Shown piece by piece: positions 1 through 64,000 of a stretch of 64,000 nucleotides of DNA; the stretch's first letter is position 1; each line of letters begins with the position of its first letter. The stretch is from Botrimarina colliarenosi (lineage in GTDB: Bacteria > Planctomycetota > Planctomycetia > Pirellulales > Lacipirellulaceae): NCBI RefSeq assembly GCF_007859955.1, contig NZ_SJPR01000001.1, positions 1,369,590 through 1,433,589 of the forward strand. The letters run 5' to 3'. The notes under the pieces were generated by a model. The model ran no database searches. It was not told the origin of the DNA and was given only the letters and a program-made list of their open reading frames with translations. The position numbers were made by a program, and so were the translations under genes.

Positions 1-852
1 ACCAACGGTTGGGTCTACCTGACGCACAGCCACGCCCTCGACCGCAAGAGCGAGAAGGGCGAAACCGCCTCGATGACGCGACTGGTGCGCGGCAAGATCG
101 TTGACCACGCCTGGACCGACCAACAGGTCCTCTTCGAGGCCGACCCCGCCACCTACCGGTACACGACGCACCACTTCGGCAGTCGGATCGCCTTCGACCC
201 CGAGGGACGGCTCTACTTCTCGATCGGCGAGCGCGGCCACCAAGACGACGCCCAGAACCCGAATCTCCCCAACGGCAAGGTTCACCGCGTCAATCGCGAC
301 GGGTCGATCCCGGCCGACAACCCGTTCGCCGATGGCGTGAAGGGGTTGCCGTCGGTCTTCACCTACGGCAACCGTAACCCGCAAGGCCTAGCGACGCACC
401 CGGCGACCGGCGTCATCTGGGAGAGCGAGCACGGCCCGATGGGGGGCGACGAGATCAACGTTCTCGAAGGGGGCGTCAACTACGGGTGGCCCAAGATCAC
501 CTACGGTCTCAACTACAACGGGACCCCCATCACCGACACGCAACGGGCCGAGGGGATGCGGCAGCCGGTCTCGTACTGGGCGCCGTCGATCGCCGTCTGC
601 GGCATCGAGTTTAGCCAGGGCGACGAGTTCCCGCGTTGGAAGGACCACCTGATCGTCGGCGGCCTCGGGCACGAGACGCTCCAGCGGCTGGCGATCGCCG
701 ACGGCCACGTGATGCACACCGAGCAACTGCTGCAGGGCGCCGGCCGCGTCCGCGACGTGGCGGTCGACCCCAGCGGCGCGATTTATGCGGTGCTCAACGG
801 CCCCGCGATCGTGATCCGTCTCACCAACGGCGGCGTCGCACGGCGTCAATAA
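1..852 (+). CDS. PQQ-dependent sugar dehydrogenase, 5' partial
   Basis: The frame is open from base 1, so the true start lies before the window; 283 residues remain. The visible part matches the six-bladed beta-propeller of the glucose/sorbosone (soluble aldose) dehydrogenase family: motifs FGSRIAFDPEGRLYFSIGERG-like (about residues 57-77, with Gly-Glu-Arg), GNRNPQG, WESEHGPMGGDEIN and GVNYGWP are the PQQ/Ca-binding loops of that family. The usual role is periplasmic oxidation of aldose sugars with PQQ as cofactor. The signal peptide cannot be seen. It converges with the histidine kinase 6 bp downstream, so the two transcription units end almost back to back. Planctomycetes often encode propeller proteins of this family with unknown substrates, so only the family is claimed. 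Confidence 0.85.
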   Translation, partial: TNGWVYLTHSHALDRKSEKGETASMTRLVRGKIVDHAWTDQQVLFEADPATYRYTTHHFGSRIAFDPEGRLYFSIGERGHQDDAQNPNLPNGKVHRVNRDGSIPADNPFADGVKGLPSVFTYGNRNPQGLATHPATGVIWESEHGPMGGDEINVLEGGVNYGWPKITYGLNYNGTPITDTQRAEGMRQPVSYWAPSIAVCGIEFSQGDEFPRWKDHLIVGGLGHETLQRLAIADGHVMHTEQLLQGAGRVRDVAVDPSGAIYAVLNGPAIVIRLTNGGVARRQ

Positions 853-858
853 ACGGCG

Positions 859-3021
859 TCAATAAACCGCGCCCGGGGACGCCGCGAGGAGGTCTTGTGG
901 GTCGTCGACGGCTTCGTGCCGTTCGTCGGCGGACTCCGGTTCGGCGGGGGCGTCGGCCATGGGCAGCCAGACCCGGAAGGTCGTTCCCTCGCCCAATTCG
1001 GAGTCGCACTCGATCCGGCCGCCATGCTTGGTGACGACGATGTCGTGAGAGATAGCGAGCCCTTGCCCGGTCCCTTTTCCGACCTCTTTGGTGGTGAAGA
1101 ACTGCTCGTACATCCGGCGTTTCACCTCAGGCGTCATGCCGCCGCCGTTGTCGGCGATTTCAATCAACACACCGTCGGACTCGACCCGGGTCGCGACGCG
1201 GATCGTCCCGAGAGGGTCGTCCTCGGCGCGGACCTCGGTGATCGCGTCGGCGGCGTTAACGATCAGGTTCAGCACCAGTTGGCTGATGTCGTTGGTGAGG
1301 ACCGGCAAGAGCGGCAATTCGGGATCGAGATCGAGCTGCAGCTCCGCGGTGTACTTCCAGCGATTGCGAGAAATGGTGGCGGCGCTCTCGACCAACGTAT
1401 TGAGGTCAACAAGCTCTTTGGCGGCGGTTCCGGGATGCGACATCACCCGCATGGCGCGGACGATCTCGGTGACCCGACCGATCGCGACGTCCGACTCCTC
1501 GATCGCCGCGGGGGCGTGCTGTTTGAGACGTTCCAGCATGCGGGTCCAATCCGCAGCGGGACGGGTCGTCTCGGTGGGCGCCTCGGCGTGATGGTCGCGT
1601 TGGCACGACTCGGCGATGCCGAGCAGCGTCGCGACCGCATCGCGCAGGAAGGTGAGATTGGCGGCGGCGCATTGGATGGGCGTGTTGATCTCGTGGGCGA
1701 TGCCGGCGGCGAGCTGCCCGACCGCTTGGAGCCTGTCTCCGTTCTGGACCCGATCACGGAGTCGATTCAATTCGGTGACGTCGGTGTAGACGCCAACGAT
1801 CCCCGTGATCGACCCGTCGTCTCCGGTCAACGCCGCCTTAGAGACGACCAGCTCTCGTTGGACTCCACTCTTGAGACGCTTCGCCGCCACCCGGTTCGTG
1901 ACGGCTTCCCCACTCCTGAGGAGCTCCTCCTCAATGGCCAGCTTCTTGATGCGGGATTCGTCTTCCCAAGGCAGGTGCTCGTCAGAAAGGCCGACGATCG
2001 ACTCCTCGTCGTCGAACTCTACCAGTCTTGCGTAGGCGCGATTGCATCCCAGGTAGACGCCGTTGGTGTCTTTCCAGAAAACGCCGTTCGGAGCCGCGGT
2101 AATCAGGGACTCGATCAAGTGGTGTTCGGCGGCCAGGTCCTGTGTCCGCTCGCTGACGCGTCGTTCCAGGGCGGCGTTGAGCGTGGCGAGTTCACCGGCC
2201 GTCTGGCGTTGGCGATTAATGAGAAGCCCCCCGTACGTGAGGGCCGCGACGAGCAGCACGATAAAGATCCGCTGCCGGACCGCGTCGTTGTTCGAACGCT
2301 CCGTCAGTGCGTGGTGGACCGACGCCAAGGCGATTTCTAGGCAATCGCCAGCGACCGACGCGTCGAGCGCCGCGACCGTTTCGAGGATGGCGTCTCGGTC
2401 ACGGATCGTCGTCAAGTACCTGGCGACGCTCGCGAGGACGGCCTTGTTGGGCGAATCGCCCGGCGTCTGGCCGAGGACCCAGTTCAACTCTTGACTCGCC
2501 TCCTTGAGTTCGCCGGGAGTGACGCCGCCGAGGACGCGGGCGCGATGGATCGTGTCGGCGATCGGAAGCAAATCAATCGCCGTTGATGGCGACTCGGTCT
2601 CAAAGGCCTCGGTCAAGCCGCGGAGGGCGTTGTCGGCGGCCCTTGTGGCGTTCCGATAGACCGAGTGGTCGGTCTTGAACTGCTCAATCTCGTCGATATC
2701 TCTAAGCAGGAAGGCGAGGGGGTCGACCGTCACCAATTCCGCATCGGGATCGTAACTGAGAAGCGTTTGCCTCAGCGATTCGGCGTTTTTCCTCAATCGC
2801 TTTGACGCGGCCGTTAGTGCGTCGTAGTCCCAGGCCTGTCCGGAGGCTAGCCGCTGGACCGCCTTAGTCGCGGTCCGCAATTCCACCGCCGCGTTGTCGA
2901 TCTTGTTGTGCAACGTCTCCAAACCGACGCCGCGGTCAAGGAGTGACCAAAACGCAAAGCCCAATACGGCGCCTGACAGCACGCCGAGGGGGCCCCAACT
3001 CGCAAGGCGATGGTGGCTCAC
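859..3021 (-). CDS. Membrane sensor histidine kinase with PAS domain
   Basis: A 720-residue two-component kinase. An N-terminal membrane segment (about 11-27) and a second one (about 251-269) bracket a roughly 220-residue helical extracytoplasmic sensor region. A short coiled coil and a PAS domain follow (about 300-420), then the dimerisation/phosphoacceptor helix with IAHEINTPIQ (His443), the N-box LVLNLIVNAADAI, the G1 box DNGGGM and the G2 box GTGQGLAIS of the HATPase domain. No receiver domain or cognate regulator lies next to it. The start is GTG and overlaps the stop of the upstream peroxidase gene (GTGA), so the two are translationally coupled. This suggests, by inference only, a redox-related signal. 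The PAS region resembles PAS_4-type small-molecule sensors. Confidence 0.9.
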   Translation of the reverse strand: MSHHRLASWGPLGVLSGAVLGFAFWSLLDRGVGLETLHNKIDNAAVELRTATKAVQRLASGQAWDYDALTAASKRLRKNAESLRQTLLSYDPDAELVTVDPLAFLLRDIDEIEQFKTDHSVYRNATRAADNALRGLTEAFETESPSTAIDLLPIADTIHRARVLGGVTPGELKEASQELNWVLGQTPGDSPNKAVLASVARYLTTIRDRDAILETVAALDASVAGDCLEIALASVHHALTERSNNDAVRQRIFIVLLVAALTYGGLLINRQRQTAGELATLNAALERRVSERTQDLAAEHHLIESLITAAPNGVFWKDTNGVYLGCNRAYARLVEFDDEESIVGLSDEHLPWEDESRIKKLAIEEELLRSGEAVTNRVAAKRLKSGVQRELVVSKAALTGDDGSITGIVGVYTDVTELNRLRDRVQNGDRLQAVGQLAAGIAHEINTPIQCAAANLTFLRDAVATLLGIAESCQRDHHAEAPTETTRPAADWTRMLERLKQHAPAAIEESDVAIGRVTEIVRAMRVMSHPGTAAKELVDLNTLVESAATISRNRWKYTAELQLDLDPELPLLPVLTNDISQLVLNLIVNAADAITEVRAEDDPLGTIRVATRVESDGVLIEIADNGGGMTPEVKRRMYEQFFTTKEVGKGTGQGLAISHDIVVTKHGGRIECDSELGEGTTFRVWLPMADAPAEPESADERHEAVDDPQDLLAASPGAVY

Positions 3022-4016
3022 AGCGTCTCCTTCGGCGTGTCGCCCGTGAGCGTGTTCAGGAAGACAACGATCTTGCGGATCTCGGCCAGGTCCGGTTCGT
3101 CAGCGCCGACTTGGTAGTGCAGCATCACGTGCACCGCGTCTTCGAGGTTTAGCGCCGAGCCATCGTGGAAGTAGGGTCCTGTGAGCGCTACGTTCCGCAG
3201 CGACGGGACGCGGAACACGTGCCGGTCTTGCTCACGCTGGGTGTGATTGAACCGGCCGAGATCGCTCGGGCGTAGCTCCCGCGACGCGACAAAGTACTCC
3301 CGCATGACGCCGAGTCGTTGAAACAGATTCCCACCCACCGCCTCGCCCTGGTGGCAAGAGATGCAGCCGTGTCGCTTGAACAACTCGAAGCCCTCGAGGG
3401 CTTCCTTCGAGACGGCGTCGTCGTCGCCCTGAAGCCAGCCGTCGAAGGGGGCGTTGAGTGTCGCCAGCGAGGTCTCGAACGCCTCGATCGCGATGCGGAC
3501 GCGTTCGGCGGTCGCCGGCCCACCGAAGGCGCTCGCGAAGGCCGCGGTCAGACTGGCGTCGTTGCCGATCCGTTGAAGGACCTCGGCCCAATCGGACGCC
3601 ATCTCTTTCGGGTGATGGATCGGGCCGTCCACCTGTTGTCGCAGGTTCGCCGCGCGGCCGTCCCAAAACTGGGCGATGTTCAAGGCCGAGTTGAACACCG
3701 TCGGCGCGTTGATATCCCCGGGTTGGCCGTCGACGCCAATCGAGAAGCACTGCCCATCGTCTCCGCCCTGAGACAGGTCGTGACAGCTCGCACACGAGAC
3801 CGTCCCGTCGCGTGAGAGCCGTGGGTCGTGGAACAATCGGCGGCCGAGCGCGACGAGTTTCGGGTCCAGTCCGGTCGGCGCCTCGATGGGAGTGATGGGC
3901 TTCCCGCGGTAATTGCTCTTGGTTCGACTCGCGACGTGCCGGAAGTTGACGCGGTCGGAAGGTTGCCTAAAGGCAGCCAAACCATGCCGACGCCGACGAT
4001 CAACGAGACAGCACAC
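3018..4016 (-). CDS. Di-haem cytochrome c peroxidase (MauG/CcpA family)
   Basis: Two c-type haem sites, CASCH (Cys75/Cys78/His79) and CISCH (Cys219/Cys222/His223), in a protein of 332 residues with the family core LGRRLFHDPRLSRDGTVSC, followed by a conserved C-terminal SLRNVALTGPYFHDGS-type block. Such enzymes reduce hydrogen peroxide to water in the periplasm using cytochrome c electrons. The longest frame starts at a GTG and begins VCCLVDRRRR, which is not a signal peptide. The neighbouring reverse frame across about 3970-4060 instead encodes a good hydrophobic export segment (VLGACAVSLIVGVGMVWL), so a frameshift, natural or from assembly, near 3945-3985 probably separates the signal from the catalytic part. 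The enzyme's stop overlaps the kinase start. Confidence 0.85.
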   Translation of the reverse strand: MCCLVDRRRRHGLAAFRQPSDRVNFRHVASRTKSNYRGKPITPIEAPTGLDPKLVALGRRLFHDPRLSRDGTVSCASCHDLSQGGDDGQCFSIGVDGQPGDINAPTVFNSALNIAQFWDGRAANLRQQVDGPIHHPKEMASDWAEVLQRIGNDASLTAAFASAFGGPATAERVRIAIEAFETSLATLNAPFDGWLQGDDDAVSKEALEGFELFKRHGCISCHQGEAVGGNLFQRLGVMREYFVASRELRPSDLGRFNHTQREQDRHVFRVPSLRNVALTGPYFHDGSALNLEDAVHVMLHYQVGADEPDLAEIRKIVVFLNTLTGDTPKETL

Positions 4017-4331
4017 GCCCCTAAGACGGGGGCGAAGGACGTTCCCCCCGGCGGTGGCGAGCTGAGAGTGGGCGGATGGTCGGCGCTGCCATGGTCGGCG
4101 GCGTAGGGAGGTCGGTGCCGTTATGGGAACCTAGAAATCTGGGCCGCCTCACCGCTCGCCAAACGAGGTTCCCCCTCGGTTAACCGCACGCCCGACGCGT
4201 CGCGAGGAGCCGCCTGGAGCGGTCCGGCCCGTTGTCTTGTCGGACCACCGGCAATCCGGGCAGCGATCGCCTACAATCGTTACATCCGCTAGACGCCCCC
4301 TTCCCACTCCCACGAGCAAAGGCGCCCTGTC
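4017..4331. other. Intergenic region, 315 bp, divergent promoters
   Basis: No independent gene is seen. The left part (to about 4060, reverse strand) carries the hydrophobic out-of-frame segment that probably belongs to the peroxidase signal peptide. The rest lies between two divergently transcribed genes and should hold both promoters, but no clear -35/-10 pair can be named. Confidence 0.4.
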
Positions 4332-4916
4332 ATGTCCCGTTGCCTGCCTTTTGTCGTCGGCCTTCTGCTGGCGATCCCCGCCGCCGTCACCCAAGCCCAG
4401 ACCGACGCCGTGAATAGCCCACCGCCCGCCGCGCTCGACTTCACGATGGAGACCCTCGACGGCGAGCCCGTCGAACTCGCCGAGAAGTACGCCGGCAAGG
4501 TGGTGCTGTTCGTCAACGTCGCGAGCAAGTGCGGTTTCACCAAGCAGTACGACGGCTTGCAGGACCTGCACGCCAAGTACGGTGACCAGGGGCTCGTCGT
4601 TGTCGGCGTTCCCTGCAATCAGTTCGGCGGCCAAGAGCCCGGCACGGCGGATGAGATCGCCCAGTTCTGCTCGAGCACTTACGGCGTCGAGTTCGACATG
4701 CTCGGCAAAGTCGAAGTCAACGGCGAGGGTCAGTGCCCGCTGTACGCTTACCTGACGAAAGAGTCGCCGTACCCCGGCCCGATCAAGTGGAACTTCGAGA
4801 AGTTCCTTATCGGTCGCGACGGCGAGGTGACCGGCCGTTATGCGTCGCGGGTGACGCCCGACAGCGTCGAGCTGGTCGCCGATATCGAGCACGAGTTGGC
4901 GAAGGATAACGAGTAA
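4332..4916 (+). CDS. Glutathione peroxidase family protein, secreted
   Basis: 194 residues starting with a classical signal peptide (MSRCLPFVVGLLLAIPAAVT, cleavage after about residue 22). The family triad is visible: Cys67 in NVASKCGFT (cysteine form, not selenocysteine), Gln in CNQFGGQEPGT, and Trp in KWNFEKFLIGRDG. Members reduce hydrogen or lipid peroxides, many using thioredoxin in place of glutathione; here the location would be periplasmic. It is divergent from the cytochrome c peroxidase, so two peroxide-removing enzymes share one intergenic region. Length matches the family (about 160 residues plus signal and linker). Confidence 0.93.
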   Translation: MSRCLPFVVGLLLAIPAAVTQAQTDAVNSPPPAALDFTMETLDGEPVELAEKYAGKVVLFVNVASKCGFTKQYDGLQDLHAKYGDQGLVVVGVPCNQFGGQEPGTADEIAQFCSSTYGVEFDMLGKVEVNGEGQCPLYAYLTKESPYPGPIKWNFEKFLIGRDGEVTGRYASRVTPDSVELVADIEHELAKDNE

Positions 4917-4923
4917 GCGGGAT

Positions 4924-5038
4924 TCTCCCCTCGCTTTCAGGGAGGGGTCGGGGGAGGGTGACGGCGTTCATCACAGGACAGTCTTCCTGTTGCGGAAACT
5001 GGTGACCCTCCCCTAGCCCCTCCCTAAAAGGGAGGGGG
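4924..5038. repeat. Long imperfect inverted repeat between convergent genes
   Basis: Arms of about 35 bp (about 4924-4959 and 5004-5038) rich in CTCCCC/GGGGAGG pair with a few mismatches around a 45-bp loop. Each arm also holds a smaller hairpin (CCCTCCCTAAAAGGGAGGG on the right). It sits exactly between the convergent GPx and esterase genes, so it may end transcription from both sides. This form of GGGAGGG-rich palindrome is also a common intergenic repeat in planctomycetes. Confidence 0.6.
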
Positions 5039-5043
5039 ATTTC

Positions 5044-6015
5044 TCACTCTGGCTTCGTGGCGTAGCCGCGGCCGACGAGCCAGCCCTCGAGCACCGCGGG
5101 CCAAGCCGCGACGCTGCCGCTGGCTGGCGCCATGCCGAAGCCGTGACCGCCCGTCTCGTAGAGGTGCATCTCAACCGGCACGCCGTGGCTCCGGCACGCG
5201 TCGTAGTAGCGCTGCGCGTTGGCGACCGGCACGGCGCCGTCATTGATGCTGTGGATCAGTAGCGCCGGCGGCGTCGAGTCGGTCACTTGCTCGTCGGCCG
5301 ACAGCAGGGCTTCCAACTCGGCGTTGGGCGACGCGCCCAGCAGATTGTGTTGTGATCCCTGATGGGTCACGTTGTCACGCATCGAGATGACCGGGTAGAT
5401 CAGCACCGAGAAGTCGGGCCGGGCCGAAACCCTGTCGAGAGAAACCTTGTCGAGGGAGTCATCGAACCCTTCGAGCGAAAGGTCGGGGAGCGTCGAGGCC
5501 GACGCGGCGAGGTGGCCGCCCGCCGAAAAACCCATCACGCCGATTCGCTGGGGATCGACGCCCCACTCGGCCGCACGGCTCCGCAAGAGGCGGATCGCCC
5601 GTTGGGCGTCAAAAAGCGGCACGGGGTGGCGATGCTTGCCGCCGCCACACCGATACGGGACCACCGCCGCGGTGACGCCGCGTTCGGCGAGCCATTGCGC
5701 GACGAGATGGCCTTCTTTATCGATTGCCTGCCCGCCATAGCCGCCTCCTGGAAAGACAACGATCGCGGCGCCGGTAGCGCGGTCAGCGTCGGCCCGGTAG
5801 AGACTGACGACGGGCTGCTCGACGCCGGTGAGCCAGCGATTCGGCCGGCCGCCAGCGCTGCGGTCTTCGTAGTCGCCGATCTCGCTGGCGGGTGGCGCGG
5901 AATCACTCCACAGGGGCAGCTCGAGGGGTTCACTGCCGCGCGCGGCCATGGTGGTGCTCAGCAAGAGGGCGGTCAAAGGCAAGAGGGTGGTCAAGGCGAG
6001 GGGCAGGGATCTCAT
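5044..6015 (-). CDS. Secreted alpha/beta-hydrolase esterase
   Basis: 323 residues with an N-terminal signal peptide (about 1-27, ending near TTMAARGSEP). The fold markers are the oxyanion-type VVFPGGGYGG, the nucleophile elbow GFSAGGH (Ser164), the acid loop LLIHSINDGAVPV and the catalytic His in GGHGFGM. This pattern belongs to the BD-FAE/acetyl-xylan esterase-like group often found in planctomycete polysaccharide breakdown, so an acyl-ester hydrolase acting on plant or algal glycans is likely, but the substrate is not known. The ATG overlaps the stop of rsmD upstream (ATGA), so both are in one transcript. Confidence 0.87.
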   Translation of the reverse strand: MRSLPLALTTLLPLTALLLSTTMAARGSEPLELPLWSDSAPPASEIGDYEDRSAGGRPNRWLTGVEQPVVSLYRADADRATGAAIVVFPGGGYGGQAIDKEGHLVAQWLAERGVTAAVVPYRCGGGKHRHPVPLFDAQRAIRLLRSRAAEWGVDPQRIGVMGFSAGGHLAASASTLPDLSLEGFDDSLDKVSLDRVSARPDFSVLIYPVISMRDNVTHQGSQHNLLGASPNAELEALLSADEQVTDSTPPALLIHSINDGAVPVANAQRYYDACRSHGVPVEMHLYETGGHGFGMAPASGSVAAWPAVLEGWLVGRGYATKPE

Positions 6016-6710
6016 TCGCCGCTTGCTCCGGTATGCAGGACGCCGACTACGGCGGGGCGGTACTCGCGGACGTCCCAGCCGACTTCGCTGCGGTGGGCTT
6101 TGACGTCGCCGCCGGGGAGGAGAGAAAAGTCGAACCGTTCGTCCGCTTCAACGATCAGCATGCTCTCGGGCGGCGCGTGCTTCAACAGGCCGCTGATGAG
6201 CATCAGCATCTCTTCCTGGCGATCGATAAAGAACGCGTAGGGGGGCGAGACAAACGCCAGCCAGGGGGTCGCCGGGTCGGCCGCCCCTGCCGCGCCCCCG
6301 CCGCTGGGCAGGTCCCGCTGCGCCCAGACGAACGCGCTGGCGATCAGCAATTCGCAAGACGACTCGACCTTCACCGCGGCGATGTTTTGTTTGACCACCG
6401 CCGCGGTCGGGACATGGCGTTCGATAAACAGGCAGCTGGTCGCCCCGCGGCTGAGCGCCTCGAGCCCCAGGGCGCCAGTGCCGGCGAAGACGTCGATCGC
6501 GTGCTTCCCCTCGGCGTGGGTGCCGACCAGATTGAAGATCGCCTCGCGGACGCGGTGCTTCATCGGCCGGGTGACCCGCTCACCGGTCGCCTTGCCGGTG
6601 GAGTGCAGCAGGGGCTCGCACGTGAGCTTGGTGCCGCGGTAACGGCCGCCGATGATGCGTAAATCGACTGCTTCGGTCGGCGTGTCGCTCTGCTTGCGTC
6701 GCTTGGGCAT
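6012..6710 (-). CDS. rsmD: 16S rRNA (guanine(966)-N(2))-methyltransferase RsmD
   Basis: 232 residues with the RsmD order of motifs: RIIGGRYRGTKL near the N-terminus, TRPMKHRVREAIFNLVG, the SAM-binding motif I AIDVFAGTGALGLEALSRGA, and IERH with acidic Glu. The catalytic tetrapeptide of motif IV reads SPPY (LAFVSPPYAFF) where enterobacterial RsmD has DPP(F/Y). SPPY is tolerated in the wider amino-methyltransferase family, so activity is probable. RsmD methylates G966 of 16S rRNA in the assembled small subunit. An insertion rich in Gly/Ala (GGGAAGAAD) precedes motif IV. It is coupled to the downstream esterase by a 4-bp overlap. Confidence 0.88.
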   Translation of the reverse strand: MPKRRKQSDTPTEAVDLRIIGGRYRGTKLTCEPLLHSTGKATGERVTRPMKHRVREAIFNLVGTHAEGKHAIDVFAGTGALGLEALSRGATSCLFIERHVPTAAVVKQNIAAVKVESSCELLIASAFVWAQRDLPSGGGAAGAADPATPWLAFVSPPYAFFIDRQEEMLMLISGLLKHAPPESMLIVEADERFDFSLLPGGDVKAHRSEVGWDVREYRPAVVGVLHTGASGE

Positions 6711-6980
6711 TCCGTAGAGAGGCTCGGTAATCGGTAAAGAGGGCGGAGGTCAAATGACCGAGGAGTGATAATAACCGGTGGCGGAGGGCTTCGCTGAGCC
6801 CCGCACGAATGGCGGGCCAAACTCGGCCCCCCAGCGGAATTTTGGCGGCGGGGGGCGACCTCTTCTGGAGCGTGGCCCGTATCCCCTATCATTGGGGCTC
6901 AGCCAACCGGCAATTCGCCCCGTGACGCGGGCGATCGTCCCCGTCACCAGCCAACTATCTCCTAGCCTCTCGAATAAGCG

Positions 6981-8126
6981 ATGCCGCTCCTCCGTACGAC
7001 GGTCGCAGCCGTTACGCTTTGTCTCGCAGCGACGGCGTTCGCCGACGTCCAGGCCGATTACCAGGCCGCGGTCGGAGCCTACCGGGACCAGATCCGGCAA
7101 ATCGAGAAGCTGAACTCCGAGTATCAAGACGCCGACGTCTCGCGGCGCGAAGCCATCAATGACCAGCTGAAGCCCCTCGTGGCGGAGGCCTCAACCAAAC
7201 TCGACGTTATGACCGACGCGGCCCTAGAAGTCTTCAAAGCGAACCCGATGGCCGACGAGCAGATCACCGATCTGCTGCAGACGGTCGTGGAGTTCCAGAT
7301 CGTCGGCGGCCCCAACGGGGGTGGCGACCAGTACGAGGCGGCCCTGCCAATCCTCGAAGCCCTGATCGATGGCGGCGACAAGAAGCCGGAACTGCCGATG
7401 TGGGGCGTCCTCGCCGCGGTCTCCACCAACGAATTCGACCTAGCGGACAAATTCGCCAAGATCGCCGTCGAGACAGGCGCCGTCCGGGCCCAACCGGGCG
7501 ACTCCGAAGCGGCCCAAGAGACCTTTGGCGCGGCGATGCGGTACCTGGAAGAGAAAGACCGCTACCGGGCCCGGTGGGAGAAAGAGGCGAAGATCCGCCA
7601 GGCCGAGGCGGCCGCTGACAACAATCCCCGCGTCAAGATGACGCTCTCCAAGGGCGACATCGTCATCGAGCTGTTCGAGGACCAGGCCCCCATCGCCACG
7701 GCCAACTTCCTCTCGCTCGTGAAGGACGGCTTCTACGACGGCGTCGTCTTCCACCGGGTGCTCCCCCGCTTCATGGCCCAGGGTGGCGACCCGACCGGCT
7801 CCGGCTCCGGCGGCCCCGGCTACTCGATCGCTTGCGAGTGCTCACGGCCCGACCACCGCCAGCACTTCCGCGGCACGCTCAGCATGGCCCACGCCGGCAA
7901 GGATACGGGCGGGTCTCAGTTTTTCCTCTGCTTCGTTCCTACCGATTTCTTGGACGGCCGCCACACCGCCTTCGGCCGCGTCGTCGAGGGGATCGAGCTG
8001 CTCGGCGAGATCCAGCGGATCGACCCGGGCGCCCGCAGCGGCGTCGAGCCCGACAAAATCGTGAAGGCCGAAGTCCTCCGCGACCGCGGCGGCGACTACG
8101 ACTTCAAGAAGCTGCCCAAGAGGTAA
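6981..8126 (+). CDS. Secreted cyclophilin-type peptidyl-prolyl isomerase with N-terminal helical extension
   Basis: 381 residues: a signal peptide (MPLLRTTVAAVTLCLAATAFA), a helical, charged region of about 180 residues that I do not recognise as a named domain, and a C-terminal cyclophilin domain from about 215. Its markers are FLSLVKDGFYDGVVFHRVLP, FMAQGGDPTGSGSGGPGY, GTLSMAHAGKDTGGSQFF and the closing FGRVVEGIELL. The domain catalyses cis-trans isomerisation of prolyl bonds, here outside the cytoplasm. The N-terminal part probably gives partner binding or dimerisation, as in other helical-extended periplasmic PPIases, but this is inference. It is divergent from rsmD with a 270-bp promoter region. 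Confidence 0.92.
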   Translation: MPLLRTTVAAVTLCLAATAFADVQADYQAAVGAYRDQIRQIEKLNSEYQDADVSRREAINDQLKPLVAEASTKLDVMTDAALEVFKANPMADEQITDLLQTVVEFQIVGGPNGGGDQYEAALPILEALIDGGDKKPELPMWGVLAAVSTNEFDLADKFAKIAVETGAVRAQPGDSEAAQETFGAAMRYLEEKDRYRARWEKEAKIRQAEAAADNNPRVKMTLSKGDIVIELFEDQAPIATANFLSLVKDGFYDGVVFHRVLPRFMAQGGDPTGSGSGGPGYSIACECSRPDHRQHFRGTLSMAHAGKDTGGSQFFLCFVPTDFLDGRHTAFGRVVEGIELLGEIQRIDPGARSGVEPDKIVKAEVLRDRGGDYDFKKLPKR

Positions 8127-8432
8127 GCCCTCGGCACGGGGCCCAAAGGACTCCCCCCTCCCCGGAGCGGCGGCGGCAATTCGGTTGACCGGATTGGCGC
8201 CCCTAGCTCCGGGGTTTTTTATTGCGCGAAGCGAAAAAGAGGGCGCCCGATCTTCCCGGATCGATAAGCACCCCACATGGGGGGTTGGGAACCCCCGGTG
8301 ATCGCCTGATTGACGACCAGCCCCCCGGCGCGTACGCTGGCTTTGCTCTGGCCAATGCTGCGGGCGAATTCTATTCGCCCGCGTTATTGACGGGCCGCTG
8401 GCGCCGGCCTGAATCTCCAATTTGCGTTTGGG
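8127..8432. other. Intergenic region, 306 bp
   Basis: Holds the candidate terminator at 8200-8220 of the cyclophilin gene and presumably the LysR promoter. A short GC-poor patch (ATTCTATTCGCCCGCGTTATTGACG region, near 8365-8395) is the most AT-rich part before the LysR start. No gene is supported. Confidence 0.4.
8200..8220 (+). terminator. Weak intrinsic terminator after cyclophilin gene
   Basis: CCCC, a 7-base loop, GGGG and then six T. The stem is only 4 bp, but the T-tract follows directly, so function is plausible and not certain. Confidence 0.45.
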
Positions 8433-9407
8433 ATGCATCTAAAATCGCTGAAAGTCTTTTGTGACATCATCCGCCTCGGCAGCTTCTCGAAAGCCGCCGC
8501 GCTGAATGGTGTGTCACAGCCCAGCGCCAGCCAACTGGTCAATCACCTTGAAGATCGACTCGGCGTCGAGCTGATCGACCGCTCGCGACGCCCGTTCCGT
8601 GTCACCGAGGCGGGCAAGGCCTACTACGAAGGCTGCCGCGACCTCGTGCAGCGTTACGAATCGCTCGAAGGTCTCGTCCGCGGCCTCCAGCAGTCGCCCG
8701 GCGGGCGGTTGCGAGTCGCGGCGATCTACTCGGTCGGCCTCGGCCAGATTCATCGGGTTGTCGAAGAGTTCCACACCAAGTGGCCCAACGTCGAGCTGCG
8801 GATCGACTACATGCACCCCGACCAAGTTCGGGCGGCGGTCTTGGCGGGCGAGGCGGACCTCGGCGTCACCAGCTTCCCCGAAGCGGACCGTCAGATCTCC
8901 GTGACGCCGTGGCGTGACGAGGCGTTCGCCCTGGCGGTGAATCCCGACCACGCGCTCGCCAGCGCGCGGCAGATCGCGGTTCAGACGCTCGACGGCGAGC
9001 GGATGGTGATGCCGCAGGCCGGCCTCCGCGTGCGTGACGAGATCGACCGCTGGCTCGCTTCGCACCGCGTCACGGCCAAGGTCGCGGCCGAGTTCGATAA
9101 CCTCGAGTTCGTCAAACGGGCGATCGAGGTCGGCGAAGGCATCGGCCTGCTGCCGGGCCAGACCTTCGTCAACGAAACGTTCGCCGGGACGCTCGTCCGG
9201 ATCGACCTGGTCGACGAAGCGGGGCGCCCCGAGACGTTCGTCAGACCGCTCGGCGTGCTCCGCCGCCGCGACGACGAGGTCTCGCAAGCCGCCGAGAACT
9301 TCCTCCAACTCCTCGATCGGCACGCCAACGACTCGCCAGAGCCGTTGCCTCGGGCCGCCACCGCCGGTTCGAAAGACGGCGGCGCGGCGCAGGCCGCCAC
9401 GGTCTAG
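8433..9407 (+). CDS. LysR-family transcriptional regulator
   Basis: 324 residues. The N-terminal winged helix-turn-helix (about 1-60) has the LysR pattern LKVFCDIIRLGSFSKAAALN followed by SQPSASQLVNHLEDRLGVEL. A linker helix follows, then a type-2 periplasmic-binding-like effector domain (about 88-300), with RLRVAAIYSVGLGQI and a strand pattern similar to the CysB/CysL subgroup. It lies 56 bp upstream of gltB on the same strand. That position suggests control of glutamate synthase like GltC of Bacillus, though GltC is usually divergent from its target. The C-terminal 25 residues are low-complexity Ala/Gly. Inducer unknown. Confidence 0.9.
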   Translation: MHLKSLKVFCDIIRLGSFSKAAALNGVSQPSASQLVNHLEDRLGVELIDRSRRPFRVTEAGKAYYEGCRDLVQRYESLEGLVRGLQQSPGGRLRVAAIYSVGLGQIHRVVEEFHTKWPNVELRIDYMHPDQVRAAVLAGEADLGVTSFPEADRQISVTPWRDEAFALAVNPDHALASARQIAVQTLDGERMVMPQAGLRVRDEIDRWLASHRVTAKVAAEFDNLEFVKRAIEVGEGIGLLPGQTFVNETFAGTLVRIDLVDEAGRPETFVRPLGVLRRRDDEVSQAAENFLQLLDRHANDSPEPLPRAATAGSKDGGAAQAATV

Positions 9408-9463
9408 CCGGCGGTGCTCGTCACGATAATTCAGCTTACGCGACCTCTCTTAGCCTTGTAGCG

Positions 9464-14143
<4,680 letters not shown>

Positions 14144-14144
14144 G

Positions 14145-14641
14145 ATCTCACGCCAAGGCGCGAAGGCGCAAAGGATGCGCTGCGGTCAATGTATCGTAGG
14201 GAATCCTTGAGATGCATGAGAACGAGATTGCTCAACAGGTGATCGACGCCACCTTCAAGGTCCACACTCGGCTGGGTCCCGGGCTGCTTGAGTCGGTCTA
14301 CGAGGTGGTCCTGGCTTACGAACTGCGGAATCGTGGGTTGGTTGTCGATCGTCAAGTTCCCGTTCCGATTCAGTACGAAGGGCTCAAGTTTGACGAAGGT
14401 TACCGCATGGATCTGCTGGTCAATGAATCCGTCATTGTCGAGCTCAAGTCCGTCGAAGCTGTGACCGGCGTCCATAAGAAGCAATGCCTCACCTACCTCA
14501 AGTTGGCCGATAAACGACTCGGACTACTGATTAACTTCAACACCGAACTCATCAAGGAAGGAATGCACCGCGTCGTCAACGGCTTACAATAGTTGGCGGT
14601 ACACGCGGCAATCCTTTGCGCCTTCGCGCCTTTGCGTGAGA
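14145..14641. mobile_element. Small inverted-repeat element carrying a GxxExxY gene, between gltB and gltD
   Basis: Near-perfect 30-bp terminal inverted repeats (14146-14175, TCTCACGCCAAGGCGCGAAG onward, and 14612-14641) enclose one 126-codon gene. The arms differ at one position. The element starts 3 bp after the gltB stop and ends 21 bp before the gltD start codon. Repeats of this CGCGAAGGCGCAAAGG type are known to me as frequent partners of GxxExxY genes in diverse bacteria. No target-site duplication could be defined by eye. Confidence 0.7.
14212..14592 (+). CDS. GxxExxY protein (PD-(D/E)XK nuclease-like)
   Basis: 126 residues. The eponymous motif [10 protein letters not shown] is at about residues 21-30. 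The nuclease-like core reads [18 protein letters not shown], giving Asp and a Glu-x-Lys in the PD-(D/E)XK order. The C-terminus has the typical [13 protein letters not shown] strand ([16 protein letters not shown]). The family is widespread and usually present in several copies per genome within short inverted repeats; its biochemical activity has not been settled as far as I know. The neighbours are the two GOGAT subunit genes, to which it has no functional link, so it is best seen as cargo or mover of the surrounding repeat element. Confidence 0.9.
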
Positions 14642-14662
14642 CCTCAAAGCGTCACGAGAGTC

Positions 14663-16237
14663 ATGGGAAAACCCACCGGATTTAAAGAGTTTCAGCGCGA
14701 AGCGGTCCCCTACCGGGACCCGCTGGAGCGCGCTGGCGACTACCTCGAGATCTTCACCCACGCCCCCGAGGAGCACCTCAAGACGCAGGGCGCCCGGTGC
14801 ATGGACTGTGGGGTGCCGTTCTGCCAGTCGGACGCCGGCTGCCCGGTCGACAACCTCATTCCCGAGTGGAACGACCTCGTCTACCACGGCCGGTGGAAGG
14901 ACGCGCTTGCACGGCTGCACAAGACGAACAACTTCCCCGAGTTCACCGGCCGGGCCTGCCCCGCGCCGTGCGAGGGGGCGTGTGTCCTCGGGATCACCAG
15001 CCCGCCGGTGACGATCAAGAACATCGAGAACGCGATCATCGACAACGGCTGGGAGAAGGGTTGGGTCGTCCCCGAGCCCCCCGAGCTCGAGACCGGGAAG
15101 AAGGTCGCCATCGTCGGCTCCGGCCCCGCGGGGCTCGCCGCCGCCCAGCAGCTCCGCCGCGCCGGGCACAACGTCACCGTCTACGAGCGCGCCGACCGCA
15201 TCGGCGGTCTCTGCATGTATGGCATCCCCAACATGAAGCTCGACAAGGGGACTGTCGAACGACGCGTCGACCAGCTGCGTCAGGAAGGGGTGAAGTTCGT
15301 CACCGGGGTCCACGTCGGCAAGGAAGAGGAATTCGCCCCGGGCCACATGACGGCCATCATGCGGGAGCGGAAGGTCCCGCTGAAGATTGTCGATCCGAAA
15401 CACCTCGTCGACGAGTTCGACGCGGTCCTCGTGGCGACCGGCGCCACCAAGCCTTTCGATCCGACCGGCAACTGCCCGGGCCGGGAGTTGGAAGGGGTCC
15501 ACTTCGCGATGGACTTCCTCACCCGCAACACGAAGAGCCTGCTCGACTCGAATCTCGGCGATAAGGCCTACCTGTCGGCCGAAGGGCTCGACGTCGTCGT
15601 GATCGGCGGCGGCGACACAGGCGCCGACTGCATCGGCACCTCGCTCCGCCACGGCGCCAAGAGCATCGTCAACCTCGAGGTCGTGCCACAGCCTCCCGAC
15701 GAGCGTCGCGCGAACAACCCCTGGCCGCAATGGCCGCAGGTCTACCGCGTCGACTACTCGCACGCGGAGATGAAGGCGAAGACAGGCGAGGACCCCCGCT
15801 GCTACCAGACGCTCACCAAGGAGTTCGTCGGCAAGAACGGCAAGCTCACGGGGGTGAAGACCGTGACGCTCGACTGGTCAAAGCCAATCGTCGGCGGCGC
15901 GCCATTCACCGAGGTCGAGGGGAGCGAGAAGGTCTGGCCGTGCGACTTGGCGCTACTGGCGACCGGCTTTGTCGGCCCCGAGTTGGCGATGGTCGAGATG
16001 CTCGGCCTCACAACGCAGGCCCCGCGGGGCGGCTGGAAGACGATCGCCGCCGAGCATGGCAAGTTTGCGACCAGCGTCGAAGGCGTCTTCGCGGCGGGCG
16101 ACTGCCGACGCGGCCAATCCCTGGTGGTGTGGGCCATCAATGAAGGCCGCGGCGCCGCCAGGGCCATCGACGAGTACCTGATGGGCTACACGGCTTTGCC
16201 GGCCCCGGGGGTCAACCTCCCGCAACAGGTTGTGTAA
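14663..16237 (+). CDS. gltD: Glutamate synthase (NADPH) small subunit
   Basis: 524 residues from ATG 14663 ([10 protein letters not shown]). The frame is open 27 bases further upstream, but that part lies in the inverted repeat arm and reads as non-protein. N-terminal 4Fe-4S ligands are [19 protein letters not shown] and [12 protein letters not shown]; the FAD site is [21 protein letters not shown]; a second dinucleotide site is [14 protein letters not shown]; and the C-terminal FAD loop is [19 protein letters not shown]. It passes NADPH electrons to GltB. The repeat element upstream may have replaced the native gltB-gltD spacer. A strong terminator follows at 16300. Confidence 0.97.
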
Positions 16238-16299
16238 GGGTAGAGCAGTTGGTGTAAGGGTCGAGCAGTCAGCGATCAGCTGAACAAAAAGAATACGAC

Positions 16300-16345
16300 A
16301 AGAGCCGCGACCATAGCCATGGTCGCGGCTCTTGCTTTTTCTTTT
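16300..16345. terminator. Strong bidirectional intrinsic terminator
   Basis: A perfect 15-bp stem (16300-16314 and 16319-16333, AAGAGCCGCGACCAT) with the 4-base loop AGCC, followed by GCTTTTTCTTTT on the plus strand. The left flank has an A-run, so it can also serve the convergent small gene at 16373. Confidence 0.85.
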
Positions 16346-16372
16346 GTAGCTGACAGCTGACAGCTACTCAGC

Positions 16373-16735
16373 TCAGCTGAGCTTGCCGAGCGCCTTGAGC
16401 AGGGACTGCGCCTGGTCGACACCGCCGACCTTCGCGGCGAACTCTTGAGCCTCGATCAGGTGCGAGAGGCTCACCTTGTCGGTGGCGCCGGCGGGACGAC
16501 CCACGGGACGGCCCGACTTCGCGCCGGTCTTCGGACCGGGCTTGGCGCGCTTCTTCTTTTTCTTCTTCTTGCCGAGCATGGCGGCCTTCACGTTGCTCAC
16601 GAGGGCCAACGCGACATCGATCCCCTTCTTCTTCAGCTCGGTGGCGACTTCGGTGGGGCCGGCGTCCGGCTTCGACTTTAGGTACTCGCGGATCGCCGCA
16701 CTCTTGTTCGGTCCATTTGCCCGCTTCTTTGCCAC
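16373..16735 (-). CDS. Small basic DNA-binding-like protein
   Basis: 120 residues, not a named family I can be sure of. Residues about 10-55 predict three helices (SAAIREYLKSKPDAGPTEVA, then LKKKGIDVALALVSNVKAAM), the shape of a small winged-helix or HTH domain as found in many planctomycete hypothetical proteins. A seven-lysine run (GKKKKKKKRAKPGPKTG) follows, then two AT-hook-like GRP cores (SGRPVGRPAGA), and finally an amphipathic helix that could dimerise. The composition suggests a nucleoid-associated or sequence-nonspecific DNA-binding protein. It is monocistronic and convergent with gltD. Confidence 0.75.
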   Translation of the reverse strand: MAKKRANGPNKSAAIREYLKSKPDAGPTEVATELKKKGIDVALALVSNVKAAMLGKKKKKKKRAKPGPKTGAKSGRPVGRPAGATDKVSLSHLIEAQEFAAKVGGVDQAQSLLKALGKLS

Positions 16736-17092
16736 TGTGTCTTCTCCGTTAGAAATTTAAATCGTGGATGACGGCGTCAGCCACTCCAACATAGGTTGCA
16801 ACCACTACTTGACCGAAAGTCGGCCTAGGGCGCCACCCCTCACTAACAGAAACAGATTCACATGCGGAACGTCGCGATATTGCAAGTGGGTTCGCGAGCA
16901 TCGTGACAGTTGCAACAGCGGCGCGACCCGTCGTCAGCGTCAACGCCGCTGCAGGAAAGCGTTTAGACGGGGTCGCAGAGGCCGATTCACGCAGCTTTAG
17001 TGAGTTGGCGGCCGGTGCGGCAACGATTACGATCAAGCACCGGGCGGCGGCAGCCGCGCGATTCTGTTGCGCAATTTGAAGAGGTGAACCCG
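16736..17092. other. Intergenic region, 357 bp
   Basis: Upstream region of two divergent small genes. It is less GC-rich near 16745-16870. No conserved gene, no clear hairpin and no repeat was recognised. Confidence 0.4.
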
Positions 17093-17344
17093 ATGGCTTG
17101 GTTGTTCGAACGGACTGTTGAGGCGGCGGCGTGGGTTGCGTTGCTAGTCGCGTGGATCTCACTCGGCCTGGCGATCTATTGGTTTTATCTCTTCGTCTGG
17201 GACTGGCGTCTCGGCCCGGAGTACGAGCTGCTCCGCGACGCGGGCAAGGCGGCCGCCGCATTTGTCGGCTTTTCACTCGCCCTGGGCGGGTTGGCCTGCG
17301 TCGATCGATTCCTGTTCGACGCCGACGAAACCCTAACGAAGTGA
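17093..17344 (+). CDS. Small two-helix membrane protein
   Basis: 83 residues from ATG 17093, preceded by the ribosome-binding stretch GAAGAGG about 9 bases upstream; the frame is open further upstream but without protein-like composition. Two hydrophobic segments are visible: VEAAAWVALLVAWISLGLAI with the following aromatic WFYLFVW, and KAAAAFVGFSLALGGLACV. A short charged loop joins them. No family is recognised. It stands alone upstream of the hairpin array. Confidence 0.6.
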   Translation: MAWLFERTVEAAAWVALLVAWISLGLAIYWFYLFVWDWRLGPEYELLRDAGKAAAAFVGFSLALGGLACVDRFLFDADETLTK

Positions 17345-17957
17345 AATATAAGAACGCCGAACCTGCGGCATCCCGCTATTGATTCAGGCCGGGACTTTCG
17401 AAATCCCAATAGCAATTGAAACCCAACACGGCATGAAACCCGTCGGCGCATGAACTGACAGCGCATGAAAAGGGGCCGTCGAGTTGCGGGAGACTCGACG
17501 GCCCATTGAGCCCGGCGAATTGTGGGAGCCGGGCGGACGGAGGGAGCCGTGGGGTGGGGGCAGCCCCGTTAGGGAGACGGGGCGGCTAGGAGCACGACGG
17601 TTAAGGGTGAGCGGGGAACTTCCGGTCGGGAGTCAACGTCTTTCGGGCGCCGGTCGGCGATCGCTTTGCGACGCCCGATATGACTCGCACTTTCTCTTCT
17701 ACCGATCGCCCTAGGTGCATCCCTCGTGCCAAACGCCCCGCGGCGTAGCGGTGACGCGTCTAATTGGCGAACTAAACGGCATTCCGGGCCGTAGAGAGGC
17801 GTCGGGGCAAGACGCCTTCTTGCAAAGCTTACAAGTTGGCCATGTAGGTTGTTCCATGGGGTGGGGCGGGTGGCGTCCCTCCGTTTGCCAGCGGATAATA
17901 GCGGCCGCCGGACCCCGCCCAACCCGATGAAACCCAGCTAGCACGCCGCGACGCCCT
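17345..17957. other. Intergenic region, 613 bp, containing a hairpin array
   Basis: No open frame here has protein-like composition. The notable content is the chain of hairpins at 17473-17590. The segment 17715-17940 has no repeat or motif that I recognise and should contain the ABC-transporter promoter. Confidence 0.5.
17473..17590 (+). ncRNA. Candidate structured RNA: serial hairpins with GGGAG in the loops
   Basis: Three perfect stems in 110 bp: a 12-bp stem (17473-17484 with 17493-17504), loop TGCGGGAG; a 7-bp stem (17510-17516 with 17528-17534), loop ending GTGGGA; and a 7-bp stem (17563-17569 with 17577-17583), loop TAGGGAG, enclosed by AGCC/GGCT. Single-stranded GGACGGAGGGAG and TAGGAGC lie between and after them. 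Repeated GGA in loops is the layout of CsrA/RsmA-binding RNAs; that role is only a hypothesis. Strand is chosen because the GGA motifs are on plus. Confidence 0.35.
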
Positions 17958-18632
17958 ATGCTGCTCCTCGAAGGGGTCCGTAAGTCTTACGCTCAGCCGG
18001 GAGCCGAACGGCTGCCGATCCTCGACGTGCCGCGCCTTGCTGTCGGAGCCGGCGAGCAGGTGGTGATCCGCGGCCGTAGCGGCTGTGGCAAGACGACGCT
18101 GCTGAACGCGATCGCCGGCCTGACGACCATCGACGCCGGCAAGATCGCCATCAAGGGGGTCGATTTAACCCGACTGCCCGAGGCCGCCCGTGACCGGTTC
18201 CGCGCCCGGCATATCGGTTATGTGTTCCAGACGTTCAACCTGCTCCCCGGCTTCACGGCCCTCGAGAACGTCCTGCTGGGGATGACCTTCACGGGGCAGC
18301 GGCCCGACCGCGCCCGCGCAGCCGATTTGCTCAATCGCGTCGGGCTCGGCCATCGGGGCCACCACAAACCGGCCGCCATGTCGGTCGGCGAACAACAACG
18401 CACCGCCGTCGCCCGGGCGCTGGCGAACCGTCCCCTGCTGCTGCTCGCCGACGAACCAACCGCCAACGTCGACCCGGGCCATCAGCAGCAGATCATCGAC
18501 CTGCTCCGCGGCGTCTGCCGCGACGAGAACGTGTCGATGCTGCTGGTGACCCACTCGAACGAAGTCTCCGACCAGTTCGACCGCGTCGAGCAACTGGAAG
18601 AAGTTAATCAAGTGTTGAAGGCGAACGTGTAA
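17958..18632 (+). CDS. ABC transporter ATP-binding protein (LolD/MacB type)
   Basis: 224 residues: Walker A GRSGCGKTT (about 39-47), Q-loop in YVFQTFNLLPGFTALENVL, signature MSVGEQQRTAVARALANRP (ordinary LSGGQ replaced by MSVGEQQR, as often seen in this subfamily), Walker B LLLLADEPT, and switch His in LLVTHSNE. It pairs with the FtsX-type permease downstream (160 bp away, with an inverted repeat in between). Systems of this class extract lipoproteins or move substrates by mechanotransmission and not by classical transport. The context with Cys-motif envelope proteins points to metal or envelope homeostasis (inference). Confidence 0.93.
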   Translation: MLLLEGVRKSYAQPGAERLPILDVPRLAVGAGEQVVIRGRSGCGKTTLLNAIAGLTTIDAGKIAIKGVDLTRLPEAARDRFRARHIGYVFQTFNLLPGFTALENVLLGMTFTGQRPDRARAADLLNRVGLGHRGHHKPAAMSVGEQQRTAVARALANRPLLLLADEPTANVDPGHQQQIIDLLRGVCRDENVSMLLVTHSNEVSDQFDRVEQLEEVNQVLKANV

Positions 18633-18643
18633 CGCTTTCTCTA

Positions 18644-18720
18644 GGAGGCGTCTCCGACGCCGATGACGCGCACCAGACCGTTTCGGAATGGATGCCGTAA
18701 TCGGCGTCGGAGACGCCTCC
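18644..18720. repeat. 21-bp perfect inverted repeat, family GGAGGCGTCTCCGACGCCGAT
   Basis: Arms 18644-18664 and 18700-18720 are exact reverse complements around a 35-bp spacer, and each arm is itself nearly palindromic (GGCGTCTCCGACGCC). A relative with GGGTCTCCGACCCC arms is at 32505-32589, and a single half-arm is at about 22058-22075. It lies between the ATPase and permease genes, so it would fold in their shared transcript. Confidence 0.75.
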
Positions 18721-18794
18721 CATAAGAAGTCGGTTCAAAGCGATTTCGCCACAAACCCTACCGTCCTAATGGCCTACCCACCTATCTCCCTCTT

Positions 18795-20174
18795 ATGAGT
18801 CTCTGGCGGATCGCTTGGAAGAACATGCAGCAACGGGGCGTCGCTTCGTCGCTCACGGTGCTGTCGATGGCGTTGGGCGTCGCCGTGATGGTGGGGGTCA
18901 TCGTCATCCACGCCGTCGCGGTCAAGCAATTCTCGTCGTACGCCGGCGGCTACCAGTTGATCGTCGGCGGCAAGGGGGGCGATCTGCAGCTGGTGCTGAG
19001 CACGGTTTATCACCTCGGCGAGTCACGCTACACGCTCCCTTACAGCTTTTACCGGGAGTTCACCGACGGGAAGTACGCCGACCTCACGGTGACGGCCGTC
19101 CCCTACTGCATGGGCGACAGCTTCGACCCGCGGCCGCTGGAAGACGGCCCGAGCGACCAGCTCTACCGTGTCGTGGCGACCACGCCCGACCTGTTCGACA
19201 AGCTGGAGTACGGCGTCAACCGCGACGGCACGCCGCGACGGTACCGCTTCCGCGATGGCCGGAACTTCCGTAGCGACCACGCCTTTGAGGCGGTGCTCGG
19301 TTCGGTCGTCGCCGCCAAGAGTGGCGTCAAAGTCGGCGAGACGATCAACCCCACGCACGGCATCAGCGGCCGCGGCGACCGACACGACGAGTTCCTCGTC
19401 ACCGGCATCCTCGAGCCGACCGGCACGTCGAACGACCGCGCCGTGTTCGTGAACCTAGAAGGGTTCTACCTGCTCGACGGCCACTCCCTTTCCCAGAAGA
19501 CGGTCGAGGAGAAGGCCCTCTCCGGGCCGACGGGGCCGCCCCAGGTCGAGAATCCTCGCGGGGTGCTGCCCCCCGCGACGCTTTACAACAACAACGACGA
19601 ACCGATCGAACCCCTCAGCGAGCCGCAGCGTGAGGTGTCTTCGATCCTGGTCTTGAGTGATGACCAGATGGGCCCCACGATCCTTACGTCGCAGATCAAC
19701 AAGGACCAGAACCAAGCGGCCCAAGCCGTCGCGCCGCTCCGCACGGTGGCGAACCTGCTCGAGGGGATCGTCGGACCGCTGCAGGTGGTCCTGCTGGTGC
19801 TGACGATCCTGATTGTGGTGGTCGCCTCGATCAGCATCCTGGTGAGCATCTACAACTCGATGAGCGAACGGTCGCACGACATCGCCGTGATGCGCGCCCT
19901 GGGGGCGAGCCGCTCGTCGGTGATGCTCGTGGTGCTCAGCGAGTCGATCTTGCTCTCCCTCACCGGTGGGGTGCTGGGGATCATTCTGGGGCACGCCCTG
20001 ATCGCATTCGCCGCCCCCTACATCGAGGCCCAGGCCGGCATCCAGCTGGCTTTCTGGGAGTTCGACCCCTGGGAGATCGCCGTCATCCCCGCCCTGGTGG
20101 TGCTGGCAACGCTCGCCGGCCTCTTGCCGGCAATCTCGGCCTACCGGACCGACGTCGCCCACTCGTTGGGGTAA
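18795..20174 (+). CDS. ABC transporter permease, FtsX/MacB family
   Basis: 459 residues. The first membrane helix (LTVLSMALGVAVMVGVIVI) is followed by a roughly 270-residue extracytoplasmic MacB_PCD-like domain and then three C-terminal helices: VVLLVLTILIVVVASISILV, the segment VVLSESILLSLTGGVLGIIL, and VIPALVVLATLAGLLPAI. The coupling segment YNSMSERSHDIAVMRALGAS is the family hallmark. It works with the ATPase at 17958. Topology and size fit the DUF3299-associated/ZrgABCDE-like and Lol-like groups equally well. Confidence 0.92.
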   Translation: MSLWRIAWKNMQQRGVASSLTVLSMALGVAVMVGVIVIHAVAVKQFSSYAGGYQLIVGGKGGDLQLVLSTVYHLGESRYTLPYSFYREFTDGKYADLTVTAVPYCMGDSFDPRPLEDGPSDQLYRVVATTPDLFDKLEYGVNRDGTPRRYRFRDGRNFRSDHAFEAVLGSVVAAKSGVKVGETINPTHGISGRGDRHDEFLVTGILEPTGTSNDRAVFVNLEGFYLLDGHSLSQKTVEEKALSGPTGPPQVENPRGVLPPATLYNNNDEPIEPLSEPQREVSSILVLSDDQMGPTILTSQINKDQNQAAQAVAPLRTVANLLEGIVGPLQVVLLVLTILIVVVASISILVSIYNSMSERSHDIAVMRALGASRSSVMLVVLSESILLSLTGGVLGIILGHALIAFAAPYIEAQAGIQLAFWEFDPWEIAVIPALVVLATLAGLLPAISAYRTDVAHSLG

Positions 20175-20204
20175 ACCAGCCAACCGCTGACCGCTTGGCA
20201 TTTG

Positions 20205-20268
20205 GACAGGATCAACAGAATCGACGGGATGGCCTAGAATCGATCCTGTGAATCCTGTTGATCCCGTC
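20205..20268. repeat. Inverted repeat of the CAGGATCAACAG type
   Basis: Arms 20205-20230 (GACAGGATCAACAGAATCGA onward) and 20243-20268 are near reverse complements. This sequence type, ATCCTGTTAATCCTGTTGATCC and its complement, is widely found flanking GxxExxY genes. Here the arms are only 12 bp apart and hold no gene. The repeat provides spurious upstream codons for the next gene. Confidence 0.65.
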
Positions 20269-20283
20269 TGGCATTGTTTGATT

Positions 20284-21978
20284 ATGAAATCACTCCGCCT
20301 CCTCACCGCTCTGCTCCTGCTGTGGAGCGCCCTGCTGAACACCGTCCCAACGGCCTCGGCGTGCCCGTTCTGCGCGGCCGAGCAGCGGACGCTGACCGAG
20401 GAGATAAACGACAGCAGCGTCGTGCTGCTCGGGCGGCTCTCGGCGCCGTCCGAAGCGGCCCGCAAGCTGGCCGACGCCGATGTCCCCTACGGATTCATCG
20501 ACCCCGAAACGGGCGCCGCTAAGTTCACGATCGAGACGGTGCTGACCGGCAAGCCGCTGGTGGACGGCGTCACCGAGATCGAGGCGATCTACTTCGGCGA
20601 AGCCGACACCGAGACGCTCTTCTTCCTCCGCGGCGTCGGCGAGCCGCCCGACTGGGCGATCCCGCTGCCCCTTTCGCCACTAGCGGCCGAGTACGTGCCA
20701 AAACTGCTCGAACTGCCCGCCAGCGGCGCCGACCGTTTGGCGTTCTTCCAGGACTATCTGGAGCACGAGGACCTTCTGCTCGCCCAGGACGCCTACGACG
20801 AGTTCGCCCGCGCCCCGTACCAAGACCTCATCGATCTGGGCCCACGGATGGACCGCGACCAGCTACGGGCATGGATCACGGACGTCTCGGTCAGCCCAAG
20901 CCGCCGCCGCCTGTTTCTGACCATGCTCGGCGTGTGCGGCGAGCCCGCGGACGTCACGATGCTTGAGCGGATGCTGATGTCCGACGCCCGGGTGATCGGT
21001 CCCGCCGTCGACGCCGGCGCCGCGGCGGCGATCGCGGTCGGGGGATCGCCGGTCTTTGGCATGACCGGTGAGTTAGTCCGATTCGGCGAGCGGCAGCGCA
21101 AGCTCGGCCTCGACGCCCTGGTGGCGTGCTACATGACGCTCGCCGGCAAGCACGGCGACCCGTCGAAAGCGCTCGACCTGATCGACCAGCGGTTCCTCAA
21201 GGACCCCGACGCCGATTACTCGCACGTCTACGCCGCGCTGCAGGCGCTGCGGTTCCTCGCCTCCGAGCAGGCCGACCTAGCGCCGCACGACCGATTGCTC
21301 CAATCGGCCCGGTTGCTGCTCGACAATCCCGAGTTCGCCGACCAAGTCATCCCCGACTTGGCGCGCTGGGAGGATTGGAGCGTCCTCGAGCGGCTGGCCG
21401 ACATGTACCGTTCGACCTTCGACGAGAACGACGCGACCGCCCCGGTAAAGTACGTCCGCGAGCCGATCATCACCTACCTCGACGTCGCCAAGGAGCAGCC
21501 GGGCGACGTCGCCGAGCGGGCCGAGCAAGCGCTCGCCGCGATCGAGCCGCTCGACCCGGCCGCCGTCGAGCGGGCCCGCACCCTGCGGGAGTTCGGGTTC
21601 TTGGCCCAGGCCCGCGCTAAAGCGGCGCCCGCTGTTAGCACGCCGGGAGACTCGGTCACCGAGCCCGCGACCGAGCCTGCCGCTGAGCCCGCCGCCGACA
21701 TTGCCGTGGACCCGCCGGCGGATGTCGCCGCCGATCTGGCGAGCCCGATGATTGACGAAGCTTCCGAGGCTCCCGCCGCCGAGTCCGCTGTGGAATCGAC
21801 GGTGGACACCCCGGCCGCCAGCGATCCCGTCGCAGCGGACCCGAATGAGAAGGCCCCGGTGACGGTCGAGGCCGCTCCGACGCCGCCCAGCCGGGTGGTG
21901 CTTTTGGGCGTCCCCGTGGTCGCTGCGGCGCTGCTTGTTGGGTTCTTCTGGCTAATTCTGCGGAGCGGCGTCGCCTGA
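20284..21978 (+). CDS. Secreted/membrane-anchored CPFC-motif protein with HEAT-like region
   Basis: 564 residues from ATG 20284; the frame continues 36 bases upstream but only through repeat sequence. A signal peptide (LRLLTALLLLWSALLNTVP) ends just before ASACPFCAAEQRTLTEEI, a CxxC site at the start of the mature protein. The first part (to about 150) is a beta-like domain, the middle (about 160-410) is helical with HEAT-like ARMs, an Ala/Pro/Glu-rich linker follows (about 440-530), and one C-terminal membrane helix (VVLLGVPVVAAALLVGFFWL) anchors it. I know similar CPFC hypothetical proteins in planctomycetes but no function. It follows the permease gene and probably belongs to the same system. 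Confidence 0.75.
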   Translation: MKSLRLLTALLLLWSALLNTVPTASACPFCAAEQRTLTEEINDSSVVLLGRLSAPSEAARKLADADVPYGFIDPETGAAKFTIETVLTGKPLVDGVTEIEAIYFGEADTETLFFLRGVGEPPDWAIPLPLSPLAAEYVPKLLELPASGADRLAFFQDYLEHEDLLLAQDAYDEFARAPYQDLIDLGPRMDRDQLRAWITDVSVSPSRRRLFLTMLGVCGEPADVTMLERMLMSDARVIGPAVDAGAAAAIAVGGSPVFGMTGELVRFGERQRKLGLDALVACYMTLAGKHGDPSKALDLIDQRFLKDPDADYSHVYAALQALRFLASEQADLAPHDRLLQSARLLLDNPEFADQVIPDLARWEDWSVLERLADMYRSTFDENDATAPVKYVREPIITYLDVAKEQPGDVAERAEQALAAIEPLDPAAVERARTLREFGFLAQARAKAAPAVSTPGDSVTEPATEPAAEPAADIAVDPPADVAADLASPMIDEASEAPAAESAVESTVDTPAASDPVAADPNEKAPVTVEAAPTPPSRVVLLGVPVVAAALLVGFFWLILRSGVA

Positions 21979-22116
21979 CGCGGGCGACCAGATTGGGGGC
22001 GAACCCGGCCGGGTTGCTACCGTAAGATAAAGGGTCTCCATGGTTGGAGGCTATTTCTGTAGGAGACGCCTCCTACTGAGATTGGGTTGTTGGCCCCTTG
22101 TGAAATCCAAGCTGAA

Positions 22117-22839
22117 ATGTCCGTCTCGACAATGAGCGAAATCGACGCCTCCCTCGCTGATGAGCCCCTCGAATACCGGTCGGTCCACACCTTTGCGGTG
22201 CTTGGCCTGCTGTTGGGAGTGCTGTCGGCCGCGCTATTGTTCATGGCGCGGGTCAGCTTCGAGTCGACCGTCCTAATGGCGCCGATCCCGGTCGCGGGGC
22301 TGATCGTCTCGCTGATCGCGCTGCGGGGCATCAACGCGGCGCCCGACCTCTACGCGGGCAAGCCGCTGGCCCAAGCCGGTGCGGCGTTGTCGGCGTTGTT
22401 CTTGGTGTTGGGCGTCGGTTACGCGAGTGTCGTCTACGCCACGGAGGTCCCTGACGGCTACGAGCGGACCTCGTTTATCGCGATGAAGCCGACCGAGAGC
22501 GATGTCGTCAACCGCGACTTCATCCCCAAAGAGGTGCAGGAGTACATCAAGAGCGGCGAGCCTGTCTTCATCAAGGGCTACATCCGCCCCGACTCGATCA
22601 AGTTCAAGCAGAACCTCAATAACTTCTTACTGGTGCGGGACAACCAGCAATGCTGCTTCGGCGATCTCTCCAAGGTGCAGTACTTCGACCAGATCCAGGT
22701 GAAGCTCGGCACAGGGCTCTCGACCGACTACCACAGCGGGCTATTCCGTGTCGGCGGCGTCTTGAAAGTCGCCCCGGGCGACCCTCGCGCCGGGACGCCG
22801 CTGACGTACGAGCTCGTAGCGGATTACATCAAGCCGTGA
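22117..22839 (+). CDS. Membrane protein with CCFG domain (DUF3299-like)
   Basis: 240 residues from ATG 22117. Three membrane helices (about 25-48, 55-78, 90-112) are followed by an external domain with IKGYIRPDS and FLLVRDNQQCCFGDLSK. The same FxLVRDNQxCCFG block occurs in the next gene, so the two are tandem paralogues in this part. The vicinal CCFG pair looks like the metal-ligand site of DUF3299-type proteins. The stop overlaps the GTG start of the following lipoprotein gene, so they are coupled. The start could alternatively be the ATG 15 bases later. Confidence 0.75.
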   Translation: MSVSTMSEIDASLADEPLEYRSVHTFAVLGLLLGVLSAALLFMARVSFESTVLMAPIPVAGLIVSLIALRGINAAPDLYAGKPLAQAGAALSALFLVLGVGYASVVYATEVPDGYERTSFIAMKPTESDVVNRDFIPKEVQEYIKSGEPVFIKGYIRPDSIKFKQNLNNFLLVRDNQQCCFGDLSKVQYFDQIQVKLGTGLSTDYHSGLFRVGGVLKVAPGDPRAGTPLTYELVADYIKP

Positions 22840-23378
22840 GCGGGCGAGCGACAACCGCCGCCATCGGGTTGGCCGCCATTTTTTTGTTTGGATGTGACCC
22901 GAAGCCCCCCGCCCCGCCGGCGCCGCCCGTCGCGGACGCCTCGCCGATGGTTGAGTCTCCCGTCGAGGCCCCCGTGGCGGAGGCTCCCGCCGAGACGCCG
23001 CCATCGCGGCTGTCCGACCAGACGTTCGACGACATCAAGTTCGATATCGAGCCCGACGCCCCGTTTGATCGCTCGATGCTCACCGACAAGGTCCGCGAGC
23101 TCGATGGCGAGCGGATCCGCATCCGGGGCTACATCCTGCCGACCGCCCAGCAACGCGGCATCAAGCGGTTCGTCTTGGTGCGTGACAACCAAGAGTGCTG
23201 CTTCGGCCCGGGGGCGGCGCTCTACGACTGCATCCTCGTGACCATGCAGGAAGGCGAGACAGCAGAGTTCTCGGTCCGACCCGTCGCGGTCGAAGGGGAG
23301 TTTGCGATCGACGAGTTTGTCGGACCCGACGGGACGACGCTCGCGATCTACCGGCTGACGGGCGAAGCGGTGGAGTAG
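22836..23378 (+). CDS. Lipoprotein with CCFG domain (DUF3299-like)
   Basis: 180 residues from GTG 22836, which overlaps the previous stop codon (GTGA). The signal peptide has a lipobox (AAIFLFGC, Cys about 20). A Pro/Ala/Glu-rich stretch (to about 65) precedes the domain with IRIRGYILPTAQQRG and FVLVRDNQECCFGPGAALYD, paralogous to the preceding protein. DUF3299-type proteins accompany FtsX-type ABC transporters linked to zinc in gammaproteobacteria, which fits the gene order here; the metal is an inference. Confidence 0.78.
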   Translation: MSGRATTAAIGLAAIFLFGCDPKPPAPPAPPVADASPMVESPVEAPVAEAPAETPPSRLSDQTFDDIKFDIEPDAPFDRSMLTDKVRELDGERIRIRGYILPTAQQRGIKRFVLVRDNQECCFGPGAALYDCILVTMQEGETAEFSVRPVAVEGEFAIDEFVGPDGTTLAIYRLTGEAVE

Positions 23379-23387
23379 GCGGGCCGC

Positions 23388-24800
23388 TCAGCGATCCCCA
23401 TCCCCTTCGTTGCCGAGACCGAGCTTGTTGAACCAGTTGCGGCGGGCCTCGCCCGGCGTCGCCGCTTCGCCCGAGGCGCGGAGCGTCTCGAGCTCGAGCT
23501 GTTGCTCAGCGAGTTCGGACTGCGCGCGGGTGATCTTCGCCCTCTCGACCGAGAGCTCGAGTTCGGCAGAGCGGAGCTTCTCACGCCATTCGTCCTCGAG
23601 CTTGGCGAGGCGTTCGCGCTCGGCGCGGATCAGCTCGTCAGAGTCGAGGACCGCCGAGATCGCTTCGGTGTCGTCGTCGGCCCTTTCGACCTCGGCAGAG
23701 GCTTCGAGTCGGGCGTGGAGCCGCTCGATCTCGGCGTCTTTCTCCGCGACGACGGCGTCCGTGATCTGAATCGTGCCGGCGATCTTTGCGCGCTCTTCTC
23801 GGCGTGGTTCGTCGTCGGGCTCTCCCTCGCTTTCGAGCGACGCCAGCAGCCGCCGCTTCTGCGCTTCCCAGTCGTTGCCGTCGCCGGCGGCGACCGGGGC
23901 GGACGCCGAGTTCGCCAAGCGGTCCCGCAGTTCGGCGTTCTCGGTCTTGAGCTCGCGGAGGTCTTCTACCGCCATCTGGAACCGCGACCGGAGGTCCTCG
24001 ACCTCGACCGACGCGTCGCCGCCCGAATAGCTGCGCGCCTCCTCGAGCTGCTCGGCGAGCTGGTCGCGCTCTTGCCGCAGGCTTGCGAGTTCGACCGACC
24101 CGTCCGCGGTCTCGACGGGTCGATTGGCGATTTCTTGTTCGAGCTCCGCCACGTGCTCGCGGTGCGATTGGAGATCGGCCAACGCCATCTCGAACTTTTC
24201 GAGAAGCGTGGCGTGATCGGTCTCGAGCTCCGAAAGCTTCGCGAGCGATTGCGTCGACTTGTCGAGGGCGGTGCTCAGCTGATTGACCTGCTGCTGCGCC
24301 TCGGCGAGTTGTTGTTCCGCGGCGTGCTGGGCGTCAACCGCCTCTTGAAGCTGCGTCAGCAACTCGCTGCTGCTGTCCGTCTTTGCCCGCTCGGCCTTCA
24401 GCTTCTGCGACTCGGCCACCAGTCGTTCTTCGATCGCCGAGAGCTCGGCCTCGATCTTGACGCGGACCGCTTCCCACTCTTCGCGTTCGGTCTGCCAGGC
24501 TTGGCGTTCGGTCTCGTACTCGGCCCGTTGCTGCTGGAGATCGGCGAGCTGCTGCTCGACTTGCTGACGCGTCGCATCGAGCTCGGTCGACTGCTCGCGG
24601 ACCATGTCGGCCGCGATCTCGCTGGCGACCTGGGTCGCGAGGCGTTCGATGAGCTCGTTGGCCCGTTCACCGATGACGCCGACGTCTTTGCGGCGCCGTT
24701 CGTCGGCCGACCGCAATTCCTCACGCAGCGTCGCTATCGCGGCGCGTGAGCGATCCGCGACTAAGCGGATTTCGTCGGCGGCGGGGCCGCGGGGGTCCAT
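23388..24800 (-). CDS. Long coiled-coil protein of unknown function
   Basis: 470 residues if started at ATG 24800 (MDPRGPAADEIRL); the frame is open to 24914 and the longer form cannot be excluded. Nearly the entire length (about 15-440) is heptad-rich coiled coil with Glu, Arg, Gln and Ala (for example QQVEQQLADLQQQRAEYE). A short Ser/Gly/Asp linker near 300 and a C-terminal tail NWFNKLGLGNE are the only non-helical parts. No enzyme motif, signal peptide or membrane segment is visible, so a cytoplasmic structural or scaffolding role is possible. It converges with the lipoprotein gene. Confidence 0.7.
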   Translation of the reverse strand: MDPRGPAADEIRLVADRSRAAIATLREELRSADERRRKDVGVIGERANELIERLATQVASEIAADMVREQSTELDATRQQVEQQLADLQQQRAEYETERQAWQTEREEWEAVRVKIEAELSAIEERLVAESQKLKAERAKTDSSSELLTQLQEAVDAQHAAEQQLAEAQQQVNQLSTALDKSTQSLAKLSELETDHATLLEKFEMALADLQSHREHVAELEQEIANRPVETADGSVELASLRQERDQLAEQLEEARSYSGGDASVEVEDLRSRFQMAVEDLRELKTENAELRDRLANSASAPVAAGDGNDWEAQKRRLLASLESEGEPDDEPRREERAKIAGTIQITDAVVAEKDAEIERLHARLEASAEVERADDDTEAISAVLDSDELIRAERERLAKLEDEWREKLRSAELELSVERAKITRAQSELAEQQLELETLRASGEAATPGEARRNWFNKLGLGNEGDGDR

Positions 24801-24961
24801 CGCGTCGGGGTGGAGGTCAACGGTGCGGGCGGGCGGGGACCCAGAACGGTCCACGGATATATAGGTCGCACCTCGCGGCGTCGCAAAACGCGATTCCGTT
24901 CCGGTTGCGAACACACCGAAAACGCCGGTCGTAACGGCCGGGGGCGGCGTCAGGCGGGCGA

Positions 24962-25918
24962 CTACGCTCCCAGAACCGCGGGATTCACCACCTGCTCGGG
25001 GGTCCGTCCCTGCAGGAAATCGACCGCCTGGCGAGCGACGCGGGTCCGCAGCTCGCGGATCGCCTCGGTCGAAACGAACGCCGTATGGGGCGTGACGATC
25101 ACCCGGGGGTCGGTGTAGGGGGCCTTCGAGAGGTCGGGAGGCTCGCGGTCTTGCACGTCGAGGGCCGCCCCCGCGAGCACGCCCTCGTCGAGGGCGGCGG
25201 CGAGGGCCGTGTGGTCCACCAAGCCGCCGCGCGACGTATTTACCAGGAACGCCGACCGCTTCATCTGGCGGAACGTTTTGGCGTTCATGAGGTGCTGGGT
25301 CGCGTCGGTCAGCGGGCAGTTGAGCGACACGTAGTCACTGTCGGCCAGCAGCCGATCGAGCGAGACCCACTCGACTCCCTCGGGAACCTGCTTCGAGCGG
25401 TTGGTGCCGATCACCCGCATGCCGACCGCCTGCGCTTTCTTGGCGACAAGCGTCCCGATGCGTCCCAGTCCGACGACGCCGAGCGTCTTGCCGCCGATCC
25501 GTTCGATCGGCAGCGAATCAACCAAGCTGTAAGAGCCCCGCTTGGTGGCGAGGTGCCCGTCGGCGATCTTCCGGCCCAGGGCGAAGATCAGCGCGAGCGT
25601 GTGCTCGGCGACTTCTTCGATGCAGTAGTCCGGCACGTTGGTGACCAGGACGCCGCGGCTCGTCGCATGTGCGACGTCGATGTTGTCGAGCCCGATACCG
25701 GTCCGGCACACGTGTCGGCAGTTGGTCGCCGCGTCGAGCACCCGCGAAGTGACCGGCGCCCAGCAAGTGAGGAGGACATCCGCGTCGCCCACCTTGGCGA
25801 TAAGGGTCTCTTCCCGATTGTCGGGCGACACCTCGAGCGTGCATCCCGCCTCGGCGAGGATCGTTCGCTCCAACTCGACGTCGGGCCACGGATAGTCGGT
25901 ATAGAACGCGCGGGGCAT
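24962..25918 (-). CDS. D-2-hydroxyacid dehydrogenase (C-terminal binding protein-like)
   Basis: 318 residues from ATG 25918; the longer open frame upstream runs through the intergenic space. NAD-binding motif GVVGLGRIGTLVAKKA; catalytic Arg in LVNTSRGGLVD, Glu in VQDREPPD and His in VIVTPHTAF form the family triad. Related enzymes reduce 2-keto acids such as hydroxypyruvate, glyoxylate or phosphohydroxypyruvate-like substrates with NADH. It lacks the C-terminal ACT domain of SerA, so a serine-pathway role is unlikely. Its neighbour upstream is the DUF255 gene 53 bp away, on the same strand, so co-transcription is possible. Confidence 0.9.
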   Translation of the reverse strand: MPRAFYTDYPWPDVELERTILAEAGCTLEVSPDNREETLIAKVGDADVLLTCWAPVTSRVLDAATNCRHVCRTGIGLDNIDVAHATSRGVLVTNVPDYCIEEVAEHTLALIFALGRKIADGHLATKRGSYSLVDSLPIERIGGKTLGVVGLGRIGTLVAKKAQAVGMRVIGTNRSKQVPEGVEWVSLDRLLADSDYVSLNCPLTDATQHLMNAKTFRQMKRSAFLVNTSRGGLVDHTALAAALDEGVLAGAALDVQDREPPDLSKAPYTDPRVIVTPHTAFVSTEAIRELRTRVARQAVDFLQGRTPEQVVNPAVLGA

Positions 25919-25971
25919 GGCGGAAGTCTCCTCGAATCGTCTCGACGCTGTCTTGGCGCTGTCGCGGCGGG

Positions 25972-28047
25972 CTAGTTCTTCTTGAGTTCGGCGCGGATCG
26001 CGGCCGCCCCGACGATCGGCTCGCCGCAGGTGTGATCCTGGCAGACGTAGAGGGTCGCTTCGCCGTTGATCGACGACTTGCCGGCGAAGGTCGACTCCAT
26101 CAGGGGCGACGGCTGACAAGGCCCGATGCGGGCCGCCAGCACCGCCCGCGGAACCGGCCGCGCCCGCAGCTCGGCGACGATCTGCTGGGCGTCGGGGCCG
26201 ATCCCTAGCAGGACAAACTCCTTGGTCGGTCCGAGCCAGAGGTCGAGCGCCGTGAACATCTGCCCCATCGCGGTCGGGGCCCGCTGCATGAGCGGCGCCG
26301 CGGCGGTGAGCGTCTGGTGAGCGGCGTCGAGGTACTTCGCGACGCCCGTCAGCTTGCCGAGCCGCACCAGCGCCGTGGCCGCCAGCGAGTTGCCACCGGG
26401 GGTGGCGTTGTCGGTGAGGTCCTTGTTTCGCACGATCAGCCGCTCGGCGTCGTCGGCCGTGTAGAAGAAGCCGCCGCCATCGCGATCGGCGAAACGCTCC
26501 AGGACCACGTCGAGCAGCTGGGCCGCTTGCTCAAGGCGTCGCTCGTCGAAGGTCGCCTCGTAGAGGGTGATCAGCCCGCAAGCCATCGCGGCGTAGTCGT
26601 CGAGGAAGCCGCTCGCCTTCGCCTCGCCGGCCCGCCAGCTATGCAGCAGACGGCCGTTGTCGTCGCGCATCGCCGAGAGGACGAAGTCGGCCGCCCGGCC
26701 GGCGGCGCCGAGGTACTTCGTTTCGCCGAAGACCGCCGCGGCGCGGGCCATCGCGTCGATCGCGAGGCCGTTCCAGCTGGCGATCACCTTGTCGTCGAGG
26801 CCGGGACGGGGTCGCTTCTCGCGCGCCGCCAGCAGCTTCTTGCGCCAGGTCACGAGGTCGCGTTCGAGATCGGCCGGATCGAGGCCCATGAGCGTCGCTT
26901 GGGCCGCCGGCGTCTTCGGCAGCGAGAGGACATTGCGGCCCTCGAAGTTGCCGATCGGCGTCACGTTGTAGACGCGACAGAACTGGTCGGCCTCGTCTTC
27001 GCCGATAATCTTGCGGATCTCTTCGGGCTTCCAAGTGTAATACAGCCCTTCCTCGGCGTGCCCCTCCGGGTCGTCCGGCGGCGCGCTGTCGGCGTCTTCG
27101 GTCGAGAAGAAGCCTCCCTCCGGCCCGGTCATGTCGTTGACCAAGTAGTTGAGCGTTTCGCAGGCGATCCGCTTCATCCCGGCGTCGCCGGTCGCGGCAA
27201 AGGCTTCGACATAGACGCCCGCCAGCAGGGCGTTGTCGTACAGCATCTTCTCGAAGTGAGGAACGAGCCATTGCTCGTCGACGCTGTAGCGTGCGAACCC
27301 GCCGCCGAGTTGATCGTAAATGCCGCCGGTCGCCATGCGCTCGAGCGTCGTGCGGACCATATCGAGCCACGCCCCGCGGCCCGACTCGCGCCACATCCGC
27401 AGGATGACGGTCAGGTCCATCGTGTGCGGGAATTTCGGCGCGCCGCCGAATCCGCCGTGCGTCGGGTCGAAGGTCTGTTCCAACTGCTTGCCCGCCATCC
27501 CGATGAGGATGCGGTCGAGCACGACATCGGTCGGCCCGTCGACCGTCGCGAGGTCGGCGATCTTCGCCGTGAGCTGGTCGGCCATCTCAAGCGCTTGGGG
27601 GCGCCGCTCACGCCAAGCGTCGATCACCGCTTCGAGGACTTGATCGAACCCCGGCATGCCGCGCTGCGCGGTCGGCGGCCAGTAGGTCCCGCCGTAGAAC
27701 GGCTTGAGGTCGGGCGTCAGGAAGACGCTCATCGGCCAGCCGCCGCGGCCGGTCATCGCCTGGACGGCGTTCATGTAGATCTGGTCGAGGTCGGGCCGCT
27801 CCTCGCGGTCGACCTTCACCGGCACAAAGTGCTCGTTGATCACCGCGGCGATCGCGGGGTTCTCGAAGCTCTCGTGCTCCATGACATGGCACCAGTGGCA
27901 CGCCGAGTAACCGATCGAGAGGAAGATCGGCTTGTCGGCGTCCTTGGCCTGCGCGATCGCCTCGTCCCCCCACGGCCGCCAATCGACGGGGTTGTGCTGG
28001 TGCTGTAGCAGGTAGGGCGACGTCTCGCTAGCAAGGGCGTTGGGCAT
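25972..28047 (-). CDS. DUF255/thioredoxin-domain protein (YyaL/SPATA20 family)
   Basis: 691 residues from ATG 28047, opening with the family block [20 protein letters not shown]. The thioredoxin-like domain contains [18 protein letters not shown] (CHWC), followed by the (alpha/alpha)6 barrel part with [34 protein letters not shown] and the C-terminal ISLAN-type core seen as [14 protein letters not shown]. Function in bacteria is unsettled; sugar-epimerase-like folds suggest a carbohydrate or redox role. An upstream extension of 50 codons is open but is not conserved in type. Confidence 0.93.
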
Positions 28048-28077
28048 CTTCGTCCGTAATTTCTCAACAATAGGGCG

Positions 28078-28678
28078 TAGCCGAGGGCGGAAGCCCCCGG
28101 CGCGTCGAATTAATGTGACGGCATGCCCGTCTTCCTGATCACGATCCACGCCTACCGGAGCTGGAACGCGGACCACCCTCGCGGCTATGTCCGCCACGGC
28201 AAGGGCATCCTACCCCCCAACGCGGAGCAGGCGAAAGCGTACGACGAGCGGGCCGCGGACCTGCCGGCCCTGTTCGGTGACGCTGAGCAAGCGGCCATCG
28301 CCTCGATCTCGGCCGATGCTTGCCTCCGACGGATCTGGCGGCTGCACGCGATCGCGGTCGAGCCGACGCACGCTCATCTGCTGGTAAGCTGGCGAGACGA
28401 CACGCGATCAAGCGTCGTTGGCGGCAAAATCAAGAACCTGATCAGCCGCGAGTTGAACTTAGGGCTAGCGACGAAACGCAAATGGCTGAGTCGTGGGGCG
28501 AGCCGCAAGCGGGTGAAAGATCAACGGCATTTCGATCACCTCCTCGAAACCTATCTTCCGAAGCATCGGGGATTGTTTTGGAAGGAAGGGTTGCCGCCGC
28601 TGCCGCCGCCGGCTTCCGCCGGCGGCTAAGCGTTTCAGCAACGAGGGGGGTCTCAGCCGTCGGCGGAAGCCGACGGTG
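28078..28678. mobile_element. RAYT-REP unit: transposase-like gene with three REP palindromes
   Basis: The gene at 28123-28629 is bracketed by REP copies with the consensus TAGCCGnnGGCGGAAGCC followed by nnCGGC: 28078-28102 (plus), 28605-28628 (inverted, overlapping the gene's stop codon) and 28654-28678 (plus). The two downstream copies are in opposite orientation and 25 bp apart, the layout of a BIME. No similar palindrome was noticed elsewhere in this window. Confidence 0.7.
28123..28629 (+). CDS. REP-associated transposase-like protein (Y1/HUH family)
   Basis: 168 residues. The HUH-type motif is in [14 protein letters not shown] (His-x-His after a hydrophobic strand), and a candidate catalytic Tyr is in [15 protein letters not shown] near the C-terminus. 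N-terminal [14 protein letters not shown] is typical of planctomycete proteins annotated as IS200-like transposases. RAYT proteins act on single-stranded REP hairpins, and REP copies adjoin this gene on both sides, including across its stop codon. Divergent compared with the TnpA of IS200/IS605, so the assignment rests on motif and context together. Confidence 0.65.
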
Positions 28679-29054
28679 TGATCGACCAAATACGCTAGCA
28701 CCCACTCCCTCCCTGCCCGCAAAGTTTGCAGCATCCGCCCAGATACGCGTCGTGCTTGTAAGTCGGGGGGGAACTGTCGAGGGGGGGCAGGCGAAGGTTC
28801 TGCGTCTTTTCGCCCCTTCGTTGCGGAAGTTAACCGCTTCCTCACCTGTCGGGCGCACGGCTTGCGTACACTTCTCTCGGCGTTCGCTTCGTCGCAATGA
28901 CGGCTCGGCAGCGCCCCCTCTCAAGTGGGAGGGCCCCCACCCTCGCGACGGGCGCAGTGCCGGTCGTCCTGCCTATCGCCGCCGACGCAGCCCCCGTGTG
29001 GCAACGCACGGTCTTCCCTGCGCGCGTGGCTCCCCCCTTTCGGATGCGACTCAG
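28630..29054. other. Intergenic region, 425 bp
   Basis: Holds the third REP copy (28654-28678). The segment 28790-28930 has alternating direct and complementary bits (for example TTCGCTTCGTCGCAATGACGG) that look like degraded repeat sequence. No coding signal; the HAD hydrolase promoter should lie at the right end. Confidence 0.4.
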
Positions 29055-29903
29055 ATGAAGCGTGGATTTCTGATCGACATGGATGGCGTGATCTACCGCA
29101 GCAGCCAGTTGATCCCTGGCGCGGTGGAGTTCATTAAGCTGCTGCAAAAGCGGCGGATCCCTTTCCTGTTCCTCACCAACAACAGCCAGCGGACCCGCCG
29201 CGACGTGGCGATGAAGCTCAACCGGATGGGCATGCCGGTCGATGCGAGCCACATCTTCACCTGCGCGATGGCGACCGCCCGGTACCTGGCGCACCAGAAG
29301 CCGCACGGCACCGCCTACGTCATCGGCGAAGGGGGCTTGCTCAACGCCCTGCACGAGAACGGCTACGCGATCGTCGACAAGTCGCCCGACTACGTCGTCG
29401 TCGGCGAGGGACGCACCCTCAGCTTCGAGATGCTTGAGTCGGCCGTTCAGATGGTGATCGACGGCGCCAAGCTGATCGCCACGAACCTCGACCCCAACTG
29501 CCCGACGCAGCACGGCACCCGCCCCGGCTGCGGGGCGATTGTGTCGCTGATTGAAGCGGCTACCGGACTCAAGGCGTTTAGCCTCGGCAAGCCAAGCCCC
29601 GTCATGATGCGCGCCGCGCGCAAGGAACTCGGCATGGCGACCAGCGAGACGATCATGATCGGCGACACGATGGACACCGACATCCTCGGCGGCGTCCAGA
29701 TGGGCTACCGGACGGTGCTGGTGATGACCGGCACGACCTGCCAGGAAGACCTAGCGAAGTTCGCGTTCCAGCCCGACCTCGTGGTCGATTCAATCGCCGA
29801 CCTCTGCGACCACGACGAGCTGCTCGACGAGCTGGTGCCAACGTTCAACCGCGAGGACGACACCCCGCACGACATGCGGGAGTGGATCGCGGCTCACTCT
29901 TGA
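29055..29903 (+). CDS. HAD-superfamily hydrolase, subfamily IIA (NagD-like)
   Basis: 282 residues from ATG 29055; the frame is open far upstream but only through repeat and intergenic sequence. Motif I is FLIDMDGVIYRSSQLIPGA (nucleophile Asp8 and Asp10), motif II FLTNNSQRTRRD, motif III Lys in SLGKPSPVMMRAA and motif IV IMIGDTMDTDILGG. The C2-type cap between them has the NagD/4-nitrophenylphosphatase pattern, including TNLDPNCPT. Members dephosphorylate nucleotides, phosphoglycolate or sugar phosphates; the substrate here is not known. Possibly monocistronic, followed by an empty inverted-repeat element. Confidence 0.9.
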   Translation: MKRGFLIDMDGVIYRSSQLIPGAVEFIKLLQKRRIPFLFLTNNSQRTRRDVAMKLNRMGMPVDASHIFTCAMATARYLAHQKPHGTAYVIGEGGLLNALHENGYAIVDKSPDYVVVGEGRTLSFEMLESAVQMVIDGAKLIATNLDPNCPTQHGTRPGCGAIVSLIEAATGLKAFSLGKPSPVMMRAARKELGMATSETIMIGDTMDTDILGGVQMGYRTVLVMTGTTCQEDLAKFAFQPDLVVDSIADLCDHDELLDELVPTFNREDDTPHDMREWIAAHS

Positions 29904-29910
29904 AAAGGTT

Positions 29911-30062
29911 AGCCGCGGATGGACGCAGATTAACGCGGATATTTTTTGGCAGATCGGCGCCGATCAGCTTGGCGAGCCATTTGCCAAAAGATTGCTAGTG
30001 CCTTGCGAAGGCCTCGCGCTCCGGCGACTCGCATCCGCGTTTAACTGCGTTCATCGGCGGCT
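29911..30062. repeat. Inverted repeat element of the AGCCGCGGATTAACGCGGAT type, without a gene
   Basis: Arms 29911-29940 (AGCCGCGGATGGACGCAGAT onward) and 30033-30062 are reverse complements with several mismatches, enclosing 92 bp. This arm type is the third one in the window that I associate with GxxExxY genes. The spacer has no open frame, so this looks like an emptied or non-autonomous copy between convergent genes. Confidence 0.65.
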
Positions 30063-30069
30063 ACTTTTT

Positions 30070-31191
30070 TTATTCAATCCACCCTCCGCCAAGGACGCGG
30101 GCCGGCTCATCAGCGGCGTAGCAGACAACCGCTTGCCCCGGTGTGACGCCTTGCTGCGGGGTGTCAAATTTCACATAGAAACGCCCGCCTTCCAGCGGCT
30201 CAACCGTCGCCGGCGCCGCGGCCGAGTTGTAGCGGATCTGCGCCTCGCAGCGCATAGGCCCAGTCGGTGGTTCGACGAGCCAGTTCGCTTCGTTGGCGGT
30301 CAGCTCCGTGCGGTCGAGGTCGCTGCGCTCGCCGAGGATGACGCGGCGCGTGTCGGGATCGATCGCCACGACGAAGGCCGGCTTGCCGAGCGCCACGCCG
30401 AGGCCTTTACGCTGGCCGACCGTGAAGCCGTCGACGCCCTCGTGGCGGCCGACGACTTCGCCATCAACGGTGACCAACTCGCCCCCGCGATCGCCGTCGC
30501 CCCCTTCCGTCGAATCGAGCCGCCGCTTCACGAACTCGTCGTAACGGCCCTGCGTGACGAAGCAGATCTCTTGGCTGTCCTTCTTCTCGGCGACGTTCAG
30601 CCCGATCGAGGCGGCCAGCTCACGGATCCTCGGTTTCTCAAAGCCGCCGACCGGCAGCAGCATCCGCGGCAGGAGCTCGCGACCGATGCCGGCCAGCACG
30701 TACGACTGGTCCTTCGAAGCGTCGACACCGCGCAGCAGGGCGGGCCCGTCGGGGCGTTGTTCGAGCCGCGCGTAGTGCCCCGTGGCGACGAACTCCGCCC
30801 CAATTGAATCGGCGTAGTCAAAGAGCTTGCCGAACTTGATCCAGTTGTTGCACTGCACGCACGGGTTGGGGGTCCGGCCGCGGGCGTACTCGGCGACGAA
30901 GTAGTCCATGATGCGGCCGAACTCCGCATTCAGGTCGAGTGCGTAGAAAGGGATCCCTAGCCGGTCCGACACGCGGCGGGCGTCTTCGGCGTCGGCAGCG
31001 GTGCAGCATCCCTGCTTGTGGTCGAGCCGGGAGATAATCGGCAGCGACGACGCGTCACTCGAACAGACCGCGGGCGACTGCTCGCCATGCCGCATGAAGA
31101 CGCCGACCACATCGTGCCCCGCTTCGATCAGCAGGTGCGCAGCGACGCTCGAATCGACGCCGCCGGACATGGCGAGAACAACGCGGGACAT
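30070..31191 (-). CDS. mnmA: tRNA-specific 2-thiouridylase MnmA
   Basis: 373 residues. PP-loop SGGVDSS (9-15), catalytic cysteines Cys111 (NPCVQCNNWIKFG) and Cys210 (DSQEICFVTQG), and VATGHYARL are complete. The enzyme activates U34 of tRNA-Lys/Glu/Gln with ATP and inserts sulfur delivered through the IscS-linked relay. The insert with GCCTAADAEDARRV near residue 62 is of normal type. It is divergent from prfB, so two translation-fidelity genes share one promoter region. The start codon ATG 31191 is the one that gives the conserved MSRVVLAMSGGVD opening. Confidence 0.97.
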   Translation of the reverse strand: MSRVVLAMSGGVDSSVAAHLLIEAGHDVVGVFMRHGEQSPAVCSSDASSLPIISRLDHKQGCCTAADAEDARRVSDRLGIPFYALDLNAEFGRIMDYFVAEYARGRTPNPCVQCNNWIKFGKLFDYADSIGAEFVATGHYARLEQRPDGPALLRGVDASKDQSYVLAGIGRELLPRMLLPVGGFEKPRIRELAASIGLNVAEKKDSQEICFVTQGRYDEFVKRRLDSTEGGDGDRGGELVTVDGEVVGRHEGVDGFTVGQRKGLGVALGKPAFVVAIDPDTRRVILGERSDLDRTELTANEANWLVEPPTGPMRCEAQIRYNSAAAPATVEPLEGGRFYVKFDTPQQGVTPGQAVVCYAADEPARVLGGGWIE

Positions 31192-31210
31192 AAACCTTCC
31201 GAATCAACCT

Positions 31211-31275
31211 GAGCCCCAGGCGCTAGCCTGGGGAGCGTGTACCGAAAAACTCCGCAGGCCAGCGCCCACGGCTCC
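31211..31275. repeat. Palindromic repeat, GCGCTAGC family
   Basis: A perfect 8-bp stem (CCCCAGGC/GCCTGGGG, 31214-31233, loop GCTA) joined to a distant right half 31258-31275 (CCAGCGCCCACGGCTCC). It shares the GAGCC...GGCGCTAGC core with 38253-38318 and with the palindrome hit by the IS630 at 54001. Lies in the mnmA/prfB shared upstream region. Confidence 0.6.
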
Positions 31276-31371
31276 GACGCAATTCCGTGGGGCGTCTTCC
31301 CCACTATCCTACGCACTGGCGGGCCCGATATAACTGCGGGTCTCACAAGACGTTTGCCGCGAGAGCTTACG

Positions 31372-32494
31372 ATGGAAAAGGAATGGTACGATCGCGCCGA
31401 GGCGATCCGGGAGGCCCTGCTACAGCTCAGGGACTCTCTTTGACTACGCTGGCAAAAAAGAACGAATCGCCGCGATCGAAGCCGAGCAGGCCGCCCCAGA
31501 CTTCTGGAATAACCAGGAGACGGCTCAGGCCTCAATCGCCGAGCTGAAGGGCTTCAACGCCGTCGTCAGCCCCCTCGACGCGGCCGTGAAGGCGGCGGGC
31601 GACCTCGACGCCCTCCTGGAGATGGCCGACGAGGACGAGGCCTTCGCCGAAGAGGCCCAGGGGGAGATCGCCCGCATCGAGGCGATGCTCGAGGGGCTCA
31701 AACTCTCGGCCCTGCTGAACGGCCCCAACGACGCGGCCGGCGCCATCATCACGATCCACGCCCGCGACGGCGGCACCGACGCCAACGACTGGGCCGAGAT
31801 GCTGCTGCGGATGTACCTGCAGTGGGCCGGCAAGAACGACTACTCGGCCGAGCTCCTCGACCGCTCCGACAACGAAGAAGCCGGCATCAACGACGCGACC
31901 GTCGTCATCCGCGGCCCGATGGCCTATGGCTATCTCCGCGGCGAGACCGGCATGCACCGCCTGGTGCGGATCAGCCCGTTCAACTCCGAAGGCAAACGCC
32001 AGACGAGCTTCGCGGCGGTCGATGTCACGCCCGAGATCGCCGACTCGGCCGAGATCGAGATCGACGAAGCCGACGTCCGCATCGACACCTACCGCGCCAG
32101 CGGCGCCGGCGGCCAGCACGTCAACAAGACCGACTCGGCGGTGCGGCTGACGCACTTGCCGACCGGCGTCGTCGTGCAGTGCCAGAACGAGCGCTCGCAG
32201 CACAAGAACCGGGCCAGCGCGTGGAAGATGCTCCGGGCCAAGATGGCGCAGCGCGAGGAAGACCGCCGCGACGCCGAGGACGCCGCCGCCCGTGGCCAGC
32301 AGGCGAAGACCGGCTTCGGCAGCCAGATCCGCAACTACTTCCTCCACCCCGACCAACGCGTCAAAGACACCCGGACGAAGTACCAGCAAGGGAACTTCCA
32401 GGCGGCGCTCGACGGCGACATCCAGGGATTCCTCGACGCCGTGCTGCGTTGGCGCGCCGGACAGCCGATCGAAGTGACGGACGACGACGATTGA
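31372..32494 (+). CDS. prfB: Peptide chain release factor 2, needs programmed +1 frameshift
   Basis: The first reading frame gives MEKEWYDRAEAIREALLQLR and stops at the in-frame UGA at 31441-31443. After a +1 shift (bases 31372-31440 joined to 31442-32494) a full 373-residue RF2 results: DYAGKKERIAAIEAEQAAPD after the junction, the stop-recognition SPF (SPFNSEGKR), and the peptidyl-hydrolysis GGQ (GAGGQHVNKTDSAVR). The specific RF2 site recognises UGA and UAA. The usual RF2 GSGGTE stretch is replaced by HARDGGTDANDW. The gene is likely followed by the inverted repeat at 32505. It is divergent from mnmA. Confidence 0.95.
31426..31444 (+). promoter_or_regulatory. prfB programmed +1 frameshift site
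   Basis: CTCAGGGACTCTCTTTGAC: an internal Shine-Dalgarno-like AGGG, a short spacer, then CTT TGA C, the classic RF2 slippery heptamer. Low RF2 slows termination at UGA and favours slip into +1, giving autoregulation. The internal SD and spacing match the well-known Escherichia coli site closely. Confidence 0.93.
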
Positions 32495-32504
32495 CCCGGA
32501 AGTG

Positions 32505-32589
32505 TGTGGGAGGGGTCTCCGACCCCGATTTCGGCGTCCAAACCGCAACGGCGGGCAGCGCGTCATCGGGGTCGGAGACCCCTCCCACA
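32505..32589. repeat. 25-bp perfect inverted repeat, family GGGTCTCCGACCCC
   Basis: Arms 32505-32529 and 32565-32589 (TGTGGGAGGGGTCTCCGACC onward) are exact reverse complements around 35 bp, the same spacer length as at 18644-18720, with compensating base changes in the stem (GGGGTCGG against GGCGTCGG). It starts 10 bp after the prfB stop and may also act as a terminator-like fold. Confidence 0.75.
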
Positions 32590-32632
32590 GAGATCGTTCG
32601 TCCTACATAGATCGTTGCGGAGGAAGTGGAGG

Positions 32633-33085
32633 ATGCCGACCGAGGGAGAGACCGTCGCCGAACTGGTTAACGGCGGACTACGGCTCCGCTTTGTATGGGA
32701 GAGCGACCGACTCACGCAGACGCTCTGCCACGGTGAGACGCAGCTAACGTCGCTGGACCAACGGGCGATCGAGACGCCGGTTTTTATCGAGCTCCATCAG
32801 CAGGGGGAGCTGATCTTCTTGTCCGGTCAGTCGGGCGATCGGCACTGGTCGGCGAGTATCGAACCCGACGACGAGGGATTCGTCTTCGACCTCGCCTGCC
32901 GGGCCAAGTCACGCGCCGAAGGGCTCGGCGTCGCGTACGCCGGCAGTCCGGGACTGCGGATTCTTACCGACGCCGAGCCCGCCCCTCAATTGCTCGACGG
33001 CGTGCAGACGCTCGCGATCGAGCCGCCGGCGGGCGACCCGCCCTACACGGCCCGGCGCCGCTATCGGCTCGCGATCAAAGCGTAG
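32633..33085 (+). CDS. Conserved hypothetical protein, likely cytoplasmic
   Basis: 150 residues from ATG 32633, with the purine-rich AGGAAGTGGAGG just upstream. No signal peptide or membrane segment; the sequence alternates beta-like strands (LRLRFVWESDRLTQTL, LIFLSGQSGDRHWSASIEP) and ends with RYRLAIKA. I know no named domain with this pattern. It converges with the DUF1080 gene 3 bp later, so it is probably the tail of the prfB transcription unit or stands alone. Confidence 0.6.
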   Translation: MPTEGETVAELVNGGLRLRFVWESDRLTQTLCHGETQLTSLDQRAIETPVFIELHQQGELIFLSGQSGDRHWSASIEPDDEGFVFDLACRAKSRAEGLGVAYAGSPGLRILTDAEPAPQLLDGVQTLAIEPPAGDPPYTARRRYRLAIKA

Positions 33086-33088
33086 CGG

Positions 33089-33895
33089 TCACTCTTCGGC
33101 GGCGATTTCCGCCAAGGTCTTGGTCGTCCCGTCGCTGTGGTTCATCATCATCGGCTCGCGGCGCTGGCCGGTGGGGGGCTCAAACTCACGGACCCAGATG
33201 TTGCGGAAGCGGACCGGGTTGCCGTGGTCCTGTAGCGCGATCGGTCCCTTGGGTCCGATATCGACGTAACGGGGCGGGTGGTTCCAAGCGGTGTCCCCTC
33301 GCAGCGCGAAGCGGTTCTGCACCAGCACGCCGTTGTGGACGACCGTGACATAAGCCGGCTCCTCGAGTTGGCTCGAGGAGTTGAACTTCGGGCAGGTCCA
33401 GTAGATGTCGTAGGTGTTCCACTCGCCCGGCTTCCGCATCGCGTTCGCCAGCGGCGGAGTCTGCTTGTAGATCGCGGTGGCCTGACCGTCGGCGTAGGTT
33501 TTGTTGTCGTAGGAGTCGAGGATCTGCACCTCGTAAATGCCCATCAAGAAGACGCCACTGTTGCCGCGGCCCTGGCCGTCGCCCTTCACATTGGACGGCG
33601 CGGACCACTCGAGATGGACTTGGCAGTCGCCGAACTTCTGCTTCGAGGTGACGTACCCCTTGCCGGCGAACGCGATGCCGTCCCTGACGGGCCACTGCTC
33701 ACCGTTCTCCCACGCCGACATGTCTTTGCCGTCGAACAAGACGACCGCGTCCGAGGGGGGGTCCCGATCGGTCTCGCCCGGCGTCACAACGGGGGGCTGG
33801 TCCCACTCCATCCCGGGCAGAAACTCGATGTTCTGCGCCGAGGCGGGGGCGGCGATTCCACCCAGTACGAGCAGCAAAGCGGCGAGACGTGTCAT
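33089..33895 (-). CDS. Secreted DUF1080 protein (3-keto-disaccharide hydrolase family)
   Basis: 268 residues from ATG 33895; the frame runs on upstream to 34882 but that part is antisense to the next gene. The signal peptide MTRLAALLLVLGGIAAPASA is followed by the DUF1080 jelly roll: VVLFDGKDMSAWENGEQWPV, FGDCQVHLEWSAP, GNSGVFLMGIYEVQILDS and GPIALQDHGNPVRFRNIWV. The family was recognised as cleaving 3-keto-sugar glycosides and is greatly expanded in Planctomycetes. Expected in the periplasm or outside. Confidence 0.92.
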   Translation of the reverse strand: MTRLAALLLVLGGIAAPASAQNIEFLPGMEWDQPPVVTPGETDRDPPSDAVVLFDGKDMSAWENGEQWPVRDGIAFAGKGYVTSKQKFGDCQVHLEWSAPSNVKGDGQGRGNSGVFLMGIYEVQILDSYDNKTYADGQATAIYKQTPPLANAMRKPGEWNTYDIYWTCPKFNSSSQLEEPAYVTVVHNGVLVQNRFALRGDTAWNHPPRYVDIGPKGPIALQDHGNPVRFRNIWVREFEPPTGQRREPMMMNHSDGTTKTLAEIAAEE

Positions 33896-34060
33896 GCGGG
33901 GCGTATCCGAGGAAAGATTGGGACGAGTTCGAGTCGGCTGATTATGCCTACGGGGATACGACGGATCAAAGGCGGGACGCGCGAGACGTGGACGTTTCCC
34001 GCTTCCCCCTCTTCGCGGCCCTTCCTTCTCCTGAGGTCGGCTGCGCGAGATACTAGGGGG

Positions 34061-35026
34061 ATGCCCGCCCCCCCGATCGAACAGCTCCAGCGCGAGCTGA
34101 CCGACAAATACGTTCTCGTCACCGGCGACCGGCCCGAACTGGCCCGGTTCGACGGCTATGTCGGGCAGGTGAAAACGGTCAACTTCAGCGGCCGGGCCCT
34201 CGTTGAGTTCACCGGCTTCCAGAACAACCCGGCTTGGTTCGACATCGATCCGGCGTGCTTGCGGGTGGTCGATAAGCCCCCCGAGCCCGAGGCCCCCGCC
34301 AAGCGGACGGCCCGCCCCGCCTCGAAGATTCCGGCCAAGACAGGGGCGTCGGCGGCCGACGTCCTCGCCGCCGTCCGGGGAGGCGCCAAGGCGTCCAAGC
34401 CCGACGCGGCGGGCCGGTCTGGCAAGCCGACGGCCGGTGCTCCGAAGAAACCGGACTCGAAACGGGTCAGCCCCTCCGTCGGCGCGAGCACCGCGGATAT
34501 CCTGGCGGCAGCCCGCGGAGGGAAGTCCTCCAAGGCCCCGCCCGAAAAGACCTCCCCCGCCGAAGGCGAGAAACGCACGAGTCCGTCGGTCGGCCTCTCG
34601 ACAGCCGACGTCCTCGCCGCCGCCCGCGGCAAGAAGCCGTCCGCCGACCCAGCGCCACCGTCCCCCAAGCAGCCCCCAAAGCAGCCCCCCGCAGCGAGTC
34701 ACCAGAGCGGTATGACGACCGAAGAAATCCTCGCCGCCGCCCGCGCCGCGAAGAAGCCCGCCGCCGAGGCCCCAAAGACATCGGCGATCGACGAGCTCGC
34801 CGCTGAATCGAAAGGCGCGGCGCGGCGCCAGCTGACCGCCGCCGACATCCGCGATATCGGTTTGGGTAAGCTCTCGATCCATCGCGAACCGGTGGTGGCG
34901 ACCACGCCGCTAGCGAAGAAACCGCGCCCCGCGTCGGCCGACCCACACGTCGAGGCGTTGCCGGCGAAGGTCGATCACACCAAGTACACCGCCGCCGACA
35001 TCCTGGCGATGGGGCTGCGGAAGTAG
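34061..35026 (+). CDS. Protein with repeated ADILAAAR-type helical motifs in a disordered chain
   Basis: 321 residues from ATG 34061 (GGGGG just upstream). An N-terminal beta domain of about 70 residues (YVLVTGDRPELARFDGYVGQ, then FSGRALVEFTGFQNNPAWFD) is followed by a Pro/Ala/Lys-rich chain in which the motif recurs six times: SAADVLAAVRG, STADILAAARGG, STADVLAAARGK, TTEEILAAARAAKK, TAADIRDIGLGK and TAADILAMGLRK. The motif copies are separated by 15-45 residues of low-complexity linker. No signal peptide is visible. I recognise the composition from planctomycetes but no defined family; a multivalent cytoplasmic binding protein is one possibility. Confidence 0.75.
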   Translation: MPAPPIEQLQRELTDKYVLVTGDRPELARFDGYVGQVKTVNFSGRALVEFTGFQNNPAWFDIDPACLRVVDKPPEPEAPAKRTARPASKIPAKTGASAADVLAAVRGGAKASKPDAAGRSGKPTAGAPKKPDSKRVSPSVGASTADILAAARGGKSSKAPPEKTSPAEGEKRTSPSVGLSTADVLAAARGKKPSADPAPPSPKQPPKQPPAASHQSGMTTEEILAAARAAKKPAAEAPKTSAIDELAAESKGAARRQLTAADIRDIGLGKLSIHREPVVATTPLAKKPRPASADPHVEALPAKVDHTKYTAADILAMGLRK

Positions 35027-35027
35027 G

Positions 35028-35072
35028 GAACCGCCAAGACGCCAAGAGCCGCAAAGGAACGCGATCGTAGGG
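35028..35072. repeat. Single arm of the CGCCAAGACGCAAAG-type repeat
   Basis: ACCGCCAAGACGCCAAGAGC through CGATCGTAGGG. The core resembles the gltB-side arm at 14146-14185, including the nearby TCGTAGGG. No opposite arm was found within 1 kb, so it is a remnant. Confidence 0.5.
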
Positions 35073-35142
35073 CATGCCTCGCCCGCAAGAAGCAGAGTCA
35101 AACGCAACGGCACAGCGACCGAAACTCGGAAAGCAAAGTTAT

Positions 35143-35862
35143 ATGGAAACTGACCCGAGCAGTTGGCGCAACTACGCAGCGATATCGCTCACATTGAAAA
35201 GCTCGCTTTGCGCCTTGATCTTCAGCGCCGTCGCTTTGAAAGGATCTCGTGTGAGATGGTGGAAGCGGCTACTCAGCGGCGTCGGCTGTTTCTTCGTTGA
35301 GGCAGGGATACTCATCGCCTATCAGTGCGGACGCGTCGAAGGCGCCTCGTTCAAAGCCTGGCTACCCCGTGTTTTAGTAGGCCTTACCGCCATCGCGCTA
35401 GCCCTAGCATCTGATTGGTCCGGCTGGCAGTCTCGAAGTGAGTGGGCCCGCGACTCGATGGTCGGTGCTGTTTATTTGCTGTCTGCCGATGCCGCGAGCT
35501 CGGAAGGGAGCATCATTTATACGATGGATGGTAATGCCGGTGAGATTACAGGTCGGTGGAACTCAGCAGTATTCCTTGGCGCGTACGGAGTCGCTCTTGG
35601 CGCTTTGTTTCTCCGCAACACTCTTAACGCTGCCATCGCTCTTGGTTGGCTGGGAGCGATGACGGGCGTCATTCTCAGTGTACGTTTCTTTGCTTGGTCT
35701 CTCGATTCGCTCGACAATGATGTCTCCCGTTTACACTACAGTTTGAGCTACTACCTTCACTTCCACGGCCCGACCTTGCTAGCGCCGTGGGTGGCGTTAG
35801 TAGTCCTAATTCTGACGACACGCGCGACAAGTTCAGACCCTGTTCAGGACGCTACGCCGTAA
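35143..35862 (+). CDS. Multi-pass membrane protein, lower GC than neighbours
   Basis: 239 residues from ATG 35143; an ATG at 35074 in the same frame would add 23 residues but starts within repeat-derived sequence. At least five hydrophobic segments are visible: SLCALIFSAVAL, LLSGVGCFFVEAGILIAY, VLVGLTAIALALASDW, AVFLGAYGVALGALFL with LGWLGAMTGVILSV, and a last LAPWVALVVLILTT. No family recognised. Third positions are much more AT-rich than in adjacent genes, and the gene sits between two repeat remnants (35028-35072 and 35898-35931), both signs of recent transfer. Confidence 0.6.
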   Translation: METDPSSWRNYAAISLTLKSSLCALIFSAVALKGSRVRWWKRLLSGVGCFFVEAGILIAYQCGRVEGASFKAWLPRVLVGLTAIALALASDWSGWQSRSEWARDSMVGAVYLLSADAASSEGSIIYTMDGNAGEITGRWNSAVFLGAYGVALGALFLRNTLNAAIALGWLGAMTGVILSVRFFAWSLDSLDNDVSRLHYSLSYYLHFHGPTLLAPWVALVVLILTTRATSSDPVQDATP

Positions 35863-35897
35863 CTGCGTTCGGCTTGTTACGGCCCCCGCAACCCAAA

Positions 35898-35931
35898 CGT
35901 CTCTCTGCGTCTCCGCGTCTCTGCGCGAGAC
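35898..35931. repeat. Single arm of the TCTCTGCGTCTCCGCGTCTC-type repeat
   Basis: CGTCTCTCTGCGTCTCCGCG onward. This is a further repeat type that commonly flanks GxxExxY genes; only one arm is present here. Confidence 0.5.
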
Positions 35932-35966
35932 TAAAATCGTAGGTTCGGCGCAATCGTGACGATCGG

Positions 35967-36242
35967 CTACTCTTCGCTTACATCGCCGACATCGACCTGC
36001 GACCAGTCGACCTCGCCCGCGAAATCCAGGTCGTGATTGGCGAGCAGCGCCTTTGCCCGCTCCAAATCGGCCTTCGCCACCAGCACCCGGGCGCCGGCGT
36101 TGATCGCGATCTGGAAGTCGGAGACCGCGTCGCCATCGACCTCCGCGCGGATGTCGTTGTCGGCGAGATAGCCCTGCACGAGGTGCGCGTCGGTCAGGTG
36201 GCCGCAGGTCGTCAGGACGACGATGTCGGTGGGGTCGTTCAT
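35967..36242 (-). CDS. DUF2007-type small protein
   Basis: 91 residues from ATG 36242. The pattern DIVVLTTCGHLTDAHLVQGY, AEVDGDAVSDF, ARVLVAKADLERAKALL is the DUF2007 (putative signal-transducing protein) fold with its inter-subunit helix and strand. The C-terminal tail VDWSQVDVGDVSEE is shared almost word for word with the next DUF2007 gene upstream, so the two are tandem paralogues. The function of the family is not established. A palindromic element begins 52 bp upstream of its start. Confidence 0.8.
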   Translation of the reverse strand: MNDPTDIVVLTTCGHLTDAHLVQGYLADNDIRAEVDGDAVSDFQIAINAGARVLVAKADLERAKALLANHDLDFAGEVDWSQVDVGDVSEE

Positions 36243-36293
36243 GGCGATTGGTCCTGGGGATTGGTTCTTGGAGAGGGAGCGGTTCGCGCGTTC

Positions 36294-36388
36294 CTCCGGG
36301 GACTGACGTCTCCCGGCTCGCATGAAGCGAGTCCGTCATAGTGTACCGTTCGATCCGCCTGCGAGCCGGGAAGCCTAAGCTCCCGGAG
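36294..36388. repeat. Palindromic element, copy 1, upstream of DUF2007 gene
   Basis: Left arm 36294-36322 (CTCCGGGGACTGACGTCTCC onward) and right arm 36360-36388 (TGCGAGCCGGGAAGC onward) pair imperfectly over 29 bp. A second copy with the same outer sequence lies 45 bp upstream of the paralogous gene at 36850. Confidence 0.7.
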
Positions 36389-36436
36389 TATTCGGGTCAC
36401 TGACCCTATTCGATTTCCACTTCTAATCCGCACCGC

Positions 36437-36805
36437 CTACAGGATCAGCAGCACCAGCAGCCACAGCACCACGACCACCGCCGCATGACGCATCCACGAG
36501 AACGGCGTCGCGCCACGCGTAATTGAATCGTCTTCCCCTTCATCGGCGTCGCCGACATCCACCTGCGACCAGTCAACGCTGGCGCTCTCGATCCCCTCCT
36601 CAGCGAGCAGCCGCTTCGCGAGGTCGAGCTCGTCGGCGCGGACCAGCACACGCACCATCCCCGGCGCCTCGGCGCGGAAACCCGCGACCATGTCGCCGTT
36701 GTAAACGGCCCGCACGCCGTGCTCGGCGAGCGCGTCGCAGATCATGATCGCGTCGGCCTCGGTGGGCGTTTCCGTCAGCTTCACCGTTTTGTGGGGATCG
36801 CTCAT
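36437..36805 (-). CDS. DUF2007-type protein with C-terminal membrane helix
   Basis: 122 residues. Core LTETPTEADAIMICDALAEH, VLVRADELDLAKRLLAEEG and the SVDWSQVDVGDAD tail match the downstream paralogue. The difference is an additional C-terminal membrane helix (MRHAAVVVVLWLLVLLIL), making it tail-anchored. Thus one soluble and one membrane form of the same domain are adjacent. Each gene has its own upstream palindrome, which suggests that gene and leader were duplicated together. Start at ATG 36805. Confidence 0.8.
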   Translation of the reverse strand: MSDPHKTVKLTETPTEADAIMICDALAEHGVRAVYNGDMVAGFRAEAPGMVRVLVRADELDLAKRLLAEEGIESASVDWSQVDVGDADEGEDDSITRGATPFSWMRHAAVVVVLWLLVLLIL

Positions 36806-36849
36806 CGCGCTCGATCTCGATCAGGGAAGTTAAAATGGTTTGGTGATTC

Positions 36850-36938
36850 CTCCGGGGACTAACGTCTCCCGGCTCGCATGAAGCGAGAGCCGCCTGCAAG
36901 CCGGGAAGCGCCGTGGTCCAGTAAACAAAGCTCCCGGA
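36850..36938. repeat. Palindromic element, copy 2, upstream of DUF2007 gene
   Basis: Left arm 36850-36878 differs from copy 1 only at the ACTAACG/ACTGACG position; the right side 36894-36938 (CTGCAAGCCGGGAAGC, then AGCTCCCGGAG) holds a 15-bp insertion relative to copy 1. Confidence 0.7.
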
Positions 36939-36981
36939 GTTTTCGATTTCCCTCGTCCCCCGTCCCTAACGCCTCGTCCCT

Positions 36982-38235
36982 CTAAGCGAAGAGTTCGCTG
37001 ATCGGCGCCCCACCCCCCGCGATCTTCATCGGCCGGCCGTTGGTGCTCGTGAAGTTGGTTTGCAGCGACAGGCCCATCGCCTGACACACCGTCGCCATCA
37101 GGTCCTCGGCCGAGTGGGGTTTCGACTCGACCGTCGATCCGTCCGCCGAGGTCTCGCCGATCCCCAGCCCCCCTTGGAGGCCGCCACCGCCGACTACGGC
37201 GCTCCACGCCCGGGCGTAGTGGTCGCGGCCCGCGTCGCCGTTGATCCGCGGCGTGCGGCCGAACTCACCCATCCAGACGATCACGGTCTGGTCAAGCAGG
37301 CCCCGTTCCTCGAGGTCGCTGACCAGGGCGCTCATCCCGCGGTCGAGCTCCGGCAGCTTTTGATCGAGCCGCGTAAAGCAGTCGTCATGCAGGTCCCAGC
37401 CGCCGAAGTCGACTTCGACGAAAGGCACGCCCGACTCGACCAGCCGCCGCGCGAGCAGGCAGCTGCGGCCGAAACCCGAGTCGCCGTAGCGCTCGCGCGA
37501 CTTCGTGGGCTCGCTCGCGACGTCGAACGCCTTCATCTGGTCGCTCCGCATGAGCGAGACGGTCCGCTCGAGGACTTTGGCGTGTTCGCCGGCGGCGGGG
37601 CCGCGACGCTCCTTGGCGAACCGGCCCTCGATCTCGGCGAGCAGGGCGAGTCGCTCGTCCATCCGCTCTTTCTCGACGAGCGCCTGAACGTCGCGGACGC
37701 GGCCGCTCTGATCGACCTGCAGCGGGGCGTACGCCATGCCGAGGAAGCCGGGGCCCTCGCTCGGTCCGCCGATCGAGACGAACGGCGGGATCTCGAGGCC
37801 GGCGATCTTCGGCTCCATCTCGTGGGCGATGACCGAGCCGTAGCTGGGGTGCACAACGTTCGGGTTGGGGACGTAGCCGGTCCGCAGGTAGTAGGCGCCG
37901 CGGGTGTGGTCCGCCTCGCGGGTGCTCATCGAGCGGATCACCGACAGGTGCTTCATCTGCTCGGCGACGAGCGGCAGCCGCTCGGTGATCTCGACGTCGC
38001 CGGTGGTGCGGATCGGGCGCAGGGGTCCGCCCGTCGCGACGCCCGGCTTCATGTCCCAGATGTCGATCGTCGGCGGCCCGCCGCTCATCCAGAGCAGGAT
38101 GCACGACTTGTGGTCACGAGAGAGCTGCGACGCCGCCGCCTCGACCGTCCGCCCCAGAGCGAACGACGCCGCGCCGAACGCCGCGGCGCCCGCCATGTGA
38201 TCGAGGAAGTGTCGCCGGGTCATGCCGCTGTGCAT
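36982..38235 (-). CDS. DUF1501 domain-containing secreted protein
   Basis: 417 residues with a twin-arginine-type leader (TRRHFLDHMAGAAAFGAASF), meaning export of a folded protein through Tat. The alkaline-phosphatase-like DUF1501 core shows KSCILLWMSGGPPTIDIWDM, the DHTRGAYYLRTGY block, and VIVWMGEFGRTPRINGDAGR plus GRDHYARAW near the end. In planctomycetes this family is almost always paired with DUF1549/DUF1553 proteins, as here (the gene upstream). The activity is unknown. Start at ATG 38235; ATG 38223 would fit the Tat motif as well. Confidence 0.92.
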   Translation of the reverse strand: MHSGMTRRHFLDHMAGAAAFGAASFALGRTVEAAASQLSRDHKSCILLWMSGGPPTIDIWDMKPGVATGGPLRPIRTTGDVEITERLPLVAEQMKHLSVIRSMSTREADHTRGAYYLRTGYVPNPNVVHPSYGSVIAHEMEPKIAGLEIPPFVSIGGPSEGPGFLGMAYAPLQVDQSGRVRDVQALVEKERMDERLALLAEIEGRFAKERRGPAAGEHAKVLERTVSLMRSDQMKAFDVASEPTKSRERYGDSGFGRSCLLARRLVESGVPFVEVDFGGWDLHDDCFTRLDQKLPELDRGMSALVSDLEERGLLDQTVIVWMGEFGRTPRINGDAGRDHYARAWSAVVGGGGLQGGLGIGETSADGSTVESKPHSAEDLMATVCQAMGLSLQTNFTSTNGRPMKIAGGGAPISELFA

Positions 38236-38252
38236 GGCGATTCCGAAGTTTT

Positions 38253-38318
38253 GAGCCGTACGCGCTAGCGTCGGGTGGCGCCCCGTTTGGCTTCACCCGC
38301 GGCTAGCGCCGACGGCTC
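38253..38318. repeat. Palindromic repeat, GAGCCG...GCGCTAGCG family
   Basis: Left half 38253-38270 (GAGCCGTACGCGCTAGCG) and right half 38300-38318 (CGGCTAGCGCCGACGGCTC) are reverse complements with few mismatches. Same family as 31211 and the IS630 target at 54001/55205. It separates the DUF1501 gene from the DUF1549 gene. Confidence 0.7.
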
Positions 38319-38401
38319 CGATTGAAGGGGATTGTTTTGTGGGTGGCGGATTCGAGCGTTGGCAAGGGTCTTGGCGAGACCAAGCCGAGACCGCGGCAAC
38401 T

Positions 38402-40219
38402 CTAATGCTGCAGGATGAATTCGTTGCTATTGAGCAGCGCCCACCACACGTCGCGGAGCGCCTCGGCGGCGTTCCCTTTCCGGGCGACGAGCAACTGGTT
38501 GCAGACGGCGAGTTCCTTGCGGTCGGGCTTCCGCGCCAGGGCCGCCAAGTAAAGCTTCTCGACGCGGTCGGCGTTCGACAGCGATCGGTCCGCGGCGATC
38601 GACGACAGGAACCCGGCCGGCTTCTTCTCAGCATAGTCGCCCGCCGCGGCGGACTTCTTCTTCATCTCGACCCAACCGAGTTCGGTCGCCCGCCGCACGA
38701 GCTCGCTGTTCATCATCGCCAGCGACTGGGGGATCGATCCGTTGAACGACGTCGCCTCACCATTCTCGTCGTTGCCGAAGGCGGTGGCGAACTGCCGCGT
38801 CCAGCGCCGGCGGGCCTCGTCGCGGCGGTCGTCGGAGAGGGCCTCGTCGGCTCGGGTGGCGGTGATCAGCGATTCGTAGATCTGCTCGGCAGAGAGTTGG
38901 CGAAGGTAGAACCGGGTGAATAGCGGCGGCTGGCCGAGCGATGGCTCGTCGTCTTGGTTCGATCGCCCCGCCATGCTGTCAAGGCCGTAGGCGTCGCTGA
39001 GGACGATCCATCGAGAGAGGCGAAGCAGGTCGTAGTCCGCGTCGCGGAACGCCGTGGCGAGGGTCGCCATCAGGTCGGGATGCGACGGCGGGTTGTGGGC
39101 GCCCATGTCGTCGACCGGCCGGGTGAAGCCGTAGCCGAAGAAGCGGCCCCACTCGCGGTTCACCGCCGAGCGGGCGAAGTCGGGCGACTCGGCGATGAAG
39201 CCGGCGAGCTCCTCGCGGCGATTCACTAGCGCCAGCCGGCCGCTGTCGCCGTAGTCGTGGCCCCGCTCGAGGAACACGTCGTGCAGCGAATTCCCATCGA
39301 TGAAGACCGGGTAGGCGACCTTCAGCTTGCCGTTGCGGAGTTCGTAGTACGTCTCGGCGGCGTCGGCCTGGCCCGGCAGGCTCGCCAGCGCCGCCATCCG
39401 GTCGCGTCCTTCGCCGTAGAAGTCGCGGTCGACGATACGGGCCTTGGGGCGGTCGTCTTCGTCGTCGCGGACGCGCTCGGCGCGGGTCTGGCGGAAGAAG
39501 GCGGCGAGCTCCCAGAACTGGTTCTGACGCCCCTCGTTGAAAGGGTGGTTGTGGCACTGGGTGCACTGCACCGAAACGCCCAGGAACAGCTGCGCTGTCT
39601 TGGCGGTCGCTTGCACGCCGTTCTCGTCCATCTTGTCGGCGAGGTAGTTGGCGGCCGGGTTGTGGTCGTCGTCCTCGGGTCGGACGCTGCCGCTGGCGGT
39701 CACCATTTCGCGCATGAGCTGGTCGAGGGGCCGGTTTTCGGCAAAGGCCACACGGAGGTACTTCTCGAACGGCTCGCGCACCGCGAGGGAGTTCCGCCCG
39801 CCGCCGGTACGGCCGATCAACAAGTTGGCCCACTCGGTGGCCCGCCAGCGGGCGTGTTCGTCGCGGTAGGAATCGCCCAACAGCCGATCGACGAGCCACC
39901 GCCGCCGTGACTTGGCGGCCTGGGCGACAAAGGCCTCGAGCTCATCGATCGTGGGGATCCGTCCCACCAGGTCGAGATAGACCCGCCGCGCCCAAGCGCC
40001 GTCCGGCGCGGGCTTCGAAGGGGTGACGCCCGAGTCACGCCAACTGGCGCTGAGTGACTTGTTGATGGCGGCAACGATTTGCGCGTCGTCGACCTTGGCG
40101 TCGCTGACGGCGTCTTGAGCGGTGGCCGCAAGGCATCTTGCTTCGCCGAGTACCGCAACCGCCGCGACGAGCGTCACGGTCTGGCAGAGCGTCCGGAAAA
40201 GAGCTGACGCATGCGTCAT
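38402..40219 (-). CDS. DUF1549/DUF1553 secreted protein
   Basis: 605 residues from ATG 40219; the frame is open further to 40306. Signal peptide about 1-32 (ends with LGEARCLAATAQ). The DUF1549 part has SKPAPDGAWARRVYLDLVGR, FVAQAAKSRRRWLVDRLL and the single haem-type motif CTQCHNHPFNE. The DUF1553 part has the NREWGRFFGYGFTRPVDDMG and SEDYG-like LSDAYGLDS blocks. Usually encoded together with DUF1501 and exported; proposed to bind haem c and perhaps to act on sulfated or uronic glycans, but this is not proven. Confidence 0.93.
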   Translation of the reverse strand: MTHASALFRTLCQTVTLVAAVAVLGEARCLAATAQDAVSDAKVDDAQIVAAINKSLSASWRDSGVTPSKPAPDGAWARRVYLDLVGRIPTIDELEAFVAQAAKSRRRWLVDRLLGDSYRDEHARWRATEWANLLIGRTGGGRNSLAVREPFEKYLRVAFAENRPLDQLMREMVTASGSVRPEDDDHNPAANYLADKMDENGVQATAKTAQLFLGVSVQCTQCHNHPFNEGRQNQFWELAAFFRQTRAERVRDDEDDRPKARIVDRDFYGEGRDRMAALASLPGQADAAETYYELRNGKLKVAYPVFIDGNSLHDVFLERGHDYGDSGRLALVNRREELAGFIAESPDFARSAVNREWGRFFGYGFTRPVDDMGAHNPPSHPDLMATLATAFRDADYDLLRLSRWIVLSDAYGLDSMAGRSNQDDEPSLGQPPLFTRFYLRQLSAEQIYESLITATRADEALSDDRRDEARRRWTRQFATAFGNDENGEATSFNGSIPQSLAMMNSELVRRATELGWVEMKKKSAAAGDYAEKKPAGFLSSIAADRSLSNADRVEKLYLAALARKPDRKELAVCNQLLVARKGNAAEALRDVWWALLNSNEFILQH

Positions 40220-41112
40220 CGGCAGCCGTCCTGAGAAGAGCGAAACGAACGCCTCACTAGCAATTCTAACCTTCAACCCGCCGTCGAACGAAGCTAACCC
40301 CAACATTGCCCGCTGATCAGACGAATGCGGCCGAACTACCGACCACCTGTCTGGCTAGTTATTCAACCGCCGGAGCCGCCATCGGCGCCGCCCCGAATGG
40401 GTTCCGGTCGAAGGAGTGCAATCCGGTCGAGTCGACGCCGTTGAGTTGGCTGGGGCGCGTCTTGGTGATGACGCTCTCCCCCTTTCGATTCGCCAAGAGT
40501 TCGATAGTTATCGCCCCAGCGAATGGCGTGGTTCGTCTCGAAGTGCGGCAGAATTGCCCATTGTATCGAAACGATGCGTATCAAAACGCAACAGGCGGGC
40601 TGGGGTCGCCTGTTCCAACGACCCCAAGCCCGCCCGTGTTGTCCAGAATCAAAGCCGACCATTAGCAGGGTACGGCGGCCCGCCTTTGGTCGTAACCTCT
40701 TCTCCGTTAAGGGATTCCGTCAACAGTTGCGATAGCCTCTTTGTCCGCCGGCCCCTGAGCGCCTCTTCTCATTCCGGCCCATGACTAGCTGTCGGGGACC
40801 CGGTGGGTTACCTGCTGACAACTACAAGTAATGCAATCACTGTGCCAAACATTGCAGGTGGATTGCCCCTTCGCATGAGATCGATGTGATTGCGGTTGGC
40901 GTCAATTGGATACCATTTGCGGCGCGGCCGGCGATGCGATTTGAGGGCTCGGACGCGACACAAAGTCCCTCAGGGAAGGAAGTTGCCGTTCCGAGGGGGC
41001 CGTTCGGCGCCGTTGCTGCGTATTGAGAACTGGCGAATACACGGCACGATCCAGGTAGGGTCGGCCTGGCCAGGCATGGCGCCGCCGCGGCGCCCGAAGG
41101 AGAACCCAAACC
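40220..41112. other. Intergenic region, 893 bp
   Basis: The longest non-coding stretch in the window. A strong near-perfect hairpin lies at 40590-40640 (AACAGGCGGGCTGGGGTCG and its complement; two 1-base bulges). From 40700 to 40870 the DNA is clearly lower in GC. Open frames here are short and their composition is not protein-like. The right end should hold the promoter of the Gly/Tyr-rich gene. Confidence 0.45.
40590..40640. terminator. Strong hairpin without clear T-tract
   Basis: Arms 40590-40608 and 40619-40640 with a 10-base loop. No T-run follows on plus, so its role as a terminator is uncertain; it is far (370 bp) from the nearest gene end. Confidence 0.4.
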
Positions 41113-41442
41113 ATGTTGCGTTCGAAGAAAAACCTGCTGAAACGATCGTTTGCCGTTATCGCGATGCTCGCCATCGGCGGCCTGGTGACCCTCGGAGGAG
41201 CGTCCGAGGCGCAAGCCCGCCACGGCTGTGGAGGGTACGGCTACGGCGGCGGCTATGGCGGCGGCGGATACGGCCACCACGTGAGCCACTACGGTGGTTA
41301 CGGCGGCGGATATGGCCGCAGCGCCGTGATCGTCGCGCCGGGCTACGGGTACGGAGGCGGCTACGGCTACCGTGGCGGCTACGGGGTTGGCTACGGCAGC
41401 TATTACGGCGGCCGTGGCGTGTCGATCGGCTTTGGCTTCTGA
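41113..41442 (+). CDS. Gly/Tyr-rich secreted low-complexity protein
   Basis: 109 residues. A lysine-rich N-terminus and hydrophobic segment (FAVIAMLAIGGLVTLGG) make a signal peptide with likely cleavage near SEAQA-RHG. The mature part is about 70 residues of GYGGGY-type repeats with a few His and Arg, ending VSIGFGF. Such chains occur in sticky surface or extracellular matrix proteins and in eggshell-like structural proteins. No enzyme motif. A good terminator follows at 41473. Confidence 0.75.
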   Translation: MLRSKKNLLKRSFAVIAMLAIGGLVTLGGASEAQARHGCGGYGYGGGYGGGGYGHHVSHYGGYGGGYGRSAVIVAPGYGYGGGYGYRGGYGVGYGSYYGGRGVSIGFGF

Positions 41443-41472
41443 GAGCTCGGCCGGCGCCCGCGTTCAAGGTTA

Positions 41473-41517
41473 AGACCGGTAGGGCGACGCTCCATTGCGT
41501 TCCCTACTGGTCTTTGT
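41473..41517 (+). terminator. Intrinsic terminator of the Gly/Tyr-rich gene
   Basis: 12-bp near-perfect stem AGACCGGTAGGG (41473-41484) with CCCTACTGGTCT (41502-41513), followed by TTGTTTG. It also faces the convergent sdhB gene. Confidence 0.7.
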
Positions 41518-41587
41518 TTGTGCAGTAGCTGCAGTGCGATTTGCGTCGCCGACCTTCTCGATACGAGGGGTCGATCAAATCGCTCGC

Positions 41588-42439
41588 TCAACGATCGAAG
41601 AGCTTCTTGATCGAGTAGACGGTCACCTGCCGACCCGCCCTGGCGATCGACTTCGTGAGCGGAATATCTTTGGGGCAGACCGCCACGCAATTTTGGGCGT
41701 TGCCGCAGGCCGCGACGCCGCCAGGACCCATGAGGGAATCGAGCCGCTTGTCGGCGAGCATCTTGCCCGTGCCGTGGTCGTTGAAAAGGATCGCTTGGCT
41801 GATCGCTTGGGCGCCGAGGAAGCCCGTGTCGTAGGCGGCGGTCTTCCGAGCTGCGTACGAGTCGTCCGTTTCGCCCGGCTTCCGCTCCAGCTCGATCTTG
41901 GTGTACTGCGGGCACGCGTCGAGGCAGCAGCCGCACGTCATGCACTCCGACAGCGGGTAACGCGACTCTTGCGAGTCTTGCGATTCCTTCGGGCCGGCGC
42001 CGCGGTCGAGGTAATCGTCGACCGGCACCCACGCCTGCACGCGCTCGAGCGCGCGAAACATCCGGTCGCGATCGACGACGAGGTCGCGGAGCACCGGGAA
42101 TTTCGCCATCGGACGCAGCTCGATCTCGCCGGGCGTCTCTTCGAGCAACTTATCGACCAACGCCGAGCAGCTCTGACGGACGCGGCCGTTGATCACCATG
42201 GTGCAGGCGCCACAGACCTCTTCGAGGCAGTTGCAGTCCCAGGCGACGGGGGACGTTTTTTCACCCGCGGCCGTCTTCGCCATCCGTGCGATCTTTTGCA
42301 GCACGCTGATGACGTTGAGGTTCGGCTCGTAGGGGATGCGGAACCTCTCCCAACGGGTCGGCTTGCCGGGGGCGTCCTGCCGCTGGACGCGGACGTCGAA
42401 CGTGGAGGGACGGGCGTAGTCTTTATTCGGGGCGATCAT
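41588..42439 (-). CDS. sdhB: Succinate dehydrogenase iron-sulfur subunit
   Basis: 283 residues. 2Fe-2S ligands in CNCLEEVCGACTM plus the distal Cys in GRVRQSCSAL; 4Fe-4S ligands in CMTCGCCLDACP; 3Fe-4S and final ligands in CGNAQNCVAVCPKDIPL. It passes electrons from the FAD in SdhA to quinone at the membrane. Length and motif order fit the SdhB/FrdB of the SdhCAB type with two-haem cytochrome b. Unlike usual operons it is not directly after sdhA: an opposite-strand gene sits between, so sdhB probably has its own promoter. Confidence 0.95.
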   Translation of the reverse strand: MIAPNKDYARPSTFDVRVQRQDAPGKPTRWERFRIPYEPNLNVISVLQKIARMAKTAAGEKTSPVAWDCNCLEEVCGACTMVINGRVRQSCSALVDKLLEETPGEIELRPMAKFPVLRDLVVDRDRMFRALERVQAWVPVDDYLDRGAGPKESQDSQESRYPLSECMTCGCCLDACPQYTKIELERKPGETDDSYAARKTAAYDTGFLGAQAISQAILFNDHGTGKMLADKRLDSLMGPGGVAACGNAQNCVAVCPKDIPLTKSIARAGRQVTVYSIKKLFDR

Positions 42440-42694
42440 GCGGGCGCCGAAGGGGGCATGCGGTTCGTCGTTAGCCGGCTCCGTGAGGGAGCGGCTTCTC
42501 AGGCAATTTAGGGCGTCGGGCCGGCGACCGCCAGAGACGACGCCCGTCTGTCTATCGCGGTTAACCGTTGCGCGGCGGTAGTTTTAACGAGGTCAACGGC
42601 CGCAAGATTTGGAACCGAGGCCCTCTAAAGTGTACGATCCGGCCGGCGTGAGCCTTGCTCTGCCCCCCGCCGTCCGCCGACCGGAGCCCACCTC

Positions 42695-43030
42695 ATGGCG
42701 AAGAAGACCGCTAAGAAAGCCGCCGCCCCGAAGCCCGCCGCCGAAAAAGCCACCAAGCAGGTCCCGCCGACGCCCACCGCGGCGCCGGTCACGACCAAAG
42801 TGACGCCAGCAGCGGCGCCGGCCGCCTATTCCAGTGACGCGATCGGCTACGCGGCTGGCGACGTCTGGGGCGCTTTGCACGGCAAGGGCTGGCAGACCCT
42901 CGCGGCCGTGAAAAAAGCGTCGGACTGCCCCGCTGACCTAACGCTCATGGCGGTCGGTTGGCTGGCGCGAGAGGGGAAGCTCGACTTCGCCGTCAGCGGC
43001 CGCTCGGTGAAGGTGACGCTCAAGGGCTGA
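42695..43030 (+). CDS. Winged helix-turn-helix protein (DUF2582 family)
   Basis: 111 residues. A lysine/alanine/proline-rich, histone-like N-terminal tail (about 1-45, KKTAKKAAAPKPAAEK) precedes the compact domain YAAGDVWGALHGKGWQTLAA, LMAVGWLAREGKLDF, which fits DUF2582: a small winged helix found in many anaerobes and planctomycetes with no known ligand. It lies on the opposite strand between sdhA and sdhB, convergent with sdhA (55 bp apart). It might bind DNA or RNA non-specifically through its tail. Confidence 0.8.
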   Translation: MAKKTAKKAAAPKPAAEKATKQVPPTPTAAPVTTKVTPAAAPAAYSSDAIGYAAGDVWGALHGKGWQTLAAVKKASDCPADLTLMAVGWLAREGKLDFAVSGRSVKVTLKG

Positions 43031-43085
43031 CACGCCCGCAGCGGCCGTCGTTAAGCCGTGACCCGTCGTTCACCGTGACCCGTCG

Positions 43086-45074
43086 CTAAGCCAACGCCGG
43101 TTCCCGCTTCGCGGCGGCGTCCTTGGCGGCCTGGCGTTCTTTCCAGACTTCTTCGATCATCTCGGCGCCCACCAGGCCGTAGAGCCGCGGCCGGGGCGGG
43201 ATCAGCGAGGTGTCGACCTCTTCGTAGGTTATCGACGGCTCGCCGGCGTCGTCGAAGGTGGCGATCGTGGTCTTGAGCCACTTCTCGTTCTTCGCCTGGA
43301 AGGCGTCGCACCACTTCTCGGCCTGGCGCCTGCGCTCGGTGGGGTCGTCCGACGAGAGGCCCGGCATCGTAAAGTCGGGCTTGAAGTGGGCGCCCCGGCA
43401 CTCGTCCCGCTGCAGCGCGCCACGGAGGATCGCTTTGGCGATGGGGAACATGTCGCGGAGCGCCTTGGTGAAGACCACGTTTTGGTTCGTCCAGGCTCCG
43501 GTGTCGGAGAGGCTGCAGCGCTGGGCCCGCTCGCAGAGCTCGCCGACCTTGGTGAGGGCGGCCTCGATCTGGTCGTTGCGACGCACCACGGTGGCGGCCT
43601 TGGTCATCTCTTCGCCGAGCAGGTGGTGGATCTCATAGGGGTTCTCGTCGCCGTCGCCCGCCTGCTTCAGCAGGGCGTCGTGCTCCGCCTGCTTGGCGGC
43701 CACGGCGCCGGCGTGCAGCGAGTCAAACTTGGCGTCGGTCGAGCTCGCCTGCAACGATCCGATCAACTTCTCGATGCCCGGCGCCGCGAAGAGGCCGGTG
43801 AAGATGCAGGAGAGCAACGAGTTGGCGCCGAGCCGATTGGCGCCGTGGTAGTGGTAGTCGCACTCGCCCATGGCGTAGAGCCCGGGGATGTCCGTCTGCT
43901 GGTTGCGGGGGTTCTCGGCTTCGAGGCCCCCCTCCCGGCTGCGCGCGTAGTCGGCCCAGAGGCCGCCCATGATGTAGTGGACGGCCGGGAAGATCTTCAT
44001 CGGGACGTCGCGCGGATTGTCGCCCTGGAACTTCTCGTAGATGTTGAGGATGCCGCCGAGCTTGCGGTCGAGCTCCTCCCGGGGGATGTGCGTCAGGTCG
44101 AGATAGACGCACTGCTTGTCGGCTTCGACCGAGAGGCCGCCGTTGACGCAGACGTCGAAGATCTCGCGCGTGGCGATGTCACGCGGCACGAGGTTGCCGT
44201 ACTCGGGGTAGCGTTCTTCGAGGAAGTAGTAGCGTTCGCCCTCGGGGATTTCGCGCGGCGCCCGAGGGTCGTGCGGCTTGCGCGGGACCCAAACGCGTCC
44301 CCCTTCGCCACGGGCCGATTCGCTCATCAGCCGCAGCTTGTCGGCGCCCGGGATCGCTGTGGGGTGCACCTGGATGAATTCGGGGTTGGCGTAGCGGGCC
44401 CCGGCGCGGATGCAGCGGCTGGCGGCCGAACCGTTGCACGCCATCGACATGGTGCTGCGGCCGTAGATCAACCCACAGCCGCCCGAGGCGACCACGACGG
44501 CGTCGGCCTTGAACGAGCGGATCTGCATCGTGACGAGGTTTTGCGCCACCGCGCCGCGGCAGCGGCCTTCGTCGTCGACGATCGGACCGAGGAAGTCCCA
44601 CCCCTCGTGCATCGTGACGAGCCCGGCGGCCTTGTGGCGGCGGACCTGCTCGTCGAGGGCGTACAGCAGCTGCTGGCCCGTTGTGGCGCCGGCGAACGAC
44701 GTCCGCTTGAACAACGTGCCGCCGAACCGGCGTTGATCGCGGAAGCCTTCTTGGGTGCGGTTGAACGGCACGCCGAGGCGGTCCATCAGCTCGATGATCT
44801 TCGGAGCGGCGTACGCCATCTCCTTGACCGGTGGCTGGTGCTGGAGGAAGTCGCCGCCGTAGACGGTGTCGTCCAGGTGGAGCCACTCGTCGTCACCCTG
44901 CTGGCGTGTCAGGTCGTTGACGCTGTTGATGCCACCCTGGGCGCAGGCGCTGTGGGAGCGTTTGACGGGGACGAGGCTCACCAGGTCGACGCTCACGCCA
45001 TTCTCGGCGAGCTTCATCGTGCAAGCCAAGCCGGCGAGTCCGCCACCGACCACAAGAACGCGTTTTTGAGCCAT
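43086..45074 (-). CDS. sdhA: Succinate dehydrogenase flavoprotein subunit
   Basis: 662 residues. FAD-binding VLVVGGGLAGLACTMKLAEN; HSACAQGGINS with the covalent-FAD His; substrate site and active-site Arg in the region GAKYANPEFIQVHPTAI-like GARYANPEFIQVHPTA and RGEGGRVWVPRK; and GGLWADYARSREGGL, NRLGANSLLSC. It oxidises succinate to fumarate. Length is normal for SdhA of the Bacillus/epsilon type. Upstream lies sdhC on the same strand, 97 bp away. Confidence 0.96.
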   Translation of the reverse strand: MAQKRVLVVGGGLAGLACTMKLAENGVSVDLVSLVPVKRSHSACAQGGINSVNDLTRQQGDDEWLHLDDTVYGGDFLQHQPPVKEMAYAAPKIIELMDRLGVPFNRTQEGFRDQRRFGGTLFKRTSFAGATTGQQLLYALDEQVRRHKAAGLVTMHEGWDFLGPIVDDEGRCRGAVAQNLVTMQIRSFKADAVVVASGGCGLIYGRSTMSMACNGSAASRCIRAGARYANPEFIQVHPTAIPGADKLRLMSESARGEGGRVWVPRKPHDPRAPREIPEGERYYFLEERYPEYGNLVPRDIATREIFDVCVNGGLSVEADKQCVYLDLTHIPREELDRKLGGILNIYEKFQGDNPRDVPMKIFPAVHYIMGGLWADYARSREGGLEAENPRNQQTDIPGLYAMGECDYHYHGANRLGANSLLSCIFTGLFAAPGIEKLIGSLQASSTDAKFDSLHAGAVAAKQAEHDALLKQAGDGDENPYEIHHLLGEEMTKAATVVRRNDQIEAALTKVGELCERAQRCSLSDTGAWTNQNVVFTKALRDMFPIAKAILRGALQRDECRGAHFKPDFTMPGLSSDDPTERRRQAEKWCDAFQAKNEKWLKTTIATFDDAGEPSITYEEVDTSLIPPRPRLYGLVGAEMIEEVWKERQAAKDAAAKREPALA

Positions 45075-45171
45075 ATTCGATTCGGCTGGTTAGAGCTGTC
45101 AGCAGGGGCAATTTGGCGAGCGTGGCCAGGGCGAGCGGCGAGCGGCGAGCACAACGCATCGCGGCGTCGGC

Positions 45172-46023
45172 CTATTCCTCGGCGTCGGCGTTTTCAGCGG
45201 GCTCTTCTTCGACCTCGTCGTGGGCTTTCTTGTGCGAATCGGCCGCGACGAGCCCCTGTTCGACTCGGGAGTTGAACATCTTGTCCTCGATCTGCCGGGC
45301 CTGCTCGAAGCCTTCGCCCGAGCCGACAGCGATCATGCCGCCCAGCGCCGAGAACCCAACCGCAAGAAGCCCCAGTCCGAAAACACCGCAGACGTAGAGG
45401 GCTTTCTGTTGGGCCTTCTCGCTGGTCCAAACGCCCCACGTGATGCCCATGGTCCAGAGGCCGTTGGCCAGGTGGAAGACGCTCGCCGTGATCCCGAGGG
45501 CGTAGAAGGCGATGATCAGCGGGTTTTGCAGCGCGGCGCCGGCGGTCGACGGGGCGTTGTAGGGGCGGAACTGGTGCCCTCCCAGCGGCTCGGCCGCGGC
45601 CAGCCACCAGTCGAACTGGAACCAGCCGTGCATGTGGAAGACGTGGTAGAGAATAAACAGCAGGGCGATCATGCCCGTCGCCCGCTGCAACGTGTACCGC
45701 ACGTTGCTGCCGTAGGCGTAGTGGGTCGTGTTGGGGACGCCGGTCGTGATGATCCAGACCCCCACCGCCGCGTGGAACAGCAGCGGCAGGAAGATAAATA
45801 GCCACTCGACCAGCGGCAGGATCTTCCCGAGGGCGTGGATGCCATAGACGTTCTCCTGGAACGTCTCGGGCCCGTTCAGCACGCTAGCGTTCACCGTCAG
45901 GTGGACGCACATGAAAGCGCCGACGGGTATCAGACCCGAGAGCGAGTGGAGGCGGCGGATGAGGAACTCGTGTCGTTCGAAAAACGACAGGCCAGTGGCC
46001 TTAACGGGCGCAGCGACAGACAC
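45172..46023 (-). CDS. sdhC: Succinate dehydrogenase cytochrome b558 subunit
   Basis: 283 residues, of the long single-subunit type with five predicted membrane helices, for example LSGLIPVGAFMCVHLTVNAS, PLVEWLFIFLPLLFHAAVGV, ATGMIALLFILYHVFHMHGW, NPLIIAFYALGITASVFHLA and VCGVFGLGLLAVGFSALGG. Histidines inside or at helix ends (FERHEFLIRRLHS, CVHL, LLFHAAVG, LYHVFHMH, SVFHLANG) can ligate the two haems. It anchors SdhAB and reduces menaquinone or another quinone. First gene of the sdhC-sdhA unit; the C-terminal tail is acidic. Confidence 0.92.
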   Translation of the reverse strand: MSVAAPVKATGLSFFERHEFLIRRLHSLSGLIPVGAFMCVHLTVNASVLNGPETFQENVYGIHALGKILPLVEWLFIFLPLLFHAAVGVWIITTGVPNTTHYAYGSNVRYTLQRATGMIALLFILYHVFHMHGWFQFDWWLAAAEPLGGHQFRPYNAPSTAGAALQNPLIIAFYALGITASVFHLANGLWTMGITWGVWTSEKAQQKALYVCGVFGLGLLAVGFSALGGMIAVGSGEGFEQARQIEDKMFNSRVEQGLVAADSHKKAHDEVEEEPAENADAEE

Positions 46024-46189
46024 CGGCCAACCCTTCCGTTCGACGTGGCATCGCGGGACAAAACCACCCCGCTAGCGCGCCAACCGAATCGCCGAGCTGG
46101 GGTTTAACGCCCCTGAGTATAGGGGCGCCCCGCCCAACAGCAACACGGCCCCCCTGGCGCCGTGATTGCCCGAGCACCGCGAATCAACG

Positions 46190-46227
46190 CAAAAAAACCG
46201 GGGGGCGTCATTAAGACGCCCCCCGGT
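46190..46227 (-). terminator. Intrinsic terminator of the TPR gene
   Basis: 13-bp perfect stem (46197-46209 with 46215-46227, ACCGGGGGGCGTC), loop ATTAA. The A-run at 46190-46197 becomes the T-tract for leftward transcription. Confidence 0.88.
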
Positions 46228-46257
46228 GCGGTTCGCTATCGATTGCGAGCGAGATAA

Positions 46258-47862
46258 TCAGAGGCCGAGGTTCGCCGCTCGGGCGCGGTACTCGTTGGCC
46301 AACGCCGTCTGGCCACTGTCGGCCAACTCGTTGGCGAGCGACTCGTACGCGGGCCGCAACGTCTTGTCGAACTCGATGGCGTTCATGTAGGACTGGATCG
46401 CCTTCTCGCGCTCGCCGGCCAGCGATTGGGCCTTCCCGCGGCGGTAGTAGTGCATCGCCTCGCTCGGCTCAAGCCGGATCGCCTCGTTCAGGTCGTTGAT
46501 CGCCTTGCGGTAGTCGCCGTGCGAGAGATGGGCCAGTCCGCGGTTGACATAGGCGGGCGTGTAGCGGTCGCTGACAGCGATCGACTCGCCATAAGCCCGG
46601 ATCGCCTCGTTCATGTCGCCGAGCTTGGCCCACGACATGCCCTTCCAGAGATTCGAGCGGGGGCTGTCGAAGTCGATGCTCGCCGCCTGTTCGAAATCGC
46701 GGATCGCGAGCCGTTCTTCGCCCATGAAGTGGAAGCAAATCCCACGGCGGAAGTACGCTTCGCCCTGGTTGGGGTCGAGTTGCAGCAGCTTGCTGAAGGT
46801 CCGAACCGCGTCGGCGAGGTCGCCGTGGAGCCGTTCGGCCACGCCTCGGCGGAACAGGGCGGCGACGCGGATCCCGTCGGTACGGGGGTCCTTCTCGGGG
46901 AGTTCTTCGAGGAGCTTTTCGCAAGTCGCGACGCTGACGGCGTACTTTTCAGTGGCCGCCTCGGCGTCGCCTTCCCGCGCTAGTTCCTTGCCCTGCTCCT
47001 CGTAGACCGAGGCGAGCGTCAGGTAGCCCTGGGCGAACGGCAGGTCTTCCGCCTCGTCCTTGGGCTCGTACTTGGCGATCGCCTGCTCGAGGTTCTTCGC
47101 CGCCTCGGCGTAGTCCTCTTCGATCAGGGCGATTTGGGAGCGCGTGAAGTAAGCCTCGTAGTTGTCAGGCTCGATCGCCAGCGACGCCTCGAGGTCGGCG
47201 TTGGCTTCTTCGAACTTCCGCATCGATCCATACGCCTGGGCGCGGAGCCGCAGGGCTTCGGCTTCTTGGGCTTCCTCGCCTTCGGGCAGGTCTTCTTGAC
47301 CGGCGATGGCGTCGAGGTACTTGGTCAACGCCTTCTCGCCCGGGTCGGACCCGCCGAGCTTGACGAGGGTCTTGCCGTAGTTGAATTGGTACTGGGGGTT
47401 GCTGCGGTTGGCCTGGACCGCCGCTTGGAAGTCGGGAAGGGCCGCCTGATAGGCGTCGACCTTCATGTAGACTTCGCCACGCGTGTTTTGAATCTCGGGC
47501 AGCACCTGAGGCTGCGTCTGGGCGTACTGGATCGCCTTCTTGAGGTCCTCAATCGCGGCCTCGTAGTCTTCGATCTGGGCGTAAGCCTTCGCCCGGAAGA
47601 GCAGCGGGCCCGGAGCGTAGGCGCCGGCTCGCTCGAAAGCATTGACGACGGTGGTGAACGTCGCGGCGGAGGCTTCGTAGTCGCCGTCGGCGAACTGCTG
47701 CTGTCCCTGCTCGAGGAGGGCCTGCAATTGTTCCTGGGCCGAAAGTTCGCCCGTCGCGCCGAGGGCGTCGGCGGCGACATCTTCGTCTTGGGCCAAGGCG
47801 GAAGAAACCGACAGGCCAGAAGCCAACAGGCCAACGGCGAACGAGCGGAAAAGCAGATTCAT
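46258..47862 (-). CDS. Secreted TPR-repeat protein
   Basis: 534 residues with a signal peptide (MNLLFRSFAVGLLASGLSVS, cleaved near ALAQ). From about 40 to the end there are some 12 tetratricopeptide repeats, for example YEAAIEDLKKAIQYAQTQPQ, YFTRSQIALIEEDYAEAAKN, AYVNRGLAHLSHGDYRKAIN and MHYYRRGKAQSLAGEREKAI. TPR arrays bind protein partners; this one is periplasmic or outer-membrane attached with no lipobox. It has a clear terminator and no operon partner. The partner cannot be named. Confidence 0.9.
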   Translation of the reverse strand: MNLLFRSFAVGLLASGLSVSSALAQDEDVAADALGATGELSAQEQLQALLEQGQQQFADGDYEASAATFTTVVNAFERAGAYAPGPLLFRAKAYAQIEDYEAAIEDLKKAIQYAQTQPQVLPEIQNTRGEVYMKVDAYQAALPDFQAAVQANRSNPQYQFNYGKTLVKLGGSDPGEKALTKYLDAIAGQEDLPEGEEAQEAEALRLRAQAYGSMRKFEEANADLEASLAIEPDNYEAYFTRSQIALIEEDYAEAAKNLEQAIAKYEPKDEAEDLPFAQGYLTLASVYEEQGKELAREGDAEAATEKYAVSVATCEKLLEELPEKDPRTDGIRVAALFRRGVAERLHGDLADAVRTFSKLLQLDPNQGEAYFRRGICFHFMGEERLAIRDFEQAASIDFDSPRSNLWKGMSWAKLGDMNEAIRAYGESIAVSDRYTPAYVNRGLAHLSHGDYRKAINDLNEAIRLEPSEAMHYYRRGKAQSLAGEREKAIQSYMNAIEFDKTLRPAYESLANELADSGQTALANEYRARAANLGL

Positions 47863-48053
47863 GACGGACGCCTTAGCGGGAGTTCCGGCGGGAGCCTAAC
47901 GAAGAAGGACTAGGCGACCGCTCCACATTCCCGTGGCGCCGGCCGAGTCCAGACCCCCGAGTCTACCCCCCTGAGACGCGGCGGGCGGGGCTTCGGTTCC
48001 CCTCGCAACGCCATTTAGCGGCGCGGATGTACCGGTTGCGCCAGCTCCGCGGG

Positions 48054-48734
48054 TCACACCAGCGGCCGCGCTGTTTGGGTGATTTCTTTCGCCGGCTGCG
48101 TATCCTTCTTCCCGGCGACCGCCCTGCGTCCGTTCGATCGGGCGGTGCGGCAGTACTCGGTCGCAAACGCTTCGGCCGCTTCGGCCGTGAAGTCGCGGTC
48201 GATCGTCCGCTTCAGCCGCCCCAACTCGTAGATATGAACCACGTAGTTGGTGACCGGTTCGGGCCGGCCGAACTCGTCGGTCTTCTCGTCCGTCTCGGCA
48301 GACGTCTCTTCTGTCTCGTCAGCCGTGGGCTGGGGCTCGTCGTCGACGGGCTTGGGCGCCCGCTTTTTCTTCTTGCGGCTTTCGGTGACGGGTTTCTCTG
48401 CTCGCTTCTCGGCGGGCTTCGTTTCGGCGGGGGTGTCGTCGTCGTCCGCGTCGTCGAACAGCCCGGCGCCGAATCCGCCGCCCGATTCTGACTTCTTGGC
48501 CGCGGTCTTCTTCACCCGCTTACGCCGGACGGGCTTCTCGTCCTCGTCAACGACCACCGATTTGGCCTTCTTCTTGACCGTCTTTTTCTTGACGGACTTC
48601 TTCTTAGGCGCCGCGGCCTTCTTCTTGACGCTCTTCTTCGCCGACTTTTTGGGCTTCTCTTCCCCGTCGTCGTCGAAATCAACGTCGGCAACGTCGTGGA
48701 ACAGGTCGTCGTCTTCTTCGCGCGGCATCGGCAT
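48054..48734 (-). CDS. Lys/Asp-rich protein with short C-terminal domain
   Basis: 226 residues from ATG 48734 (a second ATG six bases later is also possible). The N-terminal part alternates acidic (REEDDDLFHDVADVDFDDDG) and Lys-rich blocks (KSAKKSVKKKAAAPKKKS), then Pro/Glu/Thr-rich sequence, and ends in a compact domain of about 60 residues: VVHIYELGRLKRTIDRDF, AEAAEAFATEYCRTARSNGR. The C-terminal domain is the only likely folded part; charged linkers suggest nucleic-acid or ribosome contact (inference). No signal or membrane segment; family not recognised. Confidence 0.7.
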   Translation of the reverse strand: MPMPREEDDDLFHDVADVDFDDDGEEKPKKSAKKSVKKKAAAPKKKSVKKKTVKKKAKSVVVDEDEKPVRRKRVKKTAAKKSESGGGFGAGLFDDADDDDTPAETKPAEKRAEKPVTESRKKKKRAPKPVDDEPQPTADETEETSAETDEKTDEFGRPEPVTNYVVHIYELGRLKRTIDRDFTAEAAEAFATEYCRTARSNGRRAVAGKKDTQPAKEITQTARPLV

Positions 48735-49022
48735 GGCTGGAGAGCCCTGAGAAAGAGCTAAACGCGCGGGACGCAGGGAGAACTTGGTCGGTTCACCCGG
48801 CGGGCTCCGCCTGGAGCGGGGACTCGCCCCGCAAAGGACTGAGGGAGACAGCCGCTGACGGAAGACTCCCGCCAGCTGTGGCTGGCCCGCTTGGTGTCGC
48901 CCCATTCGGGGGGGCGTCGCGGGCAGTACGGACTACGCCGCACGTTCGAAGCTAGTATCTCGGCCCGTCGGGGACGCTGTCAACTCCGGGCGTGGCCGCC
49001 AGGCCGTCCTAGCGGAACCGAT

Positions 49023-50810
49023 TCAACGCATCGCCATCTGCTGGCGGGCCACCTCGATCGCCCGCGCCAGGGCGGTGTCGGCCGGTTCGGCGCCCGCTTC
49101 GCCCCGGTTGCCGCCCGCTTCGCCCCGGTAGCCGGTGGTGCGGCGGACCGCCCTGGCGTCGTCCGCGGCGATGGTCACCGTCACGTCGGGGCTCACGCCC
49201 ACGTCGCTGATCGCTTTACCGAGCGGCGAATAGAACTTGGCGGTCGTCAGCCGGATGCCGGCGCCGGAATGGGTCATCGGGAAGATTCCCTGGACCGATC
49301 CCTTCCCGAACGAACGGACGCCGACAATGGTGCCGCGACGGTTGTCGTGGATCGCCGCGGCGAAGATCTCGCTGGCCGAGGCCGAGTCGCCGTCGATCAG
49401 CACCACGAGCGGCACCCGCCAAGTGCCGGCTTGATGGGCCCGGTAGTCGAAGTCCTCGCCGTCGCTGCGGCCACGGGTCGAGACGATGTTCCCCTGGGCG
49501 ACAAACTTGTCGGCCAGCTCAACCGCCGACGTCAGCAGCCCGCCCGGGTTGCCCCGCAGGTCGATGACAAGCGTCCGCATCCCTTGCCGGTGGAGGTCCC
49601 AGAGGGCCGACTCGACATCGCGGCTAGTGGATTTCTGGAAGACCGGAATCCGCATATAAGCGACGCCATAGTCGGCGTCGAAGATGCCGGGCTCTTCAAT
49701 GCTCGGCACCTCGACGTGCTCGCGGCGGACGCGGACGGTGCGCGATTGGCTGTTGAGCGGGGCGTCGGTCGCCGGCTTTGCCGCCAGGTAGGCGAGATCG
49801 TCCGACCCCGTCGCCGGGGCGTTCGGCGAGGCGACGGTGACAAACGCGAAGCTCCCTTCCTCGCCGGTCAGCAGCGCGGCGGCTTCGTCGGTCGTCAGGG
49901 CGGCGGTCTGCTGGCCATCGACGGCGGTAATGCGGTCGCCGGCGTGGAGGCTGGCCCGTTCGGCGGGGCTGCCCGGAATGACCCGGACGATCAGCAGGGC
50001 GCCGCTGTCGGCCTTCAGCTCGACGCCGAGGCCGACGAAGTTGCCTTCAATCTGCGAGTAAACGTCGCGGAGCTGGCCGGGGGTCAGGAACGCGGAGTAG
50101 TTGTCGAGGCCGCCAGCGGCCGCGGAAACGAACTCCATCGTCCAAGCCGCCGCCGGGGCGCCGATCCGATTCTCGCCGAGGGCCGACAGGTCCGATGCGA
50201 TCCGCAGGGCCTCACGGGCGTTGCGGACCTCGCCGATCGCCAGGAGGCGGTCGTTCAGTTCCTGACGCAGCGCCTCGATGCGGGCGTCGGTCGGCCGGAT
50301 GCCGTGCTGGCTCTGGAAGGCGGGGTCGCGGGTGGCGACGAGCATGGCGTGAGCGCCACGCCGCGTCAGCTTCGTCCAGGGCGGGGTGACGACATAGTGC
50401 GACTCGATCTTTGAGAGCAACTCGGAGTGCAGCTCGAGCGCCGCGCGGGCGTCGACGCTGCCGAGGGTCTCGATGAAGCTGGCGTCGGAGTAACGACGCT
50501 CTAGACAGCTATGCAGTCGGGCGACGTCAAAACGCCATTCAAGGCGGCGTTCGCCCGGGGTTTCGCGGAGCGCCCGCTCGTAGTGAGCGACGGCGTCGGA
50601 CCAGCGGCCGAGGCTCTCGAACTCGAGGCCCTTCTCGATCGCCGCGTCGGCCTGCGCCGGGAGCGCGTCGGCGGGGATCGCCACCGACTCGCTCGCTTTC
50701 GCGGCGGGCAGAGCGACCGCCGGCTCGGCGAACGCCCCCATCGGGGCGAGCGACAGCAGGGCGGCAAACAGGGCGCATCGGCAGGGCGACGCGTCTAGAA
50801 GCTGGGACAT
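49023..50810 (-). CDS. S41-family carboxyl-terminal processing protease, secreted
   Basis: 595 residues from ATG 50810; the frame is open 30 bases more. The signal peptide spans about 1-28 (CALFAALLSLAPMGAFA). A helical N-terminal region leads to a PDZ domain (GNFVGLGVELKADSGALLIV, SPAERASLHAGDRITAVDGQ) and the S41 catalytic domain: VIDLRGNPGGLL, nucleophile Ser in DGDSASASEIFAAA and Lys in RSFGKGSVQG. Such CtpA-like proteases cut C-terminal ends of periplasmic substrates. The C-terminal 25 residues repeat GEAGGNRGEAG, probably disordered. The site is complete. Confidence 0.93.
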   Translation of the reverse strand: MSQLLDASPCRCALFAALLSLAPMGAFAEPAVALPAAKASESVAIPADALPAQADAAIEKGLEFESLGRWSDAVAHYERALRETPGERRLEWRFDVARLHSCLERRYSDASFIETLGSVDARAALELHSELLSKIESHYVVTPPWTKLTRRGAHAMLVATRDPAFQSQHGIRPTDARIEALRQELNDRLLAIGEVRNAREALRIASDLSALGENRIGAPAAAWTMEFVSAAAGGLDNYSAFLTPGQLRDVYSQIEGNFVGLGVELKADSGALLIVRVIPGSPAERASLHAGDRITAVDGQQTAALTTDEAAALLTGEEGSFAFVTVASPNAPATGSDDLAYLAAKPATDAPLNSQSRTVRVRREHVEVPSIEEPGIFDADYGVAYMRIPVFQKSTSRDVESALWDLHRQGMRTLVIDLRGNPGGLLTSAVELADKFVAQGNIVSTRGRSDGEDFDYRAHQAGTWRVPLVVLIDGDSASASEIFAAAIHDNRRGTIVGVRSFGKGSVQGIFPMTHSGAGIRLTTAKFYSPLGKAISDVGVSPDVTVTIAADDARAVRRTTGYRGEAGGNRGEAGAEPADTALARAIEVARQQMAMR

Positions 50811-51530
50811 AGGCTCGTTCCGTCTCGCGGGGCAGGACACCCCTCGTCGGGCGACGCGAAAAGTCGCGATCGCTACGGCGGGGGGCGGCTCGCTCGCGAC
50901 CGACGCCGCGACGACGCACCGCTCTGGGCCGGCTCAAGAACGAGCAGGCCGAGAATTGCGGGACGCAGACGCGGGGGGAGGGCGTTCGCGATCGAGTCAG
51001 CCGCGGAGTCGGAGCGCGTCCCAGCTCGCGTGCGTTTTCAGCGGACGGTTCCGCCGAATTCAGCACACTCTTCCGACATCCCCCCAGCTCATGCCGGGGT
51101 CGTGGCCAAAGGAATATAGATCGCGGTTTCGGGGCGGTCAAAAAACGCGTGGCCGATTTCGACGCCTCGCCAAGCCGTCCGGGCGAGTGATCCGCAAAGG
51201 CGGCGCGACTGGCCCGGGCAGGGTCCGATCGCGACGATTAGGCGGGGTGCGTCAACAGCAGCCGCATTGCGCTTTTGGACCGGGAGAAACCCACCCTCGC
51301 CCTTGAGCAACGCCCCATTGGGCGTCGCGGCGACAGTAGCGAGAGAAGCAGGTCGCTGTGGCTTCGTGCCGTTAGTCGCCGGGGCGCCCTCGCCCCGGCC
51401 GTTCTGAGGCTAAGTACGCGGGCCGCTGGGGCGGGGTTCACGCCGGCTTGTTGATCGTCGAAGTTGGCGGTGCTATCGTCCGTCCCCCGGCCGTCTTTCG
51501 CCCTCCCCTCCACGCCCCCTCCCGCGACGC
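50811..51530. other. Intergenic region, 720 bp, divergent genes
   Basis: Divides S41 protease and purH. A hairpin CGCCGGGGCGCCCTCGCCCCGG (about 51374-51396) and a GGGGCG-rich tract follow near the right end; it could attenuate purH, but no purine or other known riboswitch pattern is recognised. No frame looks coding. A conserved promoter could not be assigned. Confidence 0.4.
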
Positions 51531-53117
51531 ATGCCTACCCTCCCCATCAAGCAGGCCCTGCTCAGCGTCAGTGACAAGACCGGCCTGGTGTATTTCGCCC
51601 GGCGGCTCAACGCGGCCGGCGTCGCCCTGCTGAGCACCGGCGGCACCCGCAAGGCGCTCGAGGACGCCGGGCTCCCGGTGCGGGACGTCGCCGACTACAC
51701 CGGCTACCCGGAGATGATGGATGGCCGCGTGAAGACGCTTCATCCGCTGGTCCACGGCGGCCTGCTCTGCCGTCGCGACAACCCAACCGACGTCGCCTCG
51801 GCCAAGCAGCACGGGATCGAGATGATCGACCTGGTGGTCGTGAACCTCTACCCGTTCGAGCAAACAATCGCGGCGGGCGACCCGCCGATCGCCGAGGCGA
51901 TTGAGCAGATCGACATCGGCGGCCCCTCGATGGTGCGTTCCGCCGCCAAGAACCACGCCTTTGTCGCCGTGGCGACCGACCCGGACCAGTACGAGGCGAT
52001 CGCCGAACAGATCGAGACCCAAGGGGGCACGACCGCCGAGCTCCGTCGCTTGCTGGCCGCCGACGCCTTCGCCAACACCGCCCGGTACGACACGACGATC
52101 GCCGGCTACTTCGCGCGGAAGACCGCCGCGGAGGGGGCGAGTGAAGACGAGCCCTTCGCCGACCGGATCGAGCTCTCCCTGGTCCGCGAGTCGGCGCTCC
52201 GCTACGGCGAGAACCCGCACCAAGCTGCCGCTCTTTACGCGCTGGCCGGCGCGCCGACCGCCGCGTTGGTCCACGGCGAGCAATTGCACGGCAAGGAGCT
52301 GTCTTACAACAACTGGCTCGACCTCGACGCCGCCTGGGCCGCCGCCAAGGCGCTCCCCTCGCCGGGCGTCGCGGTGCTCAAGCACAACAACCCGTGCGGC
52401 GCCGCGACCGCGGCGACCGTCGGCGAGGCGACCGAGCTCGCCTGGGCCGGCGACCCGGTCAGCGCGTTCGGCTCGATCCTCGGCTTCAATGTCGAAGTCG
52501 ATGAGGCGGCCGCGCTGTGCCTCGCCGAGCCAGGCAAGTTCGTCGAAGCGATCGCCGCCCCCGGCTTCACCGACGAGGCGATGGAAGTCCTCACGACCAA
52601 GCCGAAGTGGCGCAACAACGTGCGTCTCGTGAAGCTCGACACCGAGGCCGCCCCCGCCGGCCGTATCGTCCTCCGCGCGATCGACGGGGGCTACCTCGCC
52701 CAGACGGCCGACGACGGCCCCGACGAGCCCGACACGTGGCGGTGCGTCACCGAGGCCCAGCCAACCGCCGAGCAGGCGGCCGACCTCCGCTTCGCCTGGG
52801 CCGCATGCCGCCATGTGAAGTCGAACGCCATCGTGCTGGCCCGCGGCGGGATGCTCGTCGGCGTCGGCGCGGGTCAGATGAGTCGCGTCGACTCGGTCGA
52901 AATCGCGATCCGCAAGGCGGGCGATCGTGTGCGGGGATCCGTACTCGCCTCCGACGCCTTCTTCCCGTTCGAGGATTCAATCGTCACCGCCCACGAGGCG
53001 GGCGTCGCTGCGCTGATCCAGCCGGGTGGCTCGAAACGAGACGACGAGGTGATCGAGGCGTGTAACCGCTTCGGCATCCCGATGGTCTTCACCGGCAAGC
53101 GGCATTTCCGGCACTGA
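51531..53117 (+). CDS. purH: Bifunctional AICAR formyltransferase/IMP cyclohydrolase
   Basis: 528 residues, normal length. The N-terminal MGS-like cyclohydrolase domain reads QALLSVSDKTGLVYFARRLN, STGGTRKALEDAG, YPEMMDGRVKTLHP and VVVNLYPFEQT. The AICAR transformylase domain has LRYGENPHQAAALY, LKHNNPCGAA, SNAIVLARGGMLVGVGAGQM and the last SDAFFPFEDSI with RHFRH terminus. It performs the last two steps of IMP synthesis. Single gene unit; no other pur genes are adjacent. Confidence 0.97.
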   Translation: MPTLPIKQALLSVSDKTGLVYFARRLNAAGVALLSTGGTRKALEDAGLPVRDVADYTGYPEMMDGRVKTLHPLVHGGLLCRRDNPTDVASAKQHGIEMIDLVVVNLYPFEQTIAAGDPPIAEAIEQIDIGGPSMVRSAAKNHAFVAVATDPDQYEAIAEQIETQGGTTAELRRLLAADAFANTARYDTTIAGYFARKTAAEGASEDEPFADRIELSLVRESALRYGENPHQAAALYALAGAPTAALVHGEQLHGKELSYNNWLDLDAAWAAAKALPSPGVAVLKHNNPCGAATAATVGEATELAWAGDPVSAFGSILGFNVEVDEAAALCLAEPGKFVEAIAAPGFTDEAMEVLTTKPKWRNNVRLVKLDTEAAPAGRIVLRAIDGGYLAQTADDGPDEPDTWRCVTEAQPTAEQAADLRFAWAACRHVKSNAIVLARGGMLVGVGAGQMSRVDSVEIAIRKAGDRVRGSVLASDAFFPFEDSIVTAHEAGVAALIQPGGSKRDDEVIEACNRFGIPMVFTGKRHFRH

Positions 53118-53287
53118 GCTCCTCCCGTCCTGGGGGCGACGGCGTCGCGGTGAATGCCTGTTTGCGGCCGGAATCCCATGATATAAAGTAAAGCTCCTGC
53201 CCCCAGCGACGTTCGCTTTGCCCCAGAGCGACGATCTTCAAAAGCTGGACCTATTCCCTGCCAATTGCGTAACCGCCCGCTCCCTTC

Positions 53288-53983
53288 ATGGCCCGTGTCA
53301 CGCTGCAAGTGCTCGACGGCGCCGATCGTGGGGCGGTGTTTGATCGCACCGAAACACCGCTGACAATCGGTCGGGAAGAAGGCAATACGATCCAGCTCAA
53401 CGACGAGCGGATCAGCCGCTTTCACGTCAAGATCCAAGAAGACCAGGGCAAGGTCGTCCTGACCGATCTTGAGAGCACCAACGGCACCCGCGTCAACGGG
53501 CTCGACACCCAGCTCCGCATCCTCCAAGTGGGGGACCTAATCGCGGTGGGCCGTTCGACGTTGCTCTACGGCGCCCGTGATGAGATTGCCGCAAGGGTCG
53601 AGATGCTCCGCGCCATGGGCGCCCGCGCGCCGAGCGACTCGATGGTCGACAAAGCGACCGGACCGGTCGAGGAACGCGAGCCCAACCTCAACGACTCGGC
53701 CAACCTGGTCGATCTGCAGTGGGGGGCCGATTCCCTGGGATTCCCCGGTACGCTCCACCTGCCGGGACCGCCCGGTTTGCCGGAGGGGATGACCCCTGCC
53801 CAAGCCGCGCAGGTCGCCGAGATGCTGGAGTATTTTCATACGCGCACCCGAGCGCTGCTGCACAACGCAATCGCCCCGAACGGCGACCGACCGGTCGCGA
53901 TCGAGCGCGAGCGTTGGCACGAGTTGGTCGATCTGCAGGCGCAGCTCGCCCAGTACCTCCGCCGCATCGGCGACGCGACCTAA
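53288..53983 (+). CDS. FHA-domain protein
   Basis: 231 residues. The FHA domain (about 1-95) is complete: LTIGREEGNTIQL, the phosphothreonine-binding ERISRFHVKI (Arg and Ser-x-x-His) and LTDLESTNGTRVNG. The rest is a helical region with Pro-rich part (LPGPPGLPEGMTPAQAAQVA) and a coiled segment, with no catalytic motif. FHA domains bind pThr peptides, so a partner Ser/Thr kinase elsewhere in the genome is expected. It has no signal peptide. An IS630 lies 32 bp after the stop and did not truncate it. Confidence 0.88.
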   Translation: MARVTLQVLDGADRGAVFDRTETPLTIGREEGNTIQLNDERISRFHVKIQEDQGKVVLTDLESTNGTRVNGLDTQLRILQVGDLIAVGRSTLLYGARDEIAARVEMLRAMGARAPSDSMVDKATGPVEEREPNLNDSANLVDLQWGADSLGFPGTLHLPGPPGLPEGMTPAQAAQVAEMLEYFHTRTRALLHNAIAPNGDRPVAIERERWHELVDLQAQLAQYLRRIGDAT

Positions 53984-54012
53984 CGCGGTCTCGACGAGGT
54001 GAGCCGACGGCG

Positions 54013-55107
54013 CTAGTGTCCCGAGTTAGAAGTACGTTCACAGACGCGGGCGACGCGTTGGAGGATGGAGTCGGCGTCGGCGACCCATTGGAAGGGCTTG
54101 GGGTTTTGGTTGTACTCTTCTAGGTAGGCGTCGATCGCCCGCTCCAAGGCGGGCACGCTGCGGAACACGCCCCGCCGGATCCGCTCTTGGGTGATCTTCG
54201 CGAAGAACCGTTCCACTTGGTTCAGCCAACTGGCGCCCGTCGGCGTGAAGTGGACGTGGTATTCCGGGTGACGCAGCAGCCAACGCTGCACCGCCTCGGT
54301 CTTGTGGGTCGCGTAGTTGTCCATCACCAGGTGCACCTCTTGCCCAGGCCGCTTCGCGATCGTCTTGTCGATACGCCGCAAGAACTGCAAGAACTCTTGG
54401 CTGCGATGCCGGCGGCTGCACCGGCCGATCACCTCACCCGTGGCGATATCCAGCGCCGCGAACAGGCTCGTCACCCCATGCCGGTGGTAGTCGTGCGTGC
54501 GCCGCTCGCACGACCCGGGCGTCATCGGCAGCAGCGGCTGCGAGCGGTCGAGCGCTTGAACCTGGCTCTTCTCGTCCACGCACAGCACCAACGCGCACTG
54601 CGGCGGGTTCAGGTACAGCCCCACCACGTCCCGCACGCGGTCCACGAAGAGCGGGTCGGTGCTGATCTTGAACGTCTCTTCGCGGTGCGGTTGGAGGCCG
54701 AACGCCCGCCAGATGCGGCTGACGGCCGTCTGCGACAGGCCCGACCGCTCGGCCATCGAGCGGGTGCTCCAGTGGGTGGCGTTCTTGGGCTTCTGCTCGA
54801 GGGTGAGCTTCACCACCTCCGCCACCATCTGATCGGTGATCGTCCGCGGGGCTCCGCTACGCTGGGTGTCGTGCAGCCCTTCCAAGCGGTGCTGGATGAA
54901 CCGGCTCCGCCACTTGCTGGCCGTGCGGCGTGAGACGGCCAGCTGCTGAGCGACGCTCGAAAGACTCGCCCCCTCGGCGCACCGCAGCACGATCCGCGCC
55001 CGCAGGACCAAGGCCTGCGACGCGTTGCGGCGGCGGCACAGCCGCCGCAACTCTTCCCGCTCTTGGTCGCTCAGCAACAACTCTCCCTCGGCAACACGAC
55101 CGGCCAT
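54013..55107 (-). CDS. IS630-family DDE transposase
   Basis: 364 residues, intact. N-terminal HTH ([20 protein letters not shown]) and a second HTH/linker ([20 protein letters not shown]) precede the catalytic DDE domain: first Asp in [19 protein letters not shown], second in [15 protein letters not shown], and Glu in [17 protein letters not shown]. It excises and inserts at TA. The stop codon TAG is made from the duplicated TA plus one host base at 54013, so a different neighbouring base would lengthen the protein. Codon use resembles the host, so the element may be long resident in this lineage. Confidence 0.95.
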
Positions 55108-55206
55108 GACGACGCTCCGCGGTGGGGGGACGGAATCACCCCACTCTACCGACGCCCCCTTCTTCGCGCAAGCTGCTTGGGAACGAATTTCTAACTCAGG
55201 ACACTA
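54014..55206 (-). mobile_element. Complete IS630-family insertion sequence with TA target duplication
   Basis: The element (54016-55204, 1189 bp) has terminal inverted repeats of 24 bp with 3 mismatches, GTGTCC(C/T)GAGTTAGAA at each end, and is flanked by TA at 54014-54015 and 55205-55206, the family's TA duplication. It carries one intact transposase gene. Outside sequence is one palindrome cut at its central TA (see findings). Confidence 0.93.
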
Positions 55207-55254
55207 GCGCCTACGGCTCAAGCACGGGCGTCAATTCTTGAGCCGTAGGCGCTA
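55205..55254. repeat. Palindromic repeat, AGCGCCTACGGCTCAAG family
   Basis: Perfect 17-bp arms (55205-55221, read from TAGCGCC, and 55238-55254). The left arm also forms the right half of the palindrome that was split by the IS630 (left half 54001-54015). Confidence 0.75.
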
Positions 55255-55329
55255 GCCTCGGGCAGCCCGACAGCAGAGGCTGACTGCCGGTTCAACAGCC
55301 GTCAAGAAATGAATGAGGGCCGCAACGAC

Positions 55330-56616
55330 TCACCCCGCATCGCGGGCCAGCCGCAGACCGCTGAACTGCCACCGCGCCGCGGGCGGGAAGAAATTCCGGT
55401 ACGTCGGCCGCACGTGTCCGGATGGCGTCGCCACCGAGCCGCCGCGTAGCACGAACTGGTTGCACATGAACTTGCCGTTGTACTCGCCCAGCGCCCCCTC
55501 GGGCGGCGCGTAGCCGGGGTACGCGGTGTAGGGGCTCGCCGTCCACTCCCAGACCGTGCCGTAGCTCTGCGCGAGGCCTTGGGGTGAGTTGGCGAGGGGC
55601 TGCGGATGCAGCGCCTCGCCGGCGTCGAGCAAGCGGTCGGCGAAATCGCCGTCGACCGGCAGCTTGTCGCAGGCGGCTTCCCACTCGGCTTCGAGCGGCA
55701 GCCGGGCGCCGGCCCAGCGGGCGAAGGCCTCCGCCTCGAAGTAGCTGACGTGGCAGACCGGCGCCGTCGGGTCGATCGGTTGCCGTCCCGCGGTGGTGAA
55801 GTGGGTCCAATGCCCATCGCCCTCGTCACGCCAGTAGAGCGGCGCCCGCCAACCTTCTTCCTGGACGGTCGCCCAGCCGGCCGACAGCCAGAGCTGCGGC
55901 GTGTTGTATCCGCCGTCGGCGATGAACGCTTGGTACTCGCTACAAGTGACGGGCCGGCTGGCGAGTTGGTGGGGACGCAGCAACACCTCGTGCCGCGGCC
56001 CCTCGCAGTCAAACGAGAAGCCTTCGCGGTCATGGCCCACCTCCACAACGCCACCCGGCCGGTCGATCCACGCCGCCGCGGGCGTGTCGCCGAGACGGAA
56101 TTCACCGTCGCGGTAGACCGGGTCGGTCGGGTTCTGGGCGAGGGCGTGCTTGATGTCGGTGACGATCAGCTCTTGGTGCTGTTGCTCGTGGTGCAGCCCG
56201 AGCTCGAGAACGCGACGTTGCTCTTCGTTGGGTTCGCCGCTGGCGAGCAACAACTCGATATGCTCATCAACGCTCTGACGGTAAGCGAGCGTCAGCGCGA
56301 GCGACGGCCGCGAGAGCACGCCACGCTGCGGCCGGGGGAACGGTTGACCGACCGTGTTGTAGTAGGAGTTGAAGAGCGTTTCGAACGCCGCGTCGAACGG
56401 GCGGTAACCTTCTTGGTCGCGGAGCAGGAAGGTCTCGAAGAACCACGTCGTGTGCGCCAGGTGCCACTTCGTGGGGCTCGCGTCGGGAATCGACTGTACC
56501 GTCGTGTCCTCGGGCGACAGCGTTTCCGCAAGCCGTTCGGTGAAGCGACGCACGCGGCGGTAAGCGGCGGCCAACTCGGAGGACGACTGGGTAGCGGCGT
56601 CGGCCAGGAGCGTCAT
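55330..56616 (-). CDS. egtB: Ergothioneine biosynthesis protein EgtB
   Basis: 428 residues from ATG 56616; the longer frame upstream is not used by homologues of this type. The N-terminal DinB_2 domain has the iron-binding histidines in HLAHTTWFFETFL and LGLHHEQQHQELI. The C-terminal FGE-sulfatase domain has CSEYQAFIADGGY, APLYWRDEG, PVCHVSYFEAEAFARWAG and the last LRGGSVATPSGHVRPTYRNF. EgtB couples oxygen to form the C-S bond between hercynine and cysteine or gamma-glutamylcysteine. It is 61 bp after egtD in the same direction. No egtC/egtE follows. Confidence 0.92.
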   Translation of the reverse strand: MTLLADAATQSSSELAAAYRRVRRFTERLAETLSPEDTTVQSIPDASPTKWHLAHTTWFFETFLLRDQEGYRPFDAAFETLFNSYYNTVGQPFPRPQRGVLSRPSLALTLAYRQSVDEHIELLLASGEPNEEQRRVLELGLHHEQQHQELIVTDIKHALAQNPTDPVYRDGEFRLGDTPAAAWIDRPGGVVEVGHDREGFSFDCEGPRHEVLLRPHQLASRPVTCSEYQAFIADGGYNTPQLWLSAGWATVQEEGWRAPLYWRDEGDGHWTHFTTAGRQPIDPTAPVCHVSYFEAEAFARWAGARLPLEAEWEAACDKLPVDGDFADRLLDAGEALHPQPLANSPQGLAQSYGTVWEWTASPYTAYPGYAPPEGALGEYNGKFMCNQFVLRGGSVATPSGHVRPTYRNFFPPAARWQFSGLRLARDAG

Positions 56617-56677
56617 GCGAGAACCTCTTGACGAAGGGAGGGACGGTGCTGAGCCGAGCATCAGCGAAAGGTACGAA

Positions 56678-57625
56678 TCACTCCGCGACAAGATGCACCA
56701 CGGCAAACCAGTCGCGCGGGTCGGTCCACGCCTTGCGGACCGTCAGGCCCGCACGGGCGGCGAGCCGCGTGAAGCCGTCCAGCGTGTACTTGTGCGAGTG
56801 CTCGGTGTGGATCGTCTCACCACGGCGGAATCGTACGGGCTCGCCGGCGATCTCTACCTCGTGCTCGCGTTGCGCCACCAGCAGCATATCAATGCGGCCA
56901 TGCTCGGGGTCGTAGTCCGCGCGGTGCTCGAAGTCGTCGAGCGAGAAGTTGGCGTCGAGCTCGCGGTTGATCCGCTCAAGGAGATTGAGGTTGAACGCCG
57001 CGGTGACGCCGGCCGCGTCGTTGTAGGCGGCCTCGAGCACCTTGACGGGCTTCTGGAGGTCGATACCCAAAATGGCGCCGCCACCGGCGCCGACCGTCTG
57101 GCGGATCGAGGCTAGCAGACGTCGCGCGGCTTCGGGCGGAAAGTTGCCGATCGTCGAGCCAGGGAAGTAAGCCGCCGCGTGTGATGGCATACGCGGGAAT
57201 GTCGGCAAGGCGAACGCCTGGGTGAAATCGGTACAGACCGGCAGCACATCGATCAGCGGGTAACGCTTTCCGATGCGCTCCGCCGCCGCCACGAGGTGCG
57301 ACTCACAGATCTCAACGGGCACGTAGGCGATGGGGTCGATCAGCTCGTCGAGCAGCAACCGTGTCTTGAGGCTGCTGCCGCTGCCATACTCGACCAGCGC
57401 AGCGCGGGGTCCGATCTGCTCCGCCATCTCGGCGGCGTAACGTCGTGTGATGGTGAGTTCGGTCCGGGTGGGGTAGTACTCGTCGAGTTCACAGATCTGG
57501 TCGAACAGTTCCGAGCCACGTTGGTCGTAGAAGTACTTACAGGGGAGCCGTTTCTGGGGGCGGCTCAAGCCAGCGCGGACTTCGCTGAGGAACTGCTGGT
57601 TGGGGTGCGTCGCTAAGGCGGTCAT
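56678..57625 (-). CDS. egtD: L-histidine N(alpha)-methyltransferase EgtD
   Basis: 315 residues from ATG 57625. Typical motifs: PCKYFYDQRGSELFDQICEL, EYYPTRTE, the SAM site LVEYGSGSSLKTRLLLDEL, FPGSTIGNFPP and the C-terminal HTEHSHKYTLDGFTRLAARA. It trimethylates histidine to hercynine, the first ergothioneine step. It heads the egtD-egtB unit. The long frame upstream (to 57721) is through non-conserved GC-rich sequence. Confidence 0.93.
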   Translation of the reverse strand: MTALATHPNQQFLSEVRAGLSRPQKRLPCKYFYDQRGSELFDQICELDEYYPTRTELTITRRYAAEMAEQIGPRAALVEYGSGSSLKTRLLLDELIDPIAYVPVEICESHLVAAAERIGKRYPLIDVLPVCTDFTQAFALPTFPRMPSHAAAYFPGSTIGNFPPEAARRLLASIRQTVGAGGGAILGIDLQKPVKVLEAAYNDAAGVTAAFNLNLLERINRELDANFSLDDFEHRADYDPEHGRIDMLLVAQREHEVEIAGEPVRFRRGETIHTEHSHKYTLDGFTRLAARAGLTVRKAWTDPRDWFAVVHLVAE

Positions 57626-57938
57626 CGTCGGTCCTCTGGAGGGGGATAAGCCAGCGGCGGGATCAACCTTTGAGCACAATCCGTGCCAGAACAGCCGAGG
57701 GCGGCGACGAGGAAGGCGCAAAAAAAGGAGTGCTCGCCCTGGCGTTGCCAGCGCCTCAGGTTGGAGAGCCTACGGGCGCTATGCCGGTCGGGCGAGAGCC
57801 GCAATGGCGCCGATCAGCCGACGCGGATCGGGTCGCTCGACGAACCGCACGGAATCCCGTCGCGGTGGCTCTCGAGGAGAAAGTGACTGCCGAGTAGACA
57901 CTTCGCTGGCGACGAACCGGTGCGATTTCGGCCCACGC

Positions 57939-58037
57939 GACCACGCCCTAAGAGACCACGCCCTAAGAGACCACGCCCTAAGAGACAACGCCCTAAGAGA
58001 CAACGCCCCAAGAGACAACGCCCCAAGAGACAATGCC
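57939..58037. repeat. 15-bp tandem repeat, six full copies
   Basis: Unit GACCACGCCCTAAGA (57939, 57954, 57969) changing to GACAACGCCCTAAGA (57984) and GACAACGCCCCAAGA (57999, 58014), then a partial copy to 58037. The gradual drift of the unit along the array is typical for replication slippage. Confidence 0.92.
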
Positions 58038-58102
58038 GAGTGGCCGGGCCGAAGGCCGCCGACGGGGCGTGGTCCTGGCCAACGCTCAGCCGTTCCCGCC
58101 TT

Positions 58103-58160
58103 GCATGCCGTGATCGCCAGCATGCCGTGATCGCCGAGCATGCCGGGATCTTCGAGCATG
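58103..58160. repeat. 17-18-bp tandem repeat, three copies
   Basis: GCATGCCGTGATCGCCA (58103), GCATGCCGTGATCGCCGA (58120) and GCATGCCGGGATCTTCGA (58138), then GCATG; it ends 7 bp before the tRNA 3' end. Confidence 0.85.
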
Positions 58161-58166
58161 AAGAAG

Positions 58167-58240
58167 TGGGCGATACAGAACTCGAATCTGTGACCTCTGC
58201 CGTGTGAAGGCAGCGCTCTAACCAACTGAGCTAATCGCCC
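58167..58240 (-). tRNA. tRNA-Val (anticodon CAC)
   Basis: 74 nt. Acceptor GGGCGAT pairs with ATCGCCC; D-arm GCTCAGTTGGTTAGAGC; anticodon stem CTGCC/GGCAG with loop TTCACAC giving CAC (reads GUG); T-arm ACAGATTCGAATCTGT. Discriminator A. The CCA end is not encoded. All invariant positions (T54-T55 region TTCGAAT, T33) are present. Confidence 0.95.
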
Positions 58241-58353
58241 CGATTTGATCGCCTCGCGGGCGTGGCCCGTGGCGAGCCCCAAATATTAGCCGGTCGGGTG
58301 CGGGGACGCCAGATGTGGCGCCGGGCTACTGGGCTAGCCGGCGAATTGGTGGG

Positions 58354-58725
58354 CTAGCCGGCGGATTGGGCCGGAGCCCCTTCGCGGCGGTCAATGTCGG
58401 CGATCGCCGCTTCGTCGGGCGCCGCTGCGGGCGCTTCTTCTGGCGCCGGCTCGCGGGTGTCGTAGGCGGTGTCGCTCGCGCTGTCATCGTGCGACACGGC
58501 CGCGGGTCCGCTGAGGCGGCCTTGAGCGCCGGCGACGGGCGTGCGGGCGGCATGGTCCGCCTCGTTCATCGCGGTGCGGAACTCGTGCTGCAGGTCGTTC
58601 ATCCCGCGGCGGAACTCCGACAAGCTCTTGCCGATCGATCGCGCGACGGTTGGCAGCCGACTGCCGAATAGCAGTACGGCGACGACTCCACAGATTAAAA
58701 GCTGAATCGGGCTGAGGCCAAACAT
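58354..58725 (-). CDS. Twin-arginine translocase TatA/TatB-like protein
   Basis: 123 residues. One N-terminal membrane helix LSPIQLLICGVVAVLLFGSR, the hinge FGSRLPTVARSIGKSLSEFR and an amphipathic helix with RRGMNDLQHEF, then a long disordered Ala/Pro/Asp tail. It belongs to the TatA/B/E family; with a hinge FGS and a longer tail it may be the TatB-like member. It lies next to the 54-residue TatA at 58817, same strand. No tatC here. Confidence 0.9.
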   Translation of the reverse strand: MFGLSPIQLLICGVVAVLLFGSRLPTVARSIGKSLSEFRRGMNDLQHEFRTAMNEADHAARTPVAGAQGRLSGPAAVSHDDSASDTAYDTREPAPEEAPAAAPDEAAIADIDRREGAPAQSAG

Positions 58726-58816
58726 ATCAAGCTAGCCGAGAGGTGAGCTCGTGAGGATTCAAGGGAGCTCGTCGGGAGGCAAATGAGAGAACGCCGCGAT
58801 TACTCGGCGGGGTCGC

Positions 58817-58981
58817 TTACTTGGCGGGGTCGTCGCTGTGGTCCTCGACTTCCTTCACACCCTTCTTGAACTCGGTGATGCTCTGGCCAAAGGCGCGAGC
58901 GATCGACGGCAGCCGCGTCCCGAACAGGAGCAGCGCGATCACCAAGACAATGATGAGTTGAAGGGGCCCGGGCGTTAACAT
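58817..58981 (-). CDS. tatA: Short TatA protein (54 aa)
   Basis: Found by eye; too short for ordinary gene lists. ATG 58981 to TAA 58817-58819. Residues: membrane helix GPLQLIIVLVIALLLFGTRL, then FGTRLPSIARAFGQSITEFK and a short acidic tail. The FGxxxLP hinge and amphipathic helix are standard. TatA multimers form the size-fitting pore for folded proteins; the Tat-type leader of the DUF1501 protein shows the pathway is used. The neighbouring TatA/B gene is 91 bp downstream. Confidence 0.88.
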   Translation of the reverse strand: MLTPGPLQLIIVLVIALLLFGTRLPSIARAFGQSITEFKKGVKEVEDHSDDPAK

Positions 58982-59115
58982 GGCGGCGCCACCGGCGACG
59001 GCCGATGCGTGGGGGTAAGTCGTTGGGCGCGTGAGAGTTAGCGCGTCCCTTCTAGTCTACGCCGAGGGTAGTGGGCGTCAAATGGGTTGCCGCAACTGGG
59101 TCGCCGCAACCCGGC

Positions 59116-59185
59116 GAGCCGCAAGCGTCAGCGCCCGGAGGGATGGGGGTACCCCGTTCACCCCGGGCGCTGACGCTTCCGGCTC
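59116..59185. repeat. Inverted repeat, GAGCCGCAAGCGTCAGCGCC family
   Basis: 22-bp arms 59116-59137 and 59164-59185 with one mismatch around 26 bp. Second copy at 63139-63261. Probably a transcription-end structure of the toroid gene, which stops 11 bp away. Confidence 0.8.
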
Positions 59186-59195
59186 CCCCGGGCCT

Positions 59196-61010
59196 TCACC
59201 GCCGCAAAACCCCTGGGCGGGCGGCGATCCACGGGTCGCGGCCGATCTTTTCGGGATCGTAACGGTAGTAGACCTCCAGGCACATCGTCGCCAAGGCGGT
59301 CGAATAGACCCGGCCGCCGTAGCCCCCCCAAACGGTGTCGGGGCCCCAGCTGCCGGCGGTCGGTCCCTGGGCCGCTTGCTTGGGGAGGACGGTCCGCTGC
59401 ATGGCGTCGTTCCAGCGTCGCCAGGCCTGCTCGGCGCCGTTGCTGGTCGAGCGGTGATGGTGCAGGGCGAGCGTCCCGTAGTACCAGTAGTAGAGATTCG
59501 CTTTACCGCCGGGGCTCGAACGGCCCGACGGGGCGCCGGGCAGGTCGGTGAGCAGGTAGGCGGCGGCCTCGTCTTCGGCGGCGGCGCCATGCCGCGTCAC
59601 GCCGAGGATCTGGCGGCAGTACATCGCCTCGGCGGTCATGGTGCTCGAGGTAGCGCCGCGTGGTTGGTAGCACCCCAACCCGCCCGCCGGCCCGCGCTGC
59701 ACCGAGGCGACAAAGCGTTCGCAGCCGGTCCAGGTCGGGGCGGGGATCGCGACGCCGGCGATCTCGGCCGAACGGAGCGCCATCACGATCCAGCCCATCT
59801 GGCTCATGTCGCCGCGATCGCCGGGTTGATAACGCCAGCCGCCGTCGGTGTGGCTCTGCGAGCGGACAAGGTAGGCGGCCGCCGCCTCGACCGCAGGACG
59901 CAGCCGCTCGTCGTCAGTGACCGCCATCGCTTCGGCAAGTGCGAAGGTCGCCATCGAGTGGCAGTAGGTGCGGGCGTAGAGGGTCGCGTCGCCAGCGAGT
60001 TCGCCGTTGGGCTTTTGTTGGTCGAGCAAGAACTGCAGGCCGCGCGTGACGACGTCGCGGTAGGGACCGGCGAGGTGCGTGTGGCCGGCGCCCCCCATCG
60101 CCAACAGCGCGAGCGCCGTGAGCCCGGTCTCGGCGCCTTGGCCCGCGCCCTTGCGGTCTTGGTCGAGCGTGTACGTCTCGCGGCCGGCGCCCCAGCGCTC
60201 GGCGTCCCACCCGCCGTCGGGCCGCTGCGCGCGGGCGAGCCAGTCGACCGCCGCGGCGACCGCGTCGAGCGATTCTTGCGTGCCGCCTTGATCGGCCGAG
60301 AGCCGGCGCTGCGTGAGCTCGCCACGTTGCGCATAGGCGCTCGGCGCGACGCTGGTAGGAGCCGGCGTCGATGCACGGGGGACCGGAGTCACCTCCGGCG
60401 GCGTGCTCCGCTGCACCGGTTCGATCGGCGCAAGCGGGGCCGCCGACTGCTGATCAGCGGCTGGCTCCGTCGGGGCGTCGGGTGGAGTTGGCTCCGGCTC
60501 GGCCGGGCGGGGCAGCGTCGCCCACGCCTCTTCAAAGTCGGCCGTTGGCGCCGGCGTGATCGGTTGCTTGGTGGGAGCGGGCGTCTCGTCTGCCTGCTCC
60601 GTATCGGGTTGCTTTTGGAGGGGGACCGGTTCAACGAGCGGCGCCTCCGCCAGCAAGGGGGGCGGCTCGACGGCGTCGGGCTCGGGGGGCGTCTCAACCG
60701 GCGCGTCGTCTTGCTCCTCTTCGGGGACGGCCGGCGCTGGCTTGGTCTCGGGCTCTGCTTCGGGAGTCGGCGTGTCGGGCGTCCGCATGACGATCCGCAC
60801 CTTCACCAGCGGGGCGTCTTCGGCGCCGGCTCGCGGTGGACCGCCGACACGGATGCCCGCCATCGCCGCCAAGAGCAGCAGATGGGCGCCGATCGACAGG
60901 GCGCCGTAGCGATGCAACGGCCGGCGGCGCCCCCAGTCGGTGAACGCCATCGCCGCGCAGACGCCCGCCGCGATCAGCGCCAGGGCGATGAGGAGCGTGG
61001 TGAGGGACAT
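59196..61010 (-). CDS. TonB-like membrane anchor fused to a terpenoid-cyclase-fold toroid
   Basis: 604 residues. Helix 1 (about 2-23), a positive loop RRRPLHR, and helix 2 YGALSIGAHLLLLAAMAGIR. Helix 2 carries Ser39-x-x-x-His43, the SxxxH motif of the TonB membrane helix, and the positive loop places helix 2 in the in-to-out direction. A Pro/Glu/Ala linker of about 150 residues (to about 215) follows, then an alpha/alpha-toroid (about 225-595) of the prenyltransferase/squalene-cyclase class: RPDGGWDAERW, HTDGGWRYQPGD, MGWIVMALRSAEIAG and WGGYGGRVYSTALATMCLEV. The DXDD cyclase acid motif is not visible, so a binding role is likely. It is 20 bp after exbD, in the order exbB-exbD-this gene. Confidence 0.82.
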   Translation of the reverse strand: MSLTTLLIALALIAAGVCAAMAFTDWGRRRPLHRYGALSIGAHLLLLAAMAGIRVGGPPRAGAEDAPLVKVRIVMRTPDTPTPEAEPETKPAPAVPEEEQDDAPVETPPEPDAVEPPPLLAEAPLVEPVPLQKQPDTEQADETPAPTKQPITPAPTADFEEAWATLPRPAEPEPTPPDAPTEPAADQQSAAPLAPIEPVQRSTPPEVTPVPRASTPAPTSVAPSAYAQRGELTQRRLSADQGGTQESLDAVAAAVDWLARAQRPDGGWDAERWGAGRETYTLDQDRKGAGQGAETGLTALALLAMGGAGHTHLAGPYRDVVTRGLQFLLDQQKPNGELAGDATLYARTYCHSMATFALAEAMAVTDDERLRPAVEAAAAYLVRSQSHTDGGWRYQPGDRGDMSQMGWIVMALRSAEIAGVAIPAPTWTGCERFVASVQRGPAGGLGCYQPRGATSSTMTAEAMYCRQILGVTRHGAAAEDEAAAYLLTDLPGAPSGRSSPGGKANLYYWYYGTLALHHHRSTSNGAEQAWRRWNDAMQRTVLPKQAAQGPTAGSWGPDTVWGGYGGRVYSTALATMCLEVYYRYDPEKIGRDPWIAARPGVLRR

Positions 61011-61030
61011 CGTCTGGCGCGCCCTCGGGG

Positions 61031-61468
61031 TTAACGCCGGATCGTGTCGGACGTCTCAACCGAGACGCCCACGTTGGCGATCCCCGCGGCGCGGCACGCC
61101 GTGAGCGCGGCGGCGACGTGCTGGAAGTCGCAACGCGAATCGCCGTGGATCAGCACGGCGGGGCCGTCGATCGCCGTGGAAGCTTCTTTGGCCGCTTGGA
61201 GGTCCGCCTTCAGCTCGTCGATTGAACGGGGAACGCCGTCGAGCGTCACGACCCCCTCGGCGCTAACGCTGACAACACGCTCTTCCTCGACCGCGGCGAC
61301 TGACGTGCCGTCCGATCCAACCGTGGGCAACTCGAGCTCGACGGCGCGCTCGACCTGGGCGAACTGCGTGGCGGTCATAAAGAAGATGAGCAGCAAGAAC
61401 ACGACGTCGATCATCGGCGTCAGGTTCAGCTGCAGCGGGTCGTCGCTAGTGGTGCGTTTTAGGGGCAA
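61031..61468 (-). CDS. exbD: ExbD/TolR-family biopolymer transport protein
   Basis: 145 residues. N-terminal LNLTPMIDVVFLLLIFFMTA is the ExbD membrane helix with its proton-carrying Asp; the periplasmic domain includes VVTLDGVPRSIDELKADLQA and VLIHGDSRCDFQHVAAALTA. With ExbB it uses the proton-motive force to drive a TonB-type partner, which here should be the toroid protein encoded downstream. Spacing to exbB is 67 bp and to the toroid gene 20 bp. Confidence 0.93.
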   Translation of the reverse strand: MPLKRTTSDDPLQLNLTPMIDVVFLLLIFFMTATQFAQVERAVELELPTVGSDGTSVAAVEEERVVSVSAEGVVTLDGVPRSIDELKADLQAAKEASTAIDGPAVLIHGDSRCDFQHVAAALTACRAAGIANVGVSVETSDTIRR

Positions 61469-61535
61469 CGGAATTTGGATTGCGGAATGCGAAATGCGGA
61501 ATAGCGACGGACGAGCCGCGACCGTCAGGGAGGCG

Positions 61536-62213
61536 TCAGGCCGCCTTGCGGGAGCGACGCGACTTTGCCGAGCCGCGTTCTTCGAGCGCCTCGGCGGAGA
61601 TCAAGTTGACGAGCTCCTGGCCGTGGCGGTCGATCTGCCCAACGAGTGAGTCGATCCGGCCGGTGAGGTGGAGGTAGGCGATCATGGCGGGGATCGCGAC
61701 GCCCAAGCCCGCCGCGGTCGACATGAGCGCCTCGCTGATGCCGCCGGCGAGCAGCTCGGGCTTGCCCATCGCCGAGGCGCCGGCGATGGCGTCGAACGCC
61801 TCGCGCATCCCCCAGACGGTTCCGAGCAGGCCGAGCAGCGGGCAGATCTGGCTGACGCCGCTGATGACGCGGACGTATTTGCGGAGGTCGGCGGCGGCGC
61901 GCTCGCCTTCGTCAAGAATCGCCTGTTCGACCTCGACCGCGGGGCGGCCCCAGCGACGCAGGCCCGCCTCGAAGACGCGGGCGATGACGCTCTCGTTCTC
62001 TTCGCAAAGGTCGAGCGCGCCCGACTTGTCGACGGCGCCCTCTTCGACCTGCGTTAGAACGCAGTGGACGAAACGCTTCGGCACGACGCGGCTGCGTCGC
62101 AGGGCCATCAACCGCTCAATAACGCAGAGCACCATCACGACCGACGCAATGGTGATCGGGATGAGCAGCGGCCCGACGAGCAGCAGCGTTTCAAGGAGTG
62201 TGGAGTCCGACAT
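61536..62213 (-). CDS. exbB: ExbB/TolQ-family MotA-type proton channel protein
   Basis: 225 residues with three membrane helices: LVGPLLIPITIASVVMVLCV (N-terminal), GVSQICPLLGLLGTVWGM and MSTAAGLGVAIPAMIAYLHL. The conserved LLGLLGTVWGMREAFDAI and AAGLGVAIPAMIAY blocks carry the channel-lining residues. The C-terminus is Arg/Lys-rich (GSAKSRRSRKAA). It begins the operon, which probably has its promoter in 62214-62369. ExbB pentamers enclose an ExbD dimer. Confidence 0.94.
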   Translation of the reverse strand: MSDSTLLETLLLVGPLLIPITIASVVMVLCVIERLMALRRSRVVPKRFVHCVLTQVEEGAVDKSGALDLCEENESVIARVFEAGLRRWGRPAVEVEQAILDEGERAAADLRKYVRVISGVSQICPLLGLLGTVWGMREAFDAIAGASAMGKPELLAGGISEALMSTAAGLGVAIPAMIAYLHLTGRIDSLVGQIDRHGQELVNLISAEALEERGSAKSRRSRKAA

Positions 62214-62369
62214 GGAAGACCTGAGGCTTGAGACCTGAGTCTGGCGGGGGTGGTTGGCTCGGCGCTAGGTGCGACTCGCTCCCGCCTCCCACCAGCCCGT
62301 GCAAGCCACCGCCGACCTGCACCCAGCGGGCGCGGTCGGCGGCGTGTGCAATCGCTTTTCCGCTTCCGC

Positions 62370-62975
62370 TCAGTTGAGCGGCGGTAGGCATTCTGCGTTG
62401 TCGACGTTGCCCACCATGTGCAGGTGGTTGTGGTCGATGTAGAGCACCTCGCGGGCGTCCTGATCGCGGATCGTGTGAGGCACCGGCCACCCGACGCGGC
62501 GGACGTCCTCGTAGTAAACCGTGCACTTGTAGTGGGCGTGGTGCTGTTGGGCGGGCCCGATCATCGGGTAGACCCGCACCGGATCGACGTAGTCGGCGAT
62601 CTTCTCTTTGACGATCCGCACGTCGTTGCGGTTGCGTTCCCACAAGAGCGGGATGCCGCCCTCGATGGGCCGGGCCTTCTCAAGGGCGCGGATCACCTCG
62701 TCGTCGCTCGGCGGGTCGAGCGCCACGGGCGGTCCGCCCGAGTCGTCGATCGGGCCGAGGATCGGCACGCGGTCGTACCGTTCGGCTTCCCAGTACTTGT
62801 CCTCTTCCTCTTTTTGGAGGTAGGGAGAGATCGGAATGGGAATCGAAGCGATCCCCAAACTCGGGCCCTGGCTGACCAAGCCCCAGAAGCATCCGGTGCT
62901 GGTGGTCGTGACGACTGCCGCCAGCATTGCTGCTGTGGCGAGTTGCGGCCGGAGCATCATGCGTTGCCGTGCCAT
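62370..62975 (-). CDS. Lipoprotein of unknown function
   Basis: 201 residues from ATG 62975 (AGAGGG upstream); the longer frame starts without protein-like residues. The signal has a lipobox-like TSTGC (Cys about 29). Then a Pro/Ile-rich segment SIPIPISPYLQKEEEDKYWE, a compact acidic domain with VRIVKEKIADYVDPVRVYP, and the His-rich QQHHAHYKCTVYYEDVRRVG and YIDHNHLHMVG. The His clusters and C-terminal Cys could bind metal. I know similar proteins in planctomycetes as hypothetical only. It lies 156 bp upstream of exbB on the same strand and may share its transcript. Confidence 0.75.
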   Translation of the reverse strand: MARQRMMLRPQLATAAMLAAVVTTTSTGCFWGLVSQGPSLGIASIPIPISPYLQKEEEDKYWEAERYDRVPILGPIDDSGGPPVALDPPSDDEVIRALEKARPIEGGIPLLWERNRNDVRIVKEKIADYVDPVRVYPMIGPAQQHHAHYKCTVYYEDVRRVGWPVPHTIRDQDAREVLYIDHNHLHMVGNVDNAECLPPLN

Positions 62976-63138
62976 CGAAAAGGACCCTCTCGTCTGAAAG
63001 CGAGCGGCTGGGGCGCGATCCGTCGCCACCCGCCGTTTTGTAGTTCGATAGTCTTCTTATCGTGTGAAGCTGGGCGGAACTTGCGGGTTATTACGAAAAA
63101 ACCGGCAGACCCACGGCGGCCTCTGCTAGCAACAATCT

Positions 63139-63261
63139 GAGCCGGAAGCGTCAGCGTCCAGAGTCGTAGCGGGGACACGCCGTTGATTCCGCGTGCTGGC
63201 GACTGCTCTGAAGCAGTTTGCGTCCCTCCACAGCAACTCCGGGCGCTGACGCTTGCGGCTC
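63139..63261. repeat. Inverted repeat, GAGCCGGAAGCGTCAGCGTC family
   Basis: Left arm 63139-63160, right arm 63237-63261 (CTCCGGGCGCTGACGCTTGC onward), about 75 bp apart; same family as 59116-59185 with a longer spacer. Confidence 0.75.
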
Positions 63262-63267
63262 GCTTAG

Positions 63268-63309
63268 AAAAACCGCGACGCCCTCGGGAGAAGCTTCTCC
63301 CGAGGGCGT
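63268..63309 (-). terminator. Intrinsic terminator of the BON-domain gene
   Basis: Perfect palindrome 63278-63309 (ACGCCCTCGGGAGAAG and its complement) followed in the leftward direction by GCGGTTTTT (A-run 63268-63272). The T-tract begins 5 bases after the stem. Confidence 0.8.
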
Positions 63310-63338
63310 GCGTCGTTCTAATTAGCCGCCTACCACAC

Positions 63339-64000
63339 TCAGTGGCACTCTTGGTGGCTGAAGTCGAGGAACCACCAGCCGTCGTCCCACTCGAGCGTCA
63401 CCTTCCGCCATCCCAGCGGGACCTGCGGGTAGGGGTGGAACGGCCCGATGTACGGCCAAGCCGAGGCCGAGTACTGCTGCGGGTAGCTCACCGCGGCGTA
63501 GTTCGGGTGCGCGGCGTAGCTCGGCCAGGCGTAGTTCGGCATGTTGGCCTGGTCGTAGCTGACGCCCTGGGCGCCGGCCGTGCTTTGGCCCTGGGGCATC
63601 CCGCCAGCGTAGGCGGCGCCGTACTGGGCCGGCTGAACCGGGCCACCCTGCATGGGACCCTGCTGCATGGGACCCTGCTGCATCGGACGCTGCTGCATGT
63701 TGGGCTGACCGCCCCCCATCTGCCGCATCGCTAGCGGCATGCCACGCGAAGGAGCCTGACGCGACGGGGCCTGGGCGGCCGGCATCGCGGCGGGGTTCGG
63801 CGGCAGCGGCGCCGGCGCCTCGAGTTCGGGCTGGTCGAGCGACGCCAACTGTAGGGCGTCGTTGGTCTTGGTCTCGACCTTCTCAGCGGCCGAAGCCTCG
63901 ACGATCTCGAGCTTGTTCACGACGTGCGAAACGCCCTCCACTTCGCGGGCGAGTCGCTCGGCGGTGGCGGATTGGTCGGCGCTGGTGACCGAGCCCAAGA
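63339..64000 (-). CDS. BON-domain protein with Met/Gln/Pro-rich linker, 5' partial
   Basis: The gene runs off the right edge, so the start and any signal peptide are missing; 220 codons are visible. First comes the end of a BON domain (LGSVTSADQSATAERLAREV, GVSHVVNKLEI), then an Ala/Pro-rich stretch, a low-complexity tract with MQQGPMQQGPM repeats, a Tyr/Ala/Pro-rich segment (NYAWPSYAAHPNYAAVSY), and a short C-terminal domain GWRKVTLEWDDGWWFLDF ending HQECH. BON domains usually bind membranes or phospholipids in periplasmic or secreted proteins. Linker and end are like several planctomycete hypothetical proteins. Confidence 0.8.
   Translation of the reverse strand, partial: LGSVTSADQSATAERLAREVEGVSHVVNKLEIVEASAAEKVETKTNDALQLASLDQPELEAPAPLPPNPAAMPAAQAPSRQAPSRGMPLAMRQMGGGQPNMQQRPMQQGPMQQGPMQGGPVQPAQYGAAYAGGMPQGQSTAGAQGVSYDQANMPNYAWPSYAAHPNYAAVSYPQQYSASAWPYIGPFHPYPQVPLGWRKVTLEWDDGWWFLDFSHQECH

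Follow-up and report, generated by a model that had tools for sequence, protein, structure and literature searches.

A TonB-like protein with a predicted toroid tip, encoded beside exbB and exbD in Botrimarina colliarenosi, is a probable proton-driven periplasmic transducer

Described transducers and the layout of the locus

In Escherichia coli, residues Ser16 and His20 of TonB touch ExbB at Ser34 and Trp38, behind which lies Pro190, and the D-box strand of TonB spans residues 45 to 51 (45-ISVTMVT-51), according to passages of a structure paper on the Ton and Tol systems (PMC12215075). Tips other than the TonB C-terminal domain exist: passages of a 2025 paper (PMC12204202) describe transducers in which a TonB/TolA-like helix with a motor-binding His is followed by a disordered linker and a vWA tip, and which are encoded adjacent to motor genes, often with a tolR-like gene pair and, in PVC bacteria, with a TPR gene upstream. 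The words toroid, prenyltransferase, squalene, and cyclase do not occur in the main text of that paper, and no description of a toroid-tipped transducer was found in the open-access literature searched.

The DNA analyzed here (the window) is a 64,000-nucleotide stretch of the Botrimarina colliarenosi genome (G000:C1:1369590-1433589; genome size, 5.27 Mb; 94.8% complete). Its minus strand carries, in tandem, exbB, exbD, and the gene for a protein that we call T, separated by 67 and 20 bp, respectively. The exbB gene (61536..62213) encodes a MotA/TolQ/ExbB proton-channel subunit of 225 aa (Pfam PF01618, MotA_ExbB; E = 3.5e-28), and exbD (61031..61468), which begins with TTG, encodes an ExbD/TolR subunit of 145 aa (PF02472, ExbD; E = 9.6e-25). 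The third gene (59196..61010) specifies the 604-aa, TonB-like protein T, whose toroid tip is predicted from a Pfam match (SQHop_cyclase_C; E = 1.1e-8) and an AlphaFold2 model. The open reading frames, Pfam matches, and short gaps bear out the tight three-gene operon proposed in an earlier note on this DNA.

The AlphaFold2 model of T contains two membrane helices (residues 3 to 22 and 31 to 52), and its C-terminal part, about residues 230 to 590 (59241..60323, minus strand), is confidently modelled as an alpha/alpha toroid of ~360 residues. The first helix is a feature absent from the earlier note. The Ser39-xxx-His43 motif, previously assigned to a membrane helix, is present and sits in the second of the two (60855..60920, minus strand, by codon arithmetic from 61010), a placement that rests on the modelled helix and on homologue conservation. 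Between helix and toroid lies a Pro/Ala/Glu-rich linker (residues 53 to 228; 60327..60854, minus strand) with 44 Pro residues and a net charge of -20, which is predicted to be disordered (pLDDT about 40 to 60); the note was right about its Pro-rich character and short on its length, which is 176 residues, not about 150. A candidate D-box-like strand (VKVRIVM, residues 69 to 75; 60786..60806, minus strand), recognized by a pattern taken from passages of PMC10907165, starts at His43+26.

The locus thus resembles the TonB-ExbBD and TolA-TolQR systems of E. coli in its motor genes, its Ser-x3-His helix, the D-box spacing found among close homologues, and a Pro-rich periplasmic linker. Unlike TonB and TolA, T has a predicted toroid, an extra first membrane helix, and no Pfam match to TonB_C (PF03544); no Trp stands at the place expected for Trp38 of ExbB, the Leu and Ser of the SHLS pattern are not kept, and no PF00593 or TolB_N match was found in the genome. 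With the vWA-tipped transducers, as presented in passages of PMC12204202, the locus shares the TonB/TolA-like helix with its His, the disordered linker, a non-TonB tip, adjacent motor genes, and, at many related loci, a TPR gene upstream. It differs in having a single exbD and a toroid in place of the vWA domain, a family absent from the six Pfam matches of T. Since the marks of a TonB-type transducer are conserved where expected and the tip has a different fold, transduction driven by the proton motive force (PMF) is the best reading. We put at roughly 80% the probability that the operon encodes an ExbB-ExbD-type motor with T as its PMF-driven periplasmic force transducer, the predicted toroid replacing the TonB or TolA tip. 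Gene order and the conservation of operon, motif, and pore residues are observed, fold and topology are predicted, and both the coupling of T to the motor and a hold of the toroid on a partner are inferred.

Conservation of the operon and of the coupling motifs

Matches resembling T were found in 59/59 genomes of the order, and the gene neighborhood was compared at 58 loci (57 relatives and the window's own; relative G024 was left out). Both exbB and exbD lie upstream of T on the same strand at 54 of these, including L058, a weaker, paralogue-like trio. One further locus has exbD and stops at a contig end, and three have neither motor gene; the latter are among the five weakest matches and are probably paralogues. 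In a named collection, the best 80 of 518 loci have exbD upstream in 77 cases and exbB in 75, the misses being loci that stop at a contig end; this set overlaps in genomes with the order set, and all members but one (a "bacterium") carry planctomycete titles. Most homologues in these two sets (54/58 and 75/80) are next to exbBD, as the reading of the earlier note requires, and chance adjacency is rejected. The class-level set comprises the 20 best-ranked of the 36 genomes of the class in which a match occurred (one more, L180, was placed in another set); here exbD is directly upstream at 18/20 loci and exbB was detected at 3/20. Among loci from the 13 best-ranked of 139 phylum-level genomes, six show exbB-exbD-T and the other seven lack both motor genes at this position, although one of those seven loci starts at a contig end.

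The Ser-xxx-His motif is conserved as well. In the 115 of 120 homologues that cover the helix, His43 is kept in all and Ser39 in 112, the remainder having Ala; these are the sole positions in helix 2 conserved at 93% or more, the next being Leu46 (105/115). The motif occurs in only 9 of 282 hydrophobic segments from other open frames of at least 150 aa, whether real genes or not, at the same loci, so its presence in T is above chance. When scored by a 12-residue rule, it was found at 56 of the 58 order loci (55 by the rule and L053, which the rule missed because of an Asn), with Ala for Ser at one and the N-terminal part missing from L032; this set includes four paralogue-level loci (L054 and L056 to L058). 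The corresponding counts in the named set were 74 with Ser and 2 with Ala among 80, with four lacking the N-terminal part (L214, L215, L217, and L230). Of the full SHLS pattern (Ser-x3-His-x6-Leu-x3-Ser), the Leu and the last Ser are not kept, position 50 being mostly Ala or Thr and position 54 mostly Arg.

The D-box-like strand is well conserved at close range. A strict pattern is matched in 107/115 close homologues, against 1.4 expected from shuffles, and its commonest offset is His+25 (63/107), the same as Ile45 minus His20 in E. coli TonB. In two wider sets within the order, strict matches fall to 25/77 and 22/57 and relaxed ones number 58/77 and 39/57; with distance the relaxed pattern fades to 4 of 25 class or phylum members.

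The motor subunits retain their family domains and the proton-path Thr/Thr/Asp. Ser24, Pro125, Thr132, Thr166, and Pro175 of ExbB are invariant in 54/54 aligned operon copies, and all but the first of these match, in alignments with TolQ/ExbB chains, the Pro/Thr/Thr/Pro conserved there. Asp21 of ExbD, equally invariant (54/54), is aligned with the pore Asp, residue 25 of an ExbD chain. Because the alignment does not reach the first helix, Ser24 can be equated with E. coli Ser34 only by its first-helix position. A Trp four residues after Ser24, where Trp38 would be expected from the E. coli spacing, occurs in 0/54 copies, the site being occupied by Leu (29), Val (15), Met (4), Ile (2), or others (4). 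This lack of Trp, the fading of the D-box with distance, and the looser linkage to motor genes outside the order count against the transducer reading.

The toroid and its relatives

Pfam yields six matches for T. SQHop_cyclase_C alone is clearly above the cut-off, and it falls in the C-terminal part; the weak matches include Pec_lyase. The closest folds to the modelled toroid are squalene-hopene cyclases, at 15 to 20% identity in structural alignments. Model, domain match, and fold neighbors agree with the C-terminal toroid that had been suggested from the sequence. The fold is common to squalene-hopene cyclases and to single-toroid class II cyclases (8paj, 8pak, and MstE), whereas T adds a membrane anchor and motor genes and is without DxDD in its toroid. 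This canonical cyclase acid motif, whose presence would have told against the earlier note, was found in the toroid half (the C-terminal 62%) of 0/120 T homologues, and elsewhere, at residues 110 to 146, in 3/120. We therefore reject T as a true class II terpene cyclase, although the fold is shared. Of the proteins from named organisms, those of Botrimarina are closest to T, and three listed homologues (P0077, P0101, and P0108) bear the JGI name "outer membrane biosynthesis protein TonB."

A toroid profile identified seven toroid proteins in the genome. Two besides T have a membrane helix with Ser-xxx-His (SFALH and SGMLH), and neither exbB nor exbD was found in the 13 to 14 kb around them. 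The other four lack the motif and have, by eye, secreted-type starts; the motif is thus no property of toroids as such. Searches with the SFALH and SGMLH proteins returned 5338/8000 and 4569/7998 scored candidates at E 1e-3, in sets that may overlap. Within the best 120 of each family, Ser is kept in 114/116 and His in 115/117 in one and in 117/117 and 119/119 in the other, so the motif is a conserved feature of two further toroid families. One of the two was modelled and has a single helix (residues 10 to 30) with Ser14 and His18, a disordered linker, and a toroid. Relaxed D-box matches in these paralogue families (0/114, with 4.8 expected, and 11/117, with 4.3 expected) are not clearly above chance. 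A further toroid type of about 790 to 1240 aa has Ser-xxx-His and an exbD beside it (in four cases exbB too) at 6 of ten loci, which were picked for an exbD or toroid match of interest and so give no rate. At E 1e-40, the toroid profile matches 191/294 genomes of the phylum, paralogues counted.

Candidate roles at the cell envelope

If T is a force transducer, protons passing through ExbB (Thr132 and Thr166) and ExbD (Asp21) would turn or strain the motor, on which helix 2 of T would dock via Ser39 and His43. The periplasmic ExbD dimer may capture the D-box-like strand of T, as in E. coli TonB, and the ~176-residue linker would span the periplasm and pass the pull on. Standing where TonB or TolA has its C-terminal domain, the toroid would then grip a partner in the vicinity of the cell wall or outer membrane, be it a protein, a polymer, or a lipid.

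The toroid could instead be a periplasmic enzyme (a cyclase, or one of a glycan lyase or epimerase-like kind) that is merely anchored, with exbBD serving another protein. Weak Pec_lyase and SQHop matches are consistent with this, as are fold neighbors that are mostly enzymes, mannanases and cellobiose epimerases included, and the invariance of H351, E360, D401, E461, E579, and R583; with so many invariant charged residues, the toroid may have other chemistry or bind a ligand. However, an anchor alone would need neither Ser-xxx-His nor a D-box at the TonB spacing, and the linkage to exbBD, together with the missing DxDD, makes an anchored enzyme improbable in our view. Still less probable is that T serves as a sensor or plug, with the toroid binding a ligand and thereby gating the proton channel of ExbBD, and the motor not moving the toroid. 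Passages of the E. coli Ton/Tol structure paper (PMC12215075) do propose that tension on the TonB helix changes the ExbB pore, but the long linker and TonB-like parts of T seem a better match to force transmission.

The likely task of a proton-driven T was considered against the envelope proteins of 24 genomes, the window's own (G000) among them. TolB_N (PF04052) was found in 0/24, TonB_C in 6/24, and the PF00593 receptor in 13/24, with neither of the last two in G000; Omp85 was detected in 23/24, G000 included, and OmpA/Pal-type domains and ExbD in 24/24. Because G000 is 94.8% complete, single absences from it are no proof. On the lack of TonB_C, PF00593, and TolB_N matches we reject a canonical TonB or Tol system there. 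The earlier note had seen no TonB-dependent receptor in the window, and the genome-wide search for PF00593 agrees. A narrower version of the transducer reading, in which the toroid system substitutes for Tol-Pal and pulls on the outer membrane or its tethers in budding or division, is possible at rather unfavorable odds. The absence of TolB_N beside widespread Omp85 and OmpA/Pal-type domains fits it. So does a TPR-family gene overlapping exbB or within 270 bp of it at 34/58 loci, an arrangement of TPR, motor, and transducer genes that recalls both the vWA systems and Tol-Pal with its TPR protein CpoB, as treated in passages of PMC12204202; a BON-family gene 0.7 to 3.8 kb upstream at 36 loci, the window included, points the same way. 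Against it, there is no TPR gene beside the operon in the window, and the genome holds further exbB and exbD genes. (Family assignments of these neighbors rest on Pfam searches with one TPR-family and two BON-family members; two clusters were set aside by eye, one of 46 loci that was taken for an out-of-frame shadow of exbB and one of 284 members on the opposite strand.) We regard it as unlikely that the toroid instead serves uptake in TonB fashion and takes hold of a receptor or of a polymer entering the cell, for example, at crateriform pits. The toroid fold also occurs in several enzymes that act on sugars, and in Gemmata obscuriglobus dextran uptake was seen in 0/816 CCCP-treated cells versus 23% of 1,065 untreated cells, as given in passages of PMC5394234, but G000 is without a PF00593 receptor.

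For a force-transducing T, a broader proposal can be made tentatively, with the odds somewhat against it: toroid-tipped, proton-driven transducers may form a class found throughout the Planctomycetota, in which thousands of "squalene cyclase" or "prenyltransferase" repeat proteins would be motor-coupled grippers, and the exbBD-linked member would have taken over the energized link between inner and outer membranes provided elsewhere by TolA-TolB-Pal. The question bears on how energy is supplied to the planctomycete outer envelope, as Omp85 is found in 23 of the 24 genomes, TolB_N in none, and 18 are without TonB_C. If the proposal is true, a large, misnamed group of proteins would be the prime candidate for energizing the outer envelope, two point-mutable motifs (SxxxH and the D-box) would make the question directly testable, and the ExbBD-type motor would be one that accepts quite different tips, namely, TonB_C, vWA, and toroid.

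Genes and signals flanking the operon in the window

Immediately before exbB lies a 219-aa ORF (window positions 62370 to 63029) that has no match in Pfam and whose N terminus, judged by eye, looks like a lipoprotein-type signal. Farther upstream, a BON-domain protein is encoded at 63339 to 63998, and its family is found near exbB in 36 loci; in the window, a strong terminator-like hairpin on the minus strand (63278 to 63309) sets this gene apart from the exbB operon.

Downstream of the gene for the toroid-tipped TonB-like protein (T), a TatA/B-type protein (Pfam PF02416) is encoded at 58354 to 58725, beside a second short frame at about 58815 to 58982 that reads similarly to the adjoining TatA/B-type frame. 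A short tandem DNA repeat with a unit of ∼15 bases (GACCACGCCCTAAGA and variants), at about 57930 to 58050, falls within open frames of both strands. Two minus-strand ORFs at 55330 to 57721 resemble the ergothioneine genes egtB and egtD.

Other arrangements of exbD and toroid genes

Tandem exbD-exbD pairs with exbB are present in the Botrimarina colliarenosi genome on contigs C3 (265935 to 266776), C1 (1572401 to 1573406), and C2 (722712 to 723643), the last near a secreted-looking toroid protein (locus L137). Another toroid protein type, of about 790 to 1240 aa and likewise possessing Ser-xxx-His, adjoins exbD at L261, L262, L264, L266, L268, and L269, which come from ten loci chosen for an exbD or toroid match of interest and hence give no rate. 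Several class-level loci, L142 and L151 among them, carry an exbD-T pair beside which no exbB was detected. The exbD-T pair of L142 is preceded by a gene that, by eye, resembles ADP-glucose pyrophosphorylase.

A TPR-repeat gene upstream of exbB

In 34/58 loci of the order (57 relatives and the window copy), a TPR-repeat gene overlaps exbB or lies just upstream of it, at a median distance of 4 bp, as exemplified by L035 (4866 to 8330); the operon copy in the window lacks this upstream gene. The toroid system (exbB-exbD-T) has a candidate partner in the TPR-repeat gene product.
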